Below are positions 1-64,000 of a stretch of DNA of 64,000 bases, one piece after another. The translations under genes and the position numbers were made by a program. The stretch is taken from assembly GCA_003221515.1 (NCBI GenBank), contig QHSI01000124.1, positions 1-64,000 of the forward strand, read 5' to 3'. This stretch comes from Candidatus Rokuibacteriota bacterium (GTDB lineage: Bacteria; Methylomirabilota; Methylomirabilia; Rokubacteriales; CSP1-6). How positions within the stretch are numbered: the stretch's first letter is position 1; every line of letters begins with the position of its first letter. The notes below the pieces were generated by a model. That model did no database searches. It had not been told where the DNA came from and was given only the letters and a program-made list of their open reading frames with translations.

Positions 1-672
1 CTCGACGTCGATGTCCCAGGTGCCGGTCGAGCCGCCGGCGACGATCTCGACCGGAAGCCCGGCGTACTCGATCAGCGTGCGCGTCTCCATGAGCGGCGTC
101 ATGGCCGCGCGCGACGCCTCGTGCCGCGCCTCCCACCCCATGACGTGCGCGCAGTGGCCCGCGTAGCCCTGCAGGCCGCGGAAGCGCAGCGACGGCTGCG
201 CCACCACCGCGCGGGCGAGCGCCAGCGCGGGATCGCCCGGCGCCATGCCCGTCCGGCGACCGCCCACGTCGATGTCGACCAGCACGTTGACGGTCACGCC
301 GTCGGAGGCGGCCTCGCGGCCGAGCTCCGCGACGTTCTCCGCGTTGTCGACCACCACGAGCGTGTCGGGCGCCGCGGAGACGAGCTGCATCAGCCGCCGG
401 ATCGCGGCGGGCGCGACGACTTCCGTCGTGATCAGCAGGCCGCGGACACCGGCGCGCGCCATCACCTCCGCCTCGCCGAGCTTCGCGCACGCCACGCCGA
501 GCGCGCCCTCGTTGACCTGACGCCGGGCGATCTCGGGGCAGCGGTGGGTCTTGGCGTGCGGCCGAAGATTCTTGCCGGCGGCCCGCGCATGCGCGGCCAT
601 GCGGCGGACGTTCCGCTCGAAGCGGTCGAGGTCCAGGAGCAGCGCGGGCGTCGGGATGTCGTCCCGGGTCAT
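1..672 (-). CDS. D-threonine aldolase / D-serine dehydratase-like PLP enzyme (partial)
   Basis: The gene starts at ATG 672 and runs leftwards off the window, so only the N-terminal 224 residues are present. It opens MTRDDIPTPALLLDLDRFER and has the alanine-racemase-type N-terminal barrel with the PLP lysine in the motif RPHAKTHRCPEIA (around residue 40), followed by GVACAKLGEAEVM. This is the hallmark of the fold-III D-threonine aldolase / D-serine deaminase (DSD1) family, which cleaves or deaminates D-beta-hydroxy amino acids. Its ATG overlaps the TGA of the upstream small secreted gene (ATGA), so the two are probably translationally coupled. The exact substrate cannot be told from this half; the C-terminal metal-binding domain lies outside. 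Confidence 0.85.
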   Translation of the reverse strand, partial: MTRDDIPTPALLLDLDRFERNVRRMAAHARAAGKNLRPHAKTHRCPEIARRQVNEGALGVACAKLGEAEVMARAGVRGLLITTEVVAPAAIRRLMQLVSAAPDTLVVVDNAENVAELGREAASDGVTVNVLVDIDVGGRRTGMAPGDPALALARAVVAQPSLRFRGLQGYAGHCAHVMGWEARHEASRAAMTPLMETRTLIEYAGLPVEIVAGGSTGTWDIDVE

Positions 673-1004
673 CGAATGAGCGGACGGGGAACCGCGCGCT
701 GCTGGATCGAGCTCGAGACGTCGTAGCCGAGATCCGGACGCGGCGGCGGCCGACGCGCTTGCTCGCGAATCGTCGCCTGGTCGCGCTGCGTCTGCTCGTA
801 CTCGGCGGCGGCTCGCGCGGCATCGCGCACGTCCGCGTCGCGCTCGGGCTTCACGACCGGCTTGCGGGTCGTCGACTCGCGCTCGCTTCTCCTGATTTCG
901 AGTGGCCCGGTCTCCGGGCCGCGGGGCGGCGTGGACTGCGCCGCGACGGTCAGCGGCAGCGCCAGGCTCACAGCGAGCGCTTCAGCCACGAACGACGACA
1001 ACAT
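669..1004 (-). CDS. small secreted protein of unknown function
   Basis: About 111 residues. The chosen ATG (1004) gives an N-terminus MLSSFVAEALAVSLALPLTV followed by AAQ, a convincing signal peptide; a GTG at 1019 would add five polar residues. The mature part is short, highly charged and rich in Arg, Pro and Glu, with no domain that I recognise. It is probably exported to the periplasm. It lies between a TPM-domain gene and the D-threonine-aldolase-like gene, whose start codon overlaps its stop, so it is likely read as part of the lemA-TPM unit. Identity unknown. Confidence 0.55.
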   Translation of the reverse strand: MLSSFVAEALAVSLALPLTVAAQSTPPRGPETGPLEIRRSERESTTRKPVVKPERDADVRDAARAAAEYEQTQRDQATIREQARRPPPRPDLGYDVSSSIQQRAVPRPLIR

Positions 1005-1026
1005 GTCCGTACAGTACACCCGCGCG

Positions 1027-1497
1027 TCAAGACACGCTCACGTCGTTGCTGAGCTGGTTCCGGTCGTCGGGCCGGCGCGGATAGTGCTCCGCGAGCGCCC
1101 GGCCGACCGCGCCGACCGCGCGGACGATGGCTTCGCGCGCCGCGTTCGCTCGCAGTCGTTCGATCATGAGATCGCGCACGTCGTGCCAGTGGCCGTCGCC
1201 GACGCGCCCGTGGATGCCCTCGTCGCCGACGACCGCGAGACGCCGCTCCTCGATCGCCAGGTAGATCAGCACGCCGTGGCGCTCGGCGGTGCGGTGCATG
1301 CCGAGCCGGTGGAACACGTGCCCGGCCCGCGCGAGCGCGTCCGGCGCGCGCCCGAAGAGACGCCGGGGCACGCGGCGCTCGAGGTGCACGCGGATCTCGC
1401 CCGACGTGCGCGATTCGGCTTCCGCGATCGCGCGCGTGATCGCATCGAAGTCGTCCTCGTCGAGGAACTGCCGTGTCCACGCGGGATGTCGAGCCAT
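1027..1497 (-). CDS. TPM domain protein (TLP18.3/Psb32/MOLO-1 type)
   Basis: 156 residues from ATG 1497, which overlaps by one base the stop of the preceding TPM gene (TGATG). The longer upstream reading frame is out of context because it would begin inside the Gly-rich tail of the neighbour. Residues roughly 10-140 match a TPM domain: FLDEDDFDAITRAIAEAE, then GEIRVHLER, FHRLGMHRTAERHGVLIYLA and AVVGDEGIHGRV. There is no signal peptide or Gly-rich tail, so it is cytosolic or associated with its partner. Tandem TPM genes behind lemA are a common bacterial arrangement in which the products are thought to act together at the membrane; their biochemical role is not established. Confidence 0.8.
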   Translation of the reverse strand: MARHPAWTRQFLDEDDFDAITRAIAEAESRTSGEIRVHLERRVPRRLFGRAPDALARAGHVFHRLGMHRTAERHGVLIYLAIEERRLAVVGDEGIHGRVGDGHWHDVRDLMIERLRANAAREAIVRAVGAVGRALAEHYPRRPDDRNQLSNDVSVS

Positions 1498-2189
1498 CAC
1501 CAGCTCCCGCTGGCGCCGCCGCCGCCCGAGCTGCCGCCGCCACCCGAAAAGCCCCCGCCGCCGCCTGACCATCCGCCCCCGCCGCCGCTTCCCCAGCCGC
1601 CGCCGTACCAGACACCTGGGCCCGATCGGCCCCAGCCACGGCGCGCGGCCGTGTAGCCTCGCTGGCGCGACGCCTCCAGCGCGAGGCCGCCCACGGTCAC
1701 TCCGATCAGCGCCAGGAACGCGAGCAGATAGACCTGCGCGGAGCTCTCACCCTTCCCTGGACGTCGATCACGCGCCTGGGTCTCGACTGGCCGCCGCGCC
1801 CCCCCGGGGGCGATCCGCTCGTACACCGCGACGGCGCCGGCCTCGAGTCCCGCGGCGTAGCGCTGCTCGCGGAAGCGCGGCGCGATCGCGTTCCGGATGA
1901 TCTGATCGGCCTCCGCGTCGGTCAGCACGGCTTCGAGCCCGTAGCCGACCTCGATGCGGAGCTTGCGGTCCTGCACGAACACGACGAGCAGCACGCCGTT
2001 GTCGAGGCCCTTGCGGCCCAGACGCCACTTCTGGAAGAGCCTGTTCGCGACGTCCTCGAGGCTCTCGCCCTCGAGAGAGCGGAAGAGCGCGATCGCCATC
2101 TGCGTGCCGGTGGCCGCTTCGCGCTCGGCCAGGAACGACTCGAGCCCCTGGCGCTCGGCCGGCTGCAGGAGCCCCGCGTAGTCGTTCAC
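1497..2189 (-). CDS. YgcG-like TPM domain membrane protein with Gly-rich tail
   Basis: The conventional ORF starts at GTG 2189 with NDYAGLLQPAERQGLES, the first strand of the TPM domain, and contains ALFRSLEGESLEDVANRLFQ and LLVVFVQDRKLRIEVGYGLE. A transmembrane segment (YLLAFLALIGVTVGGLAL, near residue 155) and a long Gly/Ser/Trp tail follow, the usual YgcG/TPM layout. The start is odd: the same frame upstream, back to about 2249, encodes a perfect signal peptide (LLLAVALAVALVLPPAP) but has no ATG, GTG or TTG before an in-frame TAA at about 2258-2260; CTG 2249, two bases after the lemA stop, is a candidate initiator. Most likely exported, anchored and functionally paired with LemA. It overlaps the next TPM gene by one base. 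Confidence 0.85.
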   Translation of the reverse strand: MNDYAGLLQPAERQGLESFLAEREAATGTQMAIALFRSLEGESLEDVANRLFQKWRLGRKGLDNGVLLVVFVQDRKLRIEVGYGLEAVLTDAEADQIIRNAIAPRFREQRYAAGLEAGAVAVYERIAPGGARRPVETQARDRRPGKGESSAQVYLLAFLALIGVTVGGLALEASRQRGYTAARRGWGRSGPGVWYGGGWGSGGGGGWSGGGGGFSGGGGSSGGGGASGSW

Positions 2190-2250
2190 GCGGCCGGTCG
2201 GAGCGGGCGGCAGGACGAGGGCAACGGCAAGGGCAACCGCGAGGAGCAGG

Positions 2251-2847
2251 CTAGAACTTTACTTTGGGGGCGGTGCCTGCGTCGGCCGCCGCTTCGAAGA
2301 ACGCCTTGGGCTGGAAGCCCGAGAAGCCGGCCACGAGCGAGCCGGGAAACAGCCGCAGCCGGGTGTTGTACTCGCGAACGGCCTCGTTGAACCGCTGCCG
2401 CTCGACGGTGATCCGGTTCTCGGTGCCCTCGAGCTGGCTCTGGAGTGTCAGGAAGTTCTGGTTGGACTTGAGCTCGGGATAGCGCTCGACGGTGACCAAG
2501 AGCCGGCTCAGCGCGCCGGAGAGCTGGTTCTGCGCGGCCTGGAAGCGCTCGAGCGCCTTGGGGTCGTTGAGCGCCTGCGGCGTCAGCTGGATGGAGGTGG
2601 CGCTCGCCCGCGCGCGCGTGACCTCCTCGAGCACGGTACGCTCCTGCGTCGCGAACCCCTTCACGGTCTCGACGAGGTTCGGCACGAGGTCGGCGCGCCG
2701 CTGGTAGACGTTCTGCACCTGAGCCCACTTCTCGGCGACGTTCTGGTCGAGCCCGACGAGCTGGTTGTTGACCGAGACGGCCCACGCGGCCACGCCGCCG
2801 ACCAGCACGACGATCACGATCAACGCGATCAGGAGCCCACGCACCAT
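2251..2847 (-). CDS. lemA: LemA family protein
   Basis: 198 residues, the usual LemA length. An N-terminal membrane anchor (LLIALIVIVVLVGGVAAWAV) is followed by the long helical LemA domain: NNQLVGLDQNVAEKWAQVQN, YQRRADLVPNLVETVKGFA, then ALSRLLVTVERYPELKSNQ and REYNTRLRLFPGSLVA, all signature stretches of the family. LemA is a membrane-anchored helical-bundle protein of unclear function that is usually encoded with TPM/YgcG proteins, as here. The start ATG 2847 has a perfect -10 box (TATAAT, 2858-2863) ten bases upstream and no ribosome site, so the mRNA probably has almost no leader. Confidence 0.95.
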   Translation of the reverse strand: MVRGLLIALIVIVVLVGGVAAWAVSVNNQLVGLDQNVAEKWAQVQNVYQRRADLVPNLVETVKGFATQERTVLEEVTRARASATSIQLTPQALNDPKALERFQAAQNQLSGALSRLLVTVERYPELKSNQNFLTLQSQLEGTENRITVERQRFNEAVREYNTRLRLFPGSLVAGFSGFQPKAFFEAAADAGTAPKVKF

Positions 2848-2857
2848 GAACGAGATG

Positions 2858-2867
2858 ATTATATACT
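2858..2867. promoter_or_regulatory. overlapping divergent -10 boxes (lemA and 2913 gene)
   Basis: On the minus strand 2863-2858 reads TATAAT, ten bases before the lemA ATG. On the plus strand 2862-2867 reads TATACT and faces the hot-dog gene. The two hexamers overlap, so RNA polymerase can probably serve only one direction at a time. No convincing -35 element was found for either. Confidence 0.55.
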
Positions 2868-2912
2868 CTGCGCACGTTGTGAGAGGAGGCGGCCACGAAC
2901 AGCCCAGAGCCC

Positions 2913-3725
2913 TTGCCCACGTACCACGTCAAGGCCCGGAACACCTCGACCAGCTCCGAGAACAGGATCCACGACGACCAGACCGCGCGCCAGTACGGGT
3001 TCCGCGGCGCGCTGGTGCCCGGCGTCACCGTGTACGCGTACCTCACGCACCCGCTGGTGGAGGCGTTCGGCGCCGCGTGGCTCGAGCGCGGCACGGCGAA
3101 CGTGCGATTCGCGAAGCCGATCCACGACGGCGAGGAGGTCACGGTCGCCGGCGCGGTGACGGCCCGCGACGCGCGAAGCGTCACCGCGACCCTCACGGCA
3201 TCGACCAGCGCCGGCGGCGAGTGCGCGACGCTGTCGGCGACCTTGCCGGCGGGCACGCCGGTGCCGGTGAACCTCGTCATGTATCCCGTGGCGCCGCTGC
3301 CGGCCGAGCGCCCGCCGGCGACCCGCGAGCACTTCTCCAAGCTCGACGTCCTCGGCACGCCGATCAACTCGTACGACGACGCGCGCGCCGCCGAGTACCT
3401 CGATCGCGTCAGCGACGCGCTCGCGCTCTATCGCGGCGTGCGCGGCTGGGCCCATCCCGGATTCTTCCTCGACCAGGCCAACAAGGCCCTGTCGCAGAAC
3501 GTCCTCATGAGCCCGTGGATCCACGCCGGCAGCGTGGTGCGCCACCTGGGCGGCGCGCGCGTCGGCGAGACGCTGGCGACTCGCGGCCGCGTGCGCTCGC
3601 TGTTCGAGAAGAAGGGACGCCAGTTCGTCGAGGCGGATCTGGTCATCGTCGCCGGTGATCGACCGCGGCCCGTCGCCCACATAGTGCATACCGCGATCTA
3701 CCAGCTGACGCCGCCAGCGCGTTGA
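2913..3725 (+). CDS. MaoC-like (hot-dog fold) acyl dehydratase family protein
   Basis: 270 residues. Residues 15-70 resemble an R-specific hydratase loop: ENRIHDDQTARQYGFRGALV, then PGVTVYAYLT, and later GTANVRFAKPIHDGEEVTVA, typical of MaoC/NodN hot-dog domains. The length suggests a double hot dog. Family members hydrate enoyl-CoA thioesters or act as thioesterases; here it precedes acyl-CoA dehydrogenase and CoA-transferase genes, in keeping with acyl-CoA catabolism. The start is uncertain: the only normal initiator in frame is TTG 2913, but the strong ribosome site AGGAGG (2884-2889) sits 23 nt away and ideally serves an ACG at 2895. No signal peptide. Substrate unknown. Confidence 0.75.
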   Translation: MPTYHVKARNTSTSSENRIHDDQTARQYGFRGALVPGVTVYAYLTHPLVEAFGAAWLERGTANVRFAKPIHDGEEVTVAGAVTARDARSVTATLTASTSAGGECATLSATLPAGTPVPVNLVMYPVAPLPAERPPATREHFSKLDVLGTPINSYDDARAAEYLDRVSDALALYRGVRGWAHPGFFLDQANKALSQNVLMSPWIHAGSVVRHLGGARVGETLATRGRVRSLFEKKGRQFVEADLVIVAGDRPRPVAHIVHTAIYQLTPPAR

Positions 3726-3770
3726 TTCGCGTCGGCCGGCGTGCTAGAAGGGGGGCATTCATTTGTTCAC

Positions 3771-3823
3771 GGCCGCGCTTCGGCCGGCGGGGCCAGAGCC
3801 CCGCGACGGCCTACGGCGCGCAC
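3771..3823. repeat. dispersed hairpin repeat, copy A
   Basis: This 53-bp element between the hot-dog gene and the acyl-CoA dehydrogenase closely matches the two tandem elements at 51801-51927. At its centre is a perfect 7-bp stem GCGGGGC / GCCCCGC with the 4-base loop CAGA (3787-3804). The other copies have the same stem with loop CCCT, so the stem is conserved while the loop varies. Confidence 0.7.
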
Positions 3824-3841
3824 CGCCCAGGAGGCCGACCG

Positions 3842-5047
3842 ATGGACCTGAACTACTCGCCTGAAGACCGGGAGTTCCGCGCGACGACCCGGCGCTGGCT
3901 CGAGGCCAACGTCCCCACGCAGGATCTGAAGACGCTCGACGAGCGCAAAGGGTGGCACCGGAAGCTCTACGAGGCGGGGTACGTCGGCATGTTGTGGCCC
4001 AAGGAGTACGGCGGCTGGGGCGCCACCCCGATGCAGCAGGCGATCGTCCAGGACGAGATGGCCCGCGTGAGCGCGCCGCCGGCCATCAACGGGCTCGGCA
4101 TCGGGTTCATCGGCCCGACGATCATCGTCCACGGCACCGAGGCGCAGAAGCAGCGCTACCTCAAGAAGATGCTGACGGCCGAGGAGATCTGGTGCCAGCT
4201 CTACTCGGAGCCGAACGCGGGCTCGGACCTCGCGAGCCTCAAGACGCGGGCGGAGGACCAGGGCGATCACTTCGTCGTCAACGGCCAGAAAATCTGGACG
4301 TCGAGCGGCCCGATCAGCGACTGGGGCATCCTGCTCGCGCGTACCGACGTGAAGGTGGCCAAGCACAAAGGGATCTCCTGCGTGCTCCTGAGCATGCGCC
4401 AACCCGGCGTCGAGGTTCGGCCGCTCAAGCAGATCACCGGCAGCTCGCTCTTCTCCGAGGTCTTCATGACCAACGCGCGCGCCGACAAGTCAGACCTGAT
4501 CGGCGACATCAATCAAGGCTGGGCCATCGCGCAGACCACGCTCGGCTTCGAGCGCGGCGGTAACGCGCTCGGGCGCGTCACGCGCTACGTCACCGCGTTC
4601 AACCAGCTCGTGAAGGCGACGAAGGAGCTCAAGCGCGGCGGCCGGCCGCTGATCGAGGATCCGTCCGTGCGGGCGCGCATGGGGCGGATCTACGCCGACC
4701 TCGAGGTGCAGCGCTACGCGGCGCTCCGCGTGCTGTCGGCGCTGCAGAAAGGCGATACGCCGGGGGCCGCGTCGTCGATCACGAAGCTGTCGTATACCGA
4801 GTTCGAGAAGCGCTACTACGAGCTGGCGCTGGAGATACTAGGGCCGTTTGGACAACTCATGGTCGCGCGCGAGGAATTCGAAGAGGTGGACACGTCATCA
4901 GGAGAGCCTGGGACGTTCGCAACCGCGTTCCTGTGGTCGCGCGCCGGCACCATCTATTCGGGCTCGTCCGAGATCCAGAAGAACATCATCGGAGAGCGCG
5001 TGCTCGGCCTGCCGAAAGAAGTGCGCGCCGACCGCCTGAAGGCCTGA
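3842..5047 (+). CDS. acyl-CoA dehydrogenase, large subunit-like
   Basis: 401 residues from ATG 3842, chosen because AGGAGG lies just upstream and MDLNYSPEDREFRATTRRWL is a normal family N-terminus. FAD and substrate-site motifs are clear: WCQLYSEPNAGSDLASLKTR (about 117-136), VVNGQKIWTSSG and IYSGSSEIQKNIIGERVLGL near the C-terminus. The MCAD-type catalytic Glu (YEGT) is replaced by Ser (YSGSSEIQ), while a Glu in TTLGFERGG (about residue 237) lies where some other family members carry the base. It oxidises an acyl-CoA to the enoyl-CoA, passing electrons to ETF. It sits 4 nt before a second, smaller dehydrogenase, an arrangement known for alpha2beta2 enzymes. Substrate unknown. Confidence 0.93.
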   Translation: MDLNYSPEDREFRATTRRWLEANVPTQDLKTLDERKGWHRKLYEAGYVGMLWPKEYGGWGATPMQQAIVQDEMARVSAPPAINGLGIGFIGPTIIVHGTEAQKQRYLKKMLTAEEIWCQLYSEPNAGSDLASLKTRAEDQGDHFVVNGQKIWTSSGPISDWGILLARTDVKVAKHKGISCVLLSMRQPGVEVRPLKQITGSSLFSEVFMTNARADKSDLIGDINQGWAIAQTTLGFERGGNALGRVTRYVTAFNQLVKATKELKRGGRPLIEDPSVRARMGRIYADLEVQRYAALRVLSALQKGDTPGAASSITKLSYTEFEKRYYELALEILGPFGQLMVAREEFEEVDTSSGEPGTFATAFLWSRAGTIYSGSSEIQKNIIGERVLGLPKEVRADRLKA

Positions 5048-5051
5048 CGCC

Positions 5052-6170
5052 ATGGACTTCTCGTTCAGCTCCGACCAGCAGCTTCTGAAGAACTCGGCTC
5101 GCGCGTTCCTCGACGAGCACTGCAAGCCCGCCACCGTGCGCCTCCTGTGGGACGACCCGCGCGGCGAGAGCGACACGATGTGGAAGGAGATGGCCCAGCT
5201 CGGCTGGCACGGCCTGGCGCTGCCCGAGGCCTACGGCGGCAGCGGGCTCGGCATGGTCGAGTCCGCGATCCTGCTCGAGGAGCTCGGCCGGGCGTCGTAT
5301 CCCGGGCCGTACTGGCCGACCGTGCTGGCCGCGGCCGCCGTCGAGGCGGCGGGCAACGACGCGCAGAAGAAGCGCTGGCTCTCCGCGATCGCGACCGGCG
5401 ACGCGCGCGCGACGCTGGCGCTGCTCGACGCCGACCTCGACTGGGATCCCGCGGCGATGACGACGCGCGCCGAGAAGAGCGCGAAGGGCTGGACGCTCTC
5501 GGGGACCAAGCGCTTCGTGCCGTGGGCCCACGTGGCCAACGTGCTGCTGATCCCGGCGCGCGCGCCCGAGGGGCCGAGCCTGTTCCTGGTCGATCCGGCG
5601 GCGGCTGGACTCAAGCTCTCGCCGGTCCAGGGCATGGATCTCGCGACGCGCTGGGTGCACCTCGACATGGACAAGGTCCCGGTCGCGCCCGAGGCCCTGC
5701 TCGGCACGCCGGGCCAGGCGGCACCGCTGCTGTCGAGCCTGGTCCGCCGCGGCGCGATCGGCGCCGCCGCCGAGATGCTGGGCGCCGCCCGCCGGTGCCT
5801 CGACATGGCCGTCGGCTACGCCAAGGTGCGCGAGCAGTTCGGTCAGCCGATCGGCTCGTTCCAGGCGATCCGCCACAAGTGCTCCGAGATGCTGCTCGAG
5901 GTCGAGAACTCGCACTCGGCCGTCTACTACGCGGCCTGGGCGCTCGACGCGAAGGCGGAGGATCACGAGCTCGCCGCGTCGGTGGCCAAGGCGTACGTGG
6001 GCGACGCCTCGCGCAAGGTGTGCGGCGAGGCGATCCAGGTGCACGGCGGCATCGGCTTCACGTGGGAGTACGACCTGCACATCTACTTCAAGCGCGCCAA
6101 GGCGCTCGAGTCGATGTACGGGGACGTCGACTACCACCGCGAGCAGATCGTCCGGCGGGCCGCGAGGTAG
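5052..6170 (+). CDS. acyl-CoA dehydrogenase, small subunit-like
   Basis: 372 residues beginning MDFSFSSDQQLLKNSARAFL. It has the N-terminal helical domain, LALPEAYGGSGLGMVESAIL, the middle beta-domain and a C-terminal part with YAKVREQFGQPIGSFQAIRH and AIQVHGGIGFTWEYDLHIYF, the FAD-contact motif of the family. The C-terminal catalytic Glu motif (YEGT) is absent, as is usual in the partner subunit of heteromeric acyl-CoA dehydrogenases. It follows the previous gene by four bases, is followed 21 bases later by a CoA-transferase, and probably forms one enzyme with the upstream product. Confidence 0.92.
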   Translation: MDFSFSSDQQLLKNSARAFLDEHCKPATVRLLWDDPRGESDTMWKEMAQLGWHGLALPEAYGGSGLGMVESAILLEELGRASYPGPYWPTVLAAAAVEAAGNDAQKKRWLSAIATGDARATLALLDADLDWDPAAMTTRAEKSAKGWTLSGTKRFVPWAHVANVLLIPARAPEGPSLFLVDPAAAGLKLSPVQGMDLATRWVHLDMDKVPVAPEALLGTPGQAAPLLSSLVRRGAIGAAAEMLGAARRCLDMAVGYAKVREQFGQPIGSFQAIRHKCSEMLLEVENSHSAVYYAAWALDAKAEDHELAASVAKAYVGDASRKVCGEAIQVHGGIGFTWEYDLHIYFKRAKALESMYGDVDYHREQIVRRAAR

Positions 6171-6191
6171 CGCGGAGCGCCGCGCCGGGCC

Positions 6192-7355
6192 GTGCCCGCG
6201 TCCCCGCCCCCGCTCGACGGCGTCCGCGTCGTCGACCTGACCAGCTACATCGCCGGCTCCTACGCCGCGATGCAGCTCGCCGACCTCGGCGCGTCGGTCA
6301 TCAAGGTCGAGTCGCTCGAGGGCGATTCGTTCCGCGAGCTGCCAGGGTTCTTCGGCTGGAACCGGGGTAAGCGCTCGCTCGCGGTGGATCTGAAGACCGC
6401 CGAGGGCCGCGGGATCGTCCACCGGCTGGCCGAGCGCGCCGACGTCGTGATGGAGAACATGCGCCCGGGCGTCGCCGACCGCCTGGGCGTGGGCTACGAG
6501 CCGCTCAGCGCGATCAACCCGCGCCTCGTCTATTCCTCGGTCACCGCCTTCGGTTCGAGCGGCCCCAACGCCGACCGTCCCGGCTTCGATCCGATCTTCC
6601 AGGCGCTCGGCGGCATCATGACGCTCCAGGGCTTCGGCGGTCCGCCGGTGTACCAGCGCACCGCGCCGACCGACTACTACACGGCGGCGCTCGCCACCCA
6701 GGCAATCCTCGCGGCGCTGTTCACACGGGAGCGCACCGGGCGGGGTCAGCGCGTGGAGACGTCGCTGCTTCGCGGCGCGATGGCCCTGCAGGCCGGCGTG
6801 GCGATCGACTATCCGACCAAGCCCACGCTGATCCGCGACAACCCGACCTATCGCTTGTACCAGGCGGGCGACGGTACCTGGTTCTTCCTGGCCGTCGGCA
6901 ACCAGACGTTCTGGGTCAAGCTCTGCAAGGCGCTCGACCTCGAGGACCTGGCGAACGATCCGCGCTTCGCCTCCTGGCTGGCGCGGCTCGAAAACAACCA
7001 GGCGCTGCTGCCGCTCATCGATGCGAAGTTCAAGTCCAACACGCGCGAGCACTGGCTCGAGCTCCTGGCCAAGCACGACATCCCGGCGGCGCCGGTGCAG
7101 ACGGTCGCCGAGTTCATGCAGCACCCGTCCGTCCACCACCACGACATGGTCCACGAGTACGACCACCCCGAGGTCGGTCGCCTCCGCATGATGGGCCAAC
7201 CCGTCGCGTTCACGGGGACGCCGACGCGTGACCCGGGGCCCCCGCCGACGCTCGGCCAGCACACCGACGCGGTGCTGCGCGAGCTCGGCTACACCGAGGC
7301 GGAGATCGAGGGATTCGTCGCGCGTCGCATCTGTCGCCGGCCGCCGCAGGCCTGA
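6192..7355 (+). CDS. family III CoA-transferase (CaiB/BaiF)
   Basis: 387 residues from GTG 6192. Family landmarks: LDGVRVVDLTSYIAGSYAAM at the N-terminus, DLGASVIKVESLEGDS, GWNRGKRSLAVDLKTAEG, ADVVMENMRPGVADRLGVGY and GFDPIFQALGGIMTLQGFGG. The catalytic Asp of the family lies in the DLTS/MENMRPG region of the Rossmann domain. It moves CoA between carboxylic acids, here presumably activating the acid whose CoA ester is oxidised by the two upstream dehydrogenases and hydrated by the next gene product. The last codons lie 22 nt before the enoyl-CoA hydratase start. Confidence 0.92.
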   Translation: MPASPPPLDGVRVVDLTSYIAGSYAAMQLADLGASVIKVESLEGDSFRELPGFFGWNRGKRSLAVDLKTAEGRGIVHRLAERADVVMENMRPGVADRLGVGYEPLSAINPRLVYSSVTAFGSSGPNADRPGFDPIFQALGGIMTLQGFGGPPVYQRTAPTDYYTAALATQAILAALFTRERTGRGQRVETSLLRGAMALQAGVAIDYPTKPTLIRDNPTYRLYQAGDGTWFFLAVGNQTFWVKLCKALDLEDLANDPRFASWLARLENNQALLPLIDAKFKSNTREHWLELLAKHDIPAAPVQTVAEFMQHPSVHHHDMVHEYDHPEVGRLRMMGQPVAFTGTPTRDPGPPPTLGQHTDAVLRELGYTEAEIEGFVARRICRRPPQA

Positions 7356-7377
7356 GCCGATCGGGAGGCATCCGCGC

Positions 7378-8160
7378 ATGAAATACGAGGCGATCCGCTA
7401 CGAGCTGGCCGACGGCGTCGCGACGATCACGCTGAATCGTCCGGAAGTCCACAACGCGATGAACGAGAAGATGCGCGAGGAGCTGACCGCCTGCTTCGGC
7501 GATATCGCGCAAAACGCCGACGTGCGCGTGGTGGTGGCGACGGGTGCGGGCGAGAAGGCCTTCTCGGCCGGCGCCGACATCCGCGAGTTCGTCGCGCCGC
7601 AGGTCCCCGTGCAATTCCGCGCGCACCGCCAGCGCGTCGACTTTCGCGCCGCGATGGATCGCTGCGGCCAGCCCATCATCGCCGCCATCCGCGGCTTCGC
7701 GCTGGGCGGCGGCCTCGAGCTCGCGCTGGCGTGCGACATCCGAATCGCCAGCGAGGACTCGCTGCTCGGCCTCACCGAGGTGAACCTGGCCATCATTCCG
7801 GGCGGCGGCGGCACCCAGCGACTGCCCCGGCTCGTGGGGCGCGGCAAGGCGCTCGAGATGATCCTGACCGGCGCGCGGATCGACGCGCGCGAGGCGCTGC
7901 GGATCGGGCTCGTCGAGCGCGTGGTGCCGGCAGGCGAGGCCCTCTCCGCCGCCCAGACGCTCGCGCTGACGCTCGCCGAGCGGGCGCCGGTCGCGCTGCG
8001 CTACGCGAAGGAAGCCGTCGTGAAGGGGCTCGAGCTGCCGCTGGCCGAGGGCGGGCGGCTCGAGAACGATCTGGCCACGCTGCTCCGCACGACCGAGGAC
8101 CGCATCGAGGGCGCGAAGGCGTTCCTCGAGAAGCGAAAGCCCCGCTTCACCGGCAAGTAG
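7378..8160 (+). CDS. enoyl-CoA hydratase / isomerase family protein
   Basis: 260 residues, normal crotonase length, from ATG 7378 with GGGAGG about 8 nt upstream. Signature stretches are ITLNRPEVHNAMNEKMREEL, the oxyanion-hole loop EKAFSAGADIREF, FALGGGLELALACDIRIASE (second oxyanion residue) and LTEVNLAIIPGGGGTQRLPR, with Glu and Gly in the places expected for a true hydratase (active-site Glu in LTEVNL). It adds water to a trans-2-enoyl-CoA in beta-oxidation. It is the last gene of the acyl-CoA cluster starting at 3842. Confidence 0.93.
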   Translation: MKYEAIRYELADGVATITLNRPEVHNAMNEKMREELTACFGDIAQNADVRVVVATGAGEKAFSAGADIREFVAPQVPVQFRAHRQRVDFRAAMDRCGQPIIAAIRGFALGGGLELALACDIRIASEDSLLGLTEVNLAIIPGGGGTQRLPRLVGRGKALEMILTGARIDAREALRIGLVERVVPAGEALSAAQTLALTLAERAPVALRYAKEAVVKGLELPLAEGGRLENDLATLLRTTEDRIEGAKAFLEKRKPRFTGK

Positions 8161-8171
8161 CGGGGGCGCGT

Positions 8172-9179
8172 CTGCCGTTCGCGTACTACCTGCGGCTCTC
8201 GCGCTCCCAGCAAGCCGTCTACCGGAAGAGCGATTCCATCGTCGAGATCCGCCTGGAGGACCCGGCGGCGCTCCATCCGAGCGTCGCGGCGCTCGAGGCC
8301 GCGCTGCGGTGCGAGGAGCGGGCGGCGACGGAGCGGGCCAGCCAGGAGCTGGTCGCCCGCCTGGCCGACGCGATGGGGTTGCCCGCAGTGCGCGTCGAGG
8401 TGCTCGCGGCGCGGCCGCACTCGCACTGGGGCGAGCTCCACGGGCTCTACACCCACGAGCGCGGCCGCCAGCCGAAGATCCAGCTCTGGATGCGCACCGC
8501 GAAGCAGAAGCGCGTCGTGGCTTTCCGCACGTATCTCCGCACCCTGCTCCACGAGATCGGCCACCACGTCGACTACACGGGGCTGCGCCTGGCGGAGTCG
8601 TATCATACGCAGGGGTTCTACAAGCGCGAGTCGAGCCTGTTCCACCAGCTCGTGCCCGACGACAGAGAAGGGAGCGACGCGATGTTGACGATGGAAGAGT
8701 GGGCCAAGCAACCGCTCGAGGCGCGGATGAAGCGTCTGACCAGGACGGCCGACGATCTCGCCGGCGCGATCCGTGGCCGGGACGACGCGATCCTGTCGCG
8801 GCGGCCGGACGGCAAGAACTGGGCGGCAAAAGAGGTCGTCTGCCACCTGCGCGACATCGAGGAGATGTTCATGGGCCGCTTCGGGATGATCCTCGCGATG
8901 GACGATCCGAAGCTCGCCTTCGACCCGACCACGCCCGACCGGTGGGCCGAGGAGCGCCAGTATCTCAAGAACGACGCCCAGCAAGCGGCCGGCGCCTTTC
9001 GCCGGCGCCGCGACGAATCGCTCGCGTTGCTCAAGACGCTCACGCCCGAGCAGTGGAAGCGTGCCGGCGTCCACGCCACGCGGGGTCCCGTCTCGATCGG
9101 CGATTTCGTCACGCTGATGGCCTGGCACGACGAGAACCACCTGGAGCAGCTCAAGCGAGCGCTCGACGGCAAACCCTGA
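8172..9179 (+). CDS. putative metallopeptidase fused in frame to DinB domain
   Basis: One uninterrupted frame. The first 170 residues (8172-8681) resemble a small putative metallopeptidase: RLSRSQQAVYRKSD, ELHGLYTHERGRQPKIQLWM and FRTYLRTLLHEIGHHVDYT, which contains the zinc motif HEIGHH. The remaining 165 residues are a DinB domain. No ATG, GTG or TTG exists at the expected start of the peptidase; CTG 8172 (PFAYYLRLSR next) is my guess, the first ATG being 8373. The upstream part ends where such proteins normally stop, but no stop codon is present, and a good ribosome site precedes ATG 8682, so the two proteins may be made both fused and separately. Confidence 0.6.
   Translation: MPFAYYLRLSRSQQAVYRKSDSIVEIRLEDPAALHPSVAALEAALRCEERAATERASQELVARLADAMGLPAVRVEVLAARPHSHWGELHGLYTHERGRQPKIQLWMRTAKQKRVVAFRTYLRTLLHEIGHHVDYTGLRLAESYHTQGFYKRESSLFHQLVPDDREGSDAMLTMEEWAKQPLEARMKRLTRTADDLAGAIRGRDDAILSRRPDGKNWAAKEVVCHLRDIEEMFMGRFGMILAMDDPKLAFDPTTPDRWAEERQYLKNDAQQAAGAFRRRRDESLALLKTLTPEQWKRAGVHATRGPVSIGDFVTLMAWHDENHLEQLKRALDGKP
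8682..9179 (+). CDS. DinB-family protein (internal start)
   Basis: 165 residues if translated from ATG 8682, which has GAGAAGGGAG about seven bases upstream. The sequence is a four-helix DinB_2 bundle: ARMKRLTRTADDLAGAIRGR, KNWAAKEVVCHLRDIEEMF and, near the C-terminus, VTLMAWHDENHLEQLKRAL. Three histidines (CHLRDIEE and HDENH) form the usual metal site. DinB proteins are thought to be metal-dependent thiol S-transferases or hydrolases; many are of unknown substrate. The frame continues without a stop from the upstream metallopeptidase. Confidence 0.8.
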   Translation: MLTMEEWAKQPLEARMKRLTRTADDLAGAIRGRDDAILSRRPDGKNWAAKEVVCHLRDIEEMFMGRFGMILAMDDPKLAFDPTTPDRWAEERQYLKNDAQQAAGAFRRRRDESLALLKTLTPEQWKRAGVHATRGPVSIGDFVTLMAWHDENHLEQLKRALDGKP

Positions 9180-9188
9180 GGTCTCTCG

Positions 9189-9359
9189 CTAGCGGCCGAG
9201 CGTCCTGAGCCGCCGCGCCCAGTGGCCCTCGTGGGCGAGCTCGCGGAGGAGCAGCGGCGCCGCCGACGCGATCGCGGCATACGAGCCCTCACGCACGAGC
9301 AGGCACCGGAGCCGGGTGCGGGCGGCCGCTCGGCTCGCATGCGGTCTGGGGTTCGTCAT
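9189..9359 (-). CDS. small hypothetical protein (56 aa)
   Basis: ATG 9359 to TAG 9189 encodes 56 residues, beginning MTNPRPHASRAAARTRLRCL and ending LAHEGHWARRLRTLGR. The second half (GSYAAIASAAPLLLRELAHE) reads like a real amphipathic helix. It is convergent with the DinB gene and lies in an otherwise empty gap. No ribosome site or known domain is visible; it could be a chance ORF in GC-rich DNA. Confidence 0.4.
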   Translation of the reverse strand: MTNPRPHASRAAARTRLRCLLVREGSYAAIASAAPLLLRELAHEGHWARRLRTLGR

Positions 9360-9583
9360 GGGGTCGTCAGCGAGCCCGCCGGCCGGACGTTACTCCGGCG
9401 GCTATCCGCGACGCTCGCGCGGGGGCACGATCCCCGCCTTCGGGCGCTGGCCGTAGCGCCGCAGCTTCACCCGTCGCTCCAGGGACGACGCAGGGTCGCC
9501 CGAGGATCGCGACGCGGCGGACTCACCTAAGAAATACCCGAACCTCGGCGAGAAAGGAAGCGGGAGGCGCTGCCCGCGCGCGC
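9360..9583. other. intergenic stretch, nothing firm
   Basis: 224 bases between the small ORF and the GH63 gene. On the minus strand a frame ending at 9402 reads SLERRVKLRRYGQRPKAGIV at its end, protein-like, but has no plausible start codon and would be about 23 residues from its only GTG. It could be the remains of a small gene. No terminator hairpin with a T-run was seen. Confidence 0.3.
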
Positions 9584-12223
<2,640 letters not shown>

Positions 12224-12307
12224 GGTCTTCCGTCTGCTCACGGGTTGGACACACCCCAGGGACTCACGGAAGCGCTCGGCGACGCGCAACACCGAGGAGG
12301 GCCACGG

Positions 12308-13336
12308 CTACGCCGGGGCGCTTCCGAGCGCGCGGGGCTTGGGGGGCCCGTCGAGGCCCCCCATCATGTCGAAAGCCACCGCAGCCGCACCCAGAAGGGC
12401 GGCGCGCGGCTCGAGGGCCAGATGCACGGGGATCGTGGCCAGGAGCGGCGAGAGGCGGCCCTTGTCGCGGAAGGCCGTCATGAACGTGCCGTCCAGGAGC
12501 TTGGCGCGGATCTTCGGGCCGATGCCGCCGCCAATGAAGACGCCCCCCACGGCGAACGCCTTGAGCGCCAGGTTGCCCGCCTCGGCGCCGTAGATCGAGA
12601 CGAACAGGTCGAGCGCCTCGACGCAGCACGCGTCGCGCTCGGCGAGCGCGCTCTCGGAAATCACGGCGCTCGGATCCCCGCCCGCCATCCGAGCGCGGAG
12701 CCAGTCGGGCTCGGGCACGCGGCTTCGCGCTCGAAGGAATCGATAGACGTTGAGGATCCCGGGCCCGGAGAGAACGCGCTCGTAGCTGACCCGGCCGAAC
12801 TCGCGCCGGAGGAACTGGAGCAGCTCGACCTCCAGATCGGTGCGCGCCGCGAAGTCGACGTGTCCGCCCTCGGAGCCGACCGCGAGATGGCGCGCGCCGT
12901 CCCAGACGATGAGCGCCTCGCCGAGCCCCGTCCCGGCGGCGAGCAGCGCCATGTTCCCCCGCCGAGCCACGCCGGTCTGGAGCGACACCAGCGACGACGG
13001 CGGCAGCCCGAGCATCCCGTGGCCCGTGGCTTCCAGGTCGTTCAGCAGCTTCGCGCGCTTGGCGCCGACGGTCGTGGCCAGCGTCGCCTCGTCGAGCTTC
13101 CACGGGAGATTCACGGCCTCCCACCGTCCGTCGACGACCGGCCCGGCGACGCCGAGGCACGCGGCGTCGATCGTCCCGGCGGGCCCGCCGGTCAGAAAGC
13201 GCTCGATCGCCGACTCGAGGGTGGGGAACTCGTGGCTCGTGAGCACCTCTTCGCGCTGGAGCGCCAGCGTGCCGTCCCGCTCGGCGAAGAGCGCCAGCAC
13301 GGTCTTCGTCCCGCCGACGTCGCCCGCGAGGATCAC
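12308..13336 (-). CDS. glk: glucokinase
   Basis: 342 residues from GTG 13336. The phosphate-1 motif MILAGDVGGTKTVLALFAER opens the protein; LGVAGPVVDGRWEAVNLPW, the sugar-binding LLNDLEATGHG, the ATP-site AAGTGLGEALI and GGHVDFAARTDLE follow, and VFIGGGIGPKI is the adenosine motif. It belongs to the bacterial Glk (PF02685) family rather than ROK, lacking the CxCGxxGC zinc motif. It phosphorylates glucose to glucose-6-phosphate, feeding the gnd, pgi and rpiA products encoded directly upstream in the same direction, and could capture glucose released by the GH63 enzyme downstream. Confidence 0.93.
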   Translation of the reverse strand: MILAGDVGGTKTVLALFAERDGTLALQREEVLTSHEFPTLESAIERFLTGGPAGTIDAACLGVAGPVVDGRWEAVNLPWKLDEATLATTVGAKRAKLLNDLEATGHGMLGLPPSSLVSLQTGVARRGNMALLAAGTGLGEALIVWDGARHLAVGSEGGHVDFAARTDLEVELLQFLRREFGRVSYERVLSGPGILNVYRFLRARSRVPEPDWLRARMAGGDPSAVISESALAERDACCVEALDLFVSIYGAEAGNLALKAFAVGGVFIGGGIGPKIRAKLLDGTFMTAFRDKGRLSPLLATIPVHLALEPRAALLGAAAVAFDMMGGLDGPPKPRALGSAPA

Positions 13337-13349
13337 GTTGCCTGGCGCG

Positions 13350-14333
13350 CTAGCCGCCGGCCGGCCGCTCGACGTGGCCGCCGAACTTCTGCCGCATGGC
13401 CGACAGCACCTTCTCCGCGAAGGTGTGGTCCTGGCGCGAGCGGAAGCGCGTGTAGAGGGCCGCCGAGAGCACGTCGGCCGGCACGCTCTCCTCGATCGCC
13501 GTCATGACCGTCCACCGGCCCTCGCCCGAGTCGGCGACGGCGCCCGTGTAGTTGGAGAGCGTGGGGTTCTCGACGAGCGCCTGCGCGGTGAGGTCGAGCA
13601 GCCAGGAGCTCACCACCGAGCCGCGCCGCCACACCTCGGTGATGTCGGCGACGTTCAGCTCGTAGCGCTGGTCGGGCTCGAGCGCCTCGGCGTTGGCGTT
13701 CTTCAAGATGTCGAGCCCCTCCGCGTACGCCTGCATCACGCCGTATTCGATCCCGTTGTGGATCATCTTCACGAAGTGGCCGGCCCCCGAGGGCCCACAG
13801 TGGAGATAGCCCTGCTCGACCGTCCCGACGACACCCTCGCGTCCCGGCGTGCGCGGGATGTTCCCCCGCCCGGGTGCCAGCGTCTTGAAGATCGGTTCGA
13901 GCCGCTCGACGACGGCCCGCTCGCCGCCGATCATCAGACAGTATCCGCGCTCGAGCCCCCACACTCCGCCGCTGGTGCCGACGTCGACGTAGTGGATGTT
14001 GCGCGTGGCCAGCGCCTTCATGCGGCGCACGTCGTCCTTGTAGTACGCGTTGCCGCCGTCGACGATCGTGTCGTCGGGCGTCATCCGCTTGGCCAGATCG
14101 GTCACCACCTGCTCGGTCGCCGCGCCGGCCGGCACCATGACCCACACGACGCGCGGCGTACGGAGCACGGCGACGAAGTCGTCGAGCGTGGTCGCCGGCG
14201 TCATGCCCTCGGCAGCGAGCTGCGCGACGCTCGCCGCGTCCTCCGCGTAGCCCACGATCTGGTGGCCGCCCTTCATGAGTCGGCGCGCCATGTTGCCGCC
14301 CATCCTGCCGAGCCCCACGATACCGAGCTGCAT
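13350..14333 (-). CDS. gnd: 6-phosphogluconate dehydrogenase (decarboxylating), short form
   Basis: 327 residues from ATG 14333, the length of the short GndA/YqeC-type enzymes, not the 470-residue E. coli form. NADP site [20 protein letters not shown], the substrate loop [19 protein letters not shown], and the catalytic Lys in [20 protein letters not shown] are intact. It converts 6-phosphogluconate to ribulose-5-phosphate and CO2 in the oxidative pentose phosphate pathway. The gene lies 13 nt before glk and 20 nt after pgi on the same strand; zwf and pgl are not in the window. Confidence 0.94.
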
Positions 14334-14353
14334 AGAGGTCTCCTCTACTAGCC

Positions 14354-16009
14354 TCACGCCTCGACGGCCCGACGCAGGAGGGCCAGTCCGGCCTTCACGT
14401 CGGAAGGAAGGTGGATGCGCAAGGCGCGGCGCCCGCGCTCCTCGAGCACCTGCAGATCGCCGCGGGCCTGGGCGGCCTTCACCACCCCGAACGTGTAGCG
14501 GTGCCCCGGCACCGGGAGATCGTTCGCGTCGTCGCAGGTGAGCTGCAGGAACACGCCGGAGCCCGGCCCGCCCTTGTACGCCTGGCCCGTCGAGTGGAGG
14601 AAGCGCGGGCCGAAGCCGAGACACGTGGCGACCTTGAACCGGTCTCGGATCGTCATCCGGATCGCTTGCAGCTCGGCCTCGTGCGCGTCGCTCATCTCGA
14701 CGTACGCCAGGAGGGCCACGTAGTCGCCGGGCCCGATTTTCGACAGGTGCGCCTTCACGGCCGGGACCAGCGCGGCGTCGGTCGCGCGCAGCGGCGCCTC
14801 GGCCGGCAAGGCGCCCGCCTTCTCGTACTGATCGGTCAGCGCGCGCGTCGCCACCTTGCTCGCCTCGACGTCCGGCTGATCGAACGGGTTGACGCCGATC
14901 ACGGCGCCGGCCACCGCGGTCGCGATCTCCCAGCGGAAGAACTCGGCGCCCAGATGCTCGGGGTCCGGAAGCGAGATGCGTACGAGCGGCTGGCCGGCGC
15001 GCGCGAGCGCGGCCACGGCGTCGTCCTGCGAGCGGTCGGGAGCCGAGTCGAGGCGCACGTAGACGAAGACGCGGTCGTTGCCGTAGAGACCCGGCGGGCC
15101 GAGCCGCTCGCGGCCGATGGGGATCAGTCCCTTGCCGCCCTTACCGGTGGACTCGGCCAGCAGCTGCTCGAGCCACGCGCCGAGCGCGCCCACGCCGGGC
15201 GACGTGACCAGCGTGACTTTGTCACGCCCGTGCCGCGCGAGGACGCCCATGACGATCCCGAGCAGCACTCCCGGATTGTCGTCCACGAGCTTCGAGGGGC
15301 CGCAACGCCGGGCCATCGCGGCCGCGTGGCTGAGGAGTCGCGCGACGTCGAGCCCCACGATCGCCGCCGGCACCGTGCCGAAGTTCGAGAGCGCGGAGTA
15401 GCGCCCGCCGATCGACGGCACGCCGTACGCGACGTGGCGAAATCGATCGGCGGCGGCGACCCGCTCCAGCTGCGAGCCCGGGTCCGTGATCGCCACGAAG
15501 TGATCGCCGGCCCGGTCGCCGATGTCGGCCCGCTTCACCAGGTCGAAGAAGTACTGCTTGAAGATGTTGGGCTCGAGCGTGCTGCCGGACTTGCTCGACA
15601 CGATGAAGAGCGTCCGGGCCACGTCGAGCCGCTGCTCGAGCGCGCGAATCTGCGCGGGGTCGGTCGAGTCGAGCACGAGCAGCTCCGGATGACCGCTGAT
15701 CCGGCCGAAGGTCGCTCGCAGCACGTCGGGGCAAAGGCTCGAGCCGCCCATGCCGAGCACGACCGCTTGCCCGAAGCCGGCGCTGCGGATTTCCTCGGCC
15801 ATCCGCCGAAGCCCGTCGATGCCCGCCAGCTGGTGGTCGACCACGTCCAGCCAGCCCATCCAGGACGCCTCGCCGGTGCCGGTCCACAGCGTGGGGTCGC
15901 GAGCCCAGAGGCGCGCCGTCTTGCCGGTGCGCGTCCAGTCGGTGGCCGCCGCGTCGAAGGCGGCCTCGAGCTCGGCGGGGAGCCGGACGAAGGTCGAGTC
16001 GTCGCTCAC
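14354..16009 (-). CDS. pgi: glucose-6-phosphate isomerase
   Basis: 551 residues from GTG 16009, chosen because it overlaps the rpiA stop as GTGA; the longer frame is out of context. PGI features: [20 protein letters not shown], the phosphate-binding loop [34 protein letters not shown] and [20 protein letters not shown]. The C-terminal part ([38 protein letters not shown]) is that of the PGI half of transaldolase-PGI fusions, here without the transaldolase. It interconverts glucose-6-phosphate and fructose-6-phosphate in the cytosol. Confidence 0.93.
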
Positions 16010-16692
16010 GGGCGCCGGCGCCGGTCGAGCTCGCGAACGGTCACACCGTCGGCCACCAGCACGGTGTCGGCGATGCCCAGGAACAGTCCCGTGTCGACGA
16101 CGCCGGCGATCGTCAGGATTGTCCGCTCGAGCGCGTGAGGATCCTCGATAGGACCGGTGGCGCAATCGACGATCACGTTCCAGTTGTCGGTCACGAACAG
16201 GCGGTCCTCCTCGGTCCTCAGCACGGGCTTCAGCCCGAGGGCCTCGAGCCGCCGGCGGCACAGCGGCAGCGCGAAGGGGAGCACCTCGACCGGCAGCCGC
16301 CCGTGGCTGCCGAGCACCTCCACGAGCTTGTCCCGCGTGACGAGGATCACCAGCCGCGCCGAGGCCGCCGCCACGATCCGCTCACGCACGAGCGCGCCGC
16401 CGTAACCCTTTATGAGATTCAGTTCCGGGTCGACTTCGTCGGCGCCGTCGACGGTCAGGTCGAGGTCGGCCTCCAGGCCGACCAGCGGAATCCCGAGTTC
16501 ACGGGCCAGACGCTCCGTCTCCTCCGAGGTCGGGACTCCCTTGACCCGGCACCCATCGCGCACGCGCCCGGCCAGCGCGTGGAGGAACGCGGTCGCCGCT
16601 CGGCCTGTGCCCAGGCCGACAACGGTCCCGTCCCGGACCAGGCCCAGGGCCCGCATCGCCAGCGCCTCGAGGGGATCGTCTGTCGCCGCCAT
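16006..16692 (-). CDS. rpiA: ribose-5-phosphate isomerase A
   Basis: 228 residues from ATG 16692, the typical RpiA length. Family motifs are present: GTVVGLGTGRAATAFLHALA, GVPTSEETERLARELGIPL, the active-site stretch TVDGADEVDPELNLIKGYGG and ALVRERIVAAAS, and RTEEDRLFVTDNWNVIVDC. It interconverts ribose-5-phosphate and ribulose-5-phosphate, next to gnd and pgi in one transcription unit. An imperfect AACGT / ACGTT palindrome lies 17-28 nt upstream of the start. Confidence 0.95.
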   Translation of the reverse strand: MAATDDPLEALAMRALGLVRDGTVVGLGTGRAATAFLHALAGRVRDGCRVKGVPTSEETERLARELGIPLVGLEADLDLTVDGADEVDPELNLIKGYGGALVRERIVAAASARLVILVTRDKLVEVLGSHGRLPVEVLPFALPLCRRRLEALGLKPVLRTEEDRLFVTDNWNVIVDCATGPIEDPHALERTILTIAGVVDTGLFLGIADTVLVADGVTVRELDRRRRP

Positions 16693-16736
16693 TGTCGGTC
16701 GCCGGATGCAACGTTGACGTTACGCTCCGGCGCGCC

Positions 16737-17894
16737 TCAAGGATACCGCGGACGGCTGGCGGACAGCTCGTGCCAGGCCCGGAGTGTCTCGCCGACGCTC
16801 CACGTGTAGTCGGGGGCCTGGCCGCCATCGCGGAGCCGGTTCGGAAGCATGCCCCGGTCCACGAACCGCGCGAACGTCTTCAGAATCCGCCGGGCGATTT
16901 CCCCTCGGCCGGTGGCGAGGGTGAGCCCCGGCAGAGCGATCATCGTGTCGCGACCCCAGTCGCCGAACCAGTGATAGCCGGCGATCACCGTCATGCCGTC
17001 CGCGTCGGCGGCGAGCGGACGGCGGACCAGGAACTGGTCGGCGGCCAGCACGAGGCGGCCGATCCAGATGGGCGCGCCCTCCGTCGAGGGCTGGGCGTGC
17101 CGCCACGTGTCGAGGACCTCCGCGTCGTGCTGCGTGCGACGGCTCCACGCCGCATCGCCGTCGAGCGACGGTTCGGCCTCCGCCGACAACACGAGCGTCA
17201 ATGCCTCGCCGAGCTCGAGCGAGGCGCGGAACGTCGCGACGTGGAGGTGATCCTCGACGGCCTCGAGGCCTCGCGCGCGCTCGACCGCAAGATCGAAGTT
17301 GCGATACCAGGAATGCGCGGTCGTGGCGTCTCCATGGTCGGCGAGCAGCAGCAGGGGTCGGGCGCCGTCGAACGCGATCACGCGGACGCCGCGCGCGACC
17401 GGCGTCACGTCCATCCGCCATCCGTCACCGCGCGTTGCCCCGTGGGAGTCACGATAGTTGACGAGGACCTTCAGCTGGAGGACAAGGGCCGTTCGCGCGC
17501 GCAGGACGCGGTAGCGGACGTATGTCGTGTTCGCGCCCTGCTCCATCCAGATTCGCTTCTCGACGCGCCCGTCGGCGACCGCGGCGGTCCACACCGGCGT
17601 GGTCCCGATCTCGCGATATCCGCACGGAGCGATGGTGCCGTCGGCCCAGCGGTTCGTCGAGAGCCGACGCTCGAGACCGTCGTACGCCACGGTCTCGTCG
17701 ACGGTGGCGACGAGGAGCGTGCGCCCGAGGGGAGGCTCGAGTGCCGCCACCAGGAGGCCATGATAGCGGCGGCCGAGGAGCCCGGCGACGGTGCCTGACG
17801 CGAATCCACCGACGCCGTTGGTGCACAGCCATTCCCGGCGCTCGGCGGCTGCGAGATCACCGCAGATTTCCCGCCCGAAGCCTACTATGCTCAT
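16737..17894 (-). pseudogene. glycogen debranching enzyme with internal in-frame deletion
   Basis: The 385-residue frame starts at ATG 17894 (MSIVGFGREICGDLAAAERR) and has an intact N-terminal GDE domain (WLCTNGVGGFASGTVAGLLG, RRYHGLLVAALEPPLGRTLL) and the beginning of the GDE_C barrel (GYHWFGDWGRDTMIALPGLT, DRGMLPNRLRDGG). Right after GGQAPDY it jumps to TWSVGETLRAWHELSASRPR, which resembles the extreme C-terminus of the family (usually AWSVAEVLRAW). About 250 residues of the catalytic (alpha/alpha)6 barrel are missing, although the frame stays open. Full-length relatives are about 650 residues. It would hydrolyse alpha-1,6 branches if whole; here it is probably inactive, or the assembly has collapsed. 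Confidence 0.75.
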
Positions 17895-17978
17895 TCCAGA
17901 GCCTCGCGTCATCGTACCCGTCGCGTCGCGGGCGGGCTGCGCGGAGTCCCGGTTGTTTAGATCCACCCGATTGCCCGG

Positions 17979-17994
17979 GGGATTCACGAATCCC
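17979..17994. promoter_or_regulatory. inverted-repeat operator candidate
   Basis: GGGATTC-AC-GAATCCC, two perfect 7-base arms with a 2-base spacer, sits in the 126-bp gap between the divergent debranching gene (start 17894) and the small membrane gene (18021). The size and position fit a dimeric repressor site. No regulator gene is adjacent. Confidence 0.5.
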
Positions 17995-18020
17995 GCGAGG
18001 CCGGCTTTCCATCTGAAACG

Positions 18021-18380
18021 ATGGAGGTGATGACCGTGCTGACAGCAATCCTTCCGCTGATCTTGCTCGTCGCCCTGGTCGCGCTTCCGCTGGCCTGGCG
18101 AATCCGCGCCGACCGGCGGCGCGACCGGGCTGATCTTCTGAGCGCCGACATCCGGAGCGCGATCAACCGGCGGCTCCGCGGAGAGTCTTTGCTCTCCGTC
18201 GAGGTTACTCCCGAGACGCTCTGGCAACCGGGACGTGTCGTTCTTCGGGCGCCCGCGGGCTACGAAACGCTCGCCGAGACGGTGTGGCGAGATGTCGTCG
18301 ACCGTCTGCCCGTCGGCTACGACCTGGTGGTGAGGCCGGGGCATGCTGCGGAGCCGGCGCCGCTGCGGCGAGCCGCGTGA
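18021..18380 (+). CDS. small single-pass membrane protein
   Basis: Up to 119 residues. Candidate starts are ATG 18021, ATG 18030 and GTG 18036; GTG 18036 has the best-placed ribosome site (GGAGGT, 18023-18028, seven bases away) and would give a protein beginning LTAILPLILLVALVALPLAW right after the initiator. One N-terminal transmembrane helix is followed by a basic stop-transfer (RIRADRRRDRAD) and a soluble domain of about 70 residues with EVTPETLWQPGRVVLRAPAG. No known domain. It has its own strong downstream hairpin and an operator-like palindrome upstream, so it is likely a single-gene unit. Confidence 0.6.
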   Translation: MEVMTVLTAILPLILLVALVALPLAWRIRADRRRDRADLLSADIRSAINRRLRGESLLSVEVTPETLWQPGRVVLRAPAGYETLAETVWRDVVDRLPVGYDLVVRPGHAAEPAPLRRAA

Positions 18381-18410
18381 CACAGCCGAGCTCACCCGCG
18401 TCGATGTGAG

Positions 18411-18452
18411 CGCGCGGCACGGGGACCGCACGCCGGTTCCCCGTGCCGCGCG
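18411..18452 (+). terminator. strong hairpin, probable terminator
   Basis: A perfect 15-bp stem (5' arm CGCGCGGCACGGGGA, 18411-18425; 3' arm 18438-18452) with a 12-base loop that can pair three more bases. It lies 31 nt after the stop of the small membrane gene. There is no T-run, as is usual in such GC-rich genomes, so it may act with Rho or as a 3'-end stabiliser. Confidence 0.6.
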
Positions 18453-18531
18453 GGCCGACCCCGTGAGCGACCCATCCGAGCGGCTCCGCGCACGTTGAGG
18501 TAGCGCGGCGCCCCTCGTCTGCCGTAGATTC

Positions 18532-19830
18532 GTGCCATGTCGGCGCCGGCACGAGCCTCGTAGCGGTCTGACGGTTCAATCGAGGCGGCATCTCATTCCT
18601 CCCCCCGCTCGGAAGCAGTTTCGATTCGACGAACGCGGCGCACGCTTCCTCCTCTACCCGCAGCCCATGGCGGTCCGCGGCTTCGAGATGCCGCGGCTCG
18701 CTCGCATCAGCGGAGCGCTCGGGCCCGGGCCGAGCGACCGCCGCATGTACGTCGTCGACGCGCTCGGTAAGGATCCCTACCGGGACCCGGAGACGGCGGA
18801 CTACATCTGGTACCCGCCGTACCCGCTGACGAAGCCGCACCACGGTCCCCTCCAGCCGGACGCGAACGGGCAGTTCGACCACCTCGAGCCGGGCACGCGC
18901 GAGTTCTCGGCGGCCGCGGCCTTCGCCGCGGTCCACTGCGCGTTCGCGGTGTGGGAGCACTACATCGGCCGCCGGCTCCGCCTCGTCACGCGCCGCGGAC
19001 AGCGGCGCCTCGAGATCGTCCCTCGTGTCACCAAGATCGGTGACGGCGCGTGGTCGGGCGAGGGGTTCGTCGAGTTCGGCTTCGCGAACAACAACCAGCG
19101 CCAGCCGTACTGCGAGAACATCGACGCCGTCGCCCACGAGTGCGGCCACATCATCCTCAAGCGCTTGATCGGGCCGGCGCCGAAGGGCCGGTACCAGTTC
19201 GAGCGGAAATCCCACGACGAGGCCGGCGCGGACATCGTGTCGCTGGTCTGCATCCTCCACTTTGACTCGGTGGTGAACGCCGTGCTGGCCCAGACGCGCG
19301 GCAAGCTCTACTCAATCAACATCCTGTCGCAGATCGGCGAGTACCGGCGTGGCCACAGCGGCCGGCGGACCACTCGAAAGCTGTTCCACGACAAGACGAT
19401 GGCGGCCGTCGCGCGTGCCCGCGGCCACGACAAGTACGTGTTCGCCCAGCCCTTCCTCGGCGCCGCGTTCGACATCCTCGTCGAGATGTACGAGGACCAT
19501 CTGGTCCAGCGCGGGCTCATCGACACGGACCTGGCGCGGCGCTCGACCCACGCGAGCGCGAAGGCGCATCCCCGCATTCGTCGGGAGTTCGCCGCCCGGT
19601 TCAAGCTCAACCCCGACGGCTTCGCCGACTCGCTGCGCGACGCCACCCGCGACTTCGCGTACATGCTGGCGCTCGCCTGGCGGAAATCGCGAAGCACCGG
19701 AGTGACGTTCTCGCGGGTGGCGTCGAACATCGCCGCGGCCGACGCGCGGCTCAACCGTGGCCGCTACGGCGCCATCATCCGCCGCGCCTTCGGGAAGCGA
19801 AGGATCGCGGTGCGGGTCGGCCGATCGTGA
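18532..19830 (+). CDS. HExxH putative zinc metallopeptidase, unknown family
   Basis: 432 residues from GTG 18532; homology-like sequence seems to begin near residue 28 (KQFRFDERGARFLLYPQPMA) and no other normal start precedes Met46. The central motif DAVAHECGHIILKRLIG (HExxH at 202-206) followed by a Glu in KSHDEAGADIVSLV (about 230) looks like a gluzincin zinc site. Other parts (YIWYPPYPLTKPHHGPLQPD, EFGFANNNQRQPYCENIDAV) do not match a family I can name. No signal peptide. Its stop overlaps the start of the ATP-grasp gene (GTGA), so they are co-translated and probably work together. Function unknown. Confidence 0.7.
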   Translation: MPCRRRHEPRSGLTVQSRRHLIPPPARKQFRFDERGARFLLYPQPMAVRGFEMPRLARISGALGPGPSDRRMYVVDALGKDPYRDPETADYIWYPPYPLTKPHHGPLQPDANGQFDHLEPGTREFSAAAAFAAVHCAFAVWEHYIGRRLRLVTRRGQRRLEIVPRVTKIGDGAWSGEGFVEFGFANNNQRQPYCENIDAVAHECGHIILKRLIGPAPKGRYQFERKSHDEAGADIVSLVCILHFDSVVNAVLAQTRGKLYSINILSQIGEYRRGHSGRRTTRKLFHDKTMAAVARARGHDKYVFAQPFLGAAFDILVEMYEDHLVQRGLIDTDLARRSTHASAKAHPRIRREFAARFKLNPDGFADSLRDATRDFAYMLALAWRKSRSTGVTFSRVASNIAAADARLNRGRYGAIIRRAFGKRRIAVRVGRS

Positions 19831-20900
19831 AGGCGCGACTGCTCATTACCGGCGCGGGGACGGCCGCGACGAGCAACCTGATCCGCAGTCTCCGGGCCGG
19901 CGCCGACTCGCTCTTCATCGTCGGCGCCCACGGTGACCGCTTCTTTCTCCGTAAGTCGTCCGCCGACGCCAACTACCTGCTGCCCGACCTGACTCATCCG
20001 CGCTTCTTCCCTGCCCTGCGTCGGGTGCTGGCGAAGGAGAGGATCGACCTGCTGATCCCGACCACCGACGCGGAAGTCCGCGCGCTGGTACGCCCGGGGC
20101 GGCGGTTGCCGTGCCGGCTGTTCCTGCCGCGCAAGGCCGTCGTCGACTTGTGCCAGGACAAGTACCGGCTCAACGTCCGACTGCGCTCGCGCGGCGTGCC
20201 GGCGCCCGCGACGTATCCGGTGAGTGGGCTCGGCGCGATCGACAAGATCTTCCGGCGGCTGGCGGATCACGAGCGCGTCTGGTGCCGGATCCGGGTCGGC
20301 AGCGGCTCGATGGGCGCTATTCCGGTCAAGCGCGCGGAGCAGGCCCGGAGCTGGATCGCCTACTGGGACGAGATGCGGGGCGTTCCCGCCACGTCGTTCA
20401 CGCTCTCCGAGTTCCTGCCCGGCCGGGACTTCTCGTGCCAGGCCCTCTGGAAGGCGGGCGAGCTCATCCTCACCAAGACGTGCGAGCGCCTTTCCTACTT
20501 CGGCGGCGGGTCGCAGCCCAGCGGGATCTCGTCGGTCTCGCAGCTGGCCAAGACCGTCCGCGAGCCGCGAGTCATCGAGGTGTGCACCGCGGCCATCCGC
20601 GCCCTCGACCGCCGGGCGTCCGGCACGTTCAACTTCGACCTGCGCGAGAACGCGCGCGGCGTGCCCTGCATCACCGAAATCAACGTCGGGCGCTTCGCGT
20701 CGGGCACGAACGTCTTCGACCTCACCGGCCAGCACAACCTGGCGGCGACGTTCGTGCGCGTCGCGCTCGGCCGGCGGGTGGATCTGCACGAGGAATACGA
20801 CGCGGCCGAGGGCTACTACGCGGTCCGAGACCTCGATACCCTCACCGGAGTCTTCCGAACCGACGAGTTGTTCGATAGGATTGTGGACGCGCGCGAATAG
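19827..20900 (+). CDS. ATP-grasp enzyme (carbamoyl-phosphate-synthase-like)
   Basis: 357 residues from GTG 19827. An N-terminal Rossmann-like pre-ATP-grasp domain (RLLITGAGTAATSNLIRSLR, LLPDLTHPRFFPALRRVLA, IDLLIPTTDAEVRAL) precedes the ATP-grasp fold: CQDKYRLNVRLRSRGVPAPA, CRIRVGSGSMGAIPVKRAEQ (nucleotide loop), TLSEFLPGRDFSCQALWKAG and FNFDLRENARGVPCITEINV (Mg-binding D...E...N). Such enzymes ligate a carboxylate to an amine, thiol or hydroxyl using ATP. It is coupled to the HExxH gene upstream, and a 48-residue basic protein gene follows 43 nt downstream, so a peptide-modifying role is possible but unproven. Confidence 0.85.
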   Translation: MKARLLITGAGTAATSNLIRSLRAGADSLFIVGAHGDRFFLRKSSADANYLLPDLTHPRFFPALRRVLAKERIDLLIPTTDAEVRALVRPGRRLPCRLFLPRKAVVDLCQDKYRLNVRLRSRGVPAPATYPVSGLGAIDKIFRRLADHERVWCRIRVGSGSMGAIPVKRAEQARSWIAYWDEMRGVPATSFTLSEFLPGRDFSCQALWKAGELILTKTCERLSYFGGGSQPSGISSVSQLAKTVREPRVIEVCTAAIRALDRRASGTFNFDLRENARGVPCITEINVGRFASGTNVFDLTGQHNLAATFVRVALGRRVDLHEEYDAAEGYYAVRDLDTLTGVFRTDELFDRIVDARE

Positions 20901-20943
20901 ATGCGGGGATCCCCCGGCTCACCACCACACAGGGAGGAACGTC

Positions 20944-21090
20944 ATGCCCTTCAAGTCACCGGTGAAGAAAGGTCAGAAGCGCCGCTTCGTCCTGAAGTTC
21001 AAGACGGCGCTGACGCCCGCGCAGCTCAGAGGCTTCAAGAAGAGCGTGCGGGCGCTGGCCAAGAAGTTCAAGGCGTCCGTCACCAAGTAG
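20944..21090 (+). CDS. 48-aa lysine-rich small protein
   Basis: ATG 20944 is preceded by AGGGAGGAACGTC, an excellent ribosome site. The product begins MPFKSPVKKGQKRRFVLKFK and ends SVRALAKKFKASVTK; about a third of it is Lys or Arg and it has no Cys, Asp or Glu. It could be a nucleic-acid-binding protein or a substrate or leader for the ATP-grasp enzyme encoded 43 nt upstream. No family is recognised. Confidence 0.7.
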   Translation: MPFKSPVKKGQKRRFVLKFKTALTPAQLRGFKKSVRALAKKFKASVTK

Positions 21091-21099
21091 TCGATCCGC

Positions 21100-21279
21100 G
21101 TGGCGAAGCGAAAGCGGCCCGAGCTCGCCGAGCGCGTCGAGATCGTCGGCGAGCTCGATTCCCACGATGCCGAGGCGCTCCAACTCGAGCTCCGGCGGCT
21201 GGCGAAGCGCTACGGCGCGGCGATCGACGAGCTGAGCATCGAGACGTCGACGCTGGAGCAGGACGACCGTTCAGCGTAA
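21100..21279 (+). CDS. 59-aa acidic small protein
   Basis: GTG 21100, nine bases after the stop of the 48-aa gene, gives 59 residues: MAKRKRPELAERVEIVGELD at the start and DELSIETSTLEQDDRSA at the end, with a predicted helix (EALQLELRRLAKRYGAAIDE) between. It is opposite in charge to the preceding small protein, so a pair is conceivable. Its last nine bases overlap the 3' end of the convergent giant regulator gene. Hypothetical. Confidence 0.5.
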   Translation: MAKRKRPELAERVEIVGELDSHDAEALQLELRRLAKRYGAAIDELSIETSTLEQDDRSA

Positions 21280-24200
21280 CGCGGTGAGCGCCGTCTCGGC
21301 CTGGGCGAGCCAGAAGCGCATACCGAGCTCGCGGAACAGGCCGGCGGCGGCGCTCAGATGCTCCGCGGCCTTCGCGCCGTCACCGACCTTCTGCTGCCAC
21401 CGGCCGAGCCCCAACCGGGCAAGCCCGACGAGCGGGCGCATCTCGAGCTCGGTCCCCAGGGTCAGCGCGCGGCTGAACGACGCCTCGACGGACCCGCCAG
21501 CCTGATCGTCGCCGCGCAGCGCGATCTCGCCCAGCAACCGCCACGCCCAGGCCTCACGGCCGCGCTCCTTGTGCTCGCGCGCGATGTCGAGGGCGCGCTG
21601 GGCCGTCTCGGCCGCCTGACGACTGCGATCGGACAGCAAGGACGTTTCCGCGAGGCACATCAGCACCATCGACTGACCGCCGACCCAGGACATGGCCAGC
21701 GCCCGCTCAGCCGCTTCCTCCAGCAGAGGAATCGCCTCGGCGCCGCGGCCCGTCAGCGACAGCGCGATGCCCAGCGCGGAGGTCACCGGCGGCATCCAGA
21801 GCGACAGATGCCAGCTGCGGCAGAGGTCGAGCGCGCGAGTCAGCGTCGGAATCGCGGCCTCGAAGTCGCCCATCCTTACCTGAAGACTGCCGATGCCGGC
21901 GTACGCGGTGACGAGCGTATAGGGATGGTCGACGGCCTCGGCGATGCGGATGCCTTCGAGCCCGCGGCGAGTGCCCTCGGCGAATTCCCCCAGCTCGGCC
22001 AGGCACCAGACCAGCGCCGTCCGCGAGTGAACCGACGGCAGCTGGGGGAAACCGAGGGACTGGCGCTCCAGCTCGCCGCCGAGCGACGCGATGTTCCAGT
22101 CCAGGAGCGCCGCGGCGCGGCGGTAGCTGCCCAGCACGTAGTAGGTCTGCGCCAGGTAGGTGTTCGCTCTGAGCCGCGTGCTGAACTCGCCGTGCGTCTC
22201 GGTGAGCGCCAACGCCTGGCGGCCGTACTCGATCGCCCGATCAGGATCGCCCATCAGCCGGAAGTAGTCCGTCATGAATGCCGACACCTGGCCCAGGCGG
22301 CGCTGGTCGTCCAGGGCTCGCGCCAGCTGTTCCGCCTCCCGGAGGAATTCCAGGATGCGCGGGAACTCGCCGAGCGGCTGGAAGGCGTTGCGCAGGTCGA
22401 ATCTCAAGTCGATGGCGTGCTCGGTCCGCTCCCGGCTCTCGGGCAGACGCGCGAGGGCGTCGAGGGCCTGCTCGTAGTACGAGACCGCCTCCCGGTGCGC
22501 GCTCCGGCTGTACGCCTTCACGCCGGCCTGCCGGAGGTATCCGTGGGCCTTCGGCCACACGGCGCCCTCGAACGCGTGGTGGGCGAGCCCTTCCACATGC
22601 TCGGCGAGCCGCTCGGGATACGCGCGCTCGAGCGCCTCTACGACCTGCGCGTGTAGCTCACGCCGCGGCTCGGTGAGGAGGCGCCCGTACGCGACTTCGT
22701 GGGTGAGCGTGTGCTTGAACGTGTATTCGGTGTCCGGGCCCGCGCTCGTCTCGTAGAGGAACTCGGCGCCCTTGAGCCGGTCGAACGCCCGGCGGAGCCC
22801 GTCGTCCGGCGCCTTCGTGACCAGGCGCACGATCGAGAACGGAACGTCCTTACCGACGACCGCGGCGACTTCGAGGAGCCGCCGGTCTTCCTCGGCGAGG
22901 CGATCGATGCGACCCAGCAGCACCTCCTGGACCGTGTCGGGCACCGCGAGCGAGGGTGATCGCCCGACCTGCTCGCGGACGGTCCGGGCCAGCTCCTCCA
23001 GGAAGAACGGATTGCCCTCGGCCTTGGAGACGATGAGGTCCACGAGGCCGTTCGAGAATCGTTCCGAAACGCGGGTGAAATCGAGGACCGACCGCAACAC
23101 CCGCTGGCTGTCGTCGGGCGCCAGCGGCTGCAGAGCCACCTGGGTCACGTAGGACCGCTCGATCCACGGCGGCCGGTATCCCGAGCGATAGGTCGAGATG
23201 AGCAGGACGCGGGCGCCGGCGACGATCTCCGCGAGCGAGGCGAAGTATTCCTCCGAGGTGCGGTCGATCCAGTGCAGGTCTTCGACCACGACGACCAGCG
23301 GGCGCTGGCGACTCCGCTTGAGCGCGAGCTGGCGCAGCGTCTCGAAGACGCGCACCTTGGTCGCATCCGCTTCGAGCCCCGACGGCGGCCCGTCCGGCTC
23401 GACGCCGAGCAGGTGCAGCAGGTACGGCGCGGTCTCGAGCAGATCCATGCCGGCCTCGAGCAGGCTCGAGCGCACCTTGTCGGCGACCGTCGCGGGCGAG
23501 TCGCCGTCCGTGATCACGCACATCGCCTTCAGCACGTCGAGGACCGGAAGGTACGGAATCGCCGCGCCGTAGGACCGACACTGCCCTTCCACGTACGTGA
23601 CGGCGGCGCCCGCGATGCCGTCACGGAACTCGAACAGCAGGCGCGACTTGCCGATGCCGGCCTCGCCGCTGATTCCGACGATCTGGCCCTGGCCGCGAAT
23701 CGCCGACTCGAGGCGCGACTGCAGCAGATCGATCTCGCGATGGCGGCCCACGAAGGCCGCGGCGCGGTCGCGGACTCCGCGCCCCACGGCCCGGCGGCCC
23801 ACGAGCGCGAGCGCGCGGCCCTGTCCCGACGCGTCGGGAAGCTCGTGGAGCTCGAAGCCGCGCTCGAGGAACGGCGCCGCGGTCTCGCTGATCACGACGC
23901 CGTCGGGCTCGGCGCGGGCGATCAGCGCGTCGAGGATCGTCAGCGCCGCTTGCTTGCCCTCGACGTCGAGCTCGGCCGCGGCGGCGCCCTGCCCGACCAG
24001 AAACTGGCTCGTGTGGACCGCGACCCGGATCGCCGGCCCGGCGCCGGTCTCGTGCTTGGCGCGCTCGACGGCCTTCACGATCGCCATCGCGGCGTGCGCG
24101 GCGCGGCTCGGCGCGTCCTCGGTCGAATCGAGACCGAAGGCGGCGACGATGCCGGCGGGGCTCCGGCCCTCGATCCGTCCCTCGAAGCTCCGGATCTTGT

Positions 24201-25398
24201 CGAGGAGCACTTCGAGCGCGCGGCCCGTCTCGAGCAGCGCCTCGGGCGACGAGAGCGCGATCAGCGTCGCGCGCAACAGCGTGACCCGCCGTTGCTCCCA
24301 GCGAAGGGGCGTCGGCGACGACGCCGATGCCAGGGCGGGCCGCGGCGGCTCGAGGGGCGAGGGCTCGGCCGGCGGCGGTTCGGGGCGCGCTCGGCGCCGC
24401 TCGGGGCGGCGCGGCGGCGTCGATGTCGACGCCGCAGGGGTCTCCCCCTGGCGGAGTCCGTACTTCTCGATCCGCGCGCGCAGGGTGTTGCGCGAGATCC
24501 CGAGGAGCGCGGCCGTTCTCGAGATGTTCCAGCTCGTCTGCTGAAGGACGTCGACGACTCGATCGCGTACGGCGTCGTCGAGTGAGCTCGCCGACGCGGT
24601 GACGGCCGCCGACGCCGATGCGAGGTCCGGCAGACCGAGGGCGCCGGCGCGGACCTGGGACTCGGACGAGAGCAGCGCGACTCGCTCCATCAGGTTGCCG
24701 AGCTCGCGTACGTTGCCCGGCCACGCGTAGGCCAGGAGCGCCGCGCGCGCGTCGGCGGTGAGCGTCTTGGGCGGCATGCCGTAGTCGGCGCACGCCCGGC
24801 TCAGAAAGTGCTCGGCGAGCGTCAGGACGTCGCCCGCCCGCTGGCGCAGAGGCGGCAGCGTGAGGGAGAGCACGGCCAGGCGATGGTAGAGATCCTCGCG
24901 GAAGCGTCGGCGCTGGATCGCCGCTCGGAGATCCTCGTTGGTCGCCGTCAGGATCCACACGTCGACGTGCTCGTCGCGCGTCGCGCCCAGCCGGCGCACC
25001 GAGCGCTCCTCGAGCACCTTGAGCAGCTTCGCCTGGAGCGGCTCGGAGAGGAGACCCACCTCGTCGAGGAAGATCGTCCCGCGATTCGCGGCCTGGAACA
25101 GGCCGGGCTTGGCCCGTCGCGCGTCGGTGAAGGCGCCGCGCTCGAAGCCGAACATCTCCGCCTCGAGCAGGGTTTCCGGAATCGCCGCGCAGTTGACGTC
25201 GACGAAGGGACCGTCGGCGCGGGGCCCGGCCTTGTGGATCATCCGGGCCAGGAGGCCCTTCCCCGTCCCGGTCTCGCCCTCGATCAGTACGGGCGGAAGC
25301 CGACGCAGCTCGCCTTGCCGCTGCAGGAGCCGCACGACCCTCTCCCGGATCGCCTCGATACCCGAGCTGTCCCCGATGAGGTCGGCCAAGTGTTTCAC
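21271..25398 (-). CDS. sigma-54 activator / degenerate cyclase / STAND ATPase / TPR fusion regulator
   Basis: About 1375 residues. Numbering from the TTG at 25434: sigma-54 AAA+ domain with Walker A GETGTGKG (53-60), loop GAFTDA (100-105, normally GAFTGA), Walker B TIFLDEVG (120-127), WPGNVREL (238-245); Fis-type HTH (about 287-326, SWNISRTAALLGISRNTLRA); a Pro/Arg linker; a class III cyclase-like domain (about 378-548) that has lost its metal-binding aspartates; a second ATPase starting FVGRHREIDLL (561) with Walker A GEAGIGKS (590-597) and VVVVEDLHWID (714-724); then about 500 residues of TPR. GTG 25398 is favoured as start because -35 TTGAAC and -10 TAAGAT lie just before it. It likely activates the divergent gene pair, which has a sigma-54 promoter. 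Confidence 0.9.
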   Translation of the reverse strand: MKHLADLIGDSSGIEAIRERVVRLLQRQGELRRLPPVLIEGETGTGKGLLARMIHKAGPRADGPFVDVNCAAIPETLLEAEMFGFERGAFTDARRAKPGLFQAANRGTIFLDEVGLLSEPLQAKLLKVLEERSVRRLGATRDEHVDVWILTATNEDLRAAIQRRRFREDLYHRLAVLSLTLPPLRQRAGDVLTLAEHFLSRACADYGMPPKTLTADARAALLAYAWPGNVRELGNLMERVALLSSESQVRAGALGLPDLASASAAVTASASSLDDAVRDRVVDVLQQTSWNISRTAALLGISRNTLRARIEKYGLRQGETPAASTSTPPRRPERRRARPEPPPAEPSPLEPPRPALASASSPTPLRWEQRRVTLLRATLIALSSPEALLETGRALEVLLDKIRSFEGRIEGRSPAGIVAAFGLDSTEDAPSRAAHAAMAIVKAVERAKHETGAGPAIRVAVHTSQFLVGQGAAAAELDVEGKQAALTILDALIARAEPDGVVISETAAPFLERGFELHELPDASGQGRALALVGRRAVGRGVRDRAAAFVGRHREIDLLQSRLESAIRGQGQIVGISGEAGIGKSRLLFEFRDGIAGAAVTYVEGQCRSYGAAIPYLPVLDVLKAMCVITDGDSPATVADKVRSSLLEAGMDLLETAPYLLHLLGVEPDGPPSGLEADATKVRVFETLRQLALKRSRQRPLVVVVEDLHWIDRTSEEYFASLAEIVAGARVLLISTYRSGYRPPWIERSYVTQVALQPLAPDDSQRVLRSVLDFTRVSERFSNGLVDLIVSKAEGNPFFLEELARTVREQVGRSPSLAVPDTVQEVLLGRIDRLAEEDRRLLEVAAVVGKDVPFSIVRLVTKAPDDGLRRAFDRLKGAEFLYETSAGPDTEYTFKHTLTHEVAYGRLLTEPRRELHAQVVEALERAYPERLAEHVEGLAHHAFEGAVWPKAHGYLRQAGVKAYSRSAHREAVSYYEQALDALARLPESRERTEHAIDLRFDLRNAFQPLGEFPRILEFLREAEQLARALDDQRRLGQVSAFMTDYFRLMGDPDRAIEYGRQALALTETHGEFSTRLRANTYLAQTYYVLGSYRRAAALLDWNIASLGGELERQSLGFPQLPSVHSRTALVWCLAELGEFAEGTRRGLEGIRIAEAVDHPYTLVTAYAGIGSLQVRMGDFEAAIPTLTRALDLCRSWHLSLWMPPVTSALGIALSLTGRGAEAIPLLEEAAERALAMSWVGGQSMVLMCLAETSLLSDRSRQAAETAQRALDIAREHKERGREAWAWRLLGEIALRGDDQAGGSVEASFSRALTLGTELEMRPLVGLARLGLGRWQQKVGDGAKAAEHLSAAAGLFRELGMRFWLAQAETALTALR

Positions 25399-25405
25399 CT
25401 CACGC

Positions 25406-25434
25406 ATCTTACGGTCGGACAAGCGAGTGTTCAA
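25406..25434 (-). promoter_or_regulatory. sigma-70 promoter of the giant regulator
   Basis: On the minus strand TTGAAC (25434-25429), a 17-base spacer and TAAGAT (25411-25406). The -10 box is seven bases before GTG 25398, so the transcript would begin at or near the start codon. Two upstream TTG codons and an ATG in the same frame fall inside the promoter and are therefore unlikely starts. Confidence 0.6.
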
Positions 25435-25505
25435 CTCTTGACCACCGCTGACTTGTCCACTGGTTACCGTACGACGTAGCTAGCTGTTTTTGTTCGCGGG
25501 AGCGA

Positions 25506-25521
25506 TGGTATCCGGCTTGCC
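25506..25521 (+). promoter_or_regulatory. sigma-54 (-24/-12) promoter
   Basis: TGG at 25506-25508 and TTGC at 25517-25520 place GG and GC exactly 10 bases apart, as in the consensus TGGCAC-N5-TTGC. The expected start of transcription (about 25532) leaves room for the ribosome site GGAGG (25536-25540) and TTG 25546. The divergent neighbour encodes a sigma-54 activator, which supports the call. Confidence 0.65.
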
Positions 25522-25545
25522 TTCCGGTAATACCCGGAGGCGTAC

Positions 25546-26118
25546 TTGAAAGCAGACCAGTCGCTCGGCTCGCACACCTCGCTGGTGCTCGCCGTGGCCT
25601 CGGTGGCCACGCTGATGGTCGTCGCCGTCATGGCCATGGACCTGTTCGCCGACCACGCGCTGGGGACGGACGCGCAGCTCGCGTGGCGGGCGCAGCTGAA
25701 GAAGGTCGACGCGGCGCTCGCCAACAACGACGTCAGCGCCGCCGAGCTGGCGTGGCGCGAGACGTACGCGGCCGCCCTGAAGAGCCGCCACTGGGAGGGC
25801 ATGGTCGCAGTGGGCGACGCCTGCTGGCAGGTCGGCGACGCCGGCGGCTTCCATCACGCGGCCCGCGCGAAGGCGCGTCAGAGCTACCTGACGGCGCTGT
25901 TCCGCGCCCGCGGCGAAGGATCGGTCGATGGTGTCCTGCGAGTGGCCGAGCGCTTCGCGGAGCTCGGAGATCGCGACGTCGTCGAGCAGTGCATCCGGGT
26001 CGCGTGGACCGTCGCCGCGCAGGCGAAGGACCCGCTCGCCCAGCAGAGCGTCCGAGCGTTCACCGAGCGATGGGAGGCACGCGCGCTCGAAGCTGAACCA
26101 CTGAATTTCACGCAGTAG
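25546..26118 (+). CDS. membrane-anchored paralogue 1 of a small two-gene pair
   Basis: 190 residues from TTG 25546, fixed by GGAGG five bases upstream. An N-terminal transmembrane helix (TSLVLAVASVATLMVVAVMA) leads to a helical domain that is clearly related to the next gene product: AELAWRETYAAALKSRHWEG and YLTALFRARGEGSVDGVLRV match AWRQAYSSALSHPGW and FFRARQQRSLNGVLH there. The repeated pattern of helices resembles a TPR-like solenoid. A sigma-54 promoter lies directly upstream, and the divergent gene encodes a sigma-54 activator with TPRs, so its expression is probably signal-dependent. Function unknown. Confidence 0.8.
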   Translation: MKADQSLGSHTSLVLAVASVATLMVVAVMAMDLFADHALGTDAQLAWRAQLKKVDAALANNDVSAAELAWRETYAAALKSRHWEGMVAVGDACWQVGDAGGFHHAARAKARQSYLTALFRARGEGSVDGVLRVAERFAELGDRDVVEQCIRVAWTVAAQAKDPLAQQSVRAFTERWEARALEAEPLNFTQ

Positions 26119-26139
26119 AGGCTAGAGGAGGATCTCTCG

Positions 26140-26610
26140 ATGATGCAGCACGTGTTCGGGGCGATCGACGCGCTCGGTCCGTGGACCGCGCACATCCAGG
26201 CGATGAACCGGGCCTTGGCCGACAACAATCCAGGCGAGTCCGTCCGCGCGTGGCGACAGGCGTACTCGTCCGCGCTCAGCCATCCGGGCTGGCTCGGGCT
26301 CCTCACCGTGGCCGCCGCCTCGCTCCGGCTGGGCACGTTCCCCGGACTCGCGCGGGGCGCCACGGCTCGGGCGCGGGAGACGTACTGGATCGCGTTCTTC
26401 CGCGCGCGCCAGCAGCGCTCGCTCAACGGCGTGCTGCACGCGGCCGAGGCCTTCGGCCGGCTCGGCGATCGCTCGACCGTCGACCAGTGCATGCGAGTCG
26501 CCGAGGGTCTCGTCGCGCTCAGCGGCGATGGCGCCGACGTGGATCGCGTACGCATTCTCGGCACGCGGCTGGCGGAGCAGTCCCTGGTCGAAGAGCACGG
26601 AGCGGTGTAG
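26140..26610 (+). CDS. soluble paralogue 2 of the small two-gene pair
   Basis: 156 residues from ATG 26140 with GAGGAGG eight bases upstream. It aligns along its length with the product of the preceding gene (RALADNNPGESVRAWRQAYS against DAALANNDVSAAELAWRETY; FGRLGDRSTVDQCMRVAEGL against FAELGDRDVVEQCIRVAWTV) but lacks the membrane helix. The two probably arose by tandem duplication and may form a complex in which the first is the membrane anchor. Only 21 nt separate them, so one sigma-54-driven mRNA is likely. Confidence 0.8.
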   Translation: MMQHVFGAIDALGPWTAHIQAMNRALADNNPGESVRAWRQAYSSALSHPGWLGLLTVAAASLRLGTFPGLARGATARARETYWIAFFRARQQRSLNGVLHAAEAFGRLGDRSTVDQCMRVAEGLVALSGDGADVDRVRILGTRLAEQSLVEEHGAV

Positions 26611-26644
26611 CACACGGAGCTGTGTAGCAGGTGACGAGCGCCGG

Positions 26645-26908
26645 CTAGCGGCGTGGGCTGCGGCCGGCGGGCTGGGAGAGCGGGTCTTCTTTCTTCTGCT
26701 CGGCCTTGGGAGGAGTCACGGCGACCCAGCCCCGCGCCTTCATGCAATTCTCGTCGAGGATGCCCTTGACCGTGCACTGGGCGAAGTCGCGACGGAATTC
26801 CTCCGTCGTGTATTTTTGGTCGACCTTCATCCACTCGCGTTGATCCGACCCGCAGCCCGCGGAGACGACCGCCAGCCCGAGAACGCTCAGCGCCACATTT
26901 CTCAGCAT
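26645..26908 (-). CDS. small lipoprotein
   Basis: 87 residues from ATG 26908: signal MLRNVALSVLGLAVVSAGC with the lipobox cysteine at residue 19, then a short charged domain (YTTEEFRRDFAQCTVKGILD, two cysteines that could pair). It should be exported and lipidated. A -10 box TACAAT lies nine bases before the ATG. No family recognised. The downstream end faces the convergent small-gene pair. Confidence 0.75.
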   Translation of the reverse strand: MLRNVALSVLGLAVVSAGCGSDQREWMKVDQKYTTEEFRRDFAQCTVKGILDENCMKARGWVAVTPPKAEQKKEDPLSQPAGRSPRR

Positions 26909-26917
26909 TTGCGCCGC

Positions 26918-26923
26918 ATTGTA
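26918..26923 (-). promoter_or_regulatory. -10 box of lipoprotein gene (leaderless type)
   Basis: TACAAT on the minus strand, nine bases before ATG 26908, with no Shine-Dalgarno in between. No clear -35 element. Confidence 0.45.
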
Positions 26924-26946
26924 CCGCAATTCCCCGGCGCGACCTC

Positions 26947-27957
26947 TCAGGGGGCGGCCGCTCCGCCCGTGGGTGGCCGGAAGAGCACGTAGCCGACCCC
27001 GGCCCGCTCGAGCCAAACGCGACGCAGCTCGTCGAGGCGGTAGCGGCGTGACACGCCGGAGGCGGTCGGCGCCGCCGGGTCGTTCACGAAGACGGCATCG
27101 TCGGCATGCCCGGTCAGCACCAGCAGATGTCCCAGGGTCTCGGAGACCGCGGCGCCTGTCAGCTCGCCCGCCCCGTAGCGGACCGAGGCGATGATGGGCA
27201 TCCCCTGCGCGAGACACCATTCGGCGGCGCTCCAGTCGGGGAAGCGCAGCAAGTACCCCGCGATACCGTGCCGGCCCGCCGTGCAGACCGCCGCCGGCCA
27301 GACGCCGTAGATGTCGAGGTCAGGTTGAAAGATCTCGCGGGCGAGGTCGGCGACGGCGACGCTGACGCCGTAGTACGCGAGCACCATCGCGACGCACGTC
27401 GGCGAGCAGATCCTCGACCGGATCGCGGCGTCCTCCTCCATCTGGCTCACCGCGGGGACGACGAGCCTCGCGCTTCCGCCGGCTGACGTTTCTTCGGACA
27501 CCGCCGGACTCCACGCCGAGAGCGAGACGAACCATGGCGCGGCGAGCGGCGCGTCGCGCGCGCCGGCGACGCGCAGAACCAAACGGACTCGCTCCGCCGG
27601 TGGCGAAGCGATGAACTCGTCGATCTGGGCGACGAGCGAGTCAGTCCCCGCGGCGGCGATGGGGAGTCGCGCCGGCCCCACGGTCGCGCCCGCGACCCAG
27701 GGCGACCAGGCGCCGGCCGCGAACGCGGACAGCTCAAATCTGAAAGGAGGAACGTCGCGGCCGAGGGCGCTGAGCGCGGGGACCAGGCGATGCGCGGGGC
27801 GCCGGGGGCTCCACTCCGGGAGCTCGACGATCATGCTGTCGCCGTCGCGCCGCGGGCGCGGAGCCGCGCTGACGCCTCGATAGCACGACGGTGGCACGGC
27901 CCGGGCGACCGAATCCTCTGGCCACGCGGAGGCGGAGACGAACAGATCAGTGGGCAA
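26947..27957 (-). CDS. C39-like cysteine peptidase family protein
   Basis: 336 residues (TTG 27957; the true start may be slightly downstream). An N-terminal beta-rich domain (WSPRRPAHRLVPALSALGRD, FELSAFAAGAWSPWVAG) precedes a papain-like peptidase_C39_2 domain: IRSRICSPTCVAMVLAYYG with the nucleophile Cys in CSPT, AAVCTAGRHGIAGYLLRF, the histidine in SETLGHLLVLTGHADDA and the Asp in VFVNDPAAPTASG. No signal peptide or ABC domain, so it is not a bacteriocin exporter. Probably a peptidase or amide hydrolase; substrate unknown. The upstream 400 bases contain several hairpins. Confidence 0.75.
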   Translation of the reverse strand: MPTDLFVSASAWPEDSVARAVPPSCYRGVSAAPRPRRDGDSMIVELPEWSPRRPAHRLVPALSALGRDVPPFRFELSAFAAGAWSPWVAGATVGPARLPIAAAGTDSLVAQIDEFIASPPAERVRLVLRVAGARDAPLAAPWFVSLSAWSPAVSEETSAGGSARLVVPAVSQMEEDAAIRSRICSPTCVAMVLAYYGVSVAVADLAREIFQPDLDIYGVWPAAVCTAGRHGIAGYLLRFPDWSAAEWCLAQGMPIIASVRYGAGELTGAAVSETLGHLLVLTGHADDAVFVNDPAAPTASGVSRRYRLDELRRVWLERAGVGYVLFRPPTGGAAAP

Positions 27958-28293
27958 GCGAACTCACGACCTCTCGGGACGCCTGGTGGCTTTCGGCCGG
28001 TATCGGGGGCGTGGGCGAGACGTGCTCGCCCACGACATCCCCCCTGTTGGAGTCGCGCAGATTCTACTGCGCCTCCCGGCTTGCGCCGGGACTGGGTTGC
28101 TACTACAACTCGTGGGCGCCACTCGAAGCCGCTAGCAGGCTCCGTGTGGCGCGGCTATCAAGTCCGGTGGTGTTATCTCCATCCACACCTCCAGGAGTTG
28201 AGTGAGGCCACGACGGTCCGCGAGCACTGCTCACGTGACCGTAATTCCTCTCTACTCCCGTGGGGGGGCGGCGTCAAGGTACTCGGTCCGTTG
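27958..28293. other. intergenic region with two GC-rich hairpins
   Basis: No supported gene. It holds a perfect 10-bp hairpin, CGTGGGCGAG / CTCGCCCACG with loop ACGTG (28010-28034), and a 6-bp one, CCCGGC / GCCGGG with loop TTGC (28075-28090). Neither is followed by a T-run. A 61-codon plus-strand ORF (27950-28135) crosses the hairpins but has no ribosome site and is probably chance. A structured leader of the C39 gene or a small RNA is possible. Confidence 0.4.
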
Positions 28294-28331
28294 CGCTCGC
28301 GCCTCGACGGCGCTCACCTCGCGAGACCACG
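28294..28331. repeat. 38-bp direct repeat, copy 1
   Basis: Identical over 38 bases to 28346-28383, which carries the last codons and stop of the permease gene. The unit contains the small hairpin GCGCC-TCGAC-GGCGC. The period is 52 bases. It looks like a duplicated 3' end or duplicated terminator-like hairpin. Confidence 0.8.
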
Positions 28332-28345
28332 AATTTGACAGACTC

Positions 28346-28383
28346 CGCTCGCGCCTCGACGGCGCTCACCTCGCGAGACCACG
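28346..28383. repeat. 38-bp direct repeat, copy 2
   Basis: Second copy of the 38-base unit. The stop codon of the ABC permease gene (TGA, minus strand, 28368-28366) falls inside it, so copy 1 is a duplicate of the gene's last few codons plus downstream hairpin. Confidence 0.8.
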
Positions 28384-29289
28384 CAAGCGTGGATCCAGCA
28401 GGTCCCGAAGCGCGTCACCCAGCATGTTGAATCCGAAGACCGCGAGCGAGATGGCCACGCCCGGCCAGATCGCCATCCACGGCGCGCGGAACATGTACGT
28501 GCGCCCCGAGCCCGAGAGCATGGCGCCCCACGCCGGGTAGGGCGGCGGCACACCGAAGCCCAGGAACGAGAGCGCCGACTCGGCCAGGATCGCCGTGCCG
28601 AGACCGATGGTCGCGAGAATGATCACGGTCGCCGCGACGTTCGGCAGGATGTGCCACAGGATGATCCGCGCGTGGCCGCAGCCCAGGGCGCGGGCCGCCT
28701 CCACGTAGGTGCTCTGGGCGACGGCGATTGTCGCGCCGCGGATCACTCGGGAGTTGACGGCGGCGATGAGGACCGCGAGCGAGAGCACGACGTTGAGCAA
28801 TCCCGGGCCGAGCACCGCCATCACCGAGAGCACGATCACGAGATACGGAAACGAGAGCCACGCGTCCACCACGCGCTGCACCACCAGATCGTAGGCGCCG
28901 CCGAAGTAGCCGCTCGAGACACCGACCGCCGTGGCCAGGAACACCGCGAGCCCGACGGTGGCGACGCCCACCGTGACCGACACGCGCGCGCCGAAGACGA
29001 TGCGGCTCCACATGTCACGCGAGAGGTTGTCCGTGCCGAGCCAGTGCGCCGCTGACGGCGGCTTCATCCGGGAGCCGCGGACCGTCTCGTCGTAGCCGTA
29101 CGGCGCGAGCTGCTCGGCGAACACCGCCATCACGAGCAGCGCGATCACGATGAACGCGCCGAGCGCCCCGAGGGGCTTCCGCCGGCAGAACCTTCCGACG
29201 CCGCGCAGCGCTTGTGCGCCGGACGACGCGCCCTGGACGGCGGCGCTCGGCTCGGCCACGCGGTGAGGAATTTCAACTCGGGTACTCAT
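28366..29289 (-). CDS. peptide/nickel-type ABC transporter permease (DppC-like)
   Basis: 307 residues from ATG 29289. N-terminal cytoplasmic part, then LGALGAFIVIALLVMAVFAE (TM1) and the OppC/DppC hallmark HWLGTDNLSRDMWSRIVFGA, followed by five more TM segments and the EAA loop VEAARALGCGHARIILWHIL. It forms the channel of an importer with the DppB-like permease encoded three bases upstream and the family 5 binding protein. No ATPase gene (DppD/DppF) occurs in the cluster, so ATPases must come from elsewhere. Confidence 0.92.
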   Translation of the reverse strand: MSTRVEIPHRVAEPSAAVQGASSGAQALRGVGRFCRRKPLGALGAFIVIALLVMAVFAEQLAPYGYDETVRGSRMKPPSAAHWLGTDNLSRDMWSRIVFGARVSVTVGVATVGLAVFLATAVGVSSGYFGGAYDLVVQRVVDAWLSFPYLVIVLSVMAVLGPGLLNVVLSLAVLIAAVNSRVIRGATIAVAQSTYVEAARALGCGHARIILWHILPNVAATVIILATIGLGTAILAESALSFLGFGVPPPYPAWGAMLSGSGRTYMFRAPWMAIWPGVAISLAVFGFNMLGDALRDLLDPRLRGLAR

Positions 29290-29292
29290 TGG

Positions 29293-30237
29293 TCAGTACC
29301 GTATCCGCGGGTCGAGGACCGCGTAGAGCGCGTCGACGCCGAGGTTGACGAGGACGATGACCGACACCACGACGAGGTTGACGCCCTGGATCACCGGATA
29401 GTCTCGCTGGTTGATCGCGTCGAACAGGAAGCGGCTCATGCCCGGCAACCCGAAGACGGTCTCGATGATGACGGTGCCGCCGATGATCTGTGGAAGCTGG
29501 GTGCCGAGCAGGGTCACGACCGGGATGACCGCGTTGCGGAGCGCGTGCTTCATGAGGATCACGCGCTCGCCGAGCCCCTTGGCCCACGCCGTGCGGACGT
29601 AGTCCTGTCGCAGTACCTCCAGCAGCATGCCGCGGGTGAGGCGCATCAGCGCGGCGCCGGCGGCGATGCCGAGGATCGCCGCCGGCAAGAGCAGCTGCGT
29701 CACGTGGCCGACCGGATCCTTGGAGAACTCGACGAAGCCCGTGACCGGCCGCCAGCCCCACCAGATGGCCGGGAGCACGATCAGCAGCGTCGCGAGCCAG
29801 AACGCCGGGACGGAGAGGCCGAGGATCGCCGCGCTCCGCGCGACGTAGTCCTGGATGGTGTCCTGGCGCGCCGCCGAGATCACCCCGACCGGGATCGCGA
29901 TCAGCAGGGCGACGGTGAGGCCCAGCACGGCCAGCTCGAAGGTGACGGGCAGCCGCTGGCCGATCTCTTCCAGCACCGGCCGCTTCGTCCACAGCGACTC
30001 GCCGAGGTCGCCGCGGGCGACCTTGCTCAGCCACTCGACGTACTGCACGGGCAGCGGCCGGTTGAGGCCGAGCTTCTCACGCAGCTCGTCGAGGTCCTTG
30101 GCGTACGCCTTTTCGGCGAGCATCAGCACCACGACGTCCCCGGGAATCAGCCGCGGCAGCGTGAAGACGATCAGCGACGCGATCAGCAGCGAGGGGATCG
30201 CGATGAGCAGGCGCTTCGCGAGGTACCGCCTCAGCAC
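29293..30237 (-). CDS. peptide/nickel-type ABC transporter permease (DppB-like)
   Basis: 314 residues from GTG 30237. MLRRYLAKRLLIAIPSLLIA (TM1) and the OppB/DppB motifs GDVVVLMLAEKAYAKDLDEL, LRQDYVRTAWAKGLGERVIL (EAA loop) and IIETVFGLPGMSRFLFDAI identify it. Six TM helices, inner membrane. It pairs with the DppC-like permease three bases downstream; the substrate-binding protein gene ends 19 nt upstream. Predicted to import short peptides or related amide or amino compounds. Confidence 0.93.
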   Translation of the reverse strand: MLRRYLAKRLLIAIPSLLIASLIVFTLPRLIPGDVVVLMLAEKAYAKDLDELREKLGLNRPLPVQYVEWLSKVARGDLGESLWTKRPVLEEIGQRLPVTFELAVLGLTVALLIAIPVGVISAARQDTIQDYVARSAAILGLSVPAFWLATLLIVLPAIWWGWRPVTGFVEFSKDPVGHVTQLLLPAAILGIAAGAALMRLTRGMLLEVLRQDYVRTAWAKGLGERVILMKHALRNAVIPVVTLLGTQLPQIIGGTVIIETVFGLPGMSRFLFDAINQRDYPVIQGVNLVVVSVIVLVNLGVDALYAVLDPRIRY

Positions 30238-30256
30238 GACCGGCCGTCGTGACTCG

Positions 30257-31882
30257 TCACCGGTCGAGCCACGCCGCCATGAGCCGGCCGCCGTAGTCGT
30301 AGCCCATGTTCGGCCCGTAGTTCTTGAGCGCGCCCTCCCAGACCGCGATGTAGATGCCGGACGGCATCTGCACGTAGTACTGCTGCTTGGCCAGGTGGCG
30401 CTGGATGTCGTAGATGATCTCGCGGCGCTTGGCGACGTCGGACGTGCGCCGCTGGCGGACCAGCATGTCGGCCACCACCGGGTCGTTGATGTGGCTCTGG
30501 TTCTTGAGCTCTTCCGGGTAGTACTGGCCGAACAGGAAGTTGTCCGGCTCCAAGAACCCCGTCTGGGGCCCGAAGGTCATCGACTCGAACTTGCCGTAGA
30601 AGCACGTCGCGATGTACGCGCCGTACTCTTTCTGGTCGATCTTGACGTCGATGCCGACCGCCTTCAGGTCCTTTTGCACGAGCTGCATCGCGTCGACCAG
30701 GATCGTCGAGCCGTAGGGCGTGAAGCACATGGTTCCGGGGAAACCGTTGGGATAGCCGGCGGCGGCCAGCAGCCGCTTGGCTTCGGCCGGATCGTGCTTG
30801 TAGTACTTGGCGCCGTCGCCCAGCTTGTCGAACGGGACGGACCACTCCCGGAGCGCGGCCGGCACCGGCGGATTCATGGCGCCAACGCCCTCGAACACCG
30901 CGTCGATGATTGCCTTGCGATCGATGGCCAGCGACATGGCGTGACGCACCCGCACGTCGTTGAACGGCTTCTGGTCCGTGCGCATCGAAATGTGGCTCAT
31001 GACCGGCGCTGGGAACTCGAGCGTCTGTAGCTTGGACCGCTTCTGCTTGAGCGTGTCCTTGATCTGCACCCAGTCGACCCGGTTGACGGTGCCGGGAAAC
31101 TCCCAGCCGAGGTCGTACTTGCCGCTGAGGAACGCCGCCATCCGCGAGGCGTTGTCCTCGTCCACCGTCGCCTCGATCCGGTCGATATACGGCAGGCCGG
31201 GCAGGAAGTAGCTCGGGTTGCGCACGAAGGTGAGGCCCACGTTGGGCCGGTAGGAATCGAGCATCCACGGCCCCGTGCCGATGACCGTCTCGTGCTTCTT
31301 GAAGTCGCCGAACTTGTCGAGGACTTCCTTGGCGACGATCGCGACCGCGTGCGGATTCGACAGCATGTCGAGGAACCAGACGAACGGTTCCTTCAGCGTG
31401 AACTTCACCGTGGACCGGTCGAACGCCTCGACCTTCTCGACGGCCCTGAGCATGTAGGCGTTGGCGTTGCCCTTCGCGGTGAGGAAATGATTGACGCTGA
31501 ACACGACATCGTCGGCGGTCAGCTCGCGCCCGTTCACAGGCGGCTTGTTGTGCCAGCGCACGCCCTTGCGCAGCTTGAAGACGTACGTCGTCTCGCTCGG
31601 CTGCGTCCAGGACTCCGCCAGATCGCCCTCGATCGGGAAGGTGCCGGGCACCACGCCCGGGCCGGCCTTGTGCTTGAGCAGACGACTGTGAGTGAAGCTC
31701 AGCGCGATGTGCGTCTTGTAGGAGATCGTCTGGAACGGGTCGAAGTGCGGCGGGTCCCACGTTCGGATGGCCAGCGTGCCACCTCGTTTTGGCGTCTGGG
31801 CGGGTGCGACGGACGGGACCAGCGAGGCGCCGGCGAGCGCGGCGCCGCCGAGCCTCAGCAGGTCGCGTCGGCTGAGATTCAT
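30257..31882 (-). CDS. family 5 extracellular solute-binding protein
   Basis: 541 residues from ATG 31882, with GGAGG seven bases upstream. The N-terminus MNLSRRDLLRLGGAALAGAS has the twin-arginine signal pattern, ending near AQTPKRGGTL. SBP_bac_5 motifs follow: THSRLLKHKAGPGVVPG, LAESWTQPSETTYVFKLRKG, VRWHNKPPVNGRELTADDVV and VRVRHAMSLAIDRKAIIDAV. It binds the substrate in the periplasm for the two permeases downstream. Neighbouring aminotransferase, alcohol dehydrogenase and CoA lyase suggest an amino acid-derived substrate. Confidence 0.93.
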   Translation of the reverse strand: MNLSRRDLLRLGGAALAGASLVPSVAPAQTPKRGGTLAIRTWDPPHFDPFQTISYKTHIALSFTHSRLLKHKAGPGVVPGTFPIEGDLAESWTQPSETTYVFKLRKGVRWHNKPPVNGRELTADDVVFSVNHFLTAKGNANAYMLRAVEKVEAFDRSTVKFTLKEPFVWFLDMLSNPHAVAIVAKEVLDKFGDFKKHETVIGTGPWMLDSYRPNVGLTFVRNPSYFLPGLPYIDRIEATVDEDNASRMAAFLSGKYDLGWEFPGTVNRVDWVQIKDTLKQKRSKLQTLEFPAPVMSHISMRTDQKPFNDVRVRHAMSLAIDRKAIIDAVFEGVGAMNPPVPAALREWSVPFDKLGDGAKYYKHDPAEAKRLLAAAGYPNGFPGTMCFTPYGSTILVDAMQLVQKDLKAVGIDVKIDQKEYGAYIATCFYGKFESMTFGPQTGFLEPDNFLFGQYYPEELKNQSHINDPVVADMLVRQRRTSDVAKRREIIYDIQRHLAKQQYYVQMPSGIYIAVWEGALKNYGPNMGYDYGGRLMAAWLDR

Positions 31883-31899
31883 GGAATCCTCCGGGGAGC

Positions 31900-33186
31900 T
31901 CAGGCGCCCGAGGCGATCGCCGCCAGCGCCTGGTCGAAGATCTCGAGGGTGTGGTCCACGTCCTGGTCCGAGTGGGCGAGCGAGACGTAGATCTTGTTCA
32001 CGGCCTTGACCATTCCGCGGGCGACGAGCTCCTGGTTGAAGCGCTTGATCCGGTCGCGGTCGGCGGTCAGCGTCGCGCGATAGTCGACGATCGGACGGTC
32101 GGTGAAGAAGATATCGAACACCGGCGGCTCGCCGCTGACCTGCGCGGCGAGACCGTGCGTGGCGGCCGCGGCGGCCAGGCCCTCGCGGAGCCGCGTACCG
32201 GTGCGGAAGAGTCGCTGATAGGCGCCTGGCTTCCGGAGCTCGGCGAGGGTCGCCAGGCCCGCGGCGCAGGCGATGGCGTTGCCGTTGAAGGTCCCGGCCT
32301 GCCAGACGTAGTCCGGCGTGCCCTCCAGCGCGGCGTCGAAGTGGCGCATGATCACCTTCGGGCCGGCGATGCACGCCAGCGGGAACCCGCCGGCCACCAC
32401 CTTGCCGTAGGCGGCCAGATCGGGGACGACGCCGTAGTACTCCTGGGCGCCACCGTACGCGAAGCGAAAGCCGGTGACGATCTCGTCGAAGACGAGCGGC
32501 ACGTCGTAGCGGCGCGTGGCCGTGCGCAACCCGGCCAGGAACCCCGGCGCCGGCACGATCGTGCGCTGGTAGGGCTCGATGAGCACCGCGGCCAGCTCGT
32601 CGTGGTGCGCGGCGATCAGCGCCTCGGCGGTCGCGAGGTCGTTGTACGGCGCGATCAGCACCTCGCCCTCGATCGCGTGCGGAACGCCCGCCGAGTCCAT
32701 CATGGGCGCGGGGAACGCCTTCGGTGAGCGCGGCACGACGCTCATCAGTGCGTAGTCGTGCGTGCCGTGAAAGCCGCCCTCGAACTTCATGATCTTCTCG
32801 CGTTTCCGGAACGCGCGCGCCACCCGGAGCGCGAAGAAGGTCGCCTCCGAGCCGCTCGACGTGTAGCGCACCTGCTCGGCGCACGGAACCGCCTTCACGA
32901 TCTCCTCGGCGAGCTGGATCGCCGGCTCGTTCAGCAGGAAGTACGAGGTGCCGCGCGCCATCTGCCGCTCGACGGCCTCGACGACGGCGGGATGCGCGTG
33001 GCCGAGCAGCATCGGGCCCGAGCCCAAGAGGTAGTCGAGATACCGCCGGCCGGTCATGTCCCACAGATACGCGCCGCGGCCTTCCTTGACGACGAATTCG
33101 AGTCCGGGACCGCTCCGGTGGCTGCCCAGGATGCCTCCGGGCAACACCTGCTCGGCTCGACGTAGAAGATCTTCTTGAGCGCTCAT
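31900..33186 (-). CDS. class III aminotransferase, glutamate-1-semialdehyde aminomutase-like
   Basis: 428 residues from ATG 33186. VKEGRGAYLWDMTGRRYLDY, GSGPMLLGHAHPAVVEAVER, RYTSSGSEATFFALRVARAF (PLP phosphate loop), VLIEPYQRTIVPAPGFLAGL, LVFDEIVTGFRFAYGG and the PLP lysine in AYGKVVAGGFPLACIAG make it a HemL-like class III enzyme. With no heme gene nearby and a transporter and degradative enzymes around it, it is more likely a catabolic omega-type aminotransferase or aminomutase than the heme enzyme. It is 17 nt upstream of the binding-protein gene. Confidence 0.9.
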   Translation of the reverse strand: MSAQEDLLRRAEQVLPGGILGSHRSGPGLEFVVKEGRGAYLWDMTGRRYLDYLLGSGPMLLGHAHPAVVEAVERQMARGTSYFLLNEPAIQLAEEIVKAVPCAEQVRYTSSGSEATFFALRVARAFRKREKIMKFEGGFHGTHDYALMSVVPRSPKAFPAPMMDSAGVPHAIEGEVLIAPYNDLATAEALIAAHHDELAAVLIEPYQRTIVPAPGFLAGLRTATRRYDVPLVFDEIVTGFRFAYGGAQEYYGVVPDLAAYGKVVAGGFPLACIAGPKVIMRHFDAALEGTPDYVWQAGTFNGNAIACAAGLATLAELRKPGAYQRLFRTGTRLREGLAAAAATHGLAAQVSGEPPVFDIFFTDRPIVDYRATLTADRDRIKRFNQELVARGMVKAVNKIYVSLAHSDQDVDHTLEIFDQALAAIASGA

Positions 33187-33270
33187 GACGCGTTCCTCAG
33201 GGGACGTGCCTGTCGCAGGCCACCCTCGAATTGCTCCGTGCTCACGGCACCCGCTACAACAACGCCAGGA

Positions 33271-34287
33271 TCATACGCGAGAACCCTCACCGGTCAAGAG
33301 TACTCCGGCGCCCGCGAAGCCCCCGCGCTTGAGCAGCGCGAGCGCCCGGTTGGCGTCCTCGAGCGGGAACGTCGTCGTCGCCGGGCGGATCGGGATCCGG
33401 GCCGCTTCGGCCAGGAGCTCCTCGCCGTCGGCGCGCGTGTTCGCGGTGACGCTCCGCACGGTACGCTCATAGAAGAGATCGCGTTCGTAGTGGAGCGACG
33501 GCACGGGCGTCATGTAGATCCCGGCCAGCGCGAGCGTGCCGCCGCGCGCGAGGTTGCGGAGCGCGGTCGGCACCAGCTCGCCGGCCGGCGCGAAAATGAT
33601 CGTGCCGTCCGCCTTCGCGGGCATCGCGTCGCCGACGTCGCCGACCCACGTCGCGCCGAGCCGGCGCGCGAGCTCGCGGTGGGACGGCTCGCGCGTGCAC
33701 ACGAACACGTCGCAGCCGCGGGCGCGCGCGACTTGCAGCGTCACGTGGGCCGAGGCGCCGAAGCCGTAGATGCCGAGGCGACCGCCCGGCGCCACCTCGG
33801 AGAGCTTCAGGGCCCGGTAGCCGATGATGCCCGCGCAGAGCAGCGGCGCCGCCTCGCCGTCGTCGAAGATCGGCGGGATCGCGTAGGCGAACGCCTCCGG
33901 CGCCACGGCGTAGTCGGCGAATCCACCGTCCGCGTGATAGCCGGTGAACTCCGCGCCCTCGCAGAGGTTCTCGCGGCCCCGCCGGCATGCGTCGCAGACG
34001 CCGCACGTCCGGCGGAGCCAGGCGATGCCCACGCGGTCACCGATCCGAAAGCGTCTGGCGGCGGCGCCCGCCCGCTCGACGCGGCCCACGACCTGGTGAC
34101 CCGGCACGATGGGCGATCGGACCAGCGGGAGATCGCCCTCGACGATGTGCAGGTCGGTGCGGCACACGCCGCACGCGCTCACGCGGACGAGGATCTCGGC
34201 GGGTCCCGGTGACGGCGTGGCGCGCGAATCGGCGCGGAGCGGGTCGGTCTCGATCGGCCCGGGGGCCGAGAGCGCGAACGCCCGCAT
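33271..34287 (-). CDS. zinc-dependent alcohol dehydrogenase (AdhP-like)
   Basis: 338 residues from ATG 34287. GroES-like domain with the catalytic zinc Cys in VRVSACGVCRTDLHIVEGDL and His in IVPGHQVVGRVE; the four structural-zinc cysteines in RRTCGVCDACRRGRENLCEG; and the NAD site LGIYGFGASAHVTLQVAR. It oxidises alcohols to aldehydes, and it closely follows the AdhP/AdhA type. The gene lies 42 nt after the CoA lyase gene and 84 nt before the aminotransferase. Confidence 0.92.
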   Translation of the reverse strand: MRAFALSAPGPIETDPLRADSRATPSPGPAEILVRVSACGVCRTDLHIVEGDLPLVRSPIVPGHQVVGRVERAGAAARRFRIGDRVGIAWLRRTCGVCDACRRGRENLCEGAEFTGYHADGGFADYAVAPEAFAYAIPPIFDDGEAAPLLCAGIIGYRALKLSEVAPGGRLGIYGFGASAHVTLQVARARGCDVFVCTREPSHRELARRLGATWVGDVGDAMPAKADGTIIFAPAGELVPTALRNLARGGTLALAGIYMTPVPSLHYERDLFYERTVRSVTANTRADGEELLAEAARIPIRPATTTFPLEDANRALALLKRGGFAGAGVLLTGEGSRV

Positions 34288-34329
34288 GCTACGCGGCCGG
34301 CCTCGACGTCCGCTCGACCGTCGCCGGGC

Positions 34330-35211
34330 TCACTCCACTCCTGCCCTCGCCAGGAGCTTCCTGGCGCGGGTGAGGTGCGGGGCGTCCACCATCTGGCCCT
34401 TGAAGGTGAACGCGTAGACGCCGCGCTTCGCGTGCTCGTCGAACAGCGCGACCAGCTCGCGGGCCTCGTCGACCGCCCCCTTGAGCGGCGTGAAGACTTC
34501 GTTGATCACGGCGATCTGGGAGGGATGGATGGAGATCTTGCCGGTGAAACCCATCGCCACGCCCTCCTCGCACTCGCGCCGGAGCCCGTCGAGGTCGGCG
34601 ATGTCGGTGAAGACGGTGTCGATCGCCTCCACGCCAGCGGCGGCGGCGACCACCGAACACATGACGCGCGCGTAGCGCGGGATGTCGAGATACCGTCCCT
34701 CGGCGTCACGCACGCGGCCGAGCCCCATCGCCGCGCCCAGGTCTTCGACGCCCCACGAGATCGCCACGGTTCGCGGCGTCGCGGTCGCGATCTCGCGGAT
34801 GTTCAGCAACCCCTCGGGCGTCTCCGTCGCGATCAGCGTGAGCCGCGTGGTCCCGTTGGGGATCCCGTGCTTCTGCTCGAGCCGGTCGAGCACCCGGACG
34901 ATCTCGCGGACGTCGGCGGCGCGGCCGGGCTTCGGCACCACGTAGCCGTCCGGGCGCGCCGCGATCGTCGCCTCGAGGTCGGCCCGACCGTGGCCGGTGG
35001 CGATCGGGTTCATCCGCACCCAGCGCTCACGCCCGCCGAAATCGCGGCCGAGCCACTCACCGACCACGCCGCGCGTGGCCGCCTTGCGGTCGGGCGCCAC
35101 GGCGTCCTCGAGGTCGAGGATCAGGCCGTCGGCCGGGAGCGTGAGCGCTCGGGCCAGCATCCGGTCGTTGCCGCCCGGCACGAAGTGGAGCGACCGCCGC
35201 CGCCGCGCCAC
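34330..35211 (-). CDS. HpcH/HpaI-type CoA ester lyase
   Basis: 293 residues from ATG 35211. SLHFVPGGNDRMLARALTLP, ADGLILDLEDAVAPDRKAAT (Mg-binding Glu and Asp), RWVRMNPIATGHGRADLEAT, VVPKPGRAADV and GFTGKISIHPSQIAVINEVF are those of CitE-like lyases. Such enzymes cleave malyl-, methylmalyl- or citramalyl-CoA. The overlapping-style arrangement with the MaoC hydratase (2 nt apart) mirrors mesaconyl-CoA hydratase plus beta-methylmalyl-CoA lyase pairs, so a citramalate or methylmalyl-CoA route is plausible. Confidence 0.9.
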   Translation of the reverse strand: MARRRRSLHFVPGGNDRMLARALTLPADGLILDLEDAVAPDRKAATRGVVGEWLGRDFGGRERWVRMNPIATGHGRADLEATIAARPDGYVVPKPGRAADVREIVRVLDRLEQKHGIPNGTTRLTLIATETPEGLLNIREIATATPRTVAISWGVEDLGAAMGLGRVRDAEGRYLDIPRYARVMCSVVAAAAGVEAIDTVFTDIADLDGLRRECEEGVAMGFTGKISIHPSQIAVINEVFTPLKGAVDEARELVALFDEHAKRGVYAFTFKGQMVDAPHLTRARKLLARAGVE

Positions 35212-35213
35212 GC

Positions 35214-35666
35214 TCAGGCGCCCTTCTTGCGCATCATCGCGTTGCGTCGCGCCACCATGACGACCTCACCGTGCTGGTTGAGGGCGCGGTGCACGAACGT
35301 CACGATGCCCCACTGCGGACGCGAGCGCGACTCGCGCTTGTCGACCACCTCGGTCTCCGCGTAGATCGTGTCCCCGTGGAAGACCGGCTTCGGGAACTCC
35401 ACCTTCTCGAACCCGAGGTTGCCGACGGTCGTGCCGAGCGTCGTCTCGCCGACCGAGAGGCCGACCGCGACACCGAGCGTGAAGAGGCTGTTCACCAGCG
35501 GCTTGCCGAACTCGGCCTGCGCAGCGGCATGAAAGTCGACGTGGAGCGATTGCGGATTCATGGTCAGGCAGGAAAACCAGACGTTGTCCGCCTCGGTCAC
35601 CGTGCGTCCGGGCTGGTGCCGGAAGGTCTGTCCGATCGTGAGCTCCTCGAAATACTTTCCGGCCAC
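35214..35666 (-). CDS. MaoC family hydratase
   Basis: 150 residues from GTG 35666, with GGGAGGG seven bases upstream. [60 protein letters not shown] (the hydratase Asn-Pro...His region) and [19 protein letters not shown] mark a single hot-dog MaoC/mesaconyl-CoA hydratase-like protein. It adds water to an enoyl- or mesaconyl-type CoA ester whose product the next gene's lyase could cleave. Confidence 0.9.
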
Positions 35667-35716
35667 GAAGTCCCTCCCTGTTGGGTGTCGGCGTCCGGGC
35701 GTGTCGGCGCCCGGGC

Positions 35717-35745
35717 TTGACAGCGGTCGTGCCAGATTCTATCAA
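35717..35745 (+). promoter_or_regulatory. sigma-70 promoter of lhgO (leaderless type)
   Basis: TTGACA (35717-35722), a 17-base spacer, TATCAA (35740-35745), then nine bases to ATG 35755. There is no ribosome site, so the mRNA probably starts within two or three bases of the ATG. Confidence 0.65.
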
Positions 35746-35754
35746 TGGTGGGCC

Positions 35755-36865
35755 ATGGAAAACTCCTACGACATCGCGGTCATCGGCGGCGGCATCCTCG
35801 GCCTCGCCACCGCGCGCGCGCTCAACGAGCGAGCGCCCCGGGCACGGCTCGTCGTCCTCGAGAAGGAAGCGAAGCTCGCCACCCACCAGACCGGGAACAA
35901 CTCGGGCGTCATCCATTCCGGCATCTACTACAAGCCGGGCTCCTACAAGGCCAAGCTCTGCGTCGAGGGCAAGGGGCTGATGCTCGAGTTCTGTCAGAAG
36001 CACGGGATCCGCGTCGACCACGTCGGCAAGGTGATCGTTGCGACCGAGCCGGCCGAGCTGCCGCGCCTGCAGACGCTCTACGAGCGCGGGATCGCCAACG
36101 GCGTGCCGGTCGAGATGATCGAGCCGGCGCAGCTCCGGGAGATCGAGCCGCACGCCAAGGCACTCCGCGCGATCCGGTCCCCCTCGACCGCGATCGTCGA
36201 CTACAAGGAGGTGTGCTCGGCGATGACGCGGGAGCTGACCGCCCGCGGCGTCACGATCGAGACGAACGCCCGCGTGACGTCGATCACGCGAACCGCCGAC
36301 GCCATCGACCTCGAGACGCCGCGCGCCGTCGTACGCGCGCGACGCATCGTGAACTGCGCCGGGCTCTACTCCGACGTGGTGGCACGGATGGCCGGCGCGC
36401 GCGTAAATCTGAAGATCATCCCTCCACCTGACGCGGACCGTGCACGGTGAGGTCGAGGCCGGTCCCAACGCGGTGCTGGCGTTCGCGCGCGAGGGTTACA
36501 CGTTCGGCCGCGTGAGCCCGGGCGAGCTGGCGGGGACCCTCACCTACAGCGGCTTCTGGAACATGGCCCGCAAGTATTGGCGCATGGGCAGCTACGAGAT
36601 GTACCGCTCGCTCAGCAAGGGCGCGTTCGTGCAGGCGCTCCAGCGGCTGGTGCCCGTCCTGCGCTCCGAGGACGTCACGCGCGGCGGAGCCGGCGTGCGC
36701 GCCCAGGCCGTGAACCCCGACGGCACGATGGTGGACGACTTCCGCATCATCGCCGAGGCCGACGCGGTGCACGTGCTGAACGCGCCGTCCCCGGGCGCGA
36801 CCGCGTCGATCGCGATCGGCCGCCACATCTCCGGCATGGCCGCCGAGGCGTTCGGGCTCAAGTAG
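35755..36865 (+). pseudogene. lhgO: L-2-hydroxyglutarate oxidase, broken by internal deletion
   Basis: The first part (ATG 35755) is a good FAD-dependent LhgO N-terminus: YDIAVIGGGILGLATARALN, THQTGNNSGVIHSGIYYKPG, then IVDYKEVCSAMTRELTARGV and IVNCAGLYSDVVARMAGAR. At NLKIIP (about 36422) the frame runs into PPDADRAR and a stop at 36448-36450. The continuation is in another frame from about 36430: HLTRTVHGEVEAGPNAVLAF and GRVSPGELAGTLTYSGFWNM to GRHISGMAAEAFGLK (stop 36863). The stretch normally between KIIP and HLTRTVHG (about 30 residues) is missing, so this is a deletion plus frameshift, not a simple sequencing slip. The enzyme would oxidise L-2-hydroxyglutarate to 2-oxoglutarate. Confidence 0.85.
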
Positions 36866-37726
36866 TCACTCGCGCGCGAGCGCGACGCAGACGACGCCGG
36901 CGAGCACGATCGTGGCGCCGGCGAGCCGCGGGGCCAGCCGCCCCTCGCCGAGCCAGAGCGCTCCGATGAACGCCGAGAACAGGATCGACAGCTCGCGCGA
37001 CGCGACCACGTAGCCCACCTTCGAGAGGCGGAACGCGAAGAGCACCAGCAGATAGCTCGTCAGGTTCATCGCCGACGCCACGAGGATCTGGCGCCAGTGC
37101 AGGCGCCATTCCCGGACGAGCGCGGGACGGTTCGCCAGGACGAGCGGCGCCAGGATCACGCTGAGGCCGAGGCCCATGAGCGCGATGTAGGGCATCGGGT
37201 GGAGGCGGGCGACGCCGGCCTTGTCGACGAGCGAATAACCGGCGATCGTCAGGCCCGTCACCAGCGCCCACGCGGTGCCCGCGCGCGTGTGCACGGCCGG
37301 CGAGCTGCTCGCCGAAGAGGTGGCGTTCAAGGACGCGATCCCCAGGACGACGAGGCCCACGCCGAGCCAGCCGAGAGCGGCGAGCTGCTCGCCGAAGAGG
37401 GGCAGCGCGATCAGCGGAACGAGCGCCACGCCGAGGCCGCGCGCCATCGGATAGACGCGCGAGAAGTCGCCGAAGCGGTACGAGCGGCCGAGTGCCCAAA
37501 AGTAGAGCGCGTGGATCGCGATGCTCGCGGCGACGAACGGCAGACCTGCGGCCGGCGCGCTCTCGGAGCGGAGCTTCAGGAGGCCGATGGGCGTCAGGAG
37601 CAGCGCCGCGAGCGACACGGAGGACCAGAGAAAGACGAACTGGTTCTCGGCTCGCTTGGCCAGCGCGTTCCAGATCGCGTGCAGGACGGCGGCACAAACG
37701 ACGAGCCCGAGCGCGGGGCCGCTCAC
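36866..37726 (-). CDS. EamA/DMT family transporter
   Basis: 286 residues from GTG 37726. Ten hydrophobic segments in two EamA repeats, starting GLVVCAAVLHAIWNALAKRA (the HAIWNA motif of this family) and including FSRVYPMARGLGVALVPLIA, and in the second half ALVTGLTIAGYSLVDKAGV. It is an inner-membrane metabolite exporter or importer of unknown substrate. The gene ends directly against the lhgO stop (convergent). A -10 box TAATAT lies seven bases upstream of the GTG. Confidence 0.9.
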   Translation of the reverse strand: MSGPALGLVVCAAVLHAIWNALAKRAENQFVFLWSSVSLAALLLTPIGLLKLRSESAPAAGLPFVAASIAIHALYFWALGRSYRFGDFSRVYPMARGLGVALVPLIALPLFGEQLAALGWLGVGLVVLGIASLNATSSASSSPAVHTRAGTAWALVTGLTIAGYSLVDKAGVARLHPMPYIALMGLGLSVILAPLVLANRPALVREWRLHWRQILVASAMNLTSYLLVLFAFRLSKVGYVVASRELSILFSAFIGALWLGEGRLAPRLAGATIVLAGVVCVALARE

Positions 37727-37733
37727 CGTGTCA

Positions 37734-37739
37734 ATATTA
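37734..37739 (-). promoter_or_regulatory. -10 box of EamA gene (leaderless type)
   Basis: TAATAT on the minus strand, seven bases before GTG 37726 with no ribosome site. A leaderless transcript is likely. Confidence 0.45.
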
Positions 37740-37765
37740 CCCGAGCCGGGTTGCCCGGACGGCTA

Positions 37766-37789
37766 AAACCCCTCTGTTGACAGGGGTTT
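37766..37789. promoter_or_regulatory. inverted-repeat operator over the DGQHR-gene -35 box
   Basis: AAACCCCT (37766-37773) and its exact complement AGGGGTTT (37782-37789) flank an 8-base centre that holds most of the -35 TTGACA (37777-37782). A protein bound here would block RNA polymerase. DndB proteins are reported to repress their own operons, so self-regulation by the gene product is a reasonable guess. Confidence 0.6.
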
Positions 37790-37805
37790 GCCTATCAGTT
37801 AGACT
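37777..37805 (+). promoter_or_regulatory. sigma-70 promoter of DGQHR gene (leaderless type)
   Basis: TTGACA (37777-37782), 17-base spacer, TAGACT (37800-37805), then nine bases to ATG 37815. The layout is identical to the lhgO promoter. Confidence 0.7.
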
Positions 37806-37814
37806 CTCACACCT

Positions 37815-38945
37815 ATGATTACTGTCCCGACGCGCCGTGTGAAGCAGTTCGGCGTCGAGTTCTACGAAGCCGGACTTTCGGCCAAAGATATCGACAGGTT
37901 GGTGAAGTTCGAGGTCCTGGGCTACGCCGGCGGCCCGACGAACGAGCCGGTCAAGAAAAGCCGGATGAACCGTTCGCGGGTCAACTGGGACATGCTCGAG
38001 AGGCGGATCGGCGAAAGCGAGGCGGCGTACCAGCGGCCGGTGATCCGCCGCAAGATCGACGAGCTCGTCGCCTACTACCGCGAGTGCAAGGACGCCGCGA
38101 CGCTGCCCGCGATTCCCGGCGCGGTCATCATCACGTCGGAGAAGCGGTTCACCTTCACGCCCGTCGCCGGCCACCACGACCTCGGCCTGCTGCAGATTCC
38201 TGAGGAGCACGGGGTGCTGCGGGTGCTGGACGGCCAGCACCGGCTCCTCGCCCTGCACGCGCTCTCCCAGGCGGGCGAGAACATGAACATCGAGGTCCCG
38301 GCGGTGCTGTTCGACTCGCTCGACGCACGGCAGATCGTCGAGCTGTTCGTCACGATCAACGCCAAGCACACGCGGCTGAACCCGTCGCACATCATCAGCC
38401 TCTCCGGGCGAAAGCTCTATCCGGACGCGAACCAGGCGCTGGCCCACGACGTGATCCGCTCGCTCAACGAAGACGACACCTCGCCGCTCCACGGCGAGAT
38501 CAAGATGCTCGGCACCGGACGCGGCCGCGTGAGCCAGGCACCGCTGGCCGAGGAGATCGTGGACTTCCTGGAGACCGTCGAGAAGGTCGGCAGCGGCGGC
38601 AAGCTCCAGGAGCTGCGGAGCGGCGCCAAGCGCTTCTTCCTGAACTACATCAAGGCGCTCTCGACGACCTTCCCGTCCGCGTGGGCGGGCCGCAAGTACT
38701 CGATCAAGACGGGCGCGGCGCTCCGGGCGTTCATCCGCGCCGCCCCCGACGTGATGGCGCGCGCCCGCGAGCTGCGGCGCGACCCCTTCGATCTCAACGC
38801 GATCCGCGAGGCGATCAAGCCCTGGGGCGAGCGGCTGCGCGATCGGCGCTTCGAGACCGAGGGCGAGTGGAAGTTGAAGCTCGCCGGCGGCACGCGCGGG
38901 ACCGTCGAGGTCCTCACGCGCGAGCTGCGCGAAGCGCTGCGCTAG
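37815..38945 (+). CDS. DGQHR domain protein (DndB-like), solitary
   Basis: 376 residues from ATG 37815. The signature VLRVLDGQHRLLALHALSQA (DGQHR at 139-143) and the second motif VELFVTINAKHTRLNPSHII (about 175-193) identify a ParB/sulfiredoxin-fold DGQHR protein of the DndB/DptB kind. N-terminal FGVEFYEAGLSAKDIDRLVK and the C-terminal helical part match no other domain. DndB regulates DNA phosphorothioation, but no dndC, dndD, dndE or restriction genes are present, so this is a stand-alone homologue of unknown role. It has its own strong promoter and operator-like palindrome and faces the convergent binding-protein gene. Confidence 0.88.
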   Translation: MITVPTRRVKQFGVEFYEAGLSAKDIDRLVKFEVLGYAGGPTNEPVKKSRMNRSRVNWDMLERRIGESEAAYQRPVIRRKIDELVAYYRECKDAATLPAIPGAVIITSEKRFTFTPVAGHHDLGLLQIPEEHGVLRVLDGQHRLLALHALSQAGENMNIEVPAVLFDSLDARQIVELFVTINAKHTRLNPSHIISLSGRKLYPDANQALAHDVIRSLNEDDTSPLHGEIKMLGTGRGRVSQAPLAEEIVDFLETVEKVGSGGKLQELRSGAKRFFLNYIKALSTTFPSAWAGRKYSIKTGAALRAFIRAAPDVMARARELRRDPFDLNAIREAIKPWGERLRDRRFETEGEWKLKLAGGTRGTVEVLTRELREALR

Positions 38946-38979
38946 ACGGCGCCGCCGCCGCTCGCCGTCGGATCGATCG

Positions 38980-40539
38980 CTACTTCTTCAGCGTCACGTC
39001 CTCGTAGGGCGCCGACCACGGGTAGGGATCGATCTTCATCAGCGCCGCATCCCCCACCCGCGGCCCGATGCCGCTCGGCCAGATGTATTCCCACATCGGG
39101 GCGAACCGCACGCGCTCGTGCAGGAGCTTCTGGATCTGGTGCAGCATCGCCTCGCGTTTCTTCCGGTCCGTCTCGCGCGCCTGCTGCCGGAAGAGCGTCT
39201 CGACATCCTGATCGGCGCCGCGCGCGAACGAACCCTCGATCGGCACGAACTCGGCCATGCGTGTGGCCGCGTTGCCGTAGGGCGCGTGGACGCAGACGCA
39301 GATCCCTTTCAGCTTTTTCTGCAGCCACGTCGTCTGGAACGTCGCGCGCTCCATCGTGACGATCCTGGTCTTGATGCCGATGGACCCGAGATTGGTGCCG
39401 ACCGACTCCCCCATCGAGTAGTAGGGCGGATACGGATACAGATCGCCGGCGTCGAAGCCGTTGGGGTAGCCCGCCTCGGCCAGCAGCTGCTTGGCCTTCG
39501 CCGGATCGTAGGGATAGGGCTCGAGCGCGAGCGCGAACTCGAACTTGCGCGGCACCATGCCGCCGGTGAGACGGGACGCGCCGAGGTTCTCGGCGTCGTT
39601 GATCGATTTGCGGTCGATCGCGTAGTTGGCGGCCAGCCGCACGCGCCGGTCGTGCCACGGTGATTTCGGGTCCCACTGGTCGAAGAAGTCGAGGAAATGG
39701 ATGCCGATCGCGCCGGAGAACGCCAGCCGGAAGTTGGGATCGCGCTTCAGCTCCTGCGCCGCGGGCGCGTCCAGCAGGTAGGCGACGTCGACCTCGCCCT
39801 TCTTCAGCATCGCCGCTCGCGTCGTCGGCTCCGGCACGCTCTTGAGGACGAGACGCTTGACCGACGGCATCTTGCGCCAGTAGCTCTCGTTGGCTTCCAG
39901 GACTACCTCGATGCCGGGGTTGTTGCTGACGAACTTATAGGGCCCGAGGCCGATGGGGTGCTTCTTGAACCCGTCGTCGCCGACCTTCTCGACATACTTC
40001 TTGGGCACGACCCAGCTCGACGCCGTCGCGAGCGTGCCGTAGAAAGCCATGAAGTCCGGGAAGGGCTCGTGGAGATGGAAGCGCACGCGGTGGGCGTCGA
40101 CGATCTCGATGTCGCGCACCTTCTCCTTGAGGACCCGCGAGCTCTTGGCGCGCAGGAAGCTGAACTTCACGTCCTCGGCGGTGAACGGGTCGCCGTTGTG
40201 GAACTTCACGCCCTGGCGCAGCTTGAAGTCGTAGGTCTTCTGGTCGGGGCTGAGCGTCCACGATTCGGCCAGGCTCGGCGTCATGATGTTGCCGGGCATC
40301 GGCTTCACGAGCGCGTCGTGGAGGGCGTACTGGATCCAGAACGGGGTGATGAAGCCCATCACCTCGCCCGGGTCGAGCCACGCCGGCGCGACCGTCACGT
40401 ACAGCGCCCAGCGCATCTCGCCTTCCGGCTTCGCCTGCGCGTCGGCTCGATCGGCAAGGGCGGCGCCGAGCGCGGCGCACACGAGCAGGACGGTCACCGC
40501 CGCGGCGAACGTGCGGGCAAGGGTCCGCGTGATGTCCAA
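38980..40539 (-). CDS. family 5 extracellular solute-binding protein (orphan)
   Basis: 519 residues from TTG 40539, fixed by GGAGGA eight bases upstream; a longer frame to 40581 lacks this. Signal peptide TRTLARTFAAAVTVLLVCAA ... ADAQAKPEG, then SBP_bac_5 motifs: MTPSLAESWTLSPDQKTYDF, FKLRQGVKFHNGDPFTAEDV, HPIGLGPYKFVSNNPGIEVV and ANYAIDRKSINDAENLGASR. It is secreted and should bind a peptide-like or related solute. No permease or ATPase is adjacent; it is in line with a CoA-transferase and hydrolase, so its ligand may be an acid that they metabolise. Confidence 0.92.
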   Translation of the reverse strand: MDITRTLARTFAAAVTVLLVCAALGAALADRADAQAKPEGEMRWALYVTVAPAWLDPGEVMGFITPFWIQYALHDALVKPMPGNIMTPSLAESWTLSPDQKTYDFKLRQGVKFHNGDPFTAEDVKFSFLRAKSSRVLKEKVRDIEIVDAHRVRFHLHEPFPDFMAFYGTLATASSWVVPKKYVEKVGDDGFKKHPIGLGPYKFVSNNPGIEVVLEANESYWRKMPSVKRLVLKSVPEPTTRAAMLKKGEVDVAYLLDAPAAQELKRDPNFRLAFSGAIGIHFLDFFDQWDPKSPWHDRRVRLAANYAIDRKSINDAENLGASRLTGGMVPRKFEFALALEPYPYDPAKAKQLLAEAGYPNGFDAGDLYPYPPYYSMGESVGTNLGSIGIKTRIVTMERATFQTTWLQKKLKGICVCVHAPYGNAATRMAEFVPIEGSFARGADQDVETLFRQQARETDRKKREAMLHQIQKLLHERVRFAPMWEYIWPSGIGPRVGDAALMKIDPYPWSAPYEDVTLKK

Positions 40540-40567
40540 GGTGGGTTCCTCCGTCAGGAGCGAAACG

Positions 40568-41734
40568 TTAGACGACGGCATCCTTCCGCAGGACGCCGAT
40601 TTCTTCGGTGGTGTAGCCCAGCTCGCGCAGGATCTCGTTGGTGTGCTCGCCGTGGATGGGCGCGGCGCGGCGGATCGCCCCCGGGGTGCGGGAGAGCGTC
40701 GCTGGCAGCCCCTGCACCAGCATCTCGCCGCGCTCGGGATGACGCACGGGCTGCGAGAGCCCGTTGTGCTTCACCTGGGGATCCTCGAACACCTGCTTGA
40801 TGTTGTAGATCGGCCCGGTGGGCACGCTGGCCCCGTTGAGGATCTCGATCCACTCGGCGCTCGTCTTCTTCACGAGCACGCGATCGAGCTCGGCGTTCAT
40901 CTGCTTGCGGTTCTTCGATCGGTCGCCGAGCGTCTTGAACCGCGGATCGTCGATCAGCTCGGGCGCGCCGATCGCGGTGCAGAGCCGCCGGTACATGGTC
41001 TGTCCGGACGCGGCGATGTTGATGTGGCCATCGGACGTCGTGAAGACACCGGTCGGGATCCCGGTCGGGTGATCGTTGCCGGCCTGCGGCGCGATCTCGC
41101 CGTCGACGAGCCAGCGCGCCGCCTGGAAGTCGAGCATCGTCACCATCGCCTGGAGGAGCGAGGTGTGGACCCACTGGCCCTTGCCGGACCGCTCGCGCTC
41201 GAGCAGCGCAACCAGGATGCCCTGGGCCAGGAAGAGCCCGGACGTGAGATCGGCCACCGGGATGCCGACCCGCACGGGGCCCTGACCGGGCAGCCCGGTG
41301 ACCGACATGAGCCCGCCCATCCCCTGGGCGATCTGATCGTAGCCCGGCCGCTCGGCGTACGGGCCGGTCTGGCCGAAGCCGGAGATCGAGCCGTAGACGA
41401 TCCGCGGATTGACCTTCGACAGCGCCTCGTAGTCGATGCCGAGCCGCTTCTTCACGTCCGGCCGGAAGTTCTCGACGACGACGTCGGCGCGCGCCGTCAG
41501 CTTCTTGATGATCTCGACGCCGCGCGGATGCTTGAGGTCGAGCGTCATCGAGCGCTTGTTCCGGTGCAGGTTGAGGAAGTCGAAGCCGAGCGCGGTCGAG
41601 TCGCCCTCGAGCTCCTCGCGCGCTTCGATCTTGATGACGTTCGCCCCCATGTCCGCGAGCTGGCGGACGGCGGTCGGGCCCGAGCGGGCGCGCGTGAGGT
41701 CGATGACCGTGAACGCTTCGAGCGGTAGTGGCAT
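40568..41734 (-). CDS. family III CoA-transferase (CaiB/BaiF)
   Basis: 388 residues from ATG 41734, overlapping the stop of the alpha/beta hydrolase gene by one base (TGATG). LEAFTVIDLTRARSGPTAVR, DMGANVIKIEAREE, NLHRNKRSMTLDLKHPRGVE, ARADVVVENFRPDVKKRLGI and PGYDQIAQGMGGLMSVTGLP are the family signature. It transfers CoA to a carboxylic acid. Coupling to the hydrolase upstream and a binding protein 28 nt downstream suggests an uptake-and-activation pathway. Confidence 0.92.
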   Translation of the reverse strand: MPLPLEAFTVIDLTRARSGPTAVRQLADMGANVIKIEAREELEGDSTALGFDFLNLHRNKRSMTLDLKHPRGVEIIKKLTARADVVVENFRPDVKKRLGIDYEALSKVNPRIVYGSISGFGQTGPYAERPGYDQIAQGMGGLMSVTGLPGQGPVRVGIPVADLTSGLFLAQGILVALLERERSGKGQWVHTSLLQAMVTMLDFQAARWLVDGEIAPQAGNDHPTGIPTGVFTTSDGHINIAASGQTMYRRLCTAIGAPELIDDPRFKTLGDRSKNRKQMNAELDRVLVKKTSAEWIEILNGASVPTGPIYNIKQVFEDPQVKHNGLSQPVRHPERGEMLVQGLPATLSRTPGAIRRAAPIHGEHTNEILRELGYTTEEIGVLRKDAVV

Positions 41735-42621
41735 CAGCGTCTCTCCGCGGGAAGAATGGCGGAGCCCGTCTGCGACGCGGGATTGCGTCGCGGCCATTTG
41801 CCGGCGTCCACCGCCGTCAGGAAGTCGAGCACGGCGCGGTTGAACGCCTCGGGCTCCTCGAGATTGATCGCGTGGCCCGACTTCGGCAGCACGACCAGTC
41901 CCGACGTCGGGATCTTGCGCTTCATGAAGATCGCCGGCTCGAGGCAGGGATCGTCCTCGTCGCCGGTCATGATCAGGGTCGGGACCTCGAGCTTCTCCAT
42001 TCGCTCGCCCAGGTCCATGATGGATGGCCGCCGGAGCTGCACGCCGCGCTGGGTGAGGGCGTGGCCGCGCGCCGAGCCCTCGGCGAGCTGGCGGTGGAAC
42101 TCGCGCCAGCTGTGCGGATCCTTGTCCATGAGCTGGACGCGGGTCGGCCCCTTCGCGTAGAAGTCGGCGGTCTTCGCCATGCCGTCGTCCTCGAAGCGCT
42201 TCACCACGGCCTCGGAGTCGCGCAGGAATTTCTCGCGCTCGCCCGGTGCGCTGCCGTAGCCGGCGCCGGCGACCACGAGCGAGAGCGCGCGGTCCGGATG
42301 CTTGAGGCCGAAGTGGAGCGTCGCGTAGCCGCCCATCGAGAGGCCGCAGACGTGAGCCTTGGGAATCTTCAGCGCATCGAGCACGCCCCGGATGTCCTCG
42401 GCGGCGCGATCCTGCGAGTAGGCCTCGACGCCTTCGGGCACGTCGGACGGCGGGTAGCCGCGGGCGTTGAAGGCGATCGTGCGGTAGCGGCGCGAGAAGA
42501 ACCGCACTTGCGGATGCCAGCTGCGGTGGTCGCCCGCGAACTCGTGGACGAAGACGAGCGGCTGGCCCGCGCCTTCCGCCTCGTAGTACAGGTTGACGCC
42601 GTCGACGCGCGCGGTCGGCAC
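41734..42621 (-). CDS. alpha/beta hydrolase
   Basis: 295 residues from ATG 42621. GVNLYYEAEGAGQPLVFVHE, RTIAFNARGYPPSDVPEGVE, the nucleophile elbow HVCGLSMGGYATLHFGLKHP, the acid in LIMTGDEDDPCLEPAIF and the histidine in LPKSGHAINLEEPEAFN form a complete catalytic triad. Cytosolic, no signal peptide. It may be an esterase or a ring-cleavage-product or lactone hydrolase; substrate unknown. It lies 9 nt downstream of greA. Confidence 0.9.
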   Translation of the reverse strand: MPTARVDGVNLYYEAEGAGQPLVFVHEFAGDHRSWHPQVRFFSRRYRTIAFNARGYPPSDVPEGVEAYSQDRAAEDIRGVLDALKIPKAHVCGLSMGGYATLHFGLKHPDRALSLVVAGAGYGSAPGEREKFLRDSEAVVKRFEDDGMAKTADFYAKGPTRVQLMDKDPHSWREFHRQLAEGSARGHALTQRGVQLRRPSIMDLGERMEKLEVPTLIMTGDEDDPCLEPAIFMKRKIPTSGLVVLPKSGHAINLEEPEAFNRAVLDFLTAVDAGKWPRRNPASQTGSAILPAERR

Positions 42622-42630
42622 GCTAGGCCC

Positions 42631-43113
42631 TCACGCCGTCCACGCGAAGTTCGCCTTGACGATCTCGAAGGTCTTCTTGCCGGCGGGAAGCTGGGCGGTC
42701 ACCCGGTCGCCGACGCTCTTGCCGATGAGCGTGCGGGCCAGCGGGGCCATCACCGAGATCCGGCCCCGCGCGGGATCTGTCTCGTCGGAACCCACGATCT
42801 GATAGCGGATCTCCTTGCCGCCCTCGTCCTCGAGGAGCACCGTCGAGCCGAACGTGACGCGGTCGCCCGACGTCGGAGGCTCGATGACCTCGGCGTTCCC
42901 GACCTTCATTTCGAGATCGGCGATACGTCCCTCGATGAAGCTCTGCTTCTCGCGGGCGGCGTGGTACTCGGCGTTCTCGGAGAGGTCGCCGTGGGCGCGG
43001 GCTTCGGCGATCGCCTTGGTGATCGCGTGCCGGTCGACACGCTTGAGCCGATCGAGCTCGTCGCGCAGCTTCTCGAAGCCGGGACGCGTCATCGGCGTGC
43101 GCTGGACGGACAT
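42631..43113 (-). CDS. greA: transcription elongation factor GreA
   Basis: 160 residues from ATG 43113, standard length. The N-terminal coiled coil carries the cleavage-tip acidic motif ([20 protein letters not shown], with D and E), then [20 protein letters not shown]; the C-terminal FKBP-like domain has [20 protein letters not shown] and SPVG-type [20 protein letters not shown]. It binds RNA polymerase and stimulates cleavage of backtracked RNA. It is 41 nt downstream of the ppiD-like gene. Confidence 0.95.
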
Positions 43114-43154
43114 GGCCCTAACCTTAGCATGAGCCCGTGAGCGGCAGCCGGGGC

Positions 43155-45050
43155 TCAACCCCTCCGCGACGCGGGCAGGTGCGTCTCGATCTTCGCGTTC
43201 GCCCGCGCGCCGGCGAGCCACGACTCCCACGCCAGGCTCTGCTTCTGGGCGAGGATCTCCTTCAGGAGCTTGTCGCGCTCGGCCTGGAGACCACCCATAT
43301 CGGGCGCCACGCGCTCCAGCACTTTGAGCACGTAATACCCCTGCTGCGCCTTGACCGGCGCGCTCAGCTGGCCGGCCGGCGTCTGGAGCGCCGCCAGCAT
43401 CGCGTCACCCGGCAGCCGCTCGGCCGGCTTGGCGCGCGAGAAGCGCGGCGTCTCGCCGGCCGTGGCGCCCGCCTTCTTCGCGGCGGCGCCGAAGTCGCCG
43501 GCCCGCGCGTCGGCGGCGAGCTGCTTGGCCCGCTCCATCGCCGCCGTCTCCGCCTTCTGGCGCTTCACCGACGCCGTGACCTTGTCCTTGATCTCGGCCA
43601 CCGGCGGGACGCCGGCGGGTATCGCCTCGACGCTCTTGAGCACGACGAGCCCCACCGGCGTCGCCACCGGCGCCGAGGTGCCGCCGATCGAGAGCCCGAA
43701 CGCCGCCTCCTCGAGCGGATCCGGCGCGGCGAGGCCGGCCACGCGATCGACGCGGGCCATCGTCGTCTCAATCGGGCGGAGGCCGAGCTTCTTCGCCTCG
43801 GCCACGAAATCTTTCGCGGCCTGCAGGGGCGGGCGGATCTGGTCGGCCTTCGCCTTCGCGGCTCGCTCGGCGGCTTCGGCCGAGAGCTTACTCTTGATGG
43901 CCGCCGCGGCTTCCTTCAGGGGCTTGCGTCCGCCTTCCTTGACCTCGAACACCTTGATCGCGTGGAAGCCGAACGGCGTGCGCACGGGCTCCGCCGAGAC
44001 CTCGCCCTTTTTCAGCGCGAACAGCGCTTGCTCGAACTGCGGCACCACCTCACCCTTGCCCACGAAGCCGAGGTCACCGCCGCGCGACGCCGACCCGGGG
44101 TCGTCCGAGAGCTCCTTGGCGAGCTTCGCGAAGTCTTCCCCCGCCTTGGCCCGCCGGATGGCGTCGGCGATCTTGCCGCGCGCCTTGTCGTCCGCCTCGC
44201 TCCCGCCGGTCTCGCCGACGCGGGCGAGGATGTGCGCGGCGTGCGCCTGCCGCGGGCTCTCGAACTCCGCCGCGTGCTCGTGGTAGTACTTCTCGACGTC
44301 CGCATCGCTCACCGGCGTCACGAAGTCCCGCGCGCTGATCGTGACGTACTGGACCCGCCGGCGGTCCGGCTGGCGGAACTCGTCGGGATGCTGCGCGAGG
44401 TACGCGGCGATCTCCTCGTCGGTGGCGCCGGTGGCGGCCACGATCGATGGCAGCTCGATCAGCGCCCAGGCGACGCGGACCTCCTCACGCCGCAGGCGGA
44501 ACGCCTGCTCGAGCTCGGTCTCCGACACCTTGACGCCGCTCCTCACCGCGTTCTCGACCTTCGCGCGCGTCAGCTCGCGGCGGATCTCGCCCTCGAACCC
44601 GGCGGCGCTGAAGCCGCGCAGTTTGAGGATCTCCTGGTACCGCTTGAGGGAGAACCGGCCGTTCTCCTGGAACGCCGGGATCGCGTGGATCCGCGCGTTG
44701 AGCTCCTCGTCGGTGATCACGAGCCCCTCGGCGCCGGCCCGCTGCACGATCAACGCCTCCTGGACGAGGTCGCCGACGACCTGCTGCGGCAGGCCGAGCC
44801 GCTCGGCCATCTCCGGCGAGAACCGGTCGCGGTAGATCTGCGCGTACGCTTCCATGTACGACTTGTAGCGCCGCTGGTACCGCTCGATCGGGATGACTTC
44901 GCCGTTCACCGTCGCGACCGTGTCGCGCGGATCGCCGCCGCCGCGGGAGCCGGTCGCGCCGAAGACGAACAGCGAGGCGACGAACGCGGCGATCACGACC
45001 AGCAGGCCGATCTGGAGCGCCTTGCGATGCCGCCGCATCAACGTGATCAT
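43155..45050 (-). CDS. SurA/PpiD-type peptidyl-prolyl isomerase chaperone
   Basis: 631 residues from ATG 45050, close to PpiD length. N-terminal anchor ([20 protein letters not shown]), SurA_N-like helical domain ([40 protein letters not shown]), then a parvulin rotamase domain (ARQ-type [70 protein letters not shown]) and a second SurA-like part. It helps fold exported proteins on the periplasmic side of the inner membrane. In one run with trmI (9 nt upstream) and greA downstream. Confidence 0.92.
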
Positions 45051-45059
45051 GCGGCGCCG

Positions 45060-45899
45060 CTAATCCTCGGCCTCGAGGTGGCGCACCCGCGCCGGCGGCG
45101 CGGCGCCCTCCTCGGGCACGACCCGCCGCGCGACCGTGATGAATCCGGTGTGGGCGACCATGCGGTGGAACGGCCGCACCGACTGGCCCTCGATATTCCA
45201 CGGCCGGTAGAGCGTCTCGAACGTCTCGACCAGCGCCCACTGCCGCTCGCGCTGGAGCGCCTCGGCGATCTGCTGGGACTGGACGATCGTCGGCACGTAG
45301 CAGAGGAAGATCCCGCCGGGTCGGAGCACCGCCGCCACGAGGCTCGTGAGCCGCCACGGCTCCGGCAGATCGAGCAGGACGCGGTCGACCGGCTCTTCCT
45401 CGGGCAGGCCGTCCTCGACCGGACGGAGCCGCACGATGAGGTTCGCGACCTCGCCGAGGCGCATGTGGATGTTCGCCAGCGCGCGGCGCGCGAACTCGTC
45501 TCGCTGCTCATAGGTGATGACACGCCCATCGGGGCCGACGACGCGCAGGAGCGCCAGCGTCAGGGCGCCGGAGCCGGTGCCGGCCTCGAGCACGCGGCAG
45601 CCGGGATAGATGTCCGCCCAGAACAGGATCATCGCCAGGTCCTTGGGATAGATGACCTGGGCGCCGCGCGGCATCTCGAGCACGTATTCGGCGAGCGAGG
45701 GCCGCAGCGCCAGATAGCGCAGGCCCATCGAGCTCCGCACCCAGCTGCCTTCCGGCTGGCCGATGATCGCGTCGTGCGGCACCCAGCCGCGGTCGGAGTG
45801 AAAGGTCTCCGACTTGCGGAGAAAGATCAGGTGGCGCTTGCCGCGCTGATCGATGAGCAGGACCTGCTCACCGTCTTGAAGCGGGAGCCCGTCGTTCAC
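45060..45899 (-). CDS. trmI: tRNA (adenine-58-N1)-methyltransferase
   Basis: 279 residues from GTG 45899, which overlaps the MFS gene stop (GTGA). TrmI N-terminal domain (GEQVLLIDQRGKRHLIFLRK, HDAIIGQPEGSWVRSSMGLR, MPRGAQVIYPKDLAMILFWA) then a Rossmann SAM domain: GCRVLEAGTGSGALTLALLR (motif I), VITYEQRDEFARRALANIHM, and DRVLLDLPEPWRLTSLVAAV (catalytic Asp and PEPW). It methylates A58 in the T-loop of tRNAs. Confidence 0.94.
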   Translation of the reverse strand: MNDGLPLQDGEQVLLIDQRGKRHLIFLRKSETFHSDRGWVPHDAIIGQPEGSWVRSSMGLRYLALRPSLAEYVLEMPRGAQVIYPKDLAMILFWADIYPGCRVLEAGTGSGALTLALLRVVGPDGRVITYEQRDEFARRALANIHMRLGEVANLIVRLRPVEDGLPEEEPVDRVLLDLPEPWRLTSLVAAVLRPGGIFLCYVPTIVQSQQIAEALQRERQWALVETFETLYRPWNIEGQSVRPFHRMVAHTGFITVARRVVPEEGAAPPARVRHLEAED

Positions 45900-47116
45900 C
45901 GGTCGTCGTGAGCGCGCGGGGCCGGCAGGAACCGGCTCGCCACGAATGCCGCGAGCGGCGTGAACGCGGTGATCCAGAGGGCCGTGGGCAGGCCATAGCG
46001 GTCGGCGATCCATCCCAGCACCGTCACGCCGACGCCGCCGGCGCCGATCGCGAAGCCCACGATCAACCCGGAGGCCATACCCGCGCGGCGCGGGAGGTAG
46101 GCCTGCCCGAGGACGACCGACACCGTGAAGCTCGAGGTCAGGAGCGCGCCGAAGATCCCGAGGACCACGAACGCGAGGACGCCCTTCACCACGAGGAAGA
46201 GCGCGCCGAACGGCAGCGCCGCCAGCAGGGCCCACTGCGTGAACGCGCGCGGGCCCCAGCGGTCGGCGAGTGGTCCCGCGGCGACGGTCCCGAGCGCGCC
46301 AGCGCCGAGGAAGACGAACAGCAGCGGCCCGACGAGCCGCGGGTCGGCGCCGAGCACGTCGATGTAGTAGAAGGGCACGAACGTCGTGAACCCGAGGGTC
46401 GCCCACGAGCGGATCGTGACCACGAGGATCAGCAGCGCCATCGCGCCCGGCATGTTCGCGCCCCGCGCCGCCGCGGCCGCGGCGGCCCGAGGCGCGGCCG
46501 ACTCCGCGAACGAGGGCAGCACCGCGAGCAGCAGCGCCGAGACGATGAGCGTCGGTACCAGCAGCCCGAGGCTTCCGGCCAACCCCGCCGCGGTGACCAG
46601 CGCGGTGATGACCGGCGGGCCCAGCGCCACGCCGACGTTGCCGCCCAGCGAGAACCAGGAGAGCGCGGTGGCCTTGCGCTCACCCGCGACGCTGGTCGCG
46701 GTCTTGTAGCCCTCGGGGTGGTACGCGGCGACGCCGAACCCCATCAGGAGCACGAGCGCCACCAGCGTGCCGTATCCGGGCGCCAGCCCCATCAGCGCGA
46801 AGCCGGCGCCGGTCAGCAAGACCGACATCGGCAGCATCCAGCGCCGGGCGCTCTGGTCGGCGAAGTAGCCGAACACCGGCTGCACGAGCGACGAGGCAAC
46901 GTTCGCGGCGAGCACGATCGTGGCGACGGCGGCGTACGACAGCTGGTGCGCCGCCTTCAAGAACGGCAACAGCGCCGGCAGCGAGCCCTGATTGAGATCG
47001 ACAACGAAGTGGCCGAGCGCCAGGAGCGAGATCAGCTTCGCGTTCGCTCTGACGGGATCGGAGGTCGACGTAACGAGCGCCGGTGCCGTGTAAGCGGCCG
47101 GCTTTGAGTCCGCCAT
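45896..47116 (-). CDS. MFS transporter (Fsr-like)
   Basis: 406 residues from ATG 47116. Twelve TM helices. LISLLALGHFVVDLNQGSLP, ALLPFLKAAHQLSYAAVATI, QPVFGYFADQSARRWMLPMS (loop 2-3) and GFGVAAYHPEGYKTATSVAG, the last being a hallmark of fosmidomycin-resistance-type (Fsr) carriers. It is an inner-membrane exporter; drug or metabolite substrate unknown. A -10 box lies nine bases upstream of the ATG and it starts the operon running to 38980. Confidence 0.9.
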   Translation of the reverse strand: MADSKPAAYTAPALVTSTSDPVRANAKLISLLALGHFVVDLNQGSLPALLPFLKAAHQLSYAAVATIVLAANVASSLVQPVFGYFADQSARRWMLPMSVLLTGAGFALMGLAPGYGTLVALVLLMGFGVAAYHPEGYKTATSVAGERKATALSWFSLGGNVGVALGPPVITALVTAAGLAGSLGLLVPTLIVSALLLAVLPSFAESAAPRAAAAAAARGANMPGAMALLILVVTIRSWATLGFTTFVPFYYIDVLGADPRLVGPLLFVFLGAGALGTVAAGPLADRWGPRAFTQWALLAALPFGALFLVVKGVLAFVVLGIFGALLTSSFTVSVVLGQAYLPRRAGMASGLIVGFAIGAGGVGVTVLGWIADRYGLPTALWITAFTPLAAFVASRFLPAPRAHDDR

Positions 47117-47125
47117 AACGCCACA

Positions 47126-47131
47126 ATGTTA
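47126..47131 (-). promoter_or_regulatory. -10 box of MFS gene (leaderless type)
   Basis: TAACAT on the minus strand, nine bases before ATG 47116, no ribosome site. Weak match but same spacing as other promoters in the window. Confidence 0.35.
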
Positions 47132-47253
47132 CACTACTCCGCGATGCACGCAGCGCTCCCGCGCGCGACGATCCGCGCGTTCGGCCACGTCGCGCCCCGC
47201 GCGCGCGATCTCGACGTCCAGGACGCCGCACCGCGCGTCGCGACGCCCCGGTA

Positions 47254-47853
47254 GTGGAGGCCTCGGGACCTCAGCTGGTCATCGACGTGCCCGCGTGGGT
47301 CGACGCGGTGACCGCGGCCGGCGCGAGCTATGCCACCGACGAGCAGAAGATGGCGCTCGCCATCCGCCTCGCGCGCGAGAACGTCCATCGGGGGGCCGGC
47401 GGGCCGTTCGGCGCCGCCGTGTTCGAGATCGGGTCCGGCCGCATCGTCGCGGCCGGCGTCAACAGTGTCGTCCGTCGCCAGAACTCCGTCCTGCACGCCG
47501 AGATCGTGGCGCTGATGCTCGCCCAGCAGCGCGTCGGATCGTTCACGCTCCGAGCGCCCGGGCAGCCGGCGCACGAGCTGGTCACCAGCTGCGAGCCGTG
47601 CGCGATGTGCCTGGGCGCGACGCTGTGGAGCGGGGTGAGCCGACTGGTGATCGCCGCGACGCGTGAGGACGCGATGGCGGTGGGCTTCGAGGAGGGCCCG
47701 GTGTTCCCCGAGTCGTACGCGTACATCGCCGAGCGAGGCGTCACCACGGTGTGGGGCGTGGGCCGGGAAGAGGCGGCGAGCCTCTTGCGCGGGTATCGCG
47801 ACGGCGGCGGCGCGATCTACAACGCCGTCCCGCCGCCGGGCCGAGCGGGCTAG
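47254..47853 (+). CDS. nucleoside/cytidine deaminase family protein
   Basis: 199 residues from GTG 47254 (a start at a GTG further in, about 47289, cannot be excluded). Zinc-dependent deaminase motifs: GGPFGAAVFEIGSGRIVAAG, the HAE motif in QNSVLHAEIVALMLAQ and the PCxxC motif in VTSCEPCAMCLGATLWSGVS. The C-terminal region ESYAYIAERGVTTVWGVGRE is that of the guanine-deaminase/YtcJ-like subgroup. It removes an amino group from a purine or pyrimidine. The last four bases overlap the convergent response regulator gene (CTAG). Confidence 0.9.
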   Translation: MEASGPQLVIDVPAWVDAVTAAGASYATDEQKMALAIRLARENVHRGAGGPFGAAVFEIGSGRIVAAGVNSVVRRQNSVLHAEIVALMLAQQRVGSFTLRAPGQPAHELVTSCEPCAMCLGATLWSGVSRLVIAATREDAMAVGFEEGPVFPESYAYIAERGVTTVWGVGREEAASLLRGYRDGGGAIYNAVPPPGRAG

Positions 47854-48659
47854 CTGTCTCGGCTCGACTCGAGCCGCTTCATCGCGAGCGCCGTCTCGAT
47901 CGCGCGCGAGAGGCTCGAGATCTCGAACGGCTTGGTGACGTAGTCGTGGGCCCCGAACGCGAGTGATCGCTTCAGCACGTCGATGTTGGCGCTGCCGCTG
48001 ATCATGATGACCTTGGTGTGGGGCGCGACGGCCACGATCGTCGGCAGCGCGCCGACACCGCTGAGCCCGGGCATGTAGACGTCGAGCAGCACCACGTCGG
48101 GCGCGTCGGCGATGACCGCGCGTACGGCCTCGGTGCCGTCGGCGGCGGTCTTCGTGACGTAGCCCAGCGACGTGAGCACGTCCTCGAGCATCTCGCGCAC
48201 CTCGGGGTTGTCGTCCGCGACGAGGATGTGCCCGGTCGGCGCGAACGCCGGCTTGGCCGGTGCGGGCGCCGGGCGGCGCGGGGCCGGCGGCACCGGCGGG
48301 GCCGCGGCCAGCGCGGGCGCGGCCAGCGCGGCCACGAGCGCCGCGATGGCCACCGGCTTCGTGAACACGGCGGAAGCGCCCGACGCGGTCGCCTGGCGAT
48401 GGAGCTCGGGATCGTCGGTCCCGGTCACCACCAGGACTCGGATGCCCGGGTTGAAGTCGTGGATGCGCTTGAGCGCTTCGACGCCCCCGAGGCGCGGCAT
48501 CATGAGGTCGAGCACCACGGCGTCGGGACGGTCGCGCTTGACGTAGAGCAGGGCCTCGAGCCCGTTCGACGCCTCGAGCACGTCGAGGCCCTCCATGCGG
48601 AAGGCCTCGGCGAGCACGTCCCGGACCTCCGGGTCGTCGTCAACGATCAGCACGCGCAT
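47850..48659 (-). CDS. response regulator with two receiver domains
   Basis: 269 residues from ATG 48659, with AGGAGGG six bases upstream. Two complete REC domains: MRVLIVDDDPEVRDVLAEAF with phospho-Asp in AVVLDLMMPRLGGVE and Lys in AVFTKPVA (about residues 1-120), an Ala/Pro linker, then GHILVADDNPEVREMLEDVL with VVLLDVYMPGLSG and DYVTKPFEISSLSRAIETA (about 142-265). No output domain, so it acts as a phosphate relay or by protein contact. No histidine kinase gene is in the window. Confidence 0.93.
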   Translation of the reverse strand: MRVLIVDDDPEVRDVLAEAFRMEGLDVLEASNGLEALLYVKRDRPDAVVLDLMMPRLGGVEALKRIHDFNPGIRVLVVTGTDDPELHRQATASGASAVFTKPVAIAALVAALAAPALAAAPPVPPAPRRPAPAPAKPAFAPTGHILVADDNPEVREMLEDVLTSLGYVTKTAADGTEAVRAVIADAPDVVLLDVYMPGLSGVGALPTIVAVAPHTKVIMISGSANIDVLKRSLAFGAHDYVTKPFEISSLSRAIETALAMKRLESSRDS

Positions 48660-48678
48660 GAAAAACCCTCCTGGGGCG

Positions 48679-49851
48679 TTACACCCCGAACGCGTCGAGC
48701 CCGGTGATATCGCGACCGATGATCAGGGTGTGGATGTCGTGCGTACCCTCATAGGTATTCACGGTCTCCAGATTCATCATATGGCGAATCACGGGGTGCT
48801 CGTCCACGATTCCGGCGGCGCCCATGATGTCGCGGGCCAGGCGCGCGCTGTCGAGCGCCATCTGCACGTTGTTCATCTTCGCCATCGAGACCTGCTGCGG
48901 GCGGGCCTGGCCCTCGTCCTTGAGCCGGCCGAGCTGCAGGCAGAGGAGCTGGGCCTTGGTGATCTCGGTGATCATCCAGACCAGCTTCTGCTGGACGAGC
49001 TGGAACGAGGCGATCGGCTTGGCGAACTGGATGCGCTGCTGGGCGTACTGCAAGGACCAGTCGTAGCACGCCATGGCAGCGCCCACCGCCCCCCAGGCGA
49101 TCCCGTAGCGCGCCTGGTTGAGGCAGCCGAGCGGGCCGCGGAGCCCTTTGACGTTCGGGAACTTGTTCTCGAGCGGGATGCGGCAGTCCTGGAACGACAG
49201 CTCGGACGTGATCGACGCGCGCATCGAGAACTTGCCAGGGATATCGATGGTGGAAAATCCTGGGGTTCCCCGCTCCACGAGGTAACCGTAAATCTCTCCA
49301 TCGTCTTCCTTGGCCCACACCACCGCGACATCTGCGATCGAGCCATTCGTGATCCAGAGCTTGGTGCCGTTCAGCACGTAGGCGTCGCCCTGGCGACGGG
49401 CGCGCGTCTTCATCGCGCCCGGGTCGGAGCCGTGATCGGGCTCGGTGAGGCCGAAGCAGCCGATCTTGGTGCCGCGCGCCATCTCGGGGAGCCACTTCTC
49501 CTTCTGGGCGTCGGATCCGTAGGAGTAGATCGGGTGCATGACGAGCCCGCTCTGCACGGAGGCCGCCGAGCGCAGCCCGGAATCGCCTCGCTCGAGCTCC
49601 TGCATGATCAGGCCGTAGGCCACGTTGTTGAGCCCGGCGCAGCCGTAGCCCTTGAGCGTTGCGCCGAAGACGCCGAGCTCGCCGAGCTTCGGGATCAGCG
49701 AAACCGGGAACGTGCCGGCGCGGTGGTGCTCGACGACCAGCGGCAGGAACTCGGCCTCGACCCAGTCGCGAACGGCGTCGCGGATCATCCGCTCTTCCTC
49801 GGACAGGAGGCGCTCGATGCCGTAGTAGTCGACGCCCCGGAACTTTTCCAT
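48679..49851 (-). CDS. acyl-CoA dehydrogenase, glutaryl-CoA dehydrogenase-like
   Basis: 390 residues from ATG 49851. RLLSEEERMIRDAVRDWVEA, GYGCAGLNNVAYGLIMQELE, GCFGLTEPDHGSDPGAMKTR, VLNGTKLWITNGSIADVAVV and the catalytic Glu in NTYEGTHDIHTLIIGRDITG. The GLTEPDHGSDP and GTHDIHTLIIGRDITG forms are characteristic of glutaryl-CoA dehydrogenase, which oxidatively decarboxylates glutaryl-CoA to crotonyl-CoA, as in lysine and aromatic degradation. Unlike the pair at 3842, it has the complete catalytic motif. It ends 19 nt before the response regulator's start. Confidence 0.93.
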   Translation of the reverse strand: MEKFRGVDYYGIERLLSEEERMIRDAVRDWVEAEFLPLVVEHHRAGTFPVSLIPKLGELGVFGATLKGYGCAGLNNVAYGLIMQELERGDSGLRSAASVQSGLVMHPIYSYGSDAQKEKWLPEMARGTKIGCFGLTEPDHGSDPGAMKTRARRQGDAYVLNGTKLWITNGSIADVAVVWAKEDDGEIYGYLVERGTPGFSTIDIPGKFSMRASITSELSFQDCRIPLENKFPNVKGLRGPLGCLNQARYGIAWGAVGAAMACYDWSLQYAQQRIQFAKPIASFQLVQQKLVWMITEITKAQLLCLQLGRLKDEGQARPQQVSMAKMNNVQMALDSARLARDIMGAAGIVDEHPVIRHMMNLETVNTYEGTHDIHTLIIGRDITGLDAFGV

Positions 49852-49854
49852 GAC

Positions 49855-50361
49855 CTAGTCCTTCTGACGCAGCGCCGCCAGCGGCACGGACAGGAGCGCG
49901 CCCAGCGCCACCGCCAGCGTCCCCGCGTGAAAGAGATGAATCGGCACGTTCCAGTCCACGAACCGTCCGGCGACCTCGCGCGGGATCTCGCCCCCCGCGC
50001 GAACAACCCTGGCCTCCAGCGCCCCGAAGCCCGACGCGTAGTGGACGGCGACCCAGAGCGCGCCGGCCAGTCCAGCCACCAGCGCCGCCGCCCGGTGGCG
50101 GCGCGCCGCGAGCGATACGATCAGGAACGCGCTGGTGCCGATCACCTGGAGGCCCGCGACCGCGTAGTAGCCGTCGAGCCCCGCGCGCCCGGCCGACGCG
50201 CGGAACGCCGCGTAGGCCTGGCCCAGCGAGGGCGTCCCGGAGAGGAGCAGCCAGTCGATGAACCGCGCCAGGATCAGTGCGTGGCCCAGCATGAAGCCCG
50301 CGACGATCCCGGTGAGGAGCGCCGCGCAGAACCAGATCGGCCAGTAGAGACGGTCGGTCAC
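49855..50361 (-). CDS. four-helix membrane protein of unknown function
   Basis: 168 residues (GTG 50361). Four hydrophobic segments: IWFCAALLTGIVAGFMLGHA, GYYAVAGLQVIGTSAFLIVS, AAALVAGLAGALWVAVHYAS and FHAGTLAVALGALLSVPLAA. The pattern resembles DUF1772/anthrone-oxygenase-like proteins but I cannot confirm it. It is 3 nt from the GCDH-like gene and 5 nt from the HD gene, so it is cotranscribed with both. Confidence 0.75.
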   Translation of the reverse strand: MTDRLYWPIWFCAALLTGIVAGFMLGHALILARFIDWLLLSGTPSLGQAYAAFRASAGRAGLDGYYAVAGLQVIGTSAFLIVSLAARRHRAAALVAGLAGALWVAVHYASGFGALEARVVRAGGEIPREVAGRFVDWNVPIHLFHAGTLAVALGALLSVPLAALRQKD

Positions 50362-50366
50362 GTCGG

Positions 50367-51773
50367 TCAGACGTTGGTGACGATGGAGGGCGGCTCCTCA
50401 CTCAGCGCCCGCTTCAGCGCCTGGGCCAGCTCGGCGTCGTGCTGGTGCGTCATCGCGAAGATCCGGCACTGCGCCACCTTCCCCGGCAGATACTTCAAGA
50501 TCTCCGTCAGCGGCTCCTCGGACACGCGCCGCGAGGCGCTGTCGTAGACGTAGATCTGGCGGTCGCCCATCTTGAGCGGATTCAGCGGCCGCGGGTCCTG
50601 CAGCGCCATGTCGATCTCGAACGGCACATCGCGCAGCGCCGGCGGCAGGAACGTGCGCACGCGCCTCTTGACGGTGTCGACGTCGAGGAAGCCCTGGCCC
50701 TTGCGGGCCTCGAACTGGTCGAGCACTTCCTCGCTCGACATGCGCCACTTGAGCTTCCGATCGAGCACGCGGCGCCACTCGAGCCCGAGCGCCCGCTTCG
50801 CCGGATCCTCGTCGTCGTGCCAGCGGCCCACGTCCTCGAGCAGCGTCCACTCGGTGAGATGCAGGTACGGGTGGAGCTCCTTGCGCAGGTCGAAGGGAAA
50901 CGCGATGCGCATCGTCTCCCGGAAGATCTCCTTGAGGTGCAGGTCGATCCCGCGTGTGGTCCGATGGTAGTAGACGTTCGTGTACATGTAGAAGCGCGCG
51001 TTCAGGAACATCGTGAACGCCTGCAGGCCGGCGCGGTCGAGGGTCAGGCCCTTCTCGGAAAAGAACGAGTAATAGATGATGCGGTCGATGTCGATGGGCC
51101 CGACCGCGACGCCGCACATGTAGGCGTCGCGCAGCACGTAGTCCATGTTGTCCGCGGTGTAGACGCCGGAGAGGAGCGGCTTCAGGTGCGGCAGCCAGCG
51201 CGGATGTGACTCGAGCGGCTGGGTGTAGGACTTCCCCATCAGGTAGCAAATCCACTCCGGGTCGATGGACTCGCCGGCCTCGAACGCGCCGCTCGGGCTG
51301 CGCCGGAGGCTTTTGAGCATGTCCGCCAGCTCCTCGCGGATGATCCGCTGGCCGACCAGCTCGTGGGTCAGCTCATAGTCGACCAGGAAGTTGTCGTCGA
51401 AGAAGTGGCCGAACGGCCCATGGCCGACGTCGTGGAGCAGGCCGGCCATGCGCAGCAGCTCCTCGATCAGCGCGGGCGACGGCGCGTCGGGGAAGATCAC
51501 GCGGAGCGACGGGTAGAGCTGCTGGGCCAGGCGCCCCGCCAGGTGCATCGCACCGAGCGAGTGCTGAAATCGGCTGTGCTCGGCCGCCGGATAGACCCAG
51601 CGCGCCGACTGCAGCTGGGGCACGCGCCGCAGCCGCTGGACCCACGCGGTGTCGATCAGGTCCTGCTCGGTGGCCTCGCCGGCGAGGCCGCGGGGTCGCG
51701 TGTAGAGGATGTACTGATGGATGGGGTCGGCAATGAGGCCGCGCCCCTGGTACGGGTGTTCGGCGCCCTTCAT
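50367..51773 (-). CDS. HD domain phosphohydrolase (dGTPase-like)
   Basis: 468 residues from ATG 51773. DPIHQYILYTRPRGLAGEAT and the HD signature: PAAEHSRFQHSLGAMHLAGR, MAGLLHDVGHGPFGHFFDDN (catalytic HD), and VYTADNMDYVLRDAYMCGV. The C-terminal part (EWTLLEDVGRWHDDEDPAKR) completes the YwfO/SAMHD1-like family. Such enzymes hydrolyse dNTPs or related nucleotides. A -10 box TAGACT is seven bases upstream of the ATG. Confidence 0.92.
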   Translation of the reverse strand: MKGAEHPYQGRGLIADPIHQYILYTRPRGLAGEATEQDLIDTAWVQRLRRVPQLQSARWVYPAAEHSRFQHSLGAMHLAGRLAQQLYPSLRVIFPDAPSPALIEELLRMAGLLHDVGHGPFGHFFDDNFLVDYELTHELVGQRIIREELADMLKSLRRSPSGAFEAGESIDPEWICYLMGKSYTQPLESHPRWLPHLKPLLSGVYTADNMDYVLRDAYMCGVAVGPIDIDRIIYYSFFSEKGLTLDRAGLQAFTMFLNARFYMYTNVYYHRTTRGIDLHLKEIFRETMRIAFPFDLRKELHPYLHLTEWTLLEDVGRWHDDEDPAKRALGLEWRRVLDRKLKWRMSSEEVLDQFEARKGQGFLDVDTVKRRVRTFLPPALRDVPFEIDMALQDPRPLNPLKMGDRQIYVYDSASRRVSEEPLTEILKYLPGKVAQCRIFAMTHQHDAELAQALKRALSEEPPSIVTNV

Positions 51774-51780
51774 GGGGGAG

Positions 51781-51786
51781 AGTCTA
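51781..51786 (-). promoter_or_regulatory. -10 box of HD gene (leaderless type)
   Basis: TAGACT on the minus strand, seven bases before ATG 51773, the same hexamer as in the DGQHR promoter. No ribosome site. Confidence 0.45.
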
Positions 51787-51800
51787 ACTCAGCGGCCTCG

Positions 51801-51864
51801 TTCATCGCCGCGCCTCGGCCGGCGGGGCCCCTGCCCCGCGACGCGGCCTGCGGCGCGCACTTCT
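51801..51864. repeat. dispersed hairpin repeat, copy B (tandem 1)
   Basis: First of two adjacent copies. Central stem GCGGGGC / GCCCCGC, loop CCCT (51822-51839), inside a longer imperfect palindrome. It differs from copy C mainly by two extra bases (CG) and one stem mismatch. Confidence 0.75.
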
Positions 51865-51865
51865 C

Positions 51866-51927
51866 TTCATAGCCGCGCCTCGGCCGGCGAGGCCCCTGCC
51901 CCGCGACGGCCTGCGGCGCGCACTTCT
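51866..51927. repeat. dispersed hairpin repeat, copy C (tandem 2)
   Basis: Second copy, 65 bases after the first; its end touches the stop codon of the HtrA-like gene (51926-51928). The stem has one mismatch (GCGAGGC). Related to the element at 3771-3823. Confidence 0.75.
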
Positions 51928-52936
51928 ATCTCACCGGATAGAGCCGGTGGCGATCGACCGACGGCACGGCGATGATCTGCACCTTGTTGTCGCGCTGGAC
52001 GGCGAGCTCGATGAGATCGCCGGCGCGCCGGGCCCAGAGCTGCTCGTAGAACTCCTCCTGCGAGGCGACGGCCACCCCGTTCACCCGCACGATCCGATCG
52101 CCCCGGCGGAAGCCGGCCCGCAGCGCGGGGCCGATCGGCGAGAGCTCGCTGACCACGACCCCCTCCGGCAGCGTGACGGTGTAGAGACCGAGCCACGGGC
52201 GCGGCGGCCGGCTGGCGATCCGACCGCTCGCGATCAGCTCGTCCTTCACCGGCACGAACCGCTCGACGGGGATCGCGAGGTTCGCGTGGGGCGCCTCGCC
52301 GAGCCGCAGCGAGATGATGCCCACGAGCTCTCCGAGCTCGTTCACCAGCGCGCTGCCGCCCCACTGCGGACTGGCCGGCGCCACGATGATCGCCCGGTCG
52401 AGCATGTACTCCCAGTAGGCGGAGAACCGCTGGACCGCCTGGACGGCGCCGGCCACCTGCACCAGACCGTTGTCCTCGTCGACGCCGACCGTGCCGGTCC
52501 GCGCGCCGGCGGCGATGGACTGCGAGTCACCGAGTGTCGCCGCCGGCCATGGCCCCTCGCCCTCGAGCTTGACGACGCCGAGGCCGGAGTCGAGGTCGAG
52601 GCCCACGACCCGCGCCGCGATCGTGCGCCCGTCGCGCCCGCGCGCTTCGACGCCGACCGCGTCCAGCAGCAGGTAGCTCACGGTGAGCACGTAGCCGCGC
52701 GGGTCGAAGACGACGCCGCTCCCGAACCGCCGGCTGCCGAGGCGCGTGGAGGAGACCGCGTGCTCGTCGTTGCGCACGTGCAGGGCGACGATCGCGGGTT
52801 CCACGCGCTTGACGAACGACGGCAGCGCCGAGATCTCGTTGGGATTCATGCGCCGCTCCGGCGCGGACGGAGCGCCGAGCGTCAGCGCCGGGAGCAGGAG
52901 CACCGACACCAGGATCGTGGATGCGACTCGCTTCAT
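51926..52936 (-). CDS. HtrA-like protein without catalytic residues (pseudoprotease)
   Basis: 336 residues from ATG 52936 (GGAGAAG six bases upstream); a TTG at 52948 is less likely. Signal peptide MKRVASTILVSVLLLPALTL, trypsin-like fold, then a PDZ domain (GVVVSELSPIGPALRAGFRR, GDRIVRVNGVAVASQEEFYE). Compared with the active homologue at 58116, the catalytic His is Tyr88 (TVSYLLLDA), the Asp is Gly118 (LDLDSGLGVVKL) and the Ser is Gly193 (SPQWGGSALVN). It is probably a secreted binding or chaperone protein that uses its PDZ. It precedes the dTDP-sugar genes by 15 nt on the same strand. Confidence 0.85.
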   Translation of the reverse strand: MKRVASTILVSVLLLPALTLGAPSAPERRMNPNEISALPSFVKRVEPAIVALHVRNDEHAVSSTRLGSRRFGSGVVFDPRGYVLTVSYLLLDAVGVEARGRDGRTIAARVVGLDLDSGLGVVKLEGEGPWPAATLGDSQSIAAGARTGTVGVDEDNGLVQVAGAVQAVQRFSAYWEYMLDRAIIVAPASPQWGGSALVNELGELVGIISLRLGEAPHANLAIPVERFVPVKDELIASGRIASRPPRPWLGLYTVTLPEGVVVSELSPIGPALRAGFRRGDRIVRVNGVAVASQEEFYEQLWARRAGDLIELAVQRDNKVQIIAVPSVDRHRLYPVR

Positions 52937-52951
52937 GAGCTTCTCCAAGGG

Positions 52952-53950
52952 TCAGCGGTGGCCGTACTGCTTTTCGTAATACGCGCGGAACTCGCCGGAC
53001 TTGAGCGGGCGCCACCACGTCTCGTGCTCGCGATACCAGGCGACGGTCGTCGCGAGCGCGTCGGGGAACCGATGGCGCGGCGTCCAGCCGAGCTGGCGGA
53101 CCTTCTTCGAGTCGAGCGAATAGCGCCGGTCGTGGCCGGGCCGATCCTTCACGGGCTTGATCAAGCTCTCGGGCTTGCCGGTGAGCTGGAGGATCTGGCG
53201 CGTGAGCACGACGTTCTCGACCTCGTGGCCGCCGCCGATGTTGTAGACCTCGCCCTCGCCGCCCTTGCGCAGCACCAGGTCGATGGCGGCGCAATTGTCC
53301 AGGACGTAGAGCCAGTCGCGCACGTTCTTGCCGTCGCCGTAGAGCGGCAGCAGCTGATCGTCGAGCGCGTTGGTCACGAACAGCGGGATCACCTTCTCCG
53401 GGTACTGAGAGGGCCCGAAGTTGTTGGACGAGCGCGTGATCAGCACCGGCAGCCGATGGGTCTGCCAGTAGGCCAGCGCCAGCAGGTCGCCGCCGGCCTT
53501 GGACGCCGAGTACGGGTTGGACGGGCGGAGTGGATCGATCTCGCGCGACGAGCCGCGCGCGACGGATCCGTACACCTCGTCGGTGCTGATATGGAGGAGC
53601 CGCGGAATCTTCAGCTCCTTCACGGCCTCGAGCAGCGTGAACACGCCGAAGACGTCCGTGCGCAGGAACGCGTCGGGCTCGCTGAGCGACCGATCCACAT
53701 GGCTCTCGGCGGCGAAGTTGACGATCGCGTCGACGCCACGCGCTGCCTCACGCACGACCTTCGCGTCGCAGACGTCCCCCTGGACGAACGCGTAGCGTGG
53801 GTCGCGCTCGATGTCCGCCAGGTTGGCGGGGTTTCCCGCGTAGGTCAGCTTGTCGAGGTTGACGACGCGGTCGTCGGGATGCGTCGCGAGGACGTGGCGG
53901 ACGAAGTTGGAGCCGATGAACCCGCTGCCGCCCGTCACCAGCAGCTTCAC
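52952..53950 (-). CDS. rfbB: dTDP-glucose 4,6-dehydratase
   Basis: 332 residues from GTG or ATG 53950 region. NAD-binding MKLLVTGGSGFIGSNFVRHV, VNLDKLTYAGNPANLADIER, HISTDEVYGSVARGSSREID (active-site Thr-Asp-Glu), and the YxxxK pair in PSNPYSASKAGGDLLALAYW identify RmlB/RfbB. It converts dTDP-glucose to dTDP-4-keto-6-deoxyglucose. With rfbA and an epimerase it makes a dTDP-deoxysugar; the reductase rmlD is not in the window. Confidence 0.94.
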   Translation of the reverse strand: MKLLVTGGSGFIGSNFVRHVLATHPDDRVVNLDKLTYAGNPANLADIERDPRYAFVQGDVCDAKVVREAARGVDAIVNFAAESHVDRSLSEPDAFLRTDVFGVFTLLEAVKELKIPRLLHISTDEVYGSVARGSSREIDPLRPSNPYSASKAGGDLLALAYWQTHRLPVLITRSSNNFGPSQYPEKVIPLFVTNALDDQLLPLYGDGKNVRDWLYVLDNCAAIDLVLRKGGEGEVYNIGGGHEVENVVLTRQILQLTGKPESLIKPVKDRPGHDRRYSLDSKKVRQLGWTPRHRFPDALATTVAWYREHETWWRPLKSGEFRAYYEKQYGHR

Positions 53951-53953
53951 ACG

Positions 53954-54490
53954 CTACCCGCGGGTCACGTCCCAGATGTCGGCGCCCACGTAGTCCCACG
54001 GCAGCCGGCCCTCGTCGGAGGTGGCGGGCTCGGGCGAGAAATGGACGTCGGTGAAGTAGATGATGCGTCCGGGCGCCGCCGCGAGATTCCGCACGCCGTG
54101 GGCGACGCCGGGCGGGATGCGCACGAGCCGTGAGGCGCCGGCGCCGAGCGTGAGCCGCATGCGCGTGCCCTCGGTCTTCGACGCCTGGCGGACGTCGATC
54201 AGGACCAGCAGCATGCGGTCGGCCGGCGGGACGTACCAGACGTCGGACTGGCGCTGGTGGACGTGAAACGCCTTGATCACGCCGGGCTCGACTTCGCTGT
54301 AGTTGATCTGGCGAACCGCGAATCCCACGAATGCCTGCGGAAGCCCGTCGGTCAGGCGCGCCAGCTCGGTCATGCTCCCGCCGTCGTCGGCGAACCGCTT
54401 GAGCTCGATGAGCTCGACGCCGTCGATTCTGGGAATCGGGCTGTAGGACTGCGTCTGGAAGGCGCGCTTGGCGTGAGGCGTCAGATCCAT
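53954..54490 (-). CDS. dTDP-4-dehydrorhamnose 3,5-epimerase-like cupin
   Basis: 178 residues from ATG 54490. Cupin fold: IDGVELIELKRFADDGGSMT, VRQINYSEVEPGVIKAFHVH, QRQSDVWYVPPADRMLLVLI and LVRIPPGVAHGVRNLAAAPG. The catalytic His-Asp region of RfbC is visible in FHVHQRQSDVWYV, though it is divergent from classic RmlC (which has RGLHYQ). Sitting between rfbA and rfbB, it likely epimerises or isomerises dTDP-4-keto-6-deoxyglucose. It may be an FdtA-like or epimerase-type enzyme. Confidence 0.82.
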   Translation of the reverse strand: MDLTPHAKRAFQTQSYSPIPRIDGVELIELKRFADDGGSMTELARLTDGLPQAFVGFAVRQINYSEVEPGVIKAFHVHQRQSDVWYVPPADRMLLVLIDVRQASKTEGTRMRLTLGAGASRLVRIPPGVAHGVRNLAAAPGRIIYFTDVHFSPEPATSDEGRLPWDYVGADIWDVTRG

Positions 54491-54504
54491 CGGGTGCCTC
54501 GATC

Positions 54505-55389
54505 TTACGGCTCGGGCTCGATCAGGCGCAACAGATACTGCCCGTACGAGTTGTCCTTCATCGGCCGGGCGATGCGGAGCACGTCGTCGCCGGTGATGTA
54601 GCCCATCCGGTAGGCGATCTCCTCGACGCACGCCACCATGAGCCCCTGCCGTTCCTCGATCGTGTGAATGAAGGTGGAGGCCTGCAGGAGCGCCTCGTGG
54701 GTGCCCGTGTCGAGCCACGCGATGCCGCGGCCCAGCTTCTCGACGTGCAGCTGGTCACGGCGCAGATACGCCGCGTTCACGTCCGTGATCTCGAGCTCGC
54801 CGCGCGCCGAGGGCTTCAGCGCCCCCGCGATGTCGAGAACCTGGTTGTCGTAAAAGTAGAGGCCCGTCACCGCATACGGCGAGCGCGGCTTGGCCGGCTT
54901 CTCCTCGAGCCCGATCGCACGTCCGTCGGGGCCGAACTCGACGACGCCGTAGCGCTCGGGATCGCGCACCCAGTAGGCGAAGACCGTGGCGCCCGTCGCG
55001 CGGTCCGCGGCGTGCTTGAGGTACTCGGGCAGCCCGTGGCCGTAGAAGACGTTGTCGCCGAGCGCGAGCGCGACGCGGTCCCCTCCGACGAAGCGGCGCC
55101 CGATGATGAAGGCCTGGGCCAGGCCCTCGGGGCGCGGCTGGGCCGCGTAGTCGATGGTGAGGCCCAGGTGGCGGCCGTCGCCGAGCAGCCGATGGTAGGA
55201 CTCGATGTCCTGGGGGGTCGTGATGAGCAGAACCCTGGTGATACCCGACAGCATCAGTGTAGACAGGGGGTAGTACACCATCGGCTTGTTGTAGATCGCC
55301 ATCAGCTGCTTGCTCACGGCGTGGGTCAGCGGGTAGAGCCTGGTGCCTGATCCCCCCGCGAGAATGATTCCCTTGATGGAATTCGGCAT
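54505..55389 (-). CDS. rfbA: glucose-1-phosphate thymidylyltransferase
   Basis: 294 residues from ATG 55389, the standard RmlA length. [60 protein letters not shown] and IEEKP-type [20 protein letters not shown], and [20 protein letters not shown]. It couples dTTP and glucose-1-phosphate to dTDP-glucose and pyrophosphate. An extended -10 box (TGCTATACT) lies 11 bases upstream; it starts the rfbA-rfbC-rfbB-HtrA-like unit. Confidence 0.95.
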
Positions 55390-55400
55390 GGATTTTTGCA

Positions 55401-55409
55401 AGTATAGCA
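55401..55409 (-). promoter_or_regulatory. extended -10 promoter of rfbA
   Basis: TGCTATACT on the minus strand, ending 11 bases before ATG 55389. The leader would be only about four to five bases. No ribosome site. Confidence 0.5.
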
Positions 55410-55471
55410 ACCGCGTCCGGGCCCGGCGAAGCGTTGCCATCGCATCACCGTCGAGCCGACCGGAAATGGGG

Positions 55472-55477
55472 TAATAT
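55472..55477 (+). promoter_or_regulatory. -10 box of rhodanese-MoeB gene (leaderless type)
   Basis: TAATAT, seven bases before ATG 55485, no ribosome site. It is divergent from the rfbA promoter. Confidence 0.5.
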
Positions 55478-55484
55478 CGGAATC

Positions 55485-56711
55485 ATGAAGACGTTGAAGG
55501 AGATGCTCGCCGAGGCGCGGCAGGTCGTGCCCGAAGCGGGCCCGGCCGAACTCGCCGAGCGCCTCGCGGCGGGGGAGAAGCTGGCCGTCATCGACGTGCG
55601 TGACCCCGACGAGTTCCGCGACGGCCATCTGGAAGTCGCGACGAACATCAGCCGCGGCTTTCTCGAGTTCCGGGTGGGCACCGCGGTCACGGATCCGTCG
55701 ACGCCGATCGTCCTCTACTGCCAGACCGGCCTCAGGTCGATGCTGGCCGCGAAGGCACTCAAGGACCTGGGCTACGGGACGGTCATCAACCTGCAGGGCG
55801 GCTATCAGAAGTGGGTGCAGTCCGGTTTGCCGACCGTCAAGGAAGTTCCGCTGACGACCGACCAGATCCAGCGCTACAGCCGCCACTTCCTGCTGCCGCA
55901 GGTGGGCGACAAGGGTCAGCGAAAGCTGTTGCGCTCCAAGGTGCTGCTGATCGGCGCCGGCGGTCTCGGATCGCCCACGGCCCTGTACCTGGCTGCGGCG
56001 GGCGTGGGAACGCTCGGCCTGATGGACGGCGACACCGTCGACATCACGAACTTACAACGGCAGATTCTTCACACCACGGCGGACATCGGCAAGCCCAAGG
56101 TCGAGTCCGGTACCCGGACCCTCAAGGCGCTCAACCCCGACGTCAACGTGATCCCGCTGCCGACACGCATCACCGTCGACAACGTCATGGACACCATCAA
56201 GGGTTACGACCTCGTCGTCGACGGCTCGGACAACTTCGAGACGCGCTATCTCGTGAACGACGCCTGCTACCTGGCCGGCAAGACCAACGTCCACGGCTCG
56301 ATCTTCCAGTTCGAGGGAATGGCGACGGTCTTCGCGCCCGGCCAAGGCCCCTGCTACCGCTGCCTCTACCCGACGCCGCCGCCGCCCGGCCTCGTCCCGT
56401 CCTGAAGCGAAGCTGGCGTCCTGGGCGTGCTCCCAGGAGTGGTTGGAACGGTGCAGGCGACGGAGACCGTCAAGCTGCTGCTCGGCATCGGTGAGCCGCT
56501 GATCGGCCGCCTCCTCACCTACGACGCGCTCGGCATGCGCTTCCGCGAGGTCAGGCTACGGCGGGATCCCAAGTGCCCGCTCTGCGGGAGTGCCCCATCG
56601 ATCAAGGATCTGACGATCCATCGGAACGGCGCGGTCGGGACCTGCGAGACATCGCCGGACGGGCACGGTGAGGGCGTGGCCGCCGGGGTCGCACCCAACG
56701 CTGGCGGCTGA
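55485..56711 (+). CDS. moeB: rhodanese-MoeB/ThiF protein with in-frame TGA (probable selenocysteine)
   Basis: If TGA 56403-56405 is read, one 408-residue protein results. Residues 20-118: rhodanese domain with active-site Cys79 in LYCQTGLRSMLAAKALK. Residues 122-370: MoeB/ThiF adenylation domain with ATP loop VLLIGAGGLGSPTALYLAAA, R-finger NLQRQILH, VVDGSDNFETRYLVNDACYL, and zinc cysteines C290/C293 (CYRC) and C364/C367 (CPLC). The TGA is codon 307, exactly where E. coli MoeB has Cys187 (family PSCAEAGVLG). The frame continues without break as SEAGVLGVLPGVVGTVQATE. A 7-bp hairpin suitable as a bacterial SECIS follows. It would adenylate and thiolate the C-terminus of a sulfur-carrier protein (MoaD/ThiS-type), with the rhodanese domain supplying sulfur, as in MOCS3/Uba4. 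Confidence 0.88.
56403..56438 (+). promoter_or_regulatory. candidate bacterial SECIS element
   Basis: TGA (56403-56405), 13 bases, then stem TCCTGGG (56419-56425), loop CGTGCT (56426-56431) and stem CCCAGGA (56432-56438), seven perfect pairs. The apical loop begins 20 bases after TGA and has G as its second base, in line with the published bacterial SECIS rules (loop 16-37 nt after UGA, G in the first two loop bases). Confidence 0.7.
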
Positions 56712-56724
56712 TCGGGCGCGCTTC

Positions 56725-56907
56725 CTACTCGTCCAGATCGTCGAAGATCTCGTCGTCCTCGACCACATCGGCGGGCTTCCGCGGGGGCGGCGGGCGCTTG
56801 TCGACACCCGCTTCGTCCTGAGCCTGGGCTCGGGCTGCTTCGCTGCTACTCGACGCTTCGTCGTGGCAGCGCTCGGAGACTAGTCGAAGGCTCTGACGCC
56901 TGCTCAT
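56725..56907 (-). CDS. small acidic-tailed protein (60 aa)
   Basis: 60 residues from ATG 56907, with GAGGTG eight bases upstream. The N-terminus MSRRQSLRLVSERCHDEASS is basic to neutral, the middle is Pro/Arg (DKRPPPPRKPADVV) and the tail is strongly acidic (EDDEIFDDLDE). It is probably an unstructured protein; the acidic tail could bind RNA polymerase or another basic partner. No family recognised. It lies convergent to the MoeB gene and 7 nt downstream of a lipoprotein gene. Confidence 0.6.
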   Translation of the reverse strand: MSRRQSLRLVSERCHDEASSSSEAARAQAQDEAGVDKRPPPPRKPADVVEDDEIFDDLDE

Positions 56908-56914
56908 GTGTTGT

Positions 56915-57463
56915 TCACCTCTGGCGGGCGAGCACGATCAGGGTGTCGTGTCCCCGGATCATGCCCACCATCTGGTCACCCTTGACCTTGAAAAACGCTG
57001 TCAGGTGACCGCCGCCGACCTCGTGCTTCACCACGACGATCGACTGGGATACGTCGAACACCACGGGCACGCCCATCGTGCCGCGACGTGTGATGATCTC
57101 GGGAACGTCGGCGGCGAGCGTGTCGGCCAGCACGATCCGGCCCCATCCCCAGCGGCCGCGCTGCGTGAATTCCGCCTCCGCCGGGCTCGTGCGCCGAGTC
57201 AGTATACCCACTCCGCTCCAGGTTCCGGTCCAGCGCCCGCCGACGTCCGGCACTCCGGCCTCCGCGGGCGTCCCGTCTCTCGAGCCCCGCCGACCGGCGA
57301 TGAAATCGTCCTGCGGCTCGACGGTGGGGGCGAGCTGGGTGAGGTTCGTCATCGCGAACAAGGGCTGGTCGACCACGGCGACCACCAGTTCCCGGTGCGT
57401 CGCACATGCGGCCAAGAGCATCGCGCCCCCGATCAGCAGGAGCCAAAGATTCGTCCAGCCCAT
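56915..57463 (-). CDS. lipoprotein of unknown function
   Basis: 182 residues from ATG 57463 (ribosome site GAGGAGA about seven bases upstream); the longer frame starting at 57565 has no such site. The signal peptide MGWTNLWLLLIGGAMLLAAC carries the lipobox cysteine at residue 20. The mature part contains GGRWTGTWSGVGILTRRTSP and GRIVLADTLAADVPEIITRR, which read like a lipocalin- or DUF4488-like beta-barrel (GRWTGTW repeats), but I cannot name a family. Outer-membrane or periplasmic anchor expected. Confidence 0.75.
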   Translation of the reverse strand: MGWTNLWLLLIGGAMLLAACATHRELVVAVVDQPLFAMTNLTQLAPTVEPQDDFIAGRRGSRDGTPAEAGVPDVGGRWTGTWSGVGILTRRTSPAEAEFTQRGRWGWGRIVLADTLAADVPEIITRRGTMGVPVVFDVSQSIVVVKHEVGGGHLTAFFKVKGDQMVGMIRGHDTLIVLARQR

Positions 57464-57614
57464 CGCGCGTCTCCTCGAACCGATACGTGGTGCAAGCCGG
57501 GCACCATCGAGAGAGCGTCGAAGAGTTACACGCTTGCGCGCTTCACGAGCTGAGCACTCTGACATCGCCCGTCAACCGCTTGACACGCTCCGCGCTTTCA
57601 CGGACAAGGAGGGC

Positions 57615-58115
57615 GTGACCCGACGGCTCGGAGCAGCGCTGACGCCGGAGCTTCTCGAGCGTCTTTCGCAACGCGACATCGCGCGACGCCTGGGGATCGC
57701 GCTGCCGTTCGTCACCGTCGACGCCGAGGGCCGGCCTCATCCGATGCTGCTCTCGTACCTCGAGGTGCGTGCGTACGACACGGGTACCGTCGGCCTCGTG
57801 ATCGGCGCTGGGACGCGGAGCGCGGGCAACCTGGTCGAGCGGGGCGCGGGCACCCTGCTCGTGATCGAGCCGGACGTGACGGTCTACGTGAAGCTGCGGA
57901 TGGTCGATGGGCCGCTGGAGGTCGCCGGCGCCGCCGGCTACGAGCTGGGCTACTTCCTGCTGGCGGTCGAGGAGGTGCTGGAGGACGCGGCGGCCGACTG
58001 GGAGGGCGGCATGGGAATCACCAGCCCTCTCCGCTATGCCCCGGCGCCGTCGCTCGACGAGCCATGGGCGCGCGCGACCCTCGCGGCCCTCGCCGAGCCC
58101 CGCGCCCGGGCCTGA
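57615..58115 (+). CDS. pyridoxamine-5'-phosphate oxidase family protein
   Basis: 166 residues from GTG 57615; AAGGAGG ends only three bases away, so the start may be slightly off. Split-barrel FMN-binding fold: DIARRLGIALPFVTVDAEGR, PHPMLLSYLEVRAYDTGTVG, and VIGAGTRSAGNLVERGAGTL (flavin loop), then VTVYVKLRMVDGPLEV. Such proteins bind FMN, F420 or heme and act as oxidases or reductases; the class cannot be told here. It is convergent with the HtrA gene: its stop directly abuts the HtrA stop. Confidence 0.75.
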   Translation: MTRRLGAALTPELLERLSQRDIARRLGIALPFVTVDAEGRPHPMLLSYLEVRAYDTGTVGLVIGAGTRSAGNLVERGAGTLLVIEPDVTVYVKLRMVDGPLEVAGAAGYELGYFLLAVEEVLEDAAADWEGGMGITSPLRYAPAPSLDEPWARATLAALAEPRARA

Positions 58116-59234
58116 CTACCTCGGCACGGGAGCAGGCGGGCGGGGGGTGCGCTCGGAGGGCTCCGGCGTAGCGGCCTCGCTGTCCTGGTAGAGGCCGATC
58201 GTCACCTCGACTTCCGTCTCGAGCCCGTCGCGCAGGAGCGCCACGCGCACCCGCTTGCCGACCGGCGTGGACGAGACGACCCGCTGGAGGTCGCGCGGCG
58301 TCTCCAGTCGCAGCCCGTCGATGCCGATGATCACGTCGTTGGCCCGAACCCCGCCCTGGTCCGCCGGCTCGCCGGGCATGACGCGGCGCACCAGCACGCC
58401 CCTGGCCTCGCGCAGCTTCAGCCGATCGAGGTCGTCGTCGGTCACCTCCGAGATGGCGACGCCGAGCCAGCCCCAATCCACGCGTCCCTTGCTGGCGAGC
58501 TGGGGCAGCAGCATCTGCACGAGGCTCGCCGGGATCGCGAACCCGATCGTGCCGTTGCGCGCCACCATACTGTTGACCCCGATCACCTCGCCGGCGACGT
58601 TGACGAGCGGGCCGCCCGAGTTCCCGGGGTTGATCGCGGCGTCGGTCTGGATGAAGTCGAAGCCCTGCACCGCGACGTCCAGCGGCGCGCCCTTACGGCT
58701 CACGATCCCGAACGAGACGGTCTGTTCGAGGCCGAACGGGTGACCGAGCGCCAGCACGAGCTCGCCCACGCGCAGCCGGTTCGAATCGCCGAGCGGCAGC
58801 ACCGTGAGGTTGGTGGCGCCGTCGATCTTCAGGAGCGCCAGGTCGACCCGGTTGTCCCGTCCGACGACCGTCCCCTTGAACCGGCGGCCGTCGGCGAGAC
58901 GCAGCTGGATCGTGGTCGCGCCGTCGACGACGTGAGCGTTGGTGACGATCAGCCCACTCGCATCGATGACGAAGCCGGAGCCGGTGCTGCGCCTGGGCTC
59001 GACGGGCTCCTCGCGCGGAGCGTCGTCGGGCGCCGACGTTGCCCGCTGCACCCGCACGTGAACGAGCCCGGGGCGCAGCCGCTCGGCGAGGTCCGCCAGC
59101 AGGGTGTTGACCCGGGCCAGCTCGGGAGCCGCGCTCGCGGGCGCGAGGGTCGAGGTGCGCCCGATCATCGGACTGGAACAGCCGATGGCGAGAACGACCA
59201 CCGAGAGAAGGGCGACGGGACACGACCGACTCAT
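58116..59234 (-). CDS. HtrA/Do-type trypsin-like serine protease, lipoprotein
   Basis: 372 residues from ATG 59234, with GGGAGGACCC as ribosome site. Lipoprotein signal MSRSCPVALLSVVVLAIGC (lipobox Cys19). Complete catalytic triad: His101 (VTNAHVVDG), Asp131 (NRVDLALLKI), Ser206 (INPGNSGGPLVN). A PDZ domain follows (GVLVRRVMPGEPADQGGVRA, NDVIIGIDGLRLETPRDLQR). It degrades misfolded periplasmic proteins. A -10 box TATACT lies 23 bases upstream of the ATG. This active copy contrasts with the catalytically dead homologue at 51926. Confidence 0.94.
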   Translation of the reverse strand: MSRSCPVALLSVVVLAIGCSSPMIGRTSTLAPASAAPELARVNTLLADLAERLRPGLVHVRVQRATSAPDDAPREEPVEPRRSTGSGFVIDASGLIVTNAHVVDGATTIQLRLADGRRFKGTVVGRDNRVDLALLKIDGATNLTVLPLGDSNRLRVGELVLALGHPFGLEQTVSFGIVSRKGAPLDVAVQGFDFIQTDAAINPGNSGGPLVNVAGEVIGVNSMVARNGTIGFAIPASLVQMLLPQLASKGRVDWGWLGVAISEVTDDDLDRLKLREARGVLVRRVMPGEPADQGGVRANDVIIGIDGLRLETPRDLQRVVSSTPVGKRVRVALLRDGLETEVEVTIGLYQDSEAATPEPSERTPRPPAPVPR

Positions 59235-59257
59235 GGGTCCTCCCAGGGAGCTAATCG

Positions 59258-59263
59258 AGTATA
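59258..59263 (-). promoter_or_regulatory. -10 box of HtrA gene
   Basis: TATACT on the minus strand. Here the transcript has a normal leader of about 16 bases containing a ribosome site, in contrast to the leaderless-type promoters elsewhere in the window. Confidence 0.45.
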
Positions 59264-59292
59264 CGCCGCGCGCCCAGCAGGAAGAGGTGGCG

Positions 59293-59811
59293 CTATCGAC
59301 TGACTTCGCGGATGAGGTGGGGCAGCTCCGGAATGAGGAGCTTCTCGAGCGCGAGACGGCACGCGTTCGGCGAGCCCGGCAAGGAAACGATGATGCGCCG
59401 CGCGTGAATGCCCAGCTGTGCTCGCGAGAGCATCGCGGCCGCCCCGACCTCCTGATAGGAGAGCATCCGGAATAGCTCGCCGAAGCCCGGCAGGCGCTTG
59501 TCGAGCAACGCCTCGATCGCCTCGTAGGTCGAGTCACGCGACGTGATGCCGGTGCCACCGGTGGCGATCACCGCCTGCACCGACGCCGTCGCGCACGCCT
59601 CGCGGATCACCCGCTGGACGTCCTTCGGCTCGTCGCGGACGATCGTCGAGCCGATCACCTGATGCCCCGCCTCGAGCAGGAGCGTGCGGATGAGCGCGCC
59701 GCTCGTATCGGTCTCGGGCGTCTTGGTGTCCGAGACCGTGAGGACCCAGCAGCCGATCGTGCGCGGCGCGGTGGCCTTGTGCTCGAGCGGGGTGCTGTCG
59801 GGCGCCGTCAT
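59293..59811 (-). CDS. moaB: molybdenum cofactor biosynthesis protein B
   Basis: 172 residues from ATG 59811, overlapping the GlcF stop (ATGA). IGCWVLTVSDTKTPETDTSG, VRDEPKDVQRVIREACA, AVIATGGTGITSRDSTYEAI and LSRAQLGIHARRIIVSLPGS, PNACRLALEKLLIPELPHL are the MoaB/MogA fold with its molybdopterin-binding loop. It adenylates molybdopterin before metal insertion. It ends the glcD-glcE-glcF unit, an unusual companion. Confidence 0.93.
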   Translation of the reverse strand: MTAPDSTPLEHKATAPRTIGCWVLTVSDTKTPETDTSGALIRTLLLEAGHQVIGSTIVRDEPKDVQRVIREACATASVQAVIATGGTGITSRDSTYEAIEALLDKRLPGFGELFRMLSYQEVGAAAMLSRAQLGIHARRIIVSLPGSPNACRLALEKLLIPELPHLIREVSR

Positions 59812-61133
59812 TCGCCGCCTCCGTACGCGCGATCCAGGATCTCGACCAGGTGCAGGACACGCACCGGCGACTGGTGCGCGCCGAGGCCGGCCTGGATCTG
59901 GAGAATGCAGCCGGGATTGGCCGTCACCACCGCCTCGGCGCTCGTCTCGAGCACGTGACCGACCTTACGGTGCAGGAGGCGCGTCGCCATCTCGGGCTGG
60001 GTGAGGTTGTAGATCCCGGCCGATCCACAGCACCAGTCCGACTCGGGCAGCTCCACGAGACGGAGGCCCGGGATCTGGGCCAGCAGCCGGCGCGGCTCGC
60101 TCTTGATCTTCTGGCCGTGCACCACGTGACACGGGTCGTGGTAGGTGCAGGTCATTGTCACCGGCTGGAGCGGACCGCGCAGGGGCTCCTGCGCGAGAAA
60201 CTCCGCGAGGTCGCGCACCGTCGCCGCGAAGCGCTTCGCGCGCTCGGCGTACGCCGGGTCGTCCGCGAGCAGGTGCCCGTACGCCTTCATGTGGGCGCCG
60301 CAGCCCGAGACGTTCACGATCACGAAGTCGGCGGCGACCGCCTCGAACGCGTCGATCGTTTGGCGTGCCATGGCCAGCGCCCGCGCGTGATCGCCGCCGT
60401 GCGCGTTCAGCGCGCCGCAGCACCGCTGGCCTTCGGGCACCAGCACGTCGCAGCCGTTCCTGGCCAGCACGCGGGCGGTTGCGCGGTTGTGGGCGCCGAA
60501 GACGACGGCCTGGATGCATCCTGTCAGCATCGCGACGCGCGCCCGCCGCGGACCGTCGGCGAGCGTGGTGCGTGGCGGCGGCGTCCGCTCCGCCTTCGAC
60601 GGCACCGACGGCAGCAGCGCCTCCCAGGCCGGTAGCGTTCCCGGCAGGAGCTTCACGAGGCCGCTCCTCCGGACGAGCTGCTGGAGGCCGCTCGTCTGGT
60701 AGAGGCGCGCGCCCGCCGCGGCGAGCCGCAGCAGGCGTGGGTGTCCCAGCAGCAGCCCGAAGTTCAGCCAGCGGAACAGGCGGCGCGGCAGCGCGCCGGG
60801 CTGCTGGCGCTCGATCTCGACCTTGGCCGCTTCGATGAGCCGCCCGTACGGCACGCCGGCCGGGCAGACGGTCTCGCACGCGCGGCAGTCGAGACAGAGC
60901 GAGAGGTGTTGCGCCACCGAGTCGGTGAGCGACATGCGGCCCTCGGCCAGCGACTTGATCGTGAAGATGCGCCCGCGCGGCGAATCCATCTCGGTGCCGA
61001 GCTCGGAGAACGTCGGACAGTACGCGAGGCAAAGCCCGCAGTGGACGCACTGGTTGACGCCGTCGACTGAGAGTCCGTGGAGATTCAACACGCCGGCGGG
61101 CGCCGGGGCGGAGGTGTGGGTCGGGGTGCTCAC
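59808..61133 (-). CDS. glcF: glycolate oxidase iron-sulfur subunit
   Basis: 441 residues from GTG 61133. Two 4Fe-4S clusters: CVHCGLCLAYCPTFSELG and CLDCRACETVCPAGVPYG near the N-terminus (about residues 34-100). Two CCG domains follow: CCGALNAHGGDHARALAMA and CCGSAGIYNLTQPEMATRLL, typical of GlcF/HdrD. It passes electrons from the GlcD/GlcE flavoprotein to the membrane. It is encoded 10 nt after glcE and overlaps moaB. Confidence 0.94.
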   Translation of the reverse strand: MSTPTHTSAPAPAGVLNLHGLSVDGVNQCVHCGLCLAYCPTFSELGTEMDSPRGRIFTIKSLAEGRMSLTDSVAQHLSLCLDCRACETVCPAGVPYGRLIEAAKVEIERQQPGALPRRLFRWLNFGLLLGHPRLLRLAAAGARLYQTSGLQQLVRRSGLVKLLPGTLPAWEALLPSVPSKAERTPPPRTTLADGPRRARVAMLTGCIQAVVFGAHNRATARVLARNGCDVLVPEGQRCCGALNAHGGDHARALAMARQTIDAFEAVAADFVIVNVSGCGAHMKAYGHLLADDPAYAERAKRFAATVRDLAEFLAQEPLRGPLQPVTMTCTYHDPCHVVHGQKIKSEPRRLLAQIPGLRLVELPESDWCCGSAGIYNLTQPEMATRLLHRKVGHVLETSAEAVVTANPGCILQIQAGLGAHQSPVRVLHLVEILDRAYGGGE

Positions 61134-61143
61134 TCGCGCGTCC

Positions 61144-62475
61144 TCAGATCCCGGCGATGAAGCGCCCGGGGTTCAGGATGTTGCCGGGATCGAGCTGCGA
61201 CTTGATCCGCTGCATGATGCGCCCGGCGGCGCCGGGATCGTCCCACACCGGGATCCGCGACTTCACCGCGAGCGGCGCCCACGCGAGCGTCGCGTGCCCG
61301 CCACCCGCGCGCGCCATCTCCCGCCATTCGCCGAGCACGGTCGCGATCGCCGCGGGCTCGTGCGGCGCCGCGTCGGAGGCGAGCACGGCACGCACGGCGC
61401 CCACGCCCGCGTGAGCGGCCCACGCGCTGTGAAGGCCTCGCGCTCTGGCGATGCCGGCGCCCCGGTCCATGGTCTCGGCGACCAGACTCGGTACGACCGA
61501 GAACGTCATCACCGCGGCCGTCGCCGGCCGGGCCGTCCCCGGCGCCGCGGCGAGCCGGGACCACGCTTCGGCCTCGAGCGTCCGCGTCTGCTGCCCGCCC
61601 AGCGGTACCAGGATCCGGGCGAGCTCGGCGCACTGCCACGCGACCTGCTCGCGCGGTCCGTCGAACCCCACGACGAGCACCGCGCCGCCCGCCGGAGTAT
61701 CCGCCGCGAGCCCGGCGCTCGACGCCGCGGCGGCGTCGAGCAGCTCGATCGCGCTGGGAATCAGATCGCTGCCCATGATGGCCTTCACGGCGACGCCGGT
61801 GTCCTTGAGGCGCTCGAAGCGCACGGCCTGGAGCTGCTCGTGATCGGGCAGCGGCCGGAGCTTCACGGTCGCTTCGACGATCACGCCGAGGGTGCCGTAC
61901 GAGCCGACGAAGAGCTTCGGCAAGTCGTAGCCGGCGACGTTCTTCACCACCTTGCCGCCGCCCCGCACCACCGCGCCGTCGGCGGTCACGACCGTGACGC
62001 CGATCAACAAGTCGCGGGCCGCCCCGTAGAGGTGCCGCCGCGGACCGAACGCGTTCGTCGCGAGCACGCCGCCGACGGTCGCGCGGTCGGCGTCGGCGGG
62101 ATCGAGCGACATCCATTGCCCCCGGCCGCCCAGCGCGGCCTGGAACGCGCCCATCGTCATCCCGGCCTCGACCGTTGCGGTCAAATCGGCCGGCTCGTGC
62201 TCGAGCAGTCGGCTCATGCGGCGGAGCCCCAGGACGAGCCCGGCACGCGCAGCCGGCATCCCGACGCTCGCGGCGGCCCCACCACCCCAGGGCGTCACCG
62301 GCACGCCTTCGTTGGCCGCGAGGCCGACGACGGCGGCGACTTCGTCGATCGAGCCCGGGAACACGGCGGCGTCGGGAGTGCGGCCCTCCACCACGTACGG
62401 CGAGAGCTCGATGCCGGTGAGGACGTTCGCCGGACCGACGGCGGCCGACAGCTTCTCGCGCAGCGCGCCCGGCAC
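61144..62475 (-). CDS. glcE: glycolate oxidase FAD-binding subunit
   Basis: 443 residues from GTG 62475. FAD-binding_4 domain: EGRTPDAAVFPGSIDEVAAV, NEGVPVTPWGGGAAASVGMP and TVGGVLATNAFGPRRHLYGA, RDLLIGVTVVTADGAVVRGG, GKVVKNVAGYDLPKLFVGSY. It is shorter at the C-terminus than GlcD and lacks the full oxidase cap, as is normal for GlcE. It forms the oxidase with GlcD and GlcF; glycolate and D-lactate are the usual substrates. Confidence 0.93.
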   Translation of the reverse strand: MPGALREKLSAAVGPANVLTGIELSPYVVEGRTPDAAVFPGSIDEVAAVVGLAANEGVPVTPWGGGAAASVGMPAARAGLVLGLRRMSRLLEHEPADLTATVEAGMTMGAFQAALGGRGQWMSLDPADADRATVGGVLATNAFGPRRHLYGAARDLLIGVTVVTADGAVVRGGGKVVKNVAGYDLPKLFVGSYGTLGVIVEATVKLRPLPDHEQLQAVRFERLKDTGVAVKAIMGSDLIPSAIELLDAAAASSAGLAADTPAGGAVLVVGFDGPREQVAWQCAELARILVPLGGQQTRTLEAEAWSRLAAAPGTARPATAAVMTFSVVPSLVAETMDRGAGIARARGLHSAWAAHAGVGAVRAVLASDAAPHEPAAIATVLGEWREMARAGGGHATLAWAPLAVKSRIPVWDDPGAAGRIMQRIKSQLDPGNILNPGRFIAGI

Positions 62476-62496
62476 GGAGCCTTCCCATCGCCCGCG

Positions 62497-63972
62497 CTAG
62501 AAGCGCTGGGCGAGGCCCTTTTCTTCGATCGCGTGCGGCCGGTAGGCGACGGGGCCGACTTCGACGCAGGACTTCTTGGTCGGGAAGATCTTCCCGGGAT
62601 TGCAGAGCCCGGTGGGATTGAACGCGTTCTTCAGCCGCTGCATCAGCGTCAGGTCCGCGGCCGAGAAGATGAACGGCATGAAGTCCGACTTCTCGAGCCC
62701 GATGCCGTGCTCGCCGGAGATCGACCCGCCGACCTCGGCGCAGACCTTCATGATCTCGGCGCCGGCCGCCACCACCCGCTCCTCCTCGCCTGGCTTGCGC
62801 GGGTCGTAGAGGATGTTGGGGTGCAGGTTGCCGTCGCCGGCGTGGAACACGTTGCCGACGCGCAGGCCGTGCGCGGCCACGATCTCGTTCACCCGGCTCA
62901 GCACGTACGGGAGCTTCGTGCGCGGGATCACGCCGTCCATGACCATGTAGGCCGGCGACACGCGGCCGTACGCGCCGAACGCCGACTTGCGCCCTTTCCA
63001 GAGGAGCTGGCGCTCGCTCTCGCTCTTCGCGGTGCGCGTCTCGCGCGCGCCGGCGTCGCGACACGCCTCGACGATGCGCTCCAACTGGCCCTCCATGCCC
63101 ACCGCCAGCCCGTCGAGCTCGATCAGGAGCGCCGCGTCGGCGTCGCGCGGGTAGCCGCAGTTGAACGCGTCCTCGACCGCCTGGATCGTGAGGTGATCGA
63201 TCATCTCCATCGCCGCGGGCACGAGCCCACGCGCGATCACCGCCGACACCGCGGCCGACGCGCGATCGATCTGGTCGAATACTGCGAGCACGGTCTTCAC
63301 CGCCTGCGGCTTCTTGAGAATGCGGACGACGATCTTGGTGGCGATCCCGAAGGTACCCTCGGAGCCGACGAAGACGCCGGCCAGGTCGTAGCCCTGCGCA
63401 TCGCGCGTGCGCCCTCCGAGCCACACGATCTCGCCGTCGGGCATCACCACTTGAAGACCGAGGACGTGGTTGGTCGTGACCCCGTACTTCAACGTGTGCG
63501 GGCCGCCGGAGTTGTTCGCGATGTTGCCGCCGATCGTGCACGCCTGCTGGCTCGAGGGATCGGGCGCGTAGTAGTAGCCGCGCGGCCCGACCTTCCACGA
63601 GAGGTGCAGGTTCACCAGCCCGGGCTCCACGACGGCGAGCTGGTTGTCGTAATCGACCTCGAGCACGCGGTTCATCCGCATGAGCGAGATGACGACGCCG
63701 CCTTCGGCCGGCAAACACCCGCCCGAAAGCCCGGTGCCGGCGCCCCGGGCGACGAACGGGAGCCTCTCGCGGTTGGCGAGCTTCACGACCGCCGAGACGT
63801 GCTCGGTGGAGGTGGGAAACACGACGAAGTCCGCGAGCGCGCGGAACAGCGTGAGCCCGTCGGACTCGTACACGAGGAGCTCGTCCGGATCCGACAGCAC
63901 CGCGTCGGGCCCGACGATGGTCTCGAGCTCCCGTCGGAGCTCGCGTTTTCTGGAATCGGTCAGCGTCGCCAT
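62497..63972 (-). CDS. glcD: glycolate oxidase subunit GlcD (FAD-linked)
   Basis: 491 residues from ATG 63972. PCMH-type FAD domain: ADFVVFPTSTEHVSAVVKLA, LPFVARGAGTGLSGGCLPAE, ACTIGGNIANNSGGPHTLKY and GVTTNHVLGLQVVMPDGEIV, then the oxidase cap with GNVFHAGDGNLHPNILYDPR, GEHGIGLEKSDFM and RLKNAFNPTGLCNPGKIFPT. It oxidises glycolate (or a related 2-hydroxy acid) to glyoxylate. A -10 TATAAT lies 11 bases upstream. Confidence 0.95.
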   Translation of the reverse strand: MATLTDSRKRELRRELETIVGPDAVLSDPDELLVYESDGLTLFRALADFVVFPTSTEHVSAVVKLANRERLPFVARGAGTGLSGGCLPAEGGVVISLMRMNRVLEVDYDNQLAVVEPGLVNLHLSWKVGPRGYYYAPDPSSQQACTIGGNIANNSGGPHTLKYGVTTNHVLGLQVVMPDGEIVWLGGRTRDAQGYDLAGVFVGSEGTFGIATKIVVRILKKPQAVKTVLAVFDQIDRASAAVSAVIARGLVPAAMEMIDHLTIQAVEDAFNCGYPRDADAALLIELDGLAVGMEGQLERIVEACRDAGARETRTAKSESERQLLWKGRKSAFGAYGRVSPAYMVMDGVIPRTKLPYVLSRVNEIVAAHGLRVGNVFHAGDGNLHPNILYDPRKPGEEERVVAAGAEIMKVCAEVGGSISGEHGIGLEKSDFMPFIFSAADLTLMQRLKNAFNPTGLCNPGKIFPTKKSCVEVGPVAYRPHAIEEKGLAQRF

Positions 63973-63983
63973 GCGTTGAGCGA

Positions 63984-63989
63984 ATTATA
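63984..63989 (-). promoter_or_regulatory. -10 box of the glc operon
   Basis: TATAAT on the minus strand, 11 bases before ATG 63972, without a ribosome site. The -35 lies beyond the window end. Confidence 0.5.
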
Positions 63990-64000
63990 CCTAAAACCGC

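Follow-up and report, generated by a model that had tools for sequence, protein, structure and literature searches.

The window analysed here is the whole stretch of 64,000 nucleotides (64 kb) comprising positions 1–64,000 of the forward strand of contig QHSI01000124.1, from Candidatus Rokuibacteriota bacterium (GCA_003221515.1). It was found to possess a gene for a giant regulator (R) lying divergent from a pair of small paralogous genes (A and B). The features of the locus are as follows:

21271–25398, minus strand: regulator R, approximately 1375 aa from GTG 25398 (the ORF opens at TTG 25434), placed by Pfam and homologue starts.
25406–25434, minus strand: candidate sigma-70-type promoter of R, TTGAAC-N17-TAAGAT, with a spacing of 17–19 kept in 8 loci.
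25429–25446, plus strand: candidate enhancer (UAS), an imperfect dyad GTTCAA-CTC-TTGACC followed by ACC (GTTCAA-CTC-TTGACCACC), 77 bp upstream of the promoter TGG.
25477–25491, plus strand: conserved middle element of the TAAC..TTTTT type (here the weaker GTAGCTAGCTGTTTTT), 28–31 bp upstream of TGG.
25506–25520, plus strand: sigma-54 -24/-12 promoter TGGTATCCGGCTTGC, with transcription predicted to begin near 25532, conserved in 18/18 divergent loci.
25546–26118, plus strand: gene A, 190 aa, starting at TTG and preceded by GGAGG (25536–25540); a hydrophobic N-terminal segment and then a predicted helical-repeat domain.
26140–26610, plus strand: gene B, 156 aa, a paralogue of A without the hydrophobic N-terminus and the second gene of the putative operon.

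Convergent with gene B is a small lipoprotein-like ORF (MLRNVALSVLGLAVVSAGCGS; 26645–26908, minus strand), and next to it lies a probable C39-like cysteine peptidase (26947–27957, minus strand; CSPTCVAMVLAYYG ... GHLLVLTG), an assignment made by eye on the ORF.

Two starts were considered for R. The TTG at 25434, which opens the long ORF, falls within the enhancer dyad. In the homologues L036, L038, L160, and L173, the frame meets a stop two to five codons upstream of the MKHL, MNPL or MDPL with which the protein would begin, which makes this TTG an unlikely start. R therefore probably begins at GTG 25398, and the intergenic region is then approximately 147 bp instead of 111 bp.

According to Pfam, the domain order of R is Sigma54_activat (carrying a GAFTDA loop), AAA lid, HTH_8, AAA_16 (a STAND-type ATPase), and TPRs, and this architecture is repeated in two distant homologues (L160 and L173); a degenerate cyclase-like segment lies ahead of AAA_16. 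The divergent gene had been described as a sigma-54 activator from its sequence alone, and this was borne out by the Sigma54_activat match (E 3.4e-59), with Walker A (GETGTGKG) and Walker B (FLDE) motifs present in the sequence. The HTH_8 match (E 1.2e-10) covers a Fis-type HTH with a helix which is conserved among homologues. The AAA+ match begins at residue 23 of the long form, leaving a large remainder after the HTH, of which ~1,000 residues are degenerate-cyclase/STAND/TPR; nearly all homologues have ~1,280 residues beyond the GAFT motif. The segment between the HTH and AAA_16 resembles class III cyclases. The metal-site motifs expected of that family are replaced in all aligned homologues, from which we infer that the segment is catalytically dead.

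The sigma-54 loop reads GAFTDA and not GAFTGA in R and in every homologue where the motif was found, the pattern search for this loop finding it in only part of the genome's sigma-54 activators. Campylobacter FlgR naturally has Asp in place of Gly at this position (Francke et al., 2011; PMC3162934), the substitution is also listed for the Desulfovibrio regulator DVU2106 (PMC4641369), and an engineered NorR G266D keeps its activity and is freed from its repressing domain (PMC2941729). On the other side, VfmH with GAFTDA gave no sigma-54 pull-down (PMC10714721). By analogy with these proteins, activation of sigma-54 by R is plausible but not guaranteed.

Genes A and B share 38% identity, with conserved W, G, R, and Y positions common to both. 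Neither gave a match in Pfam (E<=1, TPR profiles included), NCBIfam or PADLOC; PDB sequence matches to designed helical proteins were judged to be composition-driven. The two constitute a new family. An AlphaFold2 model of A (mean pLDDT 90) has seven helices, arranged as a bundle after the N-terminal hydrophobic helix, and a Foldseek search of the PDB returned designed helical repeats and TPRs weakly (none below E 0.001; TM ~0.3–0.5). Both proteins are thus predicted to be TPR-like helical bundles, and the positive-inside rule would place the domain of A outside the cytoplasm. A profile of A/B compared with the TPR region of R gave a probability of 5%, for which reason a common origin with the TPRs of the R sensor is not claimed. 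That A and B feed back on this sensor is a guess.

The genome of the window encodes RpoN (Sigma54_DBD, E 7.9e-61, contig C137). It has ~25 other strong Sigma54_activat matches in addition to R, and one copy of the R type when searched with the AAA-HTH part as query. Relatives of gene A were found in 43 of the 148 genomes searched; those that carry a name belong to Candidatus Rokubacteria and Methylomirabilota and are all metagenome-assembled.

The sequence-only reading of this DNA had noted GG and GC 10 bases apart (TGG-N8-TTGC at 25506–25520), a ribosome site at 25536 and a TTG start at 25546. Direct reading confirmed these letters: TGG occupies 25506–25508 and TTGC 25517–25520, giving an exact GG (25507–08)-N10-GC (25519–20), and GGAGG (25536–25540) and TTG (25546–25548) are present downstream. 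The site agrees with the consensus TGGCACG-N4-TTGCW at 8 of 12 positions (TGG, A, and TTGC). The bare pattern TGG-N8-TTGC is at chance level in the window (4 found, 3.58 expected), and it is the comparative evidence that decides. The fuller TGGYAYN5TTGC occurs once in the window with 0.07 expected. Genome-wide statistics were obtained by pattern searches with reversed-pattern controls; this form has 45 matches compared with 11 for its control, suggesting that the genome uses such promoters.

For the comparison, 18 related Rokubacteria loci were assembled in which the giant regulator is divergent from an A/B-family gene. The form TGG-N8-NTGC was present in all 18, pointing toward the small genes and with TGG and TGC invariant, a count which takes in L030 with a corrected start and L022 read as TGGCACCTCATGTGC (TGTGC accepted). 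The strict form TGG[CT]A-N6-[CT]TGC was found in 14, and in these loci it occurs neither on the opposite strand nor in the reversed sequence. Dinucleotide shuffles gave 0.07 expected, a figure which overstates independence as the loci share ancestry. The better argument is that the promoter letters are spread across several genera and families, and they have stayed fixed while the flanking DNA diverged. A sigma-54 promoter driving the A–B pair is therefore strongly supported, and the original call of a good promoter facing the pair was upheld.

Alignment on the -24 box revealed two further conserved blocks upstream, one enhancer-like and one termed here the middle element. The former lies 67–80 bp upstream of -24 in nearly all loci. 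In group 1 (17 promoters) it reads GTTCAA-N3-TTGACCA[CG] and starts 76–80 bp upstream of TGG; in group 2 it reads CCACCACCACC, ~67–77 bp upstream. The middle element, AA(C/G)..TTTTT in both groups, shows no obvious IHF consensus. Information peaks in fixed register occur at -29/-28 and -19 to -16, again in both groups. A terminator-like site at 25460–25483, which overlaps the middle element, was not taken as a terminator.

A search of 99 genomes by DNA pattern only (enhancer plus promoter, with reversed patterns as controls) gave 28 of the TTGACCA-N45-75-promoter form among the matches listed, compared with two for the reversed control. The CCACCACCA-form enhancer with promoter gave 23 among the matches listed (~18 distinct sites), compared with one. 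An A/B-family gene follows immediately after most of the CCACC-type sites, so that a search of DNA alone recovers the gene family. The only match to the TTGACCA form in the genome of the window is the A–B site beside R. Many of the TTGACCA-pattern matches outside A/B loci (L109–L113, L116, L119, L126, L130, and L136) look unrelated and were set aside.

At the loci of A relatives, a homologue of the giant regulator is often divergent and adjacent, with ~65–90% identity in the AAA-HTH part. The recognition helix reads RNTL[RK]AR, with an alanine, in 14 of 14 regulators of the TTGACC group, and RNT[LMIV]RYR, with a tyrosine, in regulators of the other group. At L167 a third enhancer form accompanies a glycine helix (RNTLRGR), and L160 has a tyrosine-type HTH without the CCACC element. 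In the regulator tree the TTGACC group forms one clade and the glycine form is placed among the tyrosine forms, so the covariation of enhancer and HTH amounts to only about two independent branch changes. The tracking of recognition helix by enhancer type is supportive, not conclusive, in favouring the neighbouring regulator as activator. Taken with the conserved adjacency, the fixed-distance element, and the presence here of one regulator and one target promoter, it makes R a well supported candidate for activator of the A–B promoter.

The best explanation of the locus as a whole, to which we give a probability of roughly 0.85, is that the sigma-54 promoter at 25506–25520 drives A–B and is opened by the divergent R bound at the enhancer. 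A and B would be transcribed as a two-gene operon from ~25532 off this RpoN promoter, at which sigma-54 RNA polymerase would wait in the closed state. The Fis-type HTH of R would bind GTTCAA-CTC-TTGACC(ACC), ~77 bp upstream of -24, and the C-terminal degenerate-cyclase/STAND-ATPase/TPR part is proposed to sense a signal, upon which the N-terminal AAA+ would hydrolyse ATP and the promoter would be opened.

It is improbable that the promoter is real and is switched on by another activator of the genome instead of R. The ~25 other strong Sigma54_activat matches supply candidates, and some A/B genes of relatives lack a regulator within the fetched stretch yet keep a similar element and promoter (e.g., L005, L014, L020, and L021). 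Against this, the divergent pairing is conserved across 18 loci, enhancer type follows the recognition helix of the neighbouring regulator, and the genome's only TTGACC-type enhancer-promoter adjoins R. The earlier proposal that the giant regulator switches on the paralogue pair is thus partly supported overall, by comparison of sequences. Its description as a self-contained signal-response module suits this genome, which has one regulator, one A–B pair, and one enhancer-promoter match, but not all relatives: some have A/B-type genes with the same promoter but no regulator within the stretch fetched, and there are paralogues of the regulator that face other genes.

The upstream block could also be explained by transcription of R itself. 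The candidate R promoter TTGAAC-N17-TAAGAT is weak (8 of 12 consensus matches), and a generic sigma-70 scan of the region called nothing, this site included. It would probably start transcription ~1 base before GTG 25398, giving an almost leaderless transcript. That the conserved block is merely this sigma-70 promoter (TTGAAC-N17/19-TAAGAT), with no enhancer, draws on the 17–19 spacing of -35 and -10 kept in eight close relatives. This too appears unlikely, as conservation extends past the -35 (TTGACCACC) and a similar element stands at a similar distance from -24 at the four A/B loci named above, which have no divergent regulator. The -35 lies inside the enhancer dyad, on which basis negative autoregulation is proposed: R bound at the enhancer would probably limit its own expression too. 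A chance match doing nothing (GC-rich DNA often contains TGG-N8-TTGC, whose count in the window is close to expectation) is highly improbable, given that all 18 orthologous and paralogous intergenic regions keep the site in the right orientation with a partner element at a fixed distance.

The analysis also took in the 5' sides of 20 more paralogues of the regulator that lie apart from A/B genes. In ~8 of them the far side carries a good -24/-12 site, in most cases at a comparable distance, and several of these sites come with a CTCAA..TTACCA or CCACC element. By profile, no A/B gene follows any of these ~8 sites. It thus seems that the regulators are an expanded family in which a member often faces a target of its own, A–B being one such target. 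Paralogues at L181, L182, L183, L186, L187, L189, L196, and L197 face good -24/-12 sites with related elements and different genes, such as a lipoprotein-like protein at L182. At L137 and L183 this enhancer-promoter layout stands ahead of what appears, judged by eye, to be a CDP-alcohol phosphatidyltransferase-like membrane protein, and at L137 an acyltransferase-like protein comes next. At L027, a short membrane peptide ORF lies between two -24/-12 sites, in the interval between the regulator and the A-type gene, with a CCACCACC stretch upstream of each site.

At about even odds, R may belong to a Rokubacteria-specific expansion of an undescribed bEBP architecture (N-terminal AAA+/HTH, C-terminal degenerate-cyclase/STAND/TPR sensor, GAFTDA), many members of which would face their own sigma-54 promoter via a fixed-distance enhancer, this copy controlling a new small helical-repeat family that may feed back on the TPR sensor. 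The sensors that switch sigma-54 activators are normally N-terminal; if the proposal is true, a STAND/TPR sensor placed after the DNA-binding domain would gate the AAA+ ring in a different manner. A single promoter guess would also become a family-wide regulatory code of activator, enhancer, promoter, and genes in an uncultured phylum, and the pairing of enhancer and helix would offer a natural specificity series for Fis-type HTHs. The uncultured Rokubacteria are soil and groundwater bacteria, and the promoter and enhancer spacing is kept across many of these. None of the papers searched links Rokubacteria to sigma-54.

Several known systems resemble parts of this arrangement. The AAA+HTH part of R matches the RtcR-type CARF-AAA-HTH activators (PADLOC PDLC01995, E 3e-97), but only from profile position 154; CARF is absent and there is no room for it before the AAA+. 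The C-terminal 900 residues align with TOMM_kin_cyc (TIGR03903; a kinase/cyclase/ATPase/TPR fusion; E 9e-88), with R below the cut-off of that family (295 compared with 706 bits) and matching from profile position 333; in R the bEBP module replaces the N-terminal kinase, and the cyclase-like segment is without the metal-site motif. R shares an AAA+ sigma-54 domain followed by HTH_8 with the bEBP architectures Ia, Ib, Ic, and II of Francke et al. (2011; PMC3162934). The signal part of these is N-terminal in Ia and Ib, is missing from Ic, and is of the PTS type in II. Unlike Ia and Ib, R has no signal domain before the AAA+ and instead carries its ~1,000 additional residues after the HTH. A parallel in layout is NorR-norVW of Escherichia coli, where an activator with a Fis-type HTH is likewise divergent from a sigma-54 operon with intergenic enhancers. 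NorR has an N-terminal GAF sensor and three enhancers (PMC2941729), whereas the proposed sensor of R follows the HTH, only one main enhancer is seen, and the motif reads GAFTDA. A divergent bEBP with a sigma-54 target is a known kind of mechanism, whereas the layout of this regulator and the family of its target are new.

Follow-up and report, generated by a model that had tools for sequence, protein, structure and literature searches.

Selenoproteins of the MoeB family have been predicted since 2005, and the gene described here is a further member in an unusually central role. As the original prediction noted, MoeB-like selenoproteins were predicted earlier from metagenomes, with 11 sequences from the Sargasso Sea in 2005 (PMC1088965) and 19 from the GOS in 2008 (PMC2398784), and they are listed in reviews (PMC9312934; PMC13188914, 2026). 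Like the present gene, the described family has a TGA at a conserved MoeB cysteine, a bacterial SECIS element and widespread Cys forms, whereas the portions of these sources available to us mention neither Rokubacteria nor a rhodanese fusion, nor any setting in which the selenoprotein is the sole enzyme. Judged from these text descriptions, the MoeB selenoproteins of 2005-2008 likely carry selenocysteine (Sec) at the same residue. PMC13188914 also cites a MAG of Methylomirabilota for which 63 selenoproteins were predicted, and the present form may be among them. In the available text of the literature on MoeB/E1-like selenoproteins and on selenocysteine in Rokubacteria and Methylomirabilota, no report of the present case was found.

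Rhodanese-MoeB proteins of the PRK08762 type (NF006444) have the same layout as the present protein, with an N-terminal rhodanese and a C-terminal MoeB part; the present protein scores above the family cut-off and differs in having Sec instead of the crossover-loop cysteine. Uba4 and MOCS3 also unite an E1 and a rhodanese in one chain, with the catalytic cysteine at the equivalent position, but their rhodanese is C-terminal and the residue is Cys, not Sec. MoeZ is presumably a further single-chain relative of this kind. Similarly, E. coli ThiF and MoeB share the adenylation fold but have no fused rhodanese and carry Cys instead of Sec. In the rhodanese-like selenoproteins, as the accessible part of PMC13188914 describes them, Sec is located in the rhodanese active site, as in two relatives discussed below (L190 and L195), whereas the present protein has Cys at that residue and Sec in the E1 domain.

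Structure of the locus

The whole stretch of 64,000 nucleotides that was analysed is called the window. It comes from a genome of the uncultured Rokubacteria, with 5.1 Mb in 191 contigs and a completeness of 95.4%. The features of the gene, in window positions, are as follows.

55485..56711, + strand: rhodanese-MoeB selenoprotein gene (predicted), 408 codons plus the TGA stop; NCBIfam NF006444
55542..55820, + strand: rhodanese domain, residues 20-112; Pfam PF00581, 68.7 bits
55719..55721, + strand: TGC codon of Cys79 in the rhodanese loop CQTGLRS; from frame translation and alignment of the homologous rows
55875..56579, + strand: ThiF/MoeB adenylation domain, residues 131-365; Pfam PF00899, 285.1 bits
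56352..56363, + strand: C290-x-x-C293, both columns invariant (n=22 sequences); we take it to be the first half of the MoeB zinc site
56403..56405, + strand: TGA at codon 307, the crossover-loop catalytic position, predicted from cross-genome comparison to be read as selenocysteine
56419..56438, + strand: putative SECIS hairpin, stem TCCTGGG/CCCAGGA, loop CGTGCT; from conservation and geometry
56574..56585, + strand: C364-x-x-C367, both columns invariant (n=22 sequences); presumably the second half of the MoeB zinc site
56709..56711, + strand: terminal TGA, the true stop of the rhodanese-MoeB gene; from frame translation

The best NCBIfam match is NF006444 (molybdopterin-synthase adenylyltransferase MoeB), with a score of 520.6 against a cut-off of 449, and the closest homologues are titled Rokubacteria, with a top identity of 93%. 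The PF00899 domain together with the conserved adenylation and zinc residues places the protein in the ThiF family; the rhodanese (residues 20-112) precedes the ThiF domain, which places the protein outside the Uba4/MOCS3 group with its C-terminal rhodanese. Residues R130, N189, R192, Q193, K205, D246, C290, C293, C364 and C367 were invariant in the comparison of 22 sequences (a column set without L073, L074, L076 and L080), and those from R130 to D246 are, we assume, the conserved adenylation residues of the ThiF family. The AlphaFold model of the protein had a mean pLDDT of 82.8, and its fold was nearest to ThiF, MoeB and Uba4 in the structure comparison, with TM-scores by target of 0.93-0.95 in the best seven matches. 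The modelled loop 308-310 had a pLDDT below 50, which agrees with the disorder that the available text of PMC7527816 describes for the crossover loop of apo Uba4.

The search of the window with Rfam gave no family above the gathering score, and the search of a phage collection gave no match. A MoaB/MogA-type molybdenum cofactor gene (59293-59811, - strand; models over cut-off) is located 2.6 kb 3' of the MoeB gene, and rmlA and a dTDP-glucose 4,6-dehydratase gene lie upstream of it on the opposite strand (52952-55440, - strand).

The TGA at codon 307 and its distribution

Translation of the frame 55485-56711 gave a single interruption, the TGA at 56403-56405, as originally reported. This codon aligns with residue 187 of E. 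coli MoeB (counted on the alignment with 1jw9_B), also as stated before, and in the comparison with solved structures it coincides with the cysteine that ThiF and Uba4 have in that motif; Cys occupies the position in each of the four PDB relatives listed. The homologue alignment that had been proposed as a check gave TGA or Cys throughout the 98 distinct homologues parsed (identical rows counted once; L045 and L150 are truncated sequences, and L173 was fetched but left out of the parsing). In the relatives checked, the TGA is kept and the frame stays open beyond it, and every parsed homologue without TGA (42/42) has TGC or TGT there. The first set of homologues included 42 loci with Rokubacteria or Methylomirabilota in their titles; 40 of them had TGA and the other two TGC.

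The TGA form was found in 58 of the 95 genomes of the phylum, with the codon position confirmed in the fetched locus for all 58: 51/57 in the own family of the window genome, 3/3 in the same order outside that family and 4/4 in the family f7 (the tallies over genomes of the TGA form, SelB and tRNA-Sec were counted by hand). A further 31 of the 95 had no TGA in the strongest ThiF match. Of these 31, G007 had no ThiF match at all, G004 had a weak match only, and G013 had a weak second ThiF match that contained a TGA. The gene was not found in six genomes of the own family (G039, G055, G057, G068, G081 and G083). In one of these six, G039, no ThiF protein was found, although SelB and tRNA-Sec are present and the genome is rated 100% complete; G055 and G057 showed no MoeB, SelB or tRNA-Sec over cut-off. 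Because the TGA is present in many separate genomes, a sequencing error at codon 307 is very unlikely. The Sec rows are mutually related, and the counts of TGA and hairpin are hence not independent events.

The SECIS hairpin

The hairpin was recovered exactly as predicted, with a stem at 56419-56425/56432-56438 in which 7/7 pairs are Watson-Crick, the loop CGTGCT at 56426-56431 with G in the second place, 13 nt between the TGA and the stem and 20 nt between the TGA and the loop. The bacterial SECIS rules, as quoted in the available text of PMC13188914, ask for a loop of 3-9 nt with G in the first two positions, a stem of 4-16 bp, a spacing of 16-37 nt and an MFE at or below -7.5, and the hairpin agrees with them: its loop has 6 nt with G in the second place, its stem has 7 bp, the spacing is 20 nt and the MFE lies between -11.1 and -13.1 kcal/mol.

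The hairpin taken by itself, one of the points listed in the original prediction, did not hold as evidence, its stability being no better than chance. The MFE of 56403-56450 had a z of -0.06 against shuffles, and over four windows of folding the values were -0.06, 1.34, -0.17 and 0.37, so hairpin stability was rejected as an argument; the bare 25-nt hairpin alone, unlike these windows, gave -2.03. The stretch 56395-56445, named earlier for a SECIS search, folds differently. When codons were shuffled with the peptide preserved, the stem length was reached in about one third of cases, and some stem of at least 6 bp was present in 22 of the 42 Cys homologues. Hairpins form easily here because the peptide VLGVLPGV is encoded by GC-rich codons.

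Judged from these alignments, it is conservation and not hairpin stability that exceeds chance. Codons 312-317 (GTC CTG GGC GTG CTC CCA) were invariant in all 49 distinct Sec sequences of a set made up of the own family and Rokubacteria-titled loci (one titled Methylomirabilota), from which the seven Sec rows of f2-f4 and f7 were excluded. Among the 140 four- or sixfold degenerate codons of the gene whose amino acid is conserved, these were the only invariant ones and formed one block; the mean codon identity outside it was 0.675 in the same 49 sequences. In the Cys homologues (n=42), 3 to 5 different codons occurred at each of these places. At a fixed position, 67/67 Sec rows have a 6-bp hairpin with an MFE at or below -7.5 and G in the first two places of the loop, which is 6 nt long in 54 rows and 7 nt in 13; among the Cys rows the fixed-position pairs occurred in 13/42 and all three hairpin criteria in 8/42. 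Among rows that share a single stem register, the outermost pair was C-G in nine and G-C in four, which amounts to one compensatory change. In the window, 2 of the 1340 TGA triplets were followed by 7/7 pairs in the same geometry with the loop G (mean 0.25 and maximum 3 in 20 shuffles), and of these two only the TGA of codon 307 lies in a frame open on both sides.

Selenocysteine machinery

The original prediction called for selA, selB, selC and selD elsewhere in the genome, and all were found, each over its cut-off. The genes selC (69.8 bits), selA and selB are located together on contig C184, and selD, with an internal TGA, is on contig C150 (L090, G000:C150:27763-28707). The SelD of this genome is itself a selenoprotein, with the motif CAGU. 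The selD hairpin has the same distance from its TGA and the same stem and loop lengths as the MoeB hairpin; between the two stems, 4/7 pairs are changed on both sides and all are still Watson-Crick.

SelB was present in 52 of the 58 TGA genomes (partial and below cut-off in G047); if a tRNA-Sec above the gathering score is accepted in place of a missing SelB, the number rises to 54. Neither was found over cut-off in G060, G076, G077 and G087, two of which are 95-100% complete. Since the invariant codon block is intact in all four genomes, and selC, selA and selB are co-located in the window genome, we tentatively read this gap as a missing contig. Of the 31 phylum genomes that lack the TGA form, 28 also have SelB, and the capacity to decode Sec therefore does not force MoeB to be a selenoprotein.

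The only ThiF protein found, beside seven sulfur carriers

In the 95.4%-complete genome of the window, the rhodanese-MoeB was the one ThiF-family protein over the cut-off; a second match, on contig C10, scored 22.1, below the cut-off of 28.1. The same genome has seven carriers of the Pfam ThiS family over cut-off, and in every one of them a GG lies at the carrier domain's end or close to it. Because only two of them pass an NCBIfam cut-off, namely the ThiS-like carrier and the one adjacent to thrC, the finer names of the carriers are tentative. Neighbouring genes and fusions suggest their roles. The ThiS-like carrier adjoins ThiG, one carrier adjoins thrC, and one MoaD-like carrier is located after a xanthine-dehydrogenase-like gene. 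A SAMP1-like carrier (L137:1474-1773) adjoins cysK and has residues after its GG, and it might need trimming before activation. A further sequence (L136:1075-1743), with matches below the NCBIfam cut-offs, is by its domain matches likely a MoaD-MoaE fusion; because its carrier GG is internal, a cleavage step or a different route of sulfur transfer would be required. The MoaD-like carrier L138:1486-1755 (G000:C184) has a tail after the GG and precedes selC by about 1.4 kb on the contig that carries selC, selA and selB.

The TGA protein was the only ThiF-domain protein (E up to 1e-15) in 46 of the 57 family genomes. Four others (G051, G064, G079 and G090) have the TGA protein and only weaker ThiF relatives, and the bin AR27 is the remaining family genome with the TGA protein, there beside two pieces of a Cys version. 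The rhodanese-MoeB is thus likely the sole carrier activator, within the bounds set by MAG incompleteness. A Sec form that is the only ThiF-domain protein found over cut-off in its genome, there beside seven carriers, and that recurs through the lineage, mostly with no Cys copy detected next to it, is apparently new.

A probable Cys reversion and relatives outside the phylum

The bin AR27 (7.2 Mb, 9% contamination) contains the TGA gene and two pieces of a Cys version at contig ends, L042 and L044. Both are placed within a starred set of the tree, composed of 52 Sec and 2 Cys rows; their deeper nesting had support of 90-94 and was unstarred. As they are nested among Sec rows, L042 and L044 likely represent a Sec-to-Cys reversion on the sequence evidence. 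Four of the six otherwise invariant codons are changed in L042 and three in L044, and the decay of the SECIS element is only partial in the latter, because 5/6 stem pairs (read by eye) are still kept. At least three Sec/Cys changes were needed on the quick tree.

A degenerate TGA-MoeB pattern matched 11 of 395 genomes in the phylum around a Geobacter-titled locus, and the pattern fixes part of the motif and could favour hairpin-forming sequences; the reversed control pattern had no match in the 395 genomes. All 11 rows encode rhodanese-MoeB proteins that share 48-61% identity with the one of the window.

The rhodanese active site had Cys in 68 and TGA in two of the 70 distinct rhodanese-MoeB rows. 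One of the two, L190 (G138:C67), belongs to the 11 rows from outside the phylum and carries TGAs at 817-819 (rhodanese Cys) and 1501-1503 (MoeB crossover Cys) in one chain, each followed by a hairpin with the loop CGUGCU. The other, L195 (G082:C272, minus strand, base 1340 of the reverse complement), carries its TGA in place of the rhodanese Cys (UQTGLRS) and is a piece of a second rhodanese-MoeB of the Rokubacterium G082; its contig ends at about residue 131, before the E1 half, and the same genome carries a full rhodanese-MoeB copy with Cys at the rhodanese site. Both rhodanese TGAs have a 6-bp stem in the same place, with the loop 17 nt away and G in its first two positions, and their outer pairs differ, one being G-C and the other C-G. 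The six pairs occurred in none of the 68 Cys rows used as control; the agreement of L190 and L195 is by construction, because the geometry was read from them. The fold energy of L195 was not better than that of shuffles (z 0.98). Two other candidates for a TGA at this site were rejected, L197 with Cys at the site and L198 with no rhodanese motif in the scan. As a pattern in sequence, the presence in two relatives of a TGA at the catalytic cysteine of the rhodanese, followed by a separate hairpin, is apparently new.

Proposed mechanism and alternative explanations

Read from the sequence comparisons, Sec incorporation at codon 307 appears close to certain. The TGA might instead be a true stop, with the downstream part re-initiated separately, for which an in-frame GTG at 56427 and a 94-aa ORF from there would be at hand, or decaying as a pseudogene. 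This is extremely unlikely, as the residues after the TGA are highly conserved while synonymous variation is free outside the hairpin, the TGA is retained in 58 genomes, and a product of 306 residues would be without the second zinc Cys pair. The GTG concerned (codon 315) is GTC in four f7 rows and GTT in 9 of the 11 outside-phylum rows, although other in-frame GTGs lie near codon 315 in those rows. A genome-wide reassignment of TGA to an ordinary amino acid would also leave the frame open, but it is hardly conceivable: the same gene terminates in TGA, tRNA-Sec, SelA, SelB and SelD are all present, and the 42 parsed non-TGA homologues all have Cys at the place, as expected for Sec.

The best explanation overall, and a very probable one, is a selenoprotein composed of a rhodanese and a MoeB/ThiF-type E1, with Sec307 taking part in sulfur transfer to carriers. 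Of the original prediction of a Sec enzyme for sulfur transfer, the identity of the residue as Sec gained support from the conserved TGA and the machinery; its chemistry with Cys79 is what we infer. The acyl-disulfide that had been taken as known at the equivalent cysteine is less settled than claimed. In the available text of the literature, the crossover-loop cysteine of Uba4 forms a thioester with Urm1 and guards against self-conjugation under oxidation (PMC7527816), C239 of MOCS3 is said to cleave the disulfide between carrier and rhodanese (PMC5372717), and according to a 2026 review (PMC12954526) the Uba4 thioester promotes the reaction but is not essential for thiocarboxylation, and ThiF and MoeB form no thioester. 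Since these published roles differ, Sec307 is proposed as an acyl-accepting and/or resolving nucleophile; because the Uba4 cysteine promotes the reaction and is not essential, the catalytic role of Sec307 may not be a dominant one.

In the mechanism proposed, the enzyme would adenylate the C-terminal GG of ThiS-, MoaD- and SAMP/CysO-like carriers, and the rhodanese Cys79 would bear a persulfide and form an acyl-disulfide with the carrier. As to its exact chemical step, Sec307 would presumably accept the activated carrier as a selenoester and/or resolve the acyl-disulfide. The thiocarboxylated carrier would be released and a Cys79-Sec307 selenenylsulfide left behind, which cellular thiols would reduce. 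Selenium could make the step faster and its reversal after oxidation easier, and this advantage may matter because one enzyme would serve every carrier.

Sec307 could also be translated and yet act in protection or as a redox switch rather than as a catalyst of sulfur transfer. The shielding from self-conjugation under oxidative stress and the dispensability for product formation reported for the Uba4 cysteine would fit such a role; the occurrence of Cys or Sec in 98/98 distinct homologues parsed and the covalent intermediate formed at the Uba4 cysteine (available text of PMC7527816) speak against it, and we consider it rather unlikely. That the rhodanese-MoeB also mobilises selenium, delivering selenide to SelD, and not sulfur only, is suggested by nothing but its association with the Sec machinery and the position of the MoaD-like carrier gene 1.4 kb before selC on C184; no selenium-specific partner was seen, the NF006444 family is annotated as a sulfur-carrier activator, and this function is very unlikely.

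Implications

We lean slightly towards a joint reading in which one obligate selenoenzyme without a Cys back-up activates every sulfur carrier in Rokubacteria, with a di-selenium sulfur relay in some relatives. This reading covers thiamine, the molybdenum cofactor, cysteine and possibly tRNA thiolation, so that core sulfur metabolism would be selenium-dependent; among the relatives, L190 would have Sec at both catalytic positions and L195 at the rhodanese site. Sec is unusual in an enzyme of the E1 type, as the majority of predicted selenoproteins are similar to thiol redox enzymes (PMC9312934, in the text available). Gene finders that treat TGA as a stop would cut the protein at residue 306. 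The Sec, Cys and reverted forms found among close relatives offer a natural test of what the crossover-loop cysteine does in MoeB, MOCS3 and Uba4, which is debated. If the apparently only sulfur-carrier activator of the lineage is a selenoprotein, the synthesis of thiamine, molybdopterin and cysteine would be tied to the selenium supply, which could help to explain the retention of Sec decoding in this lineage.
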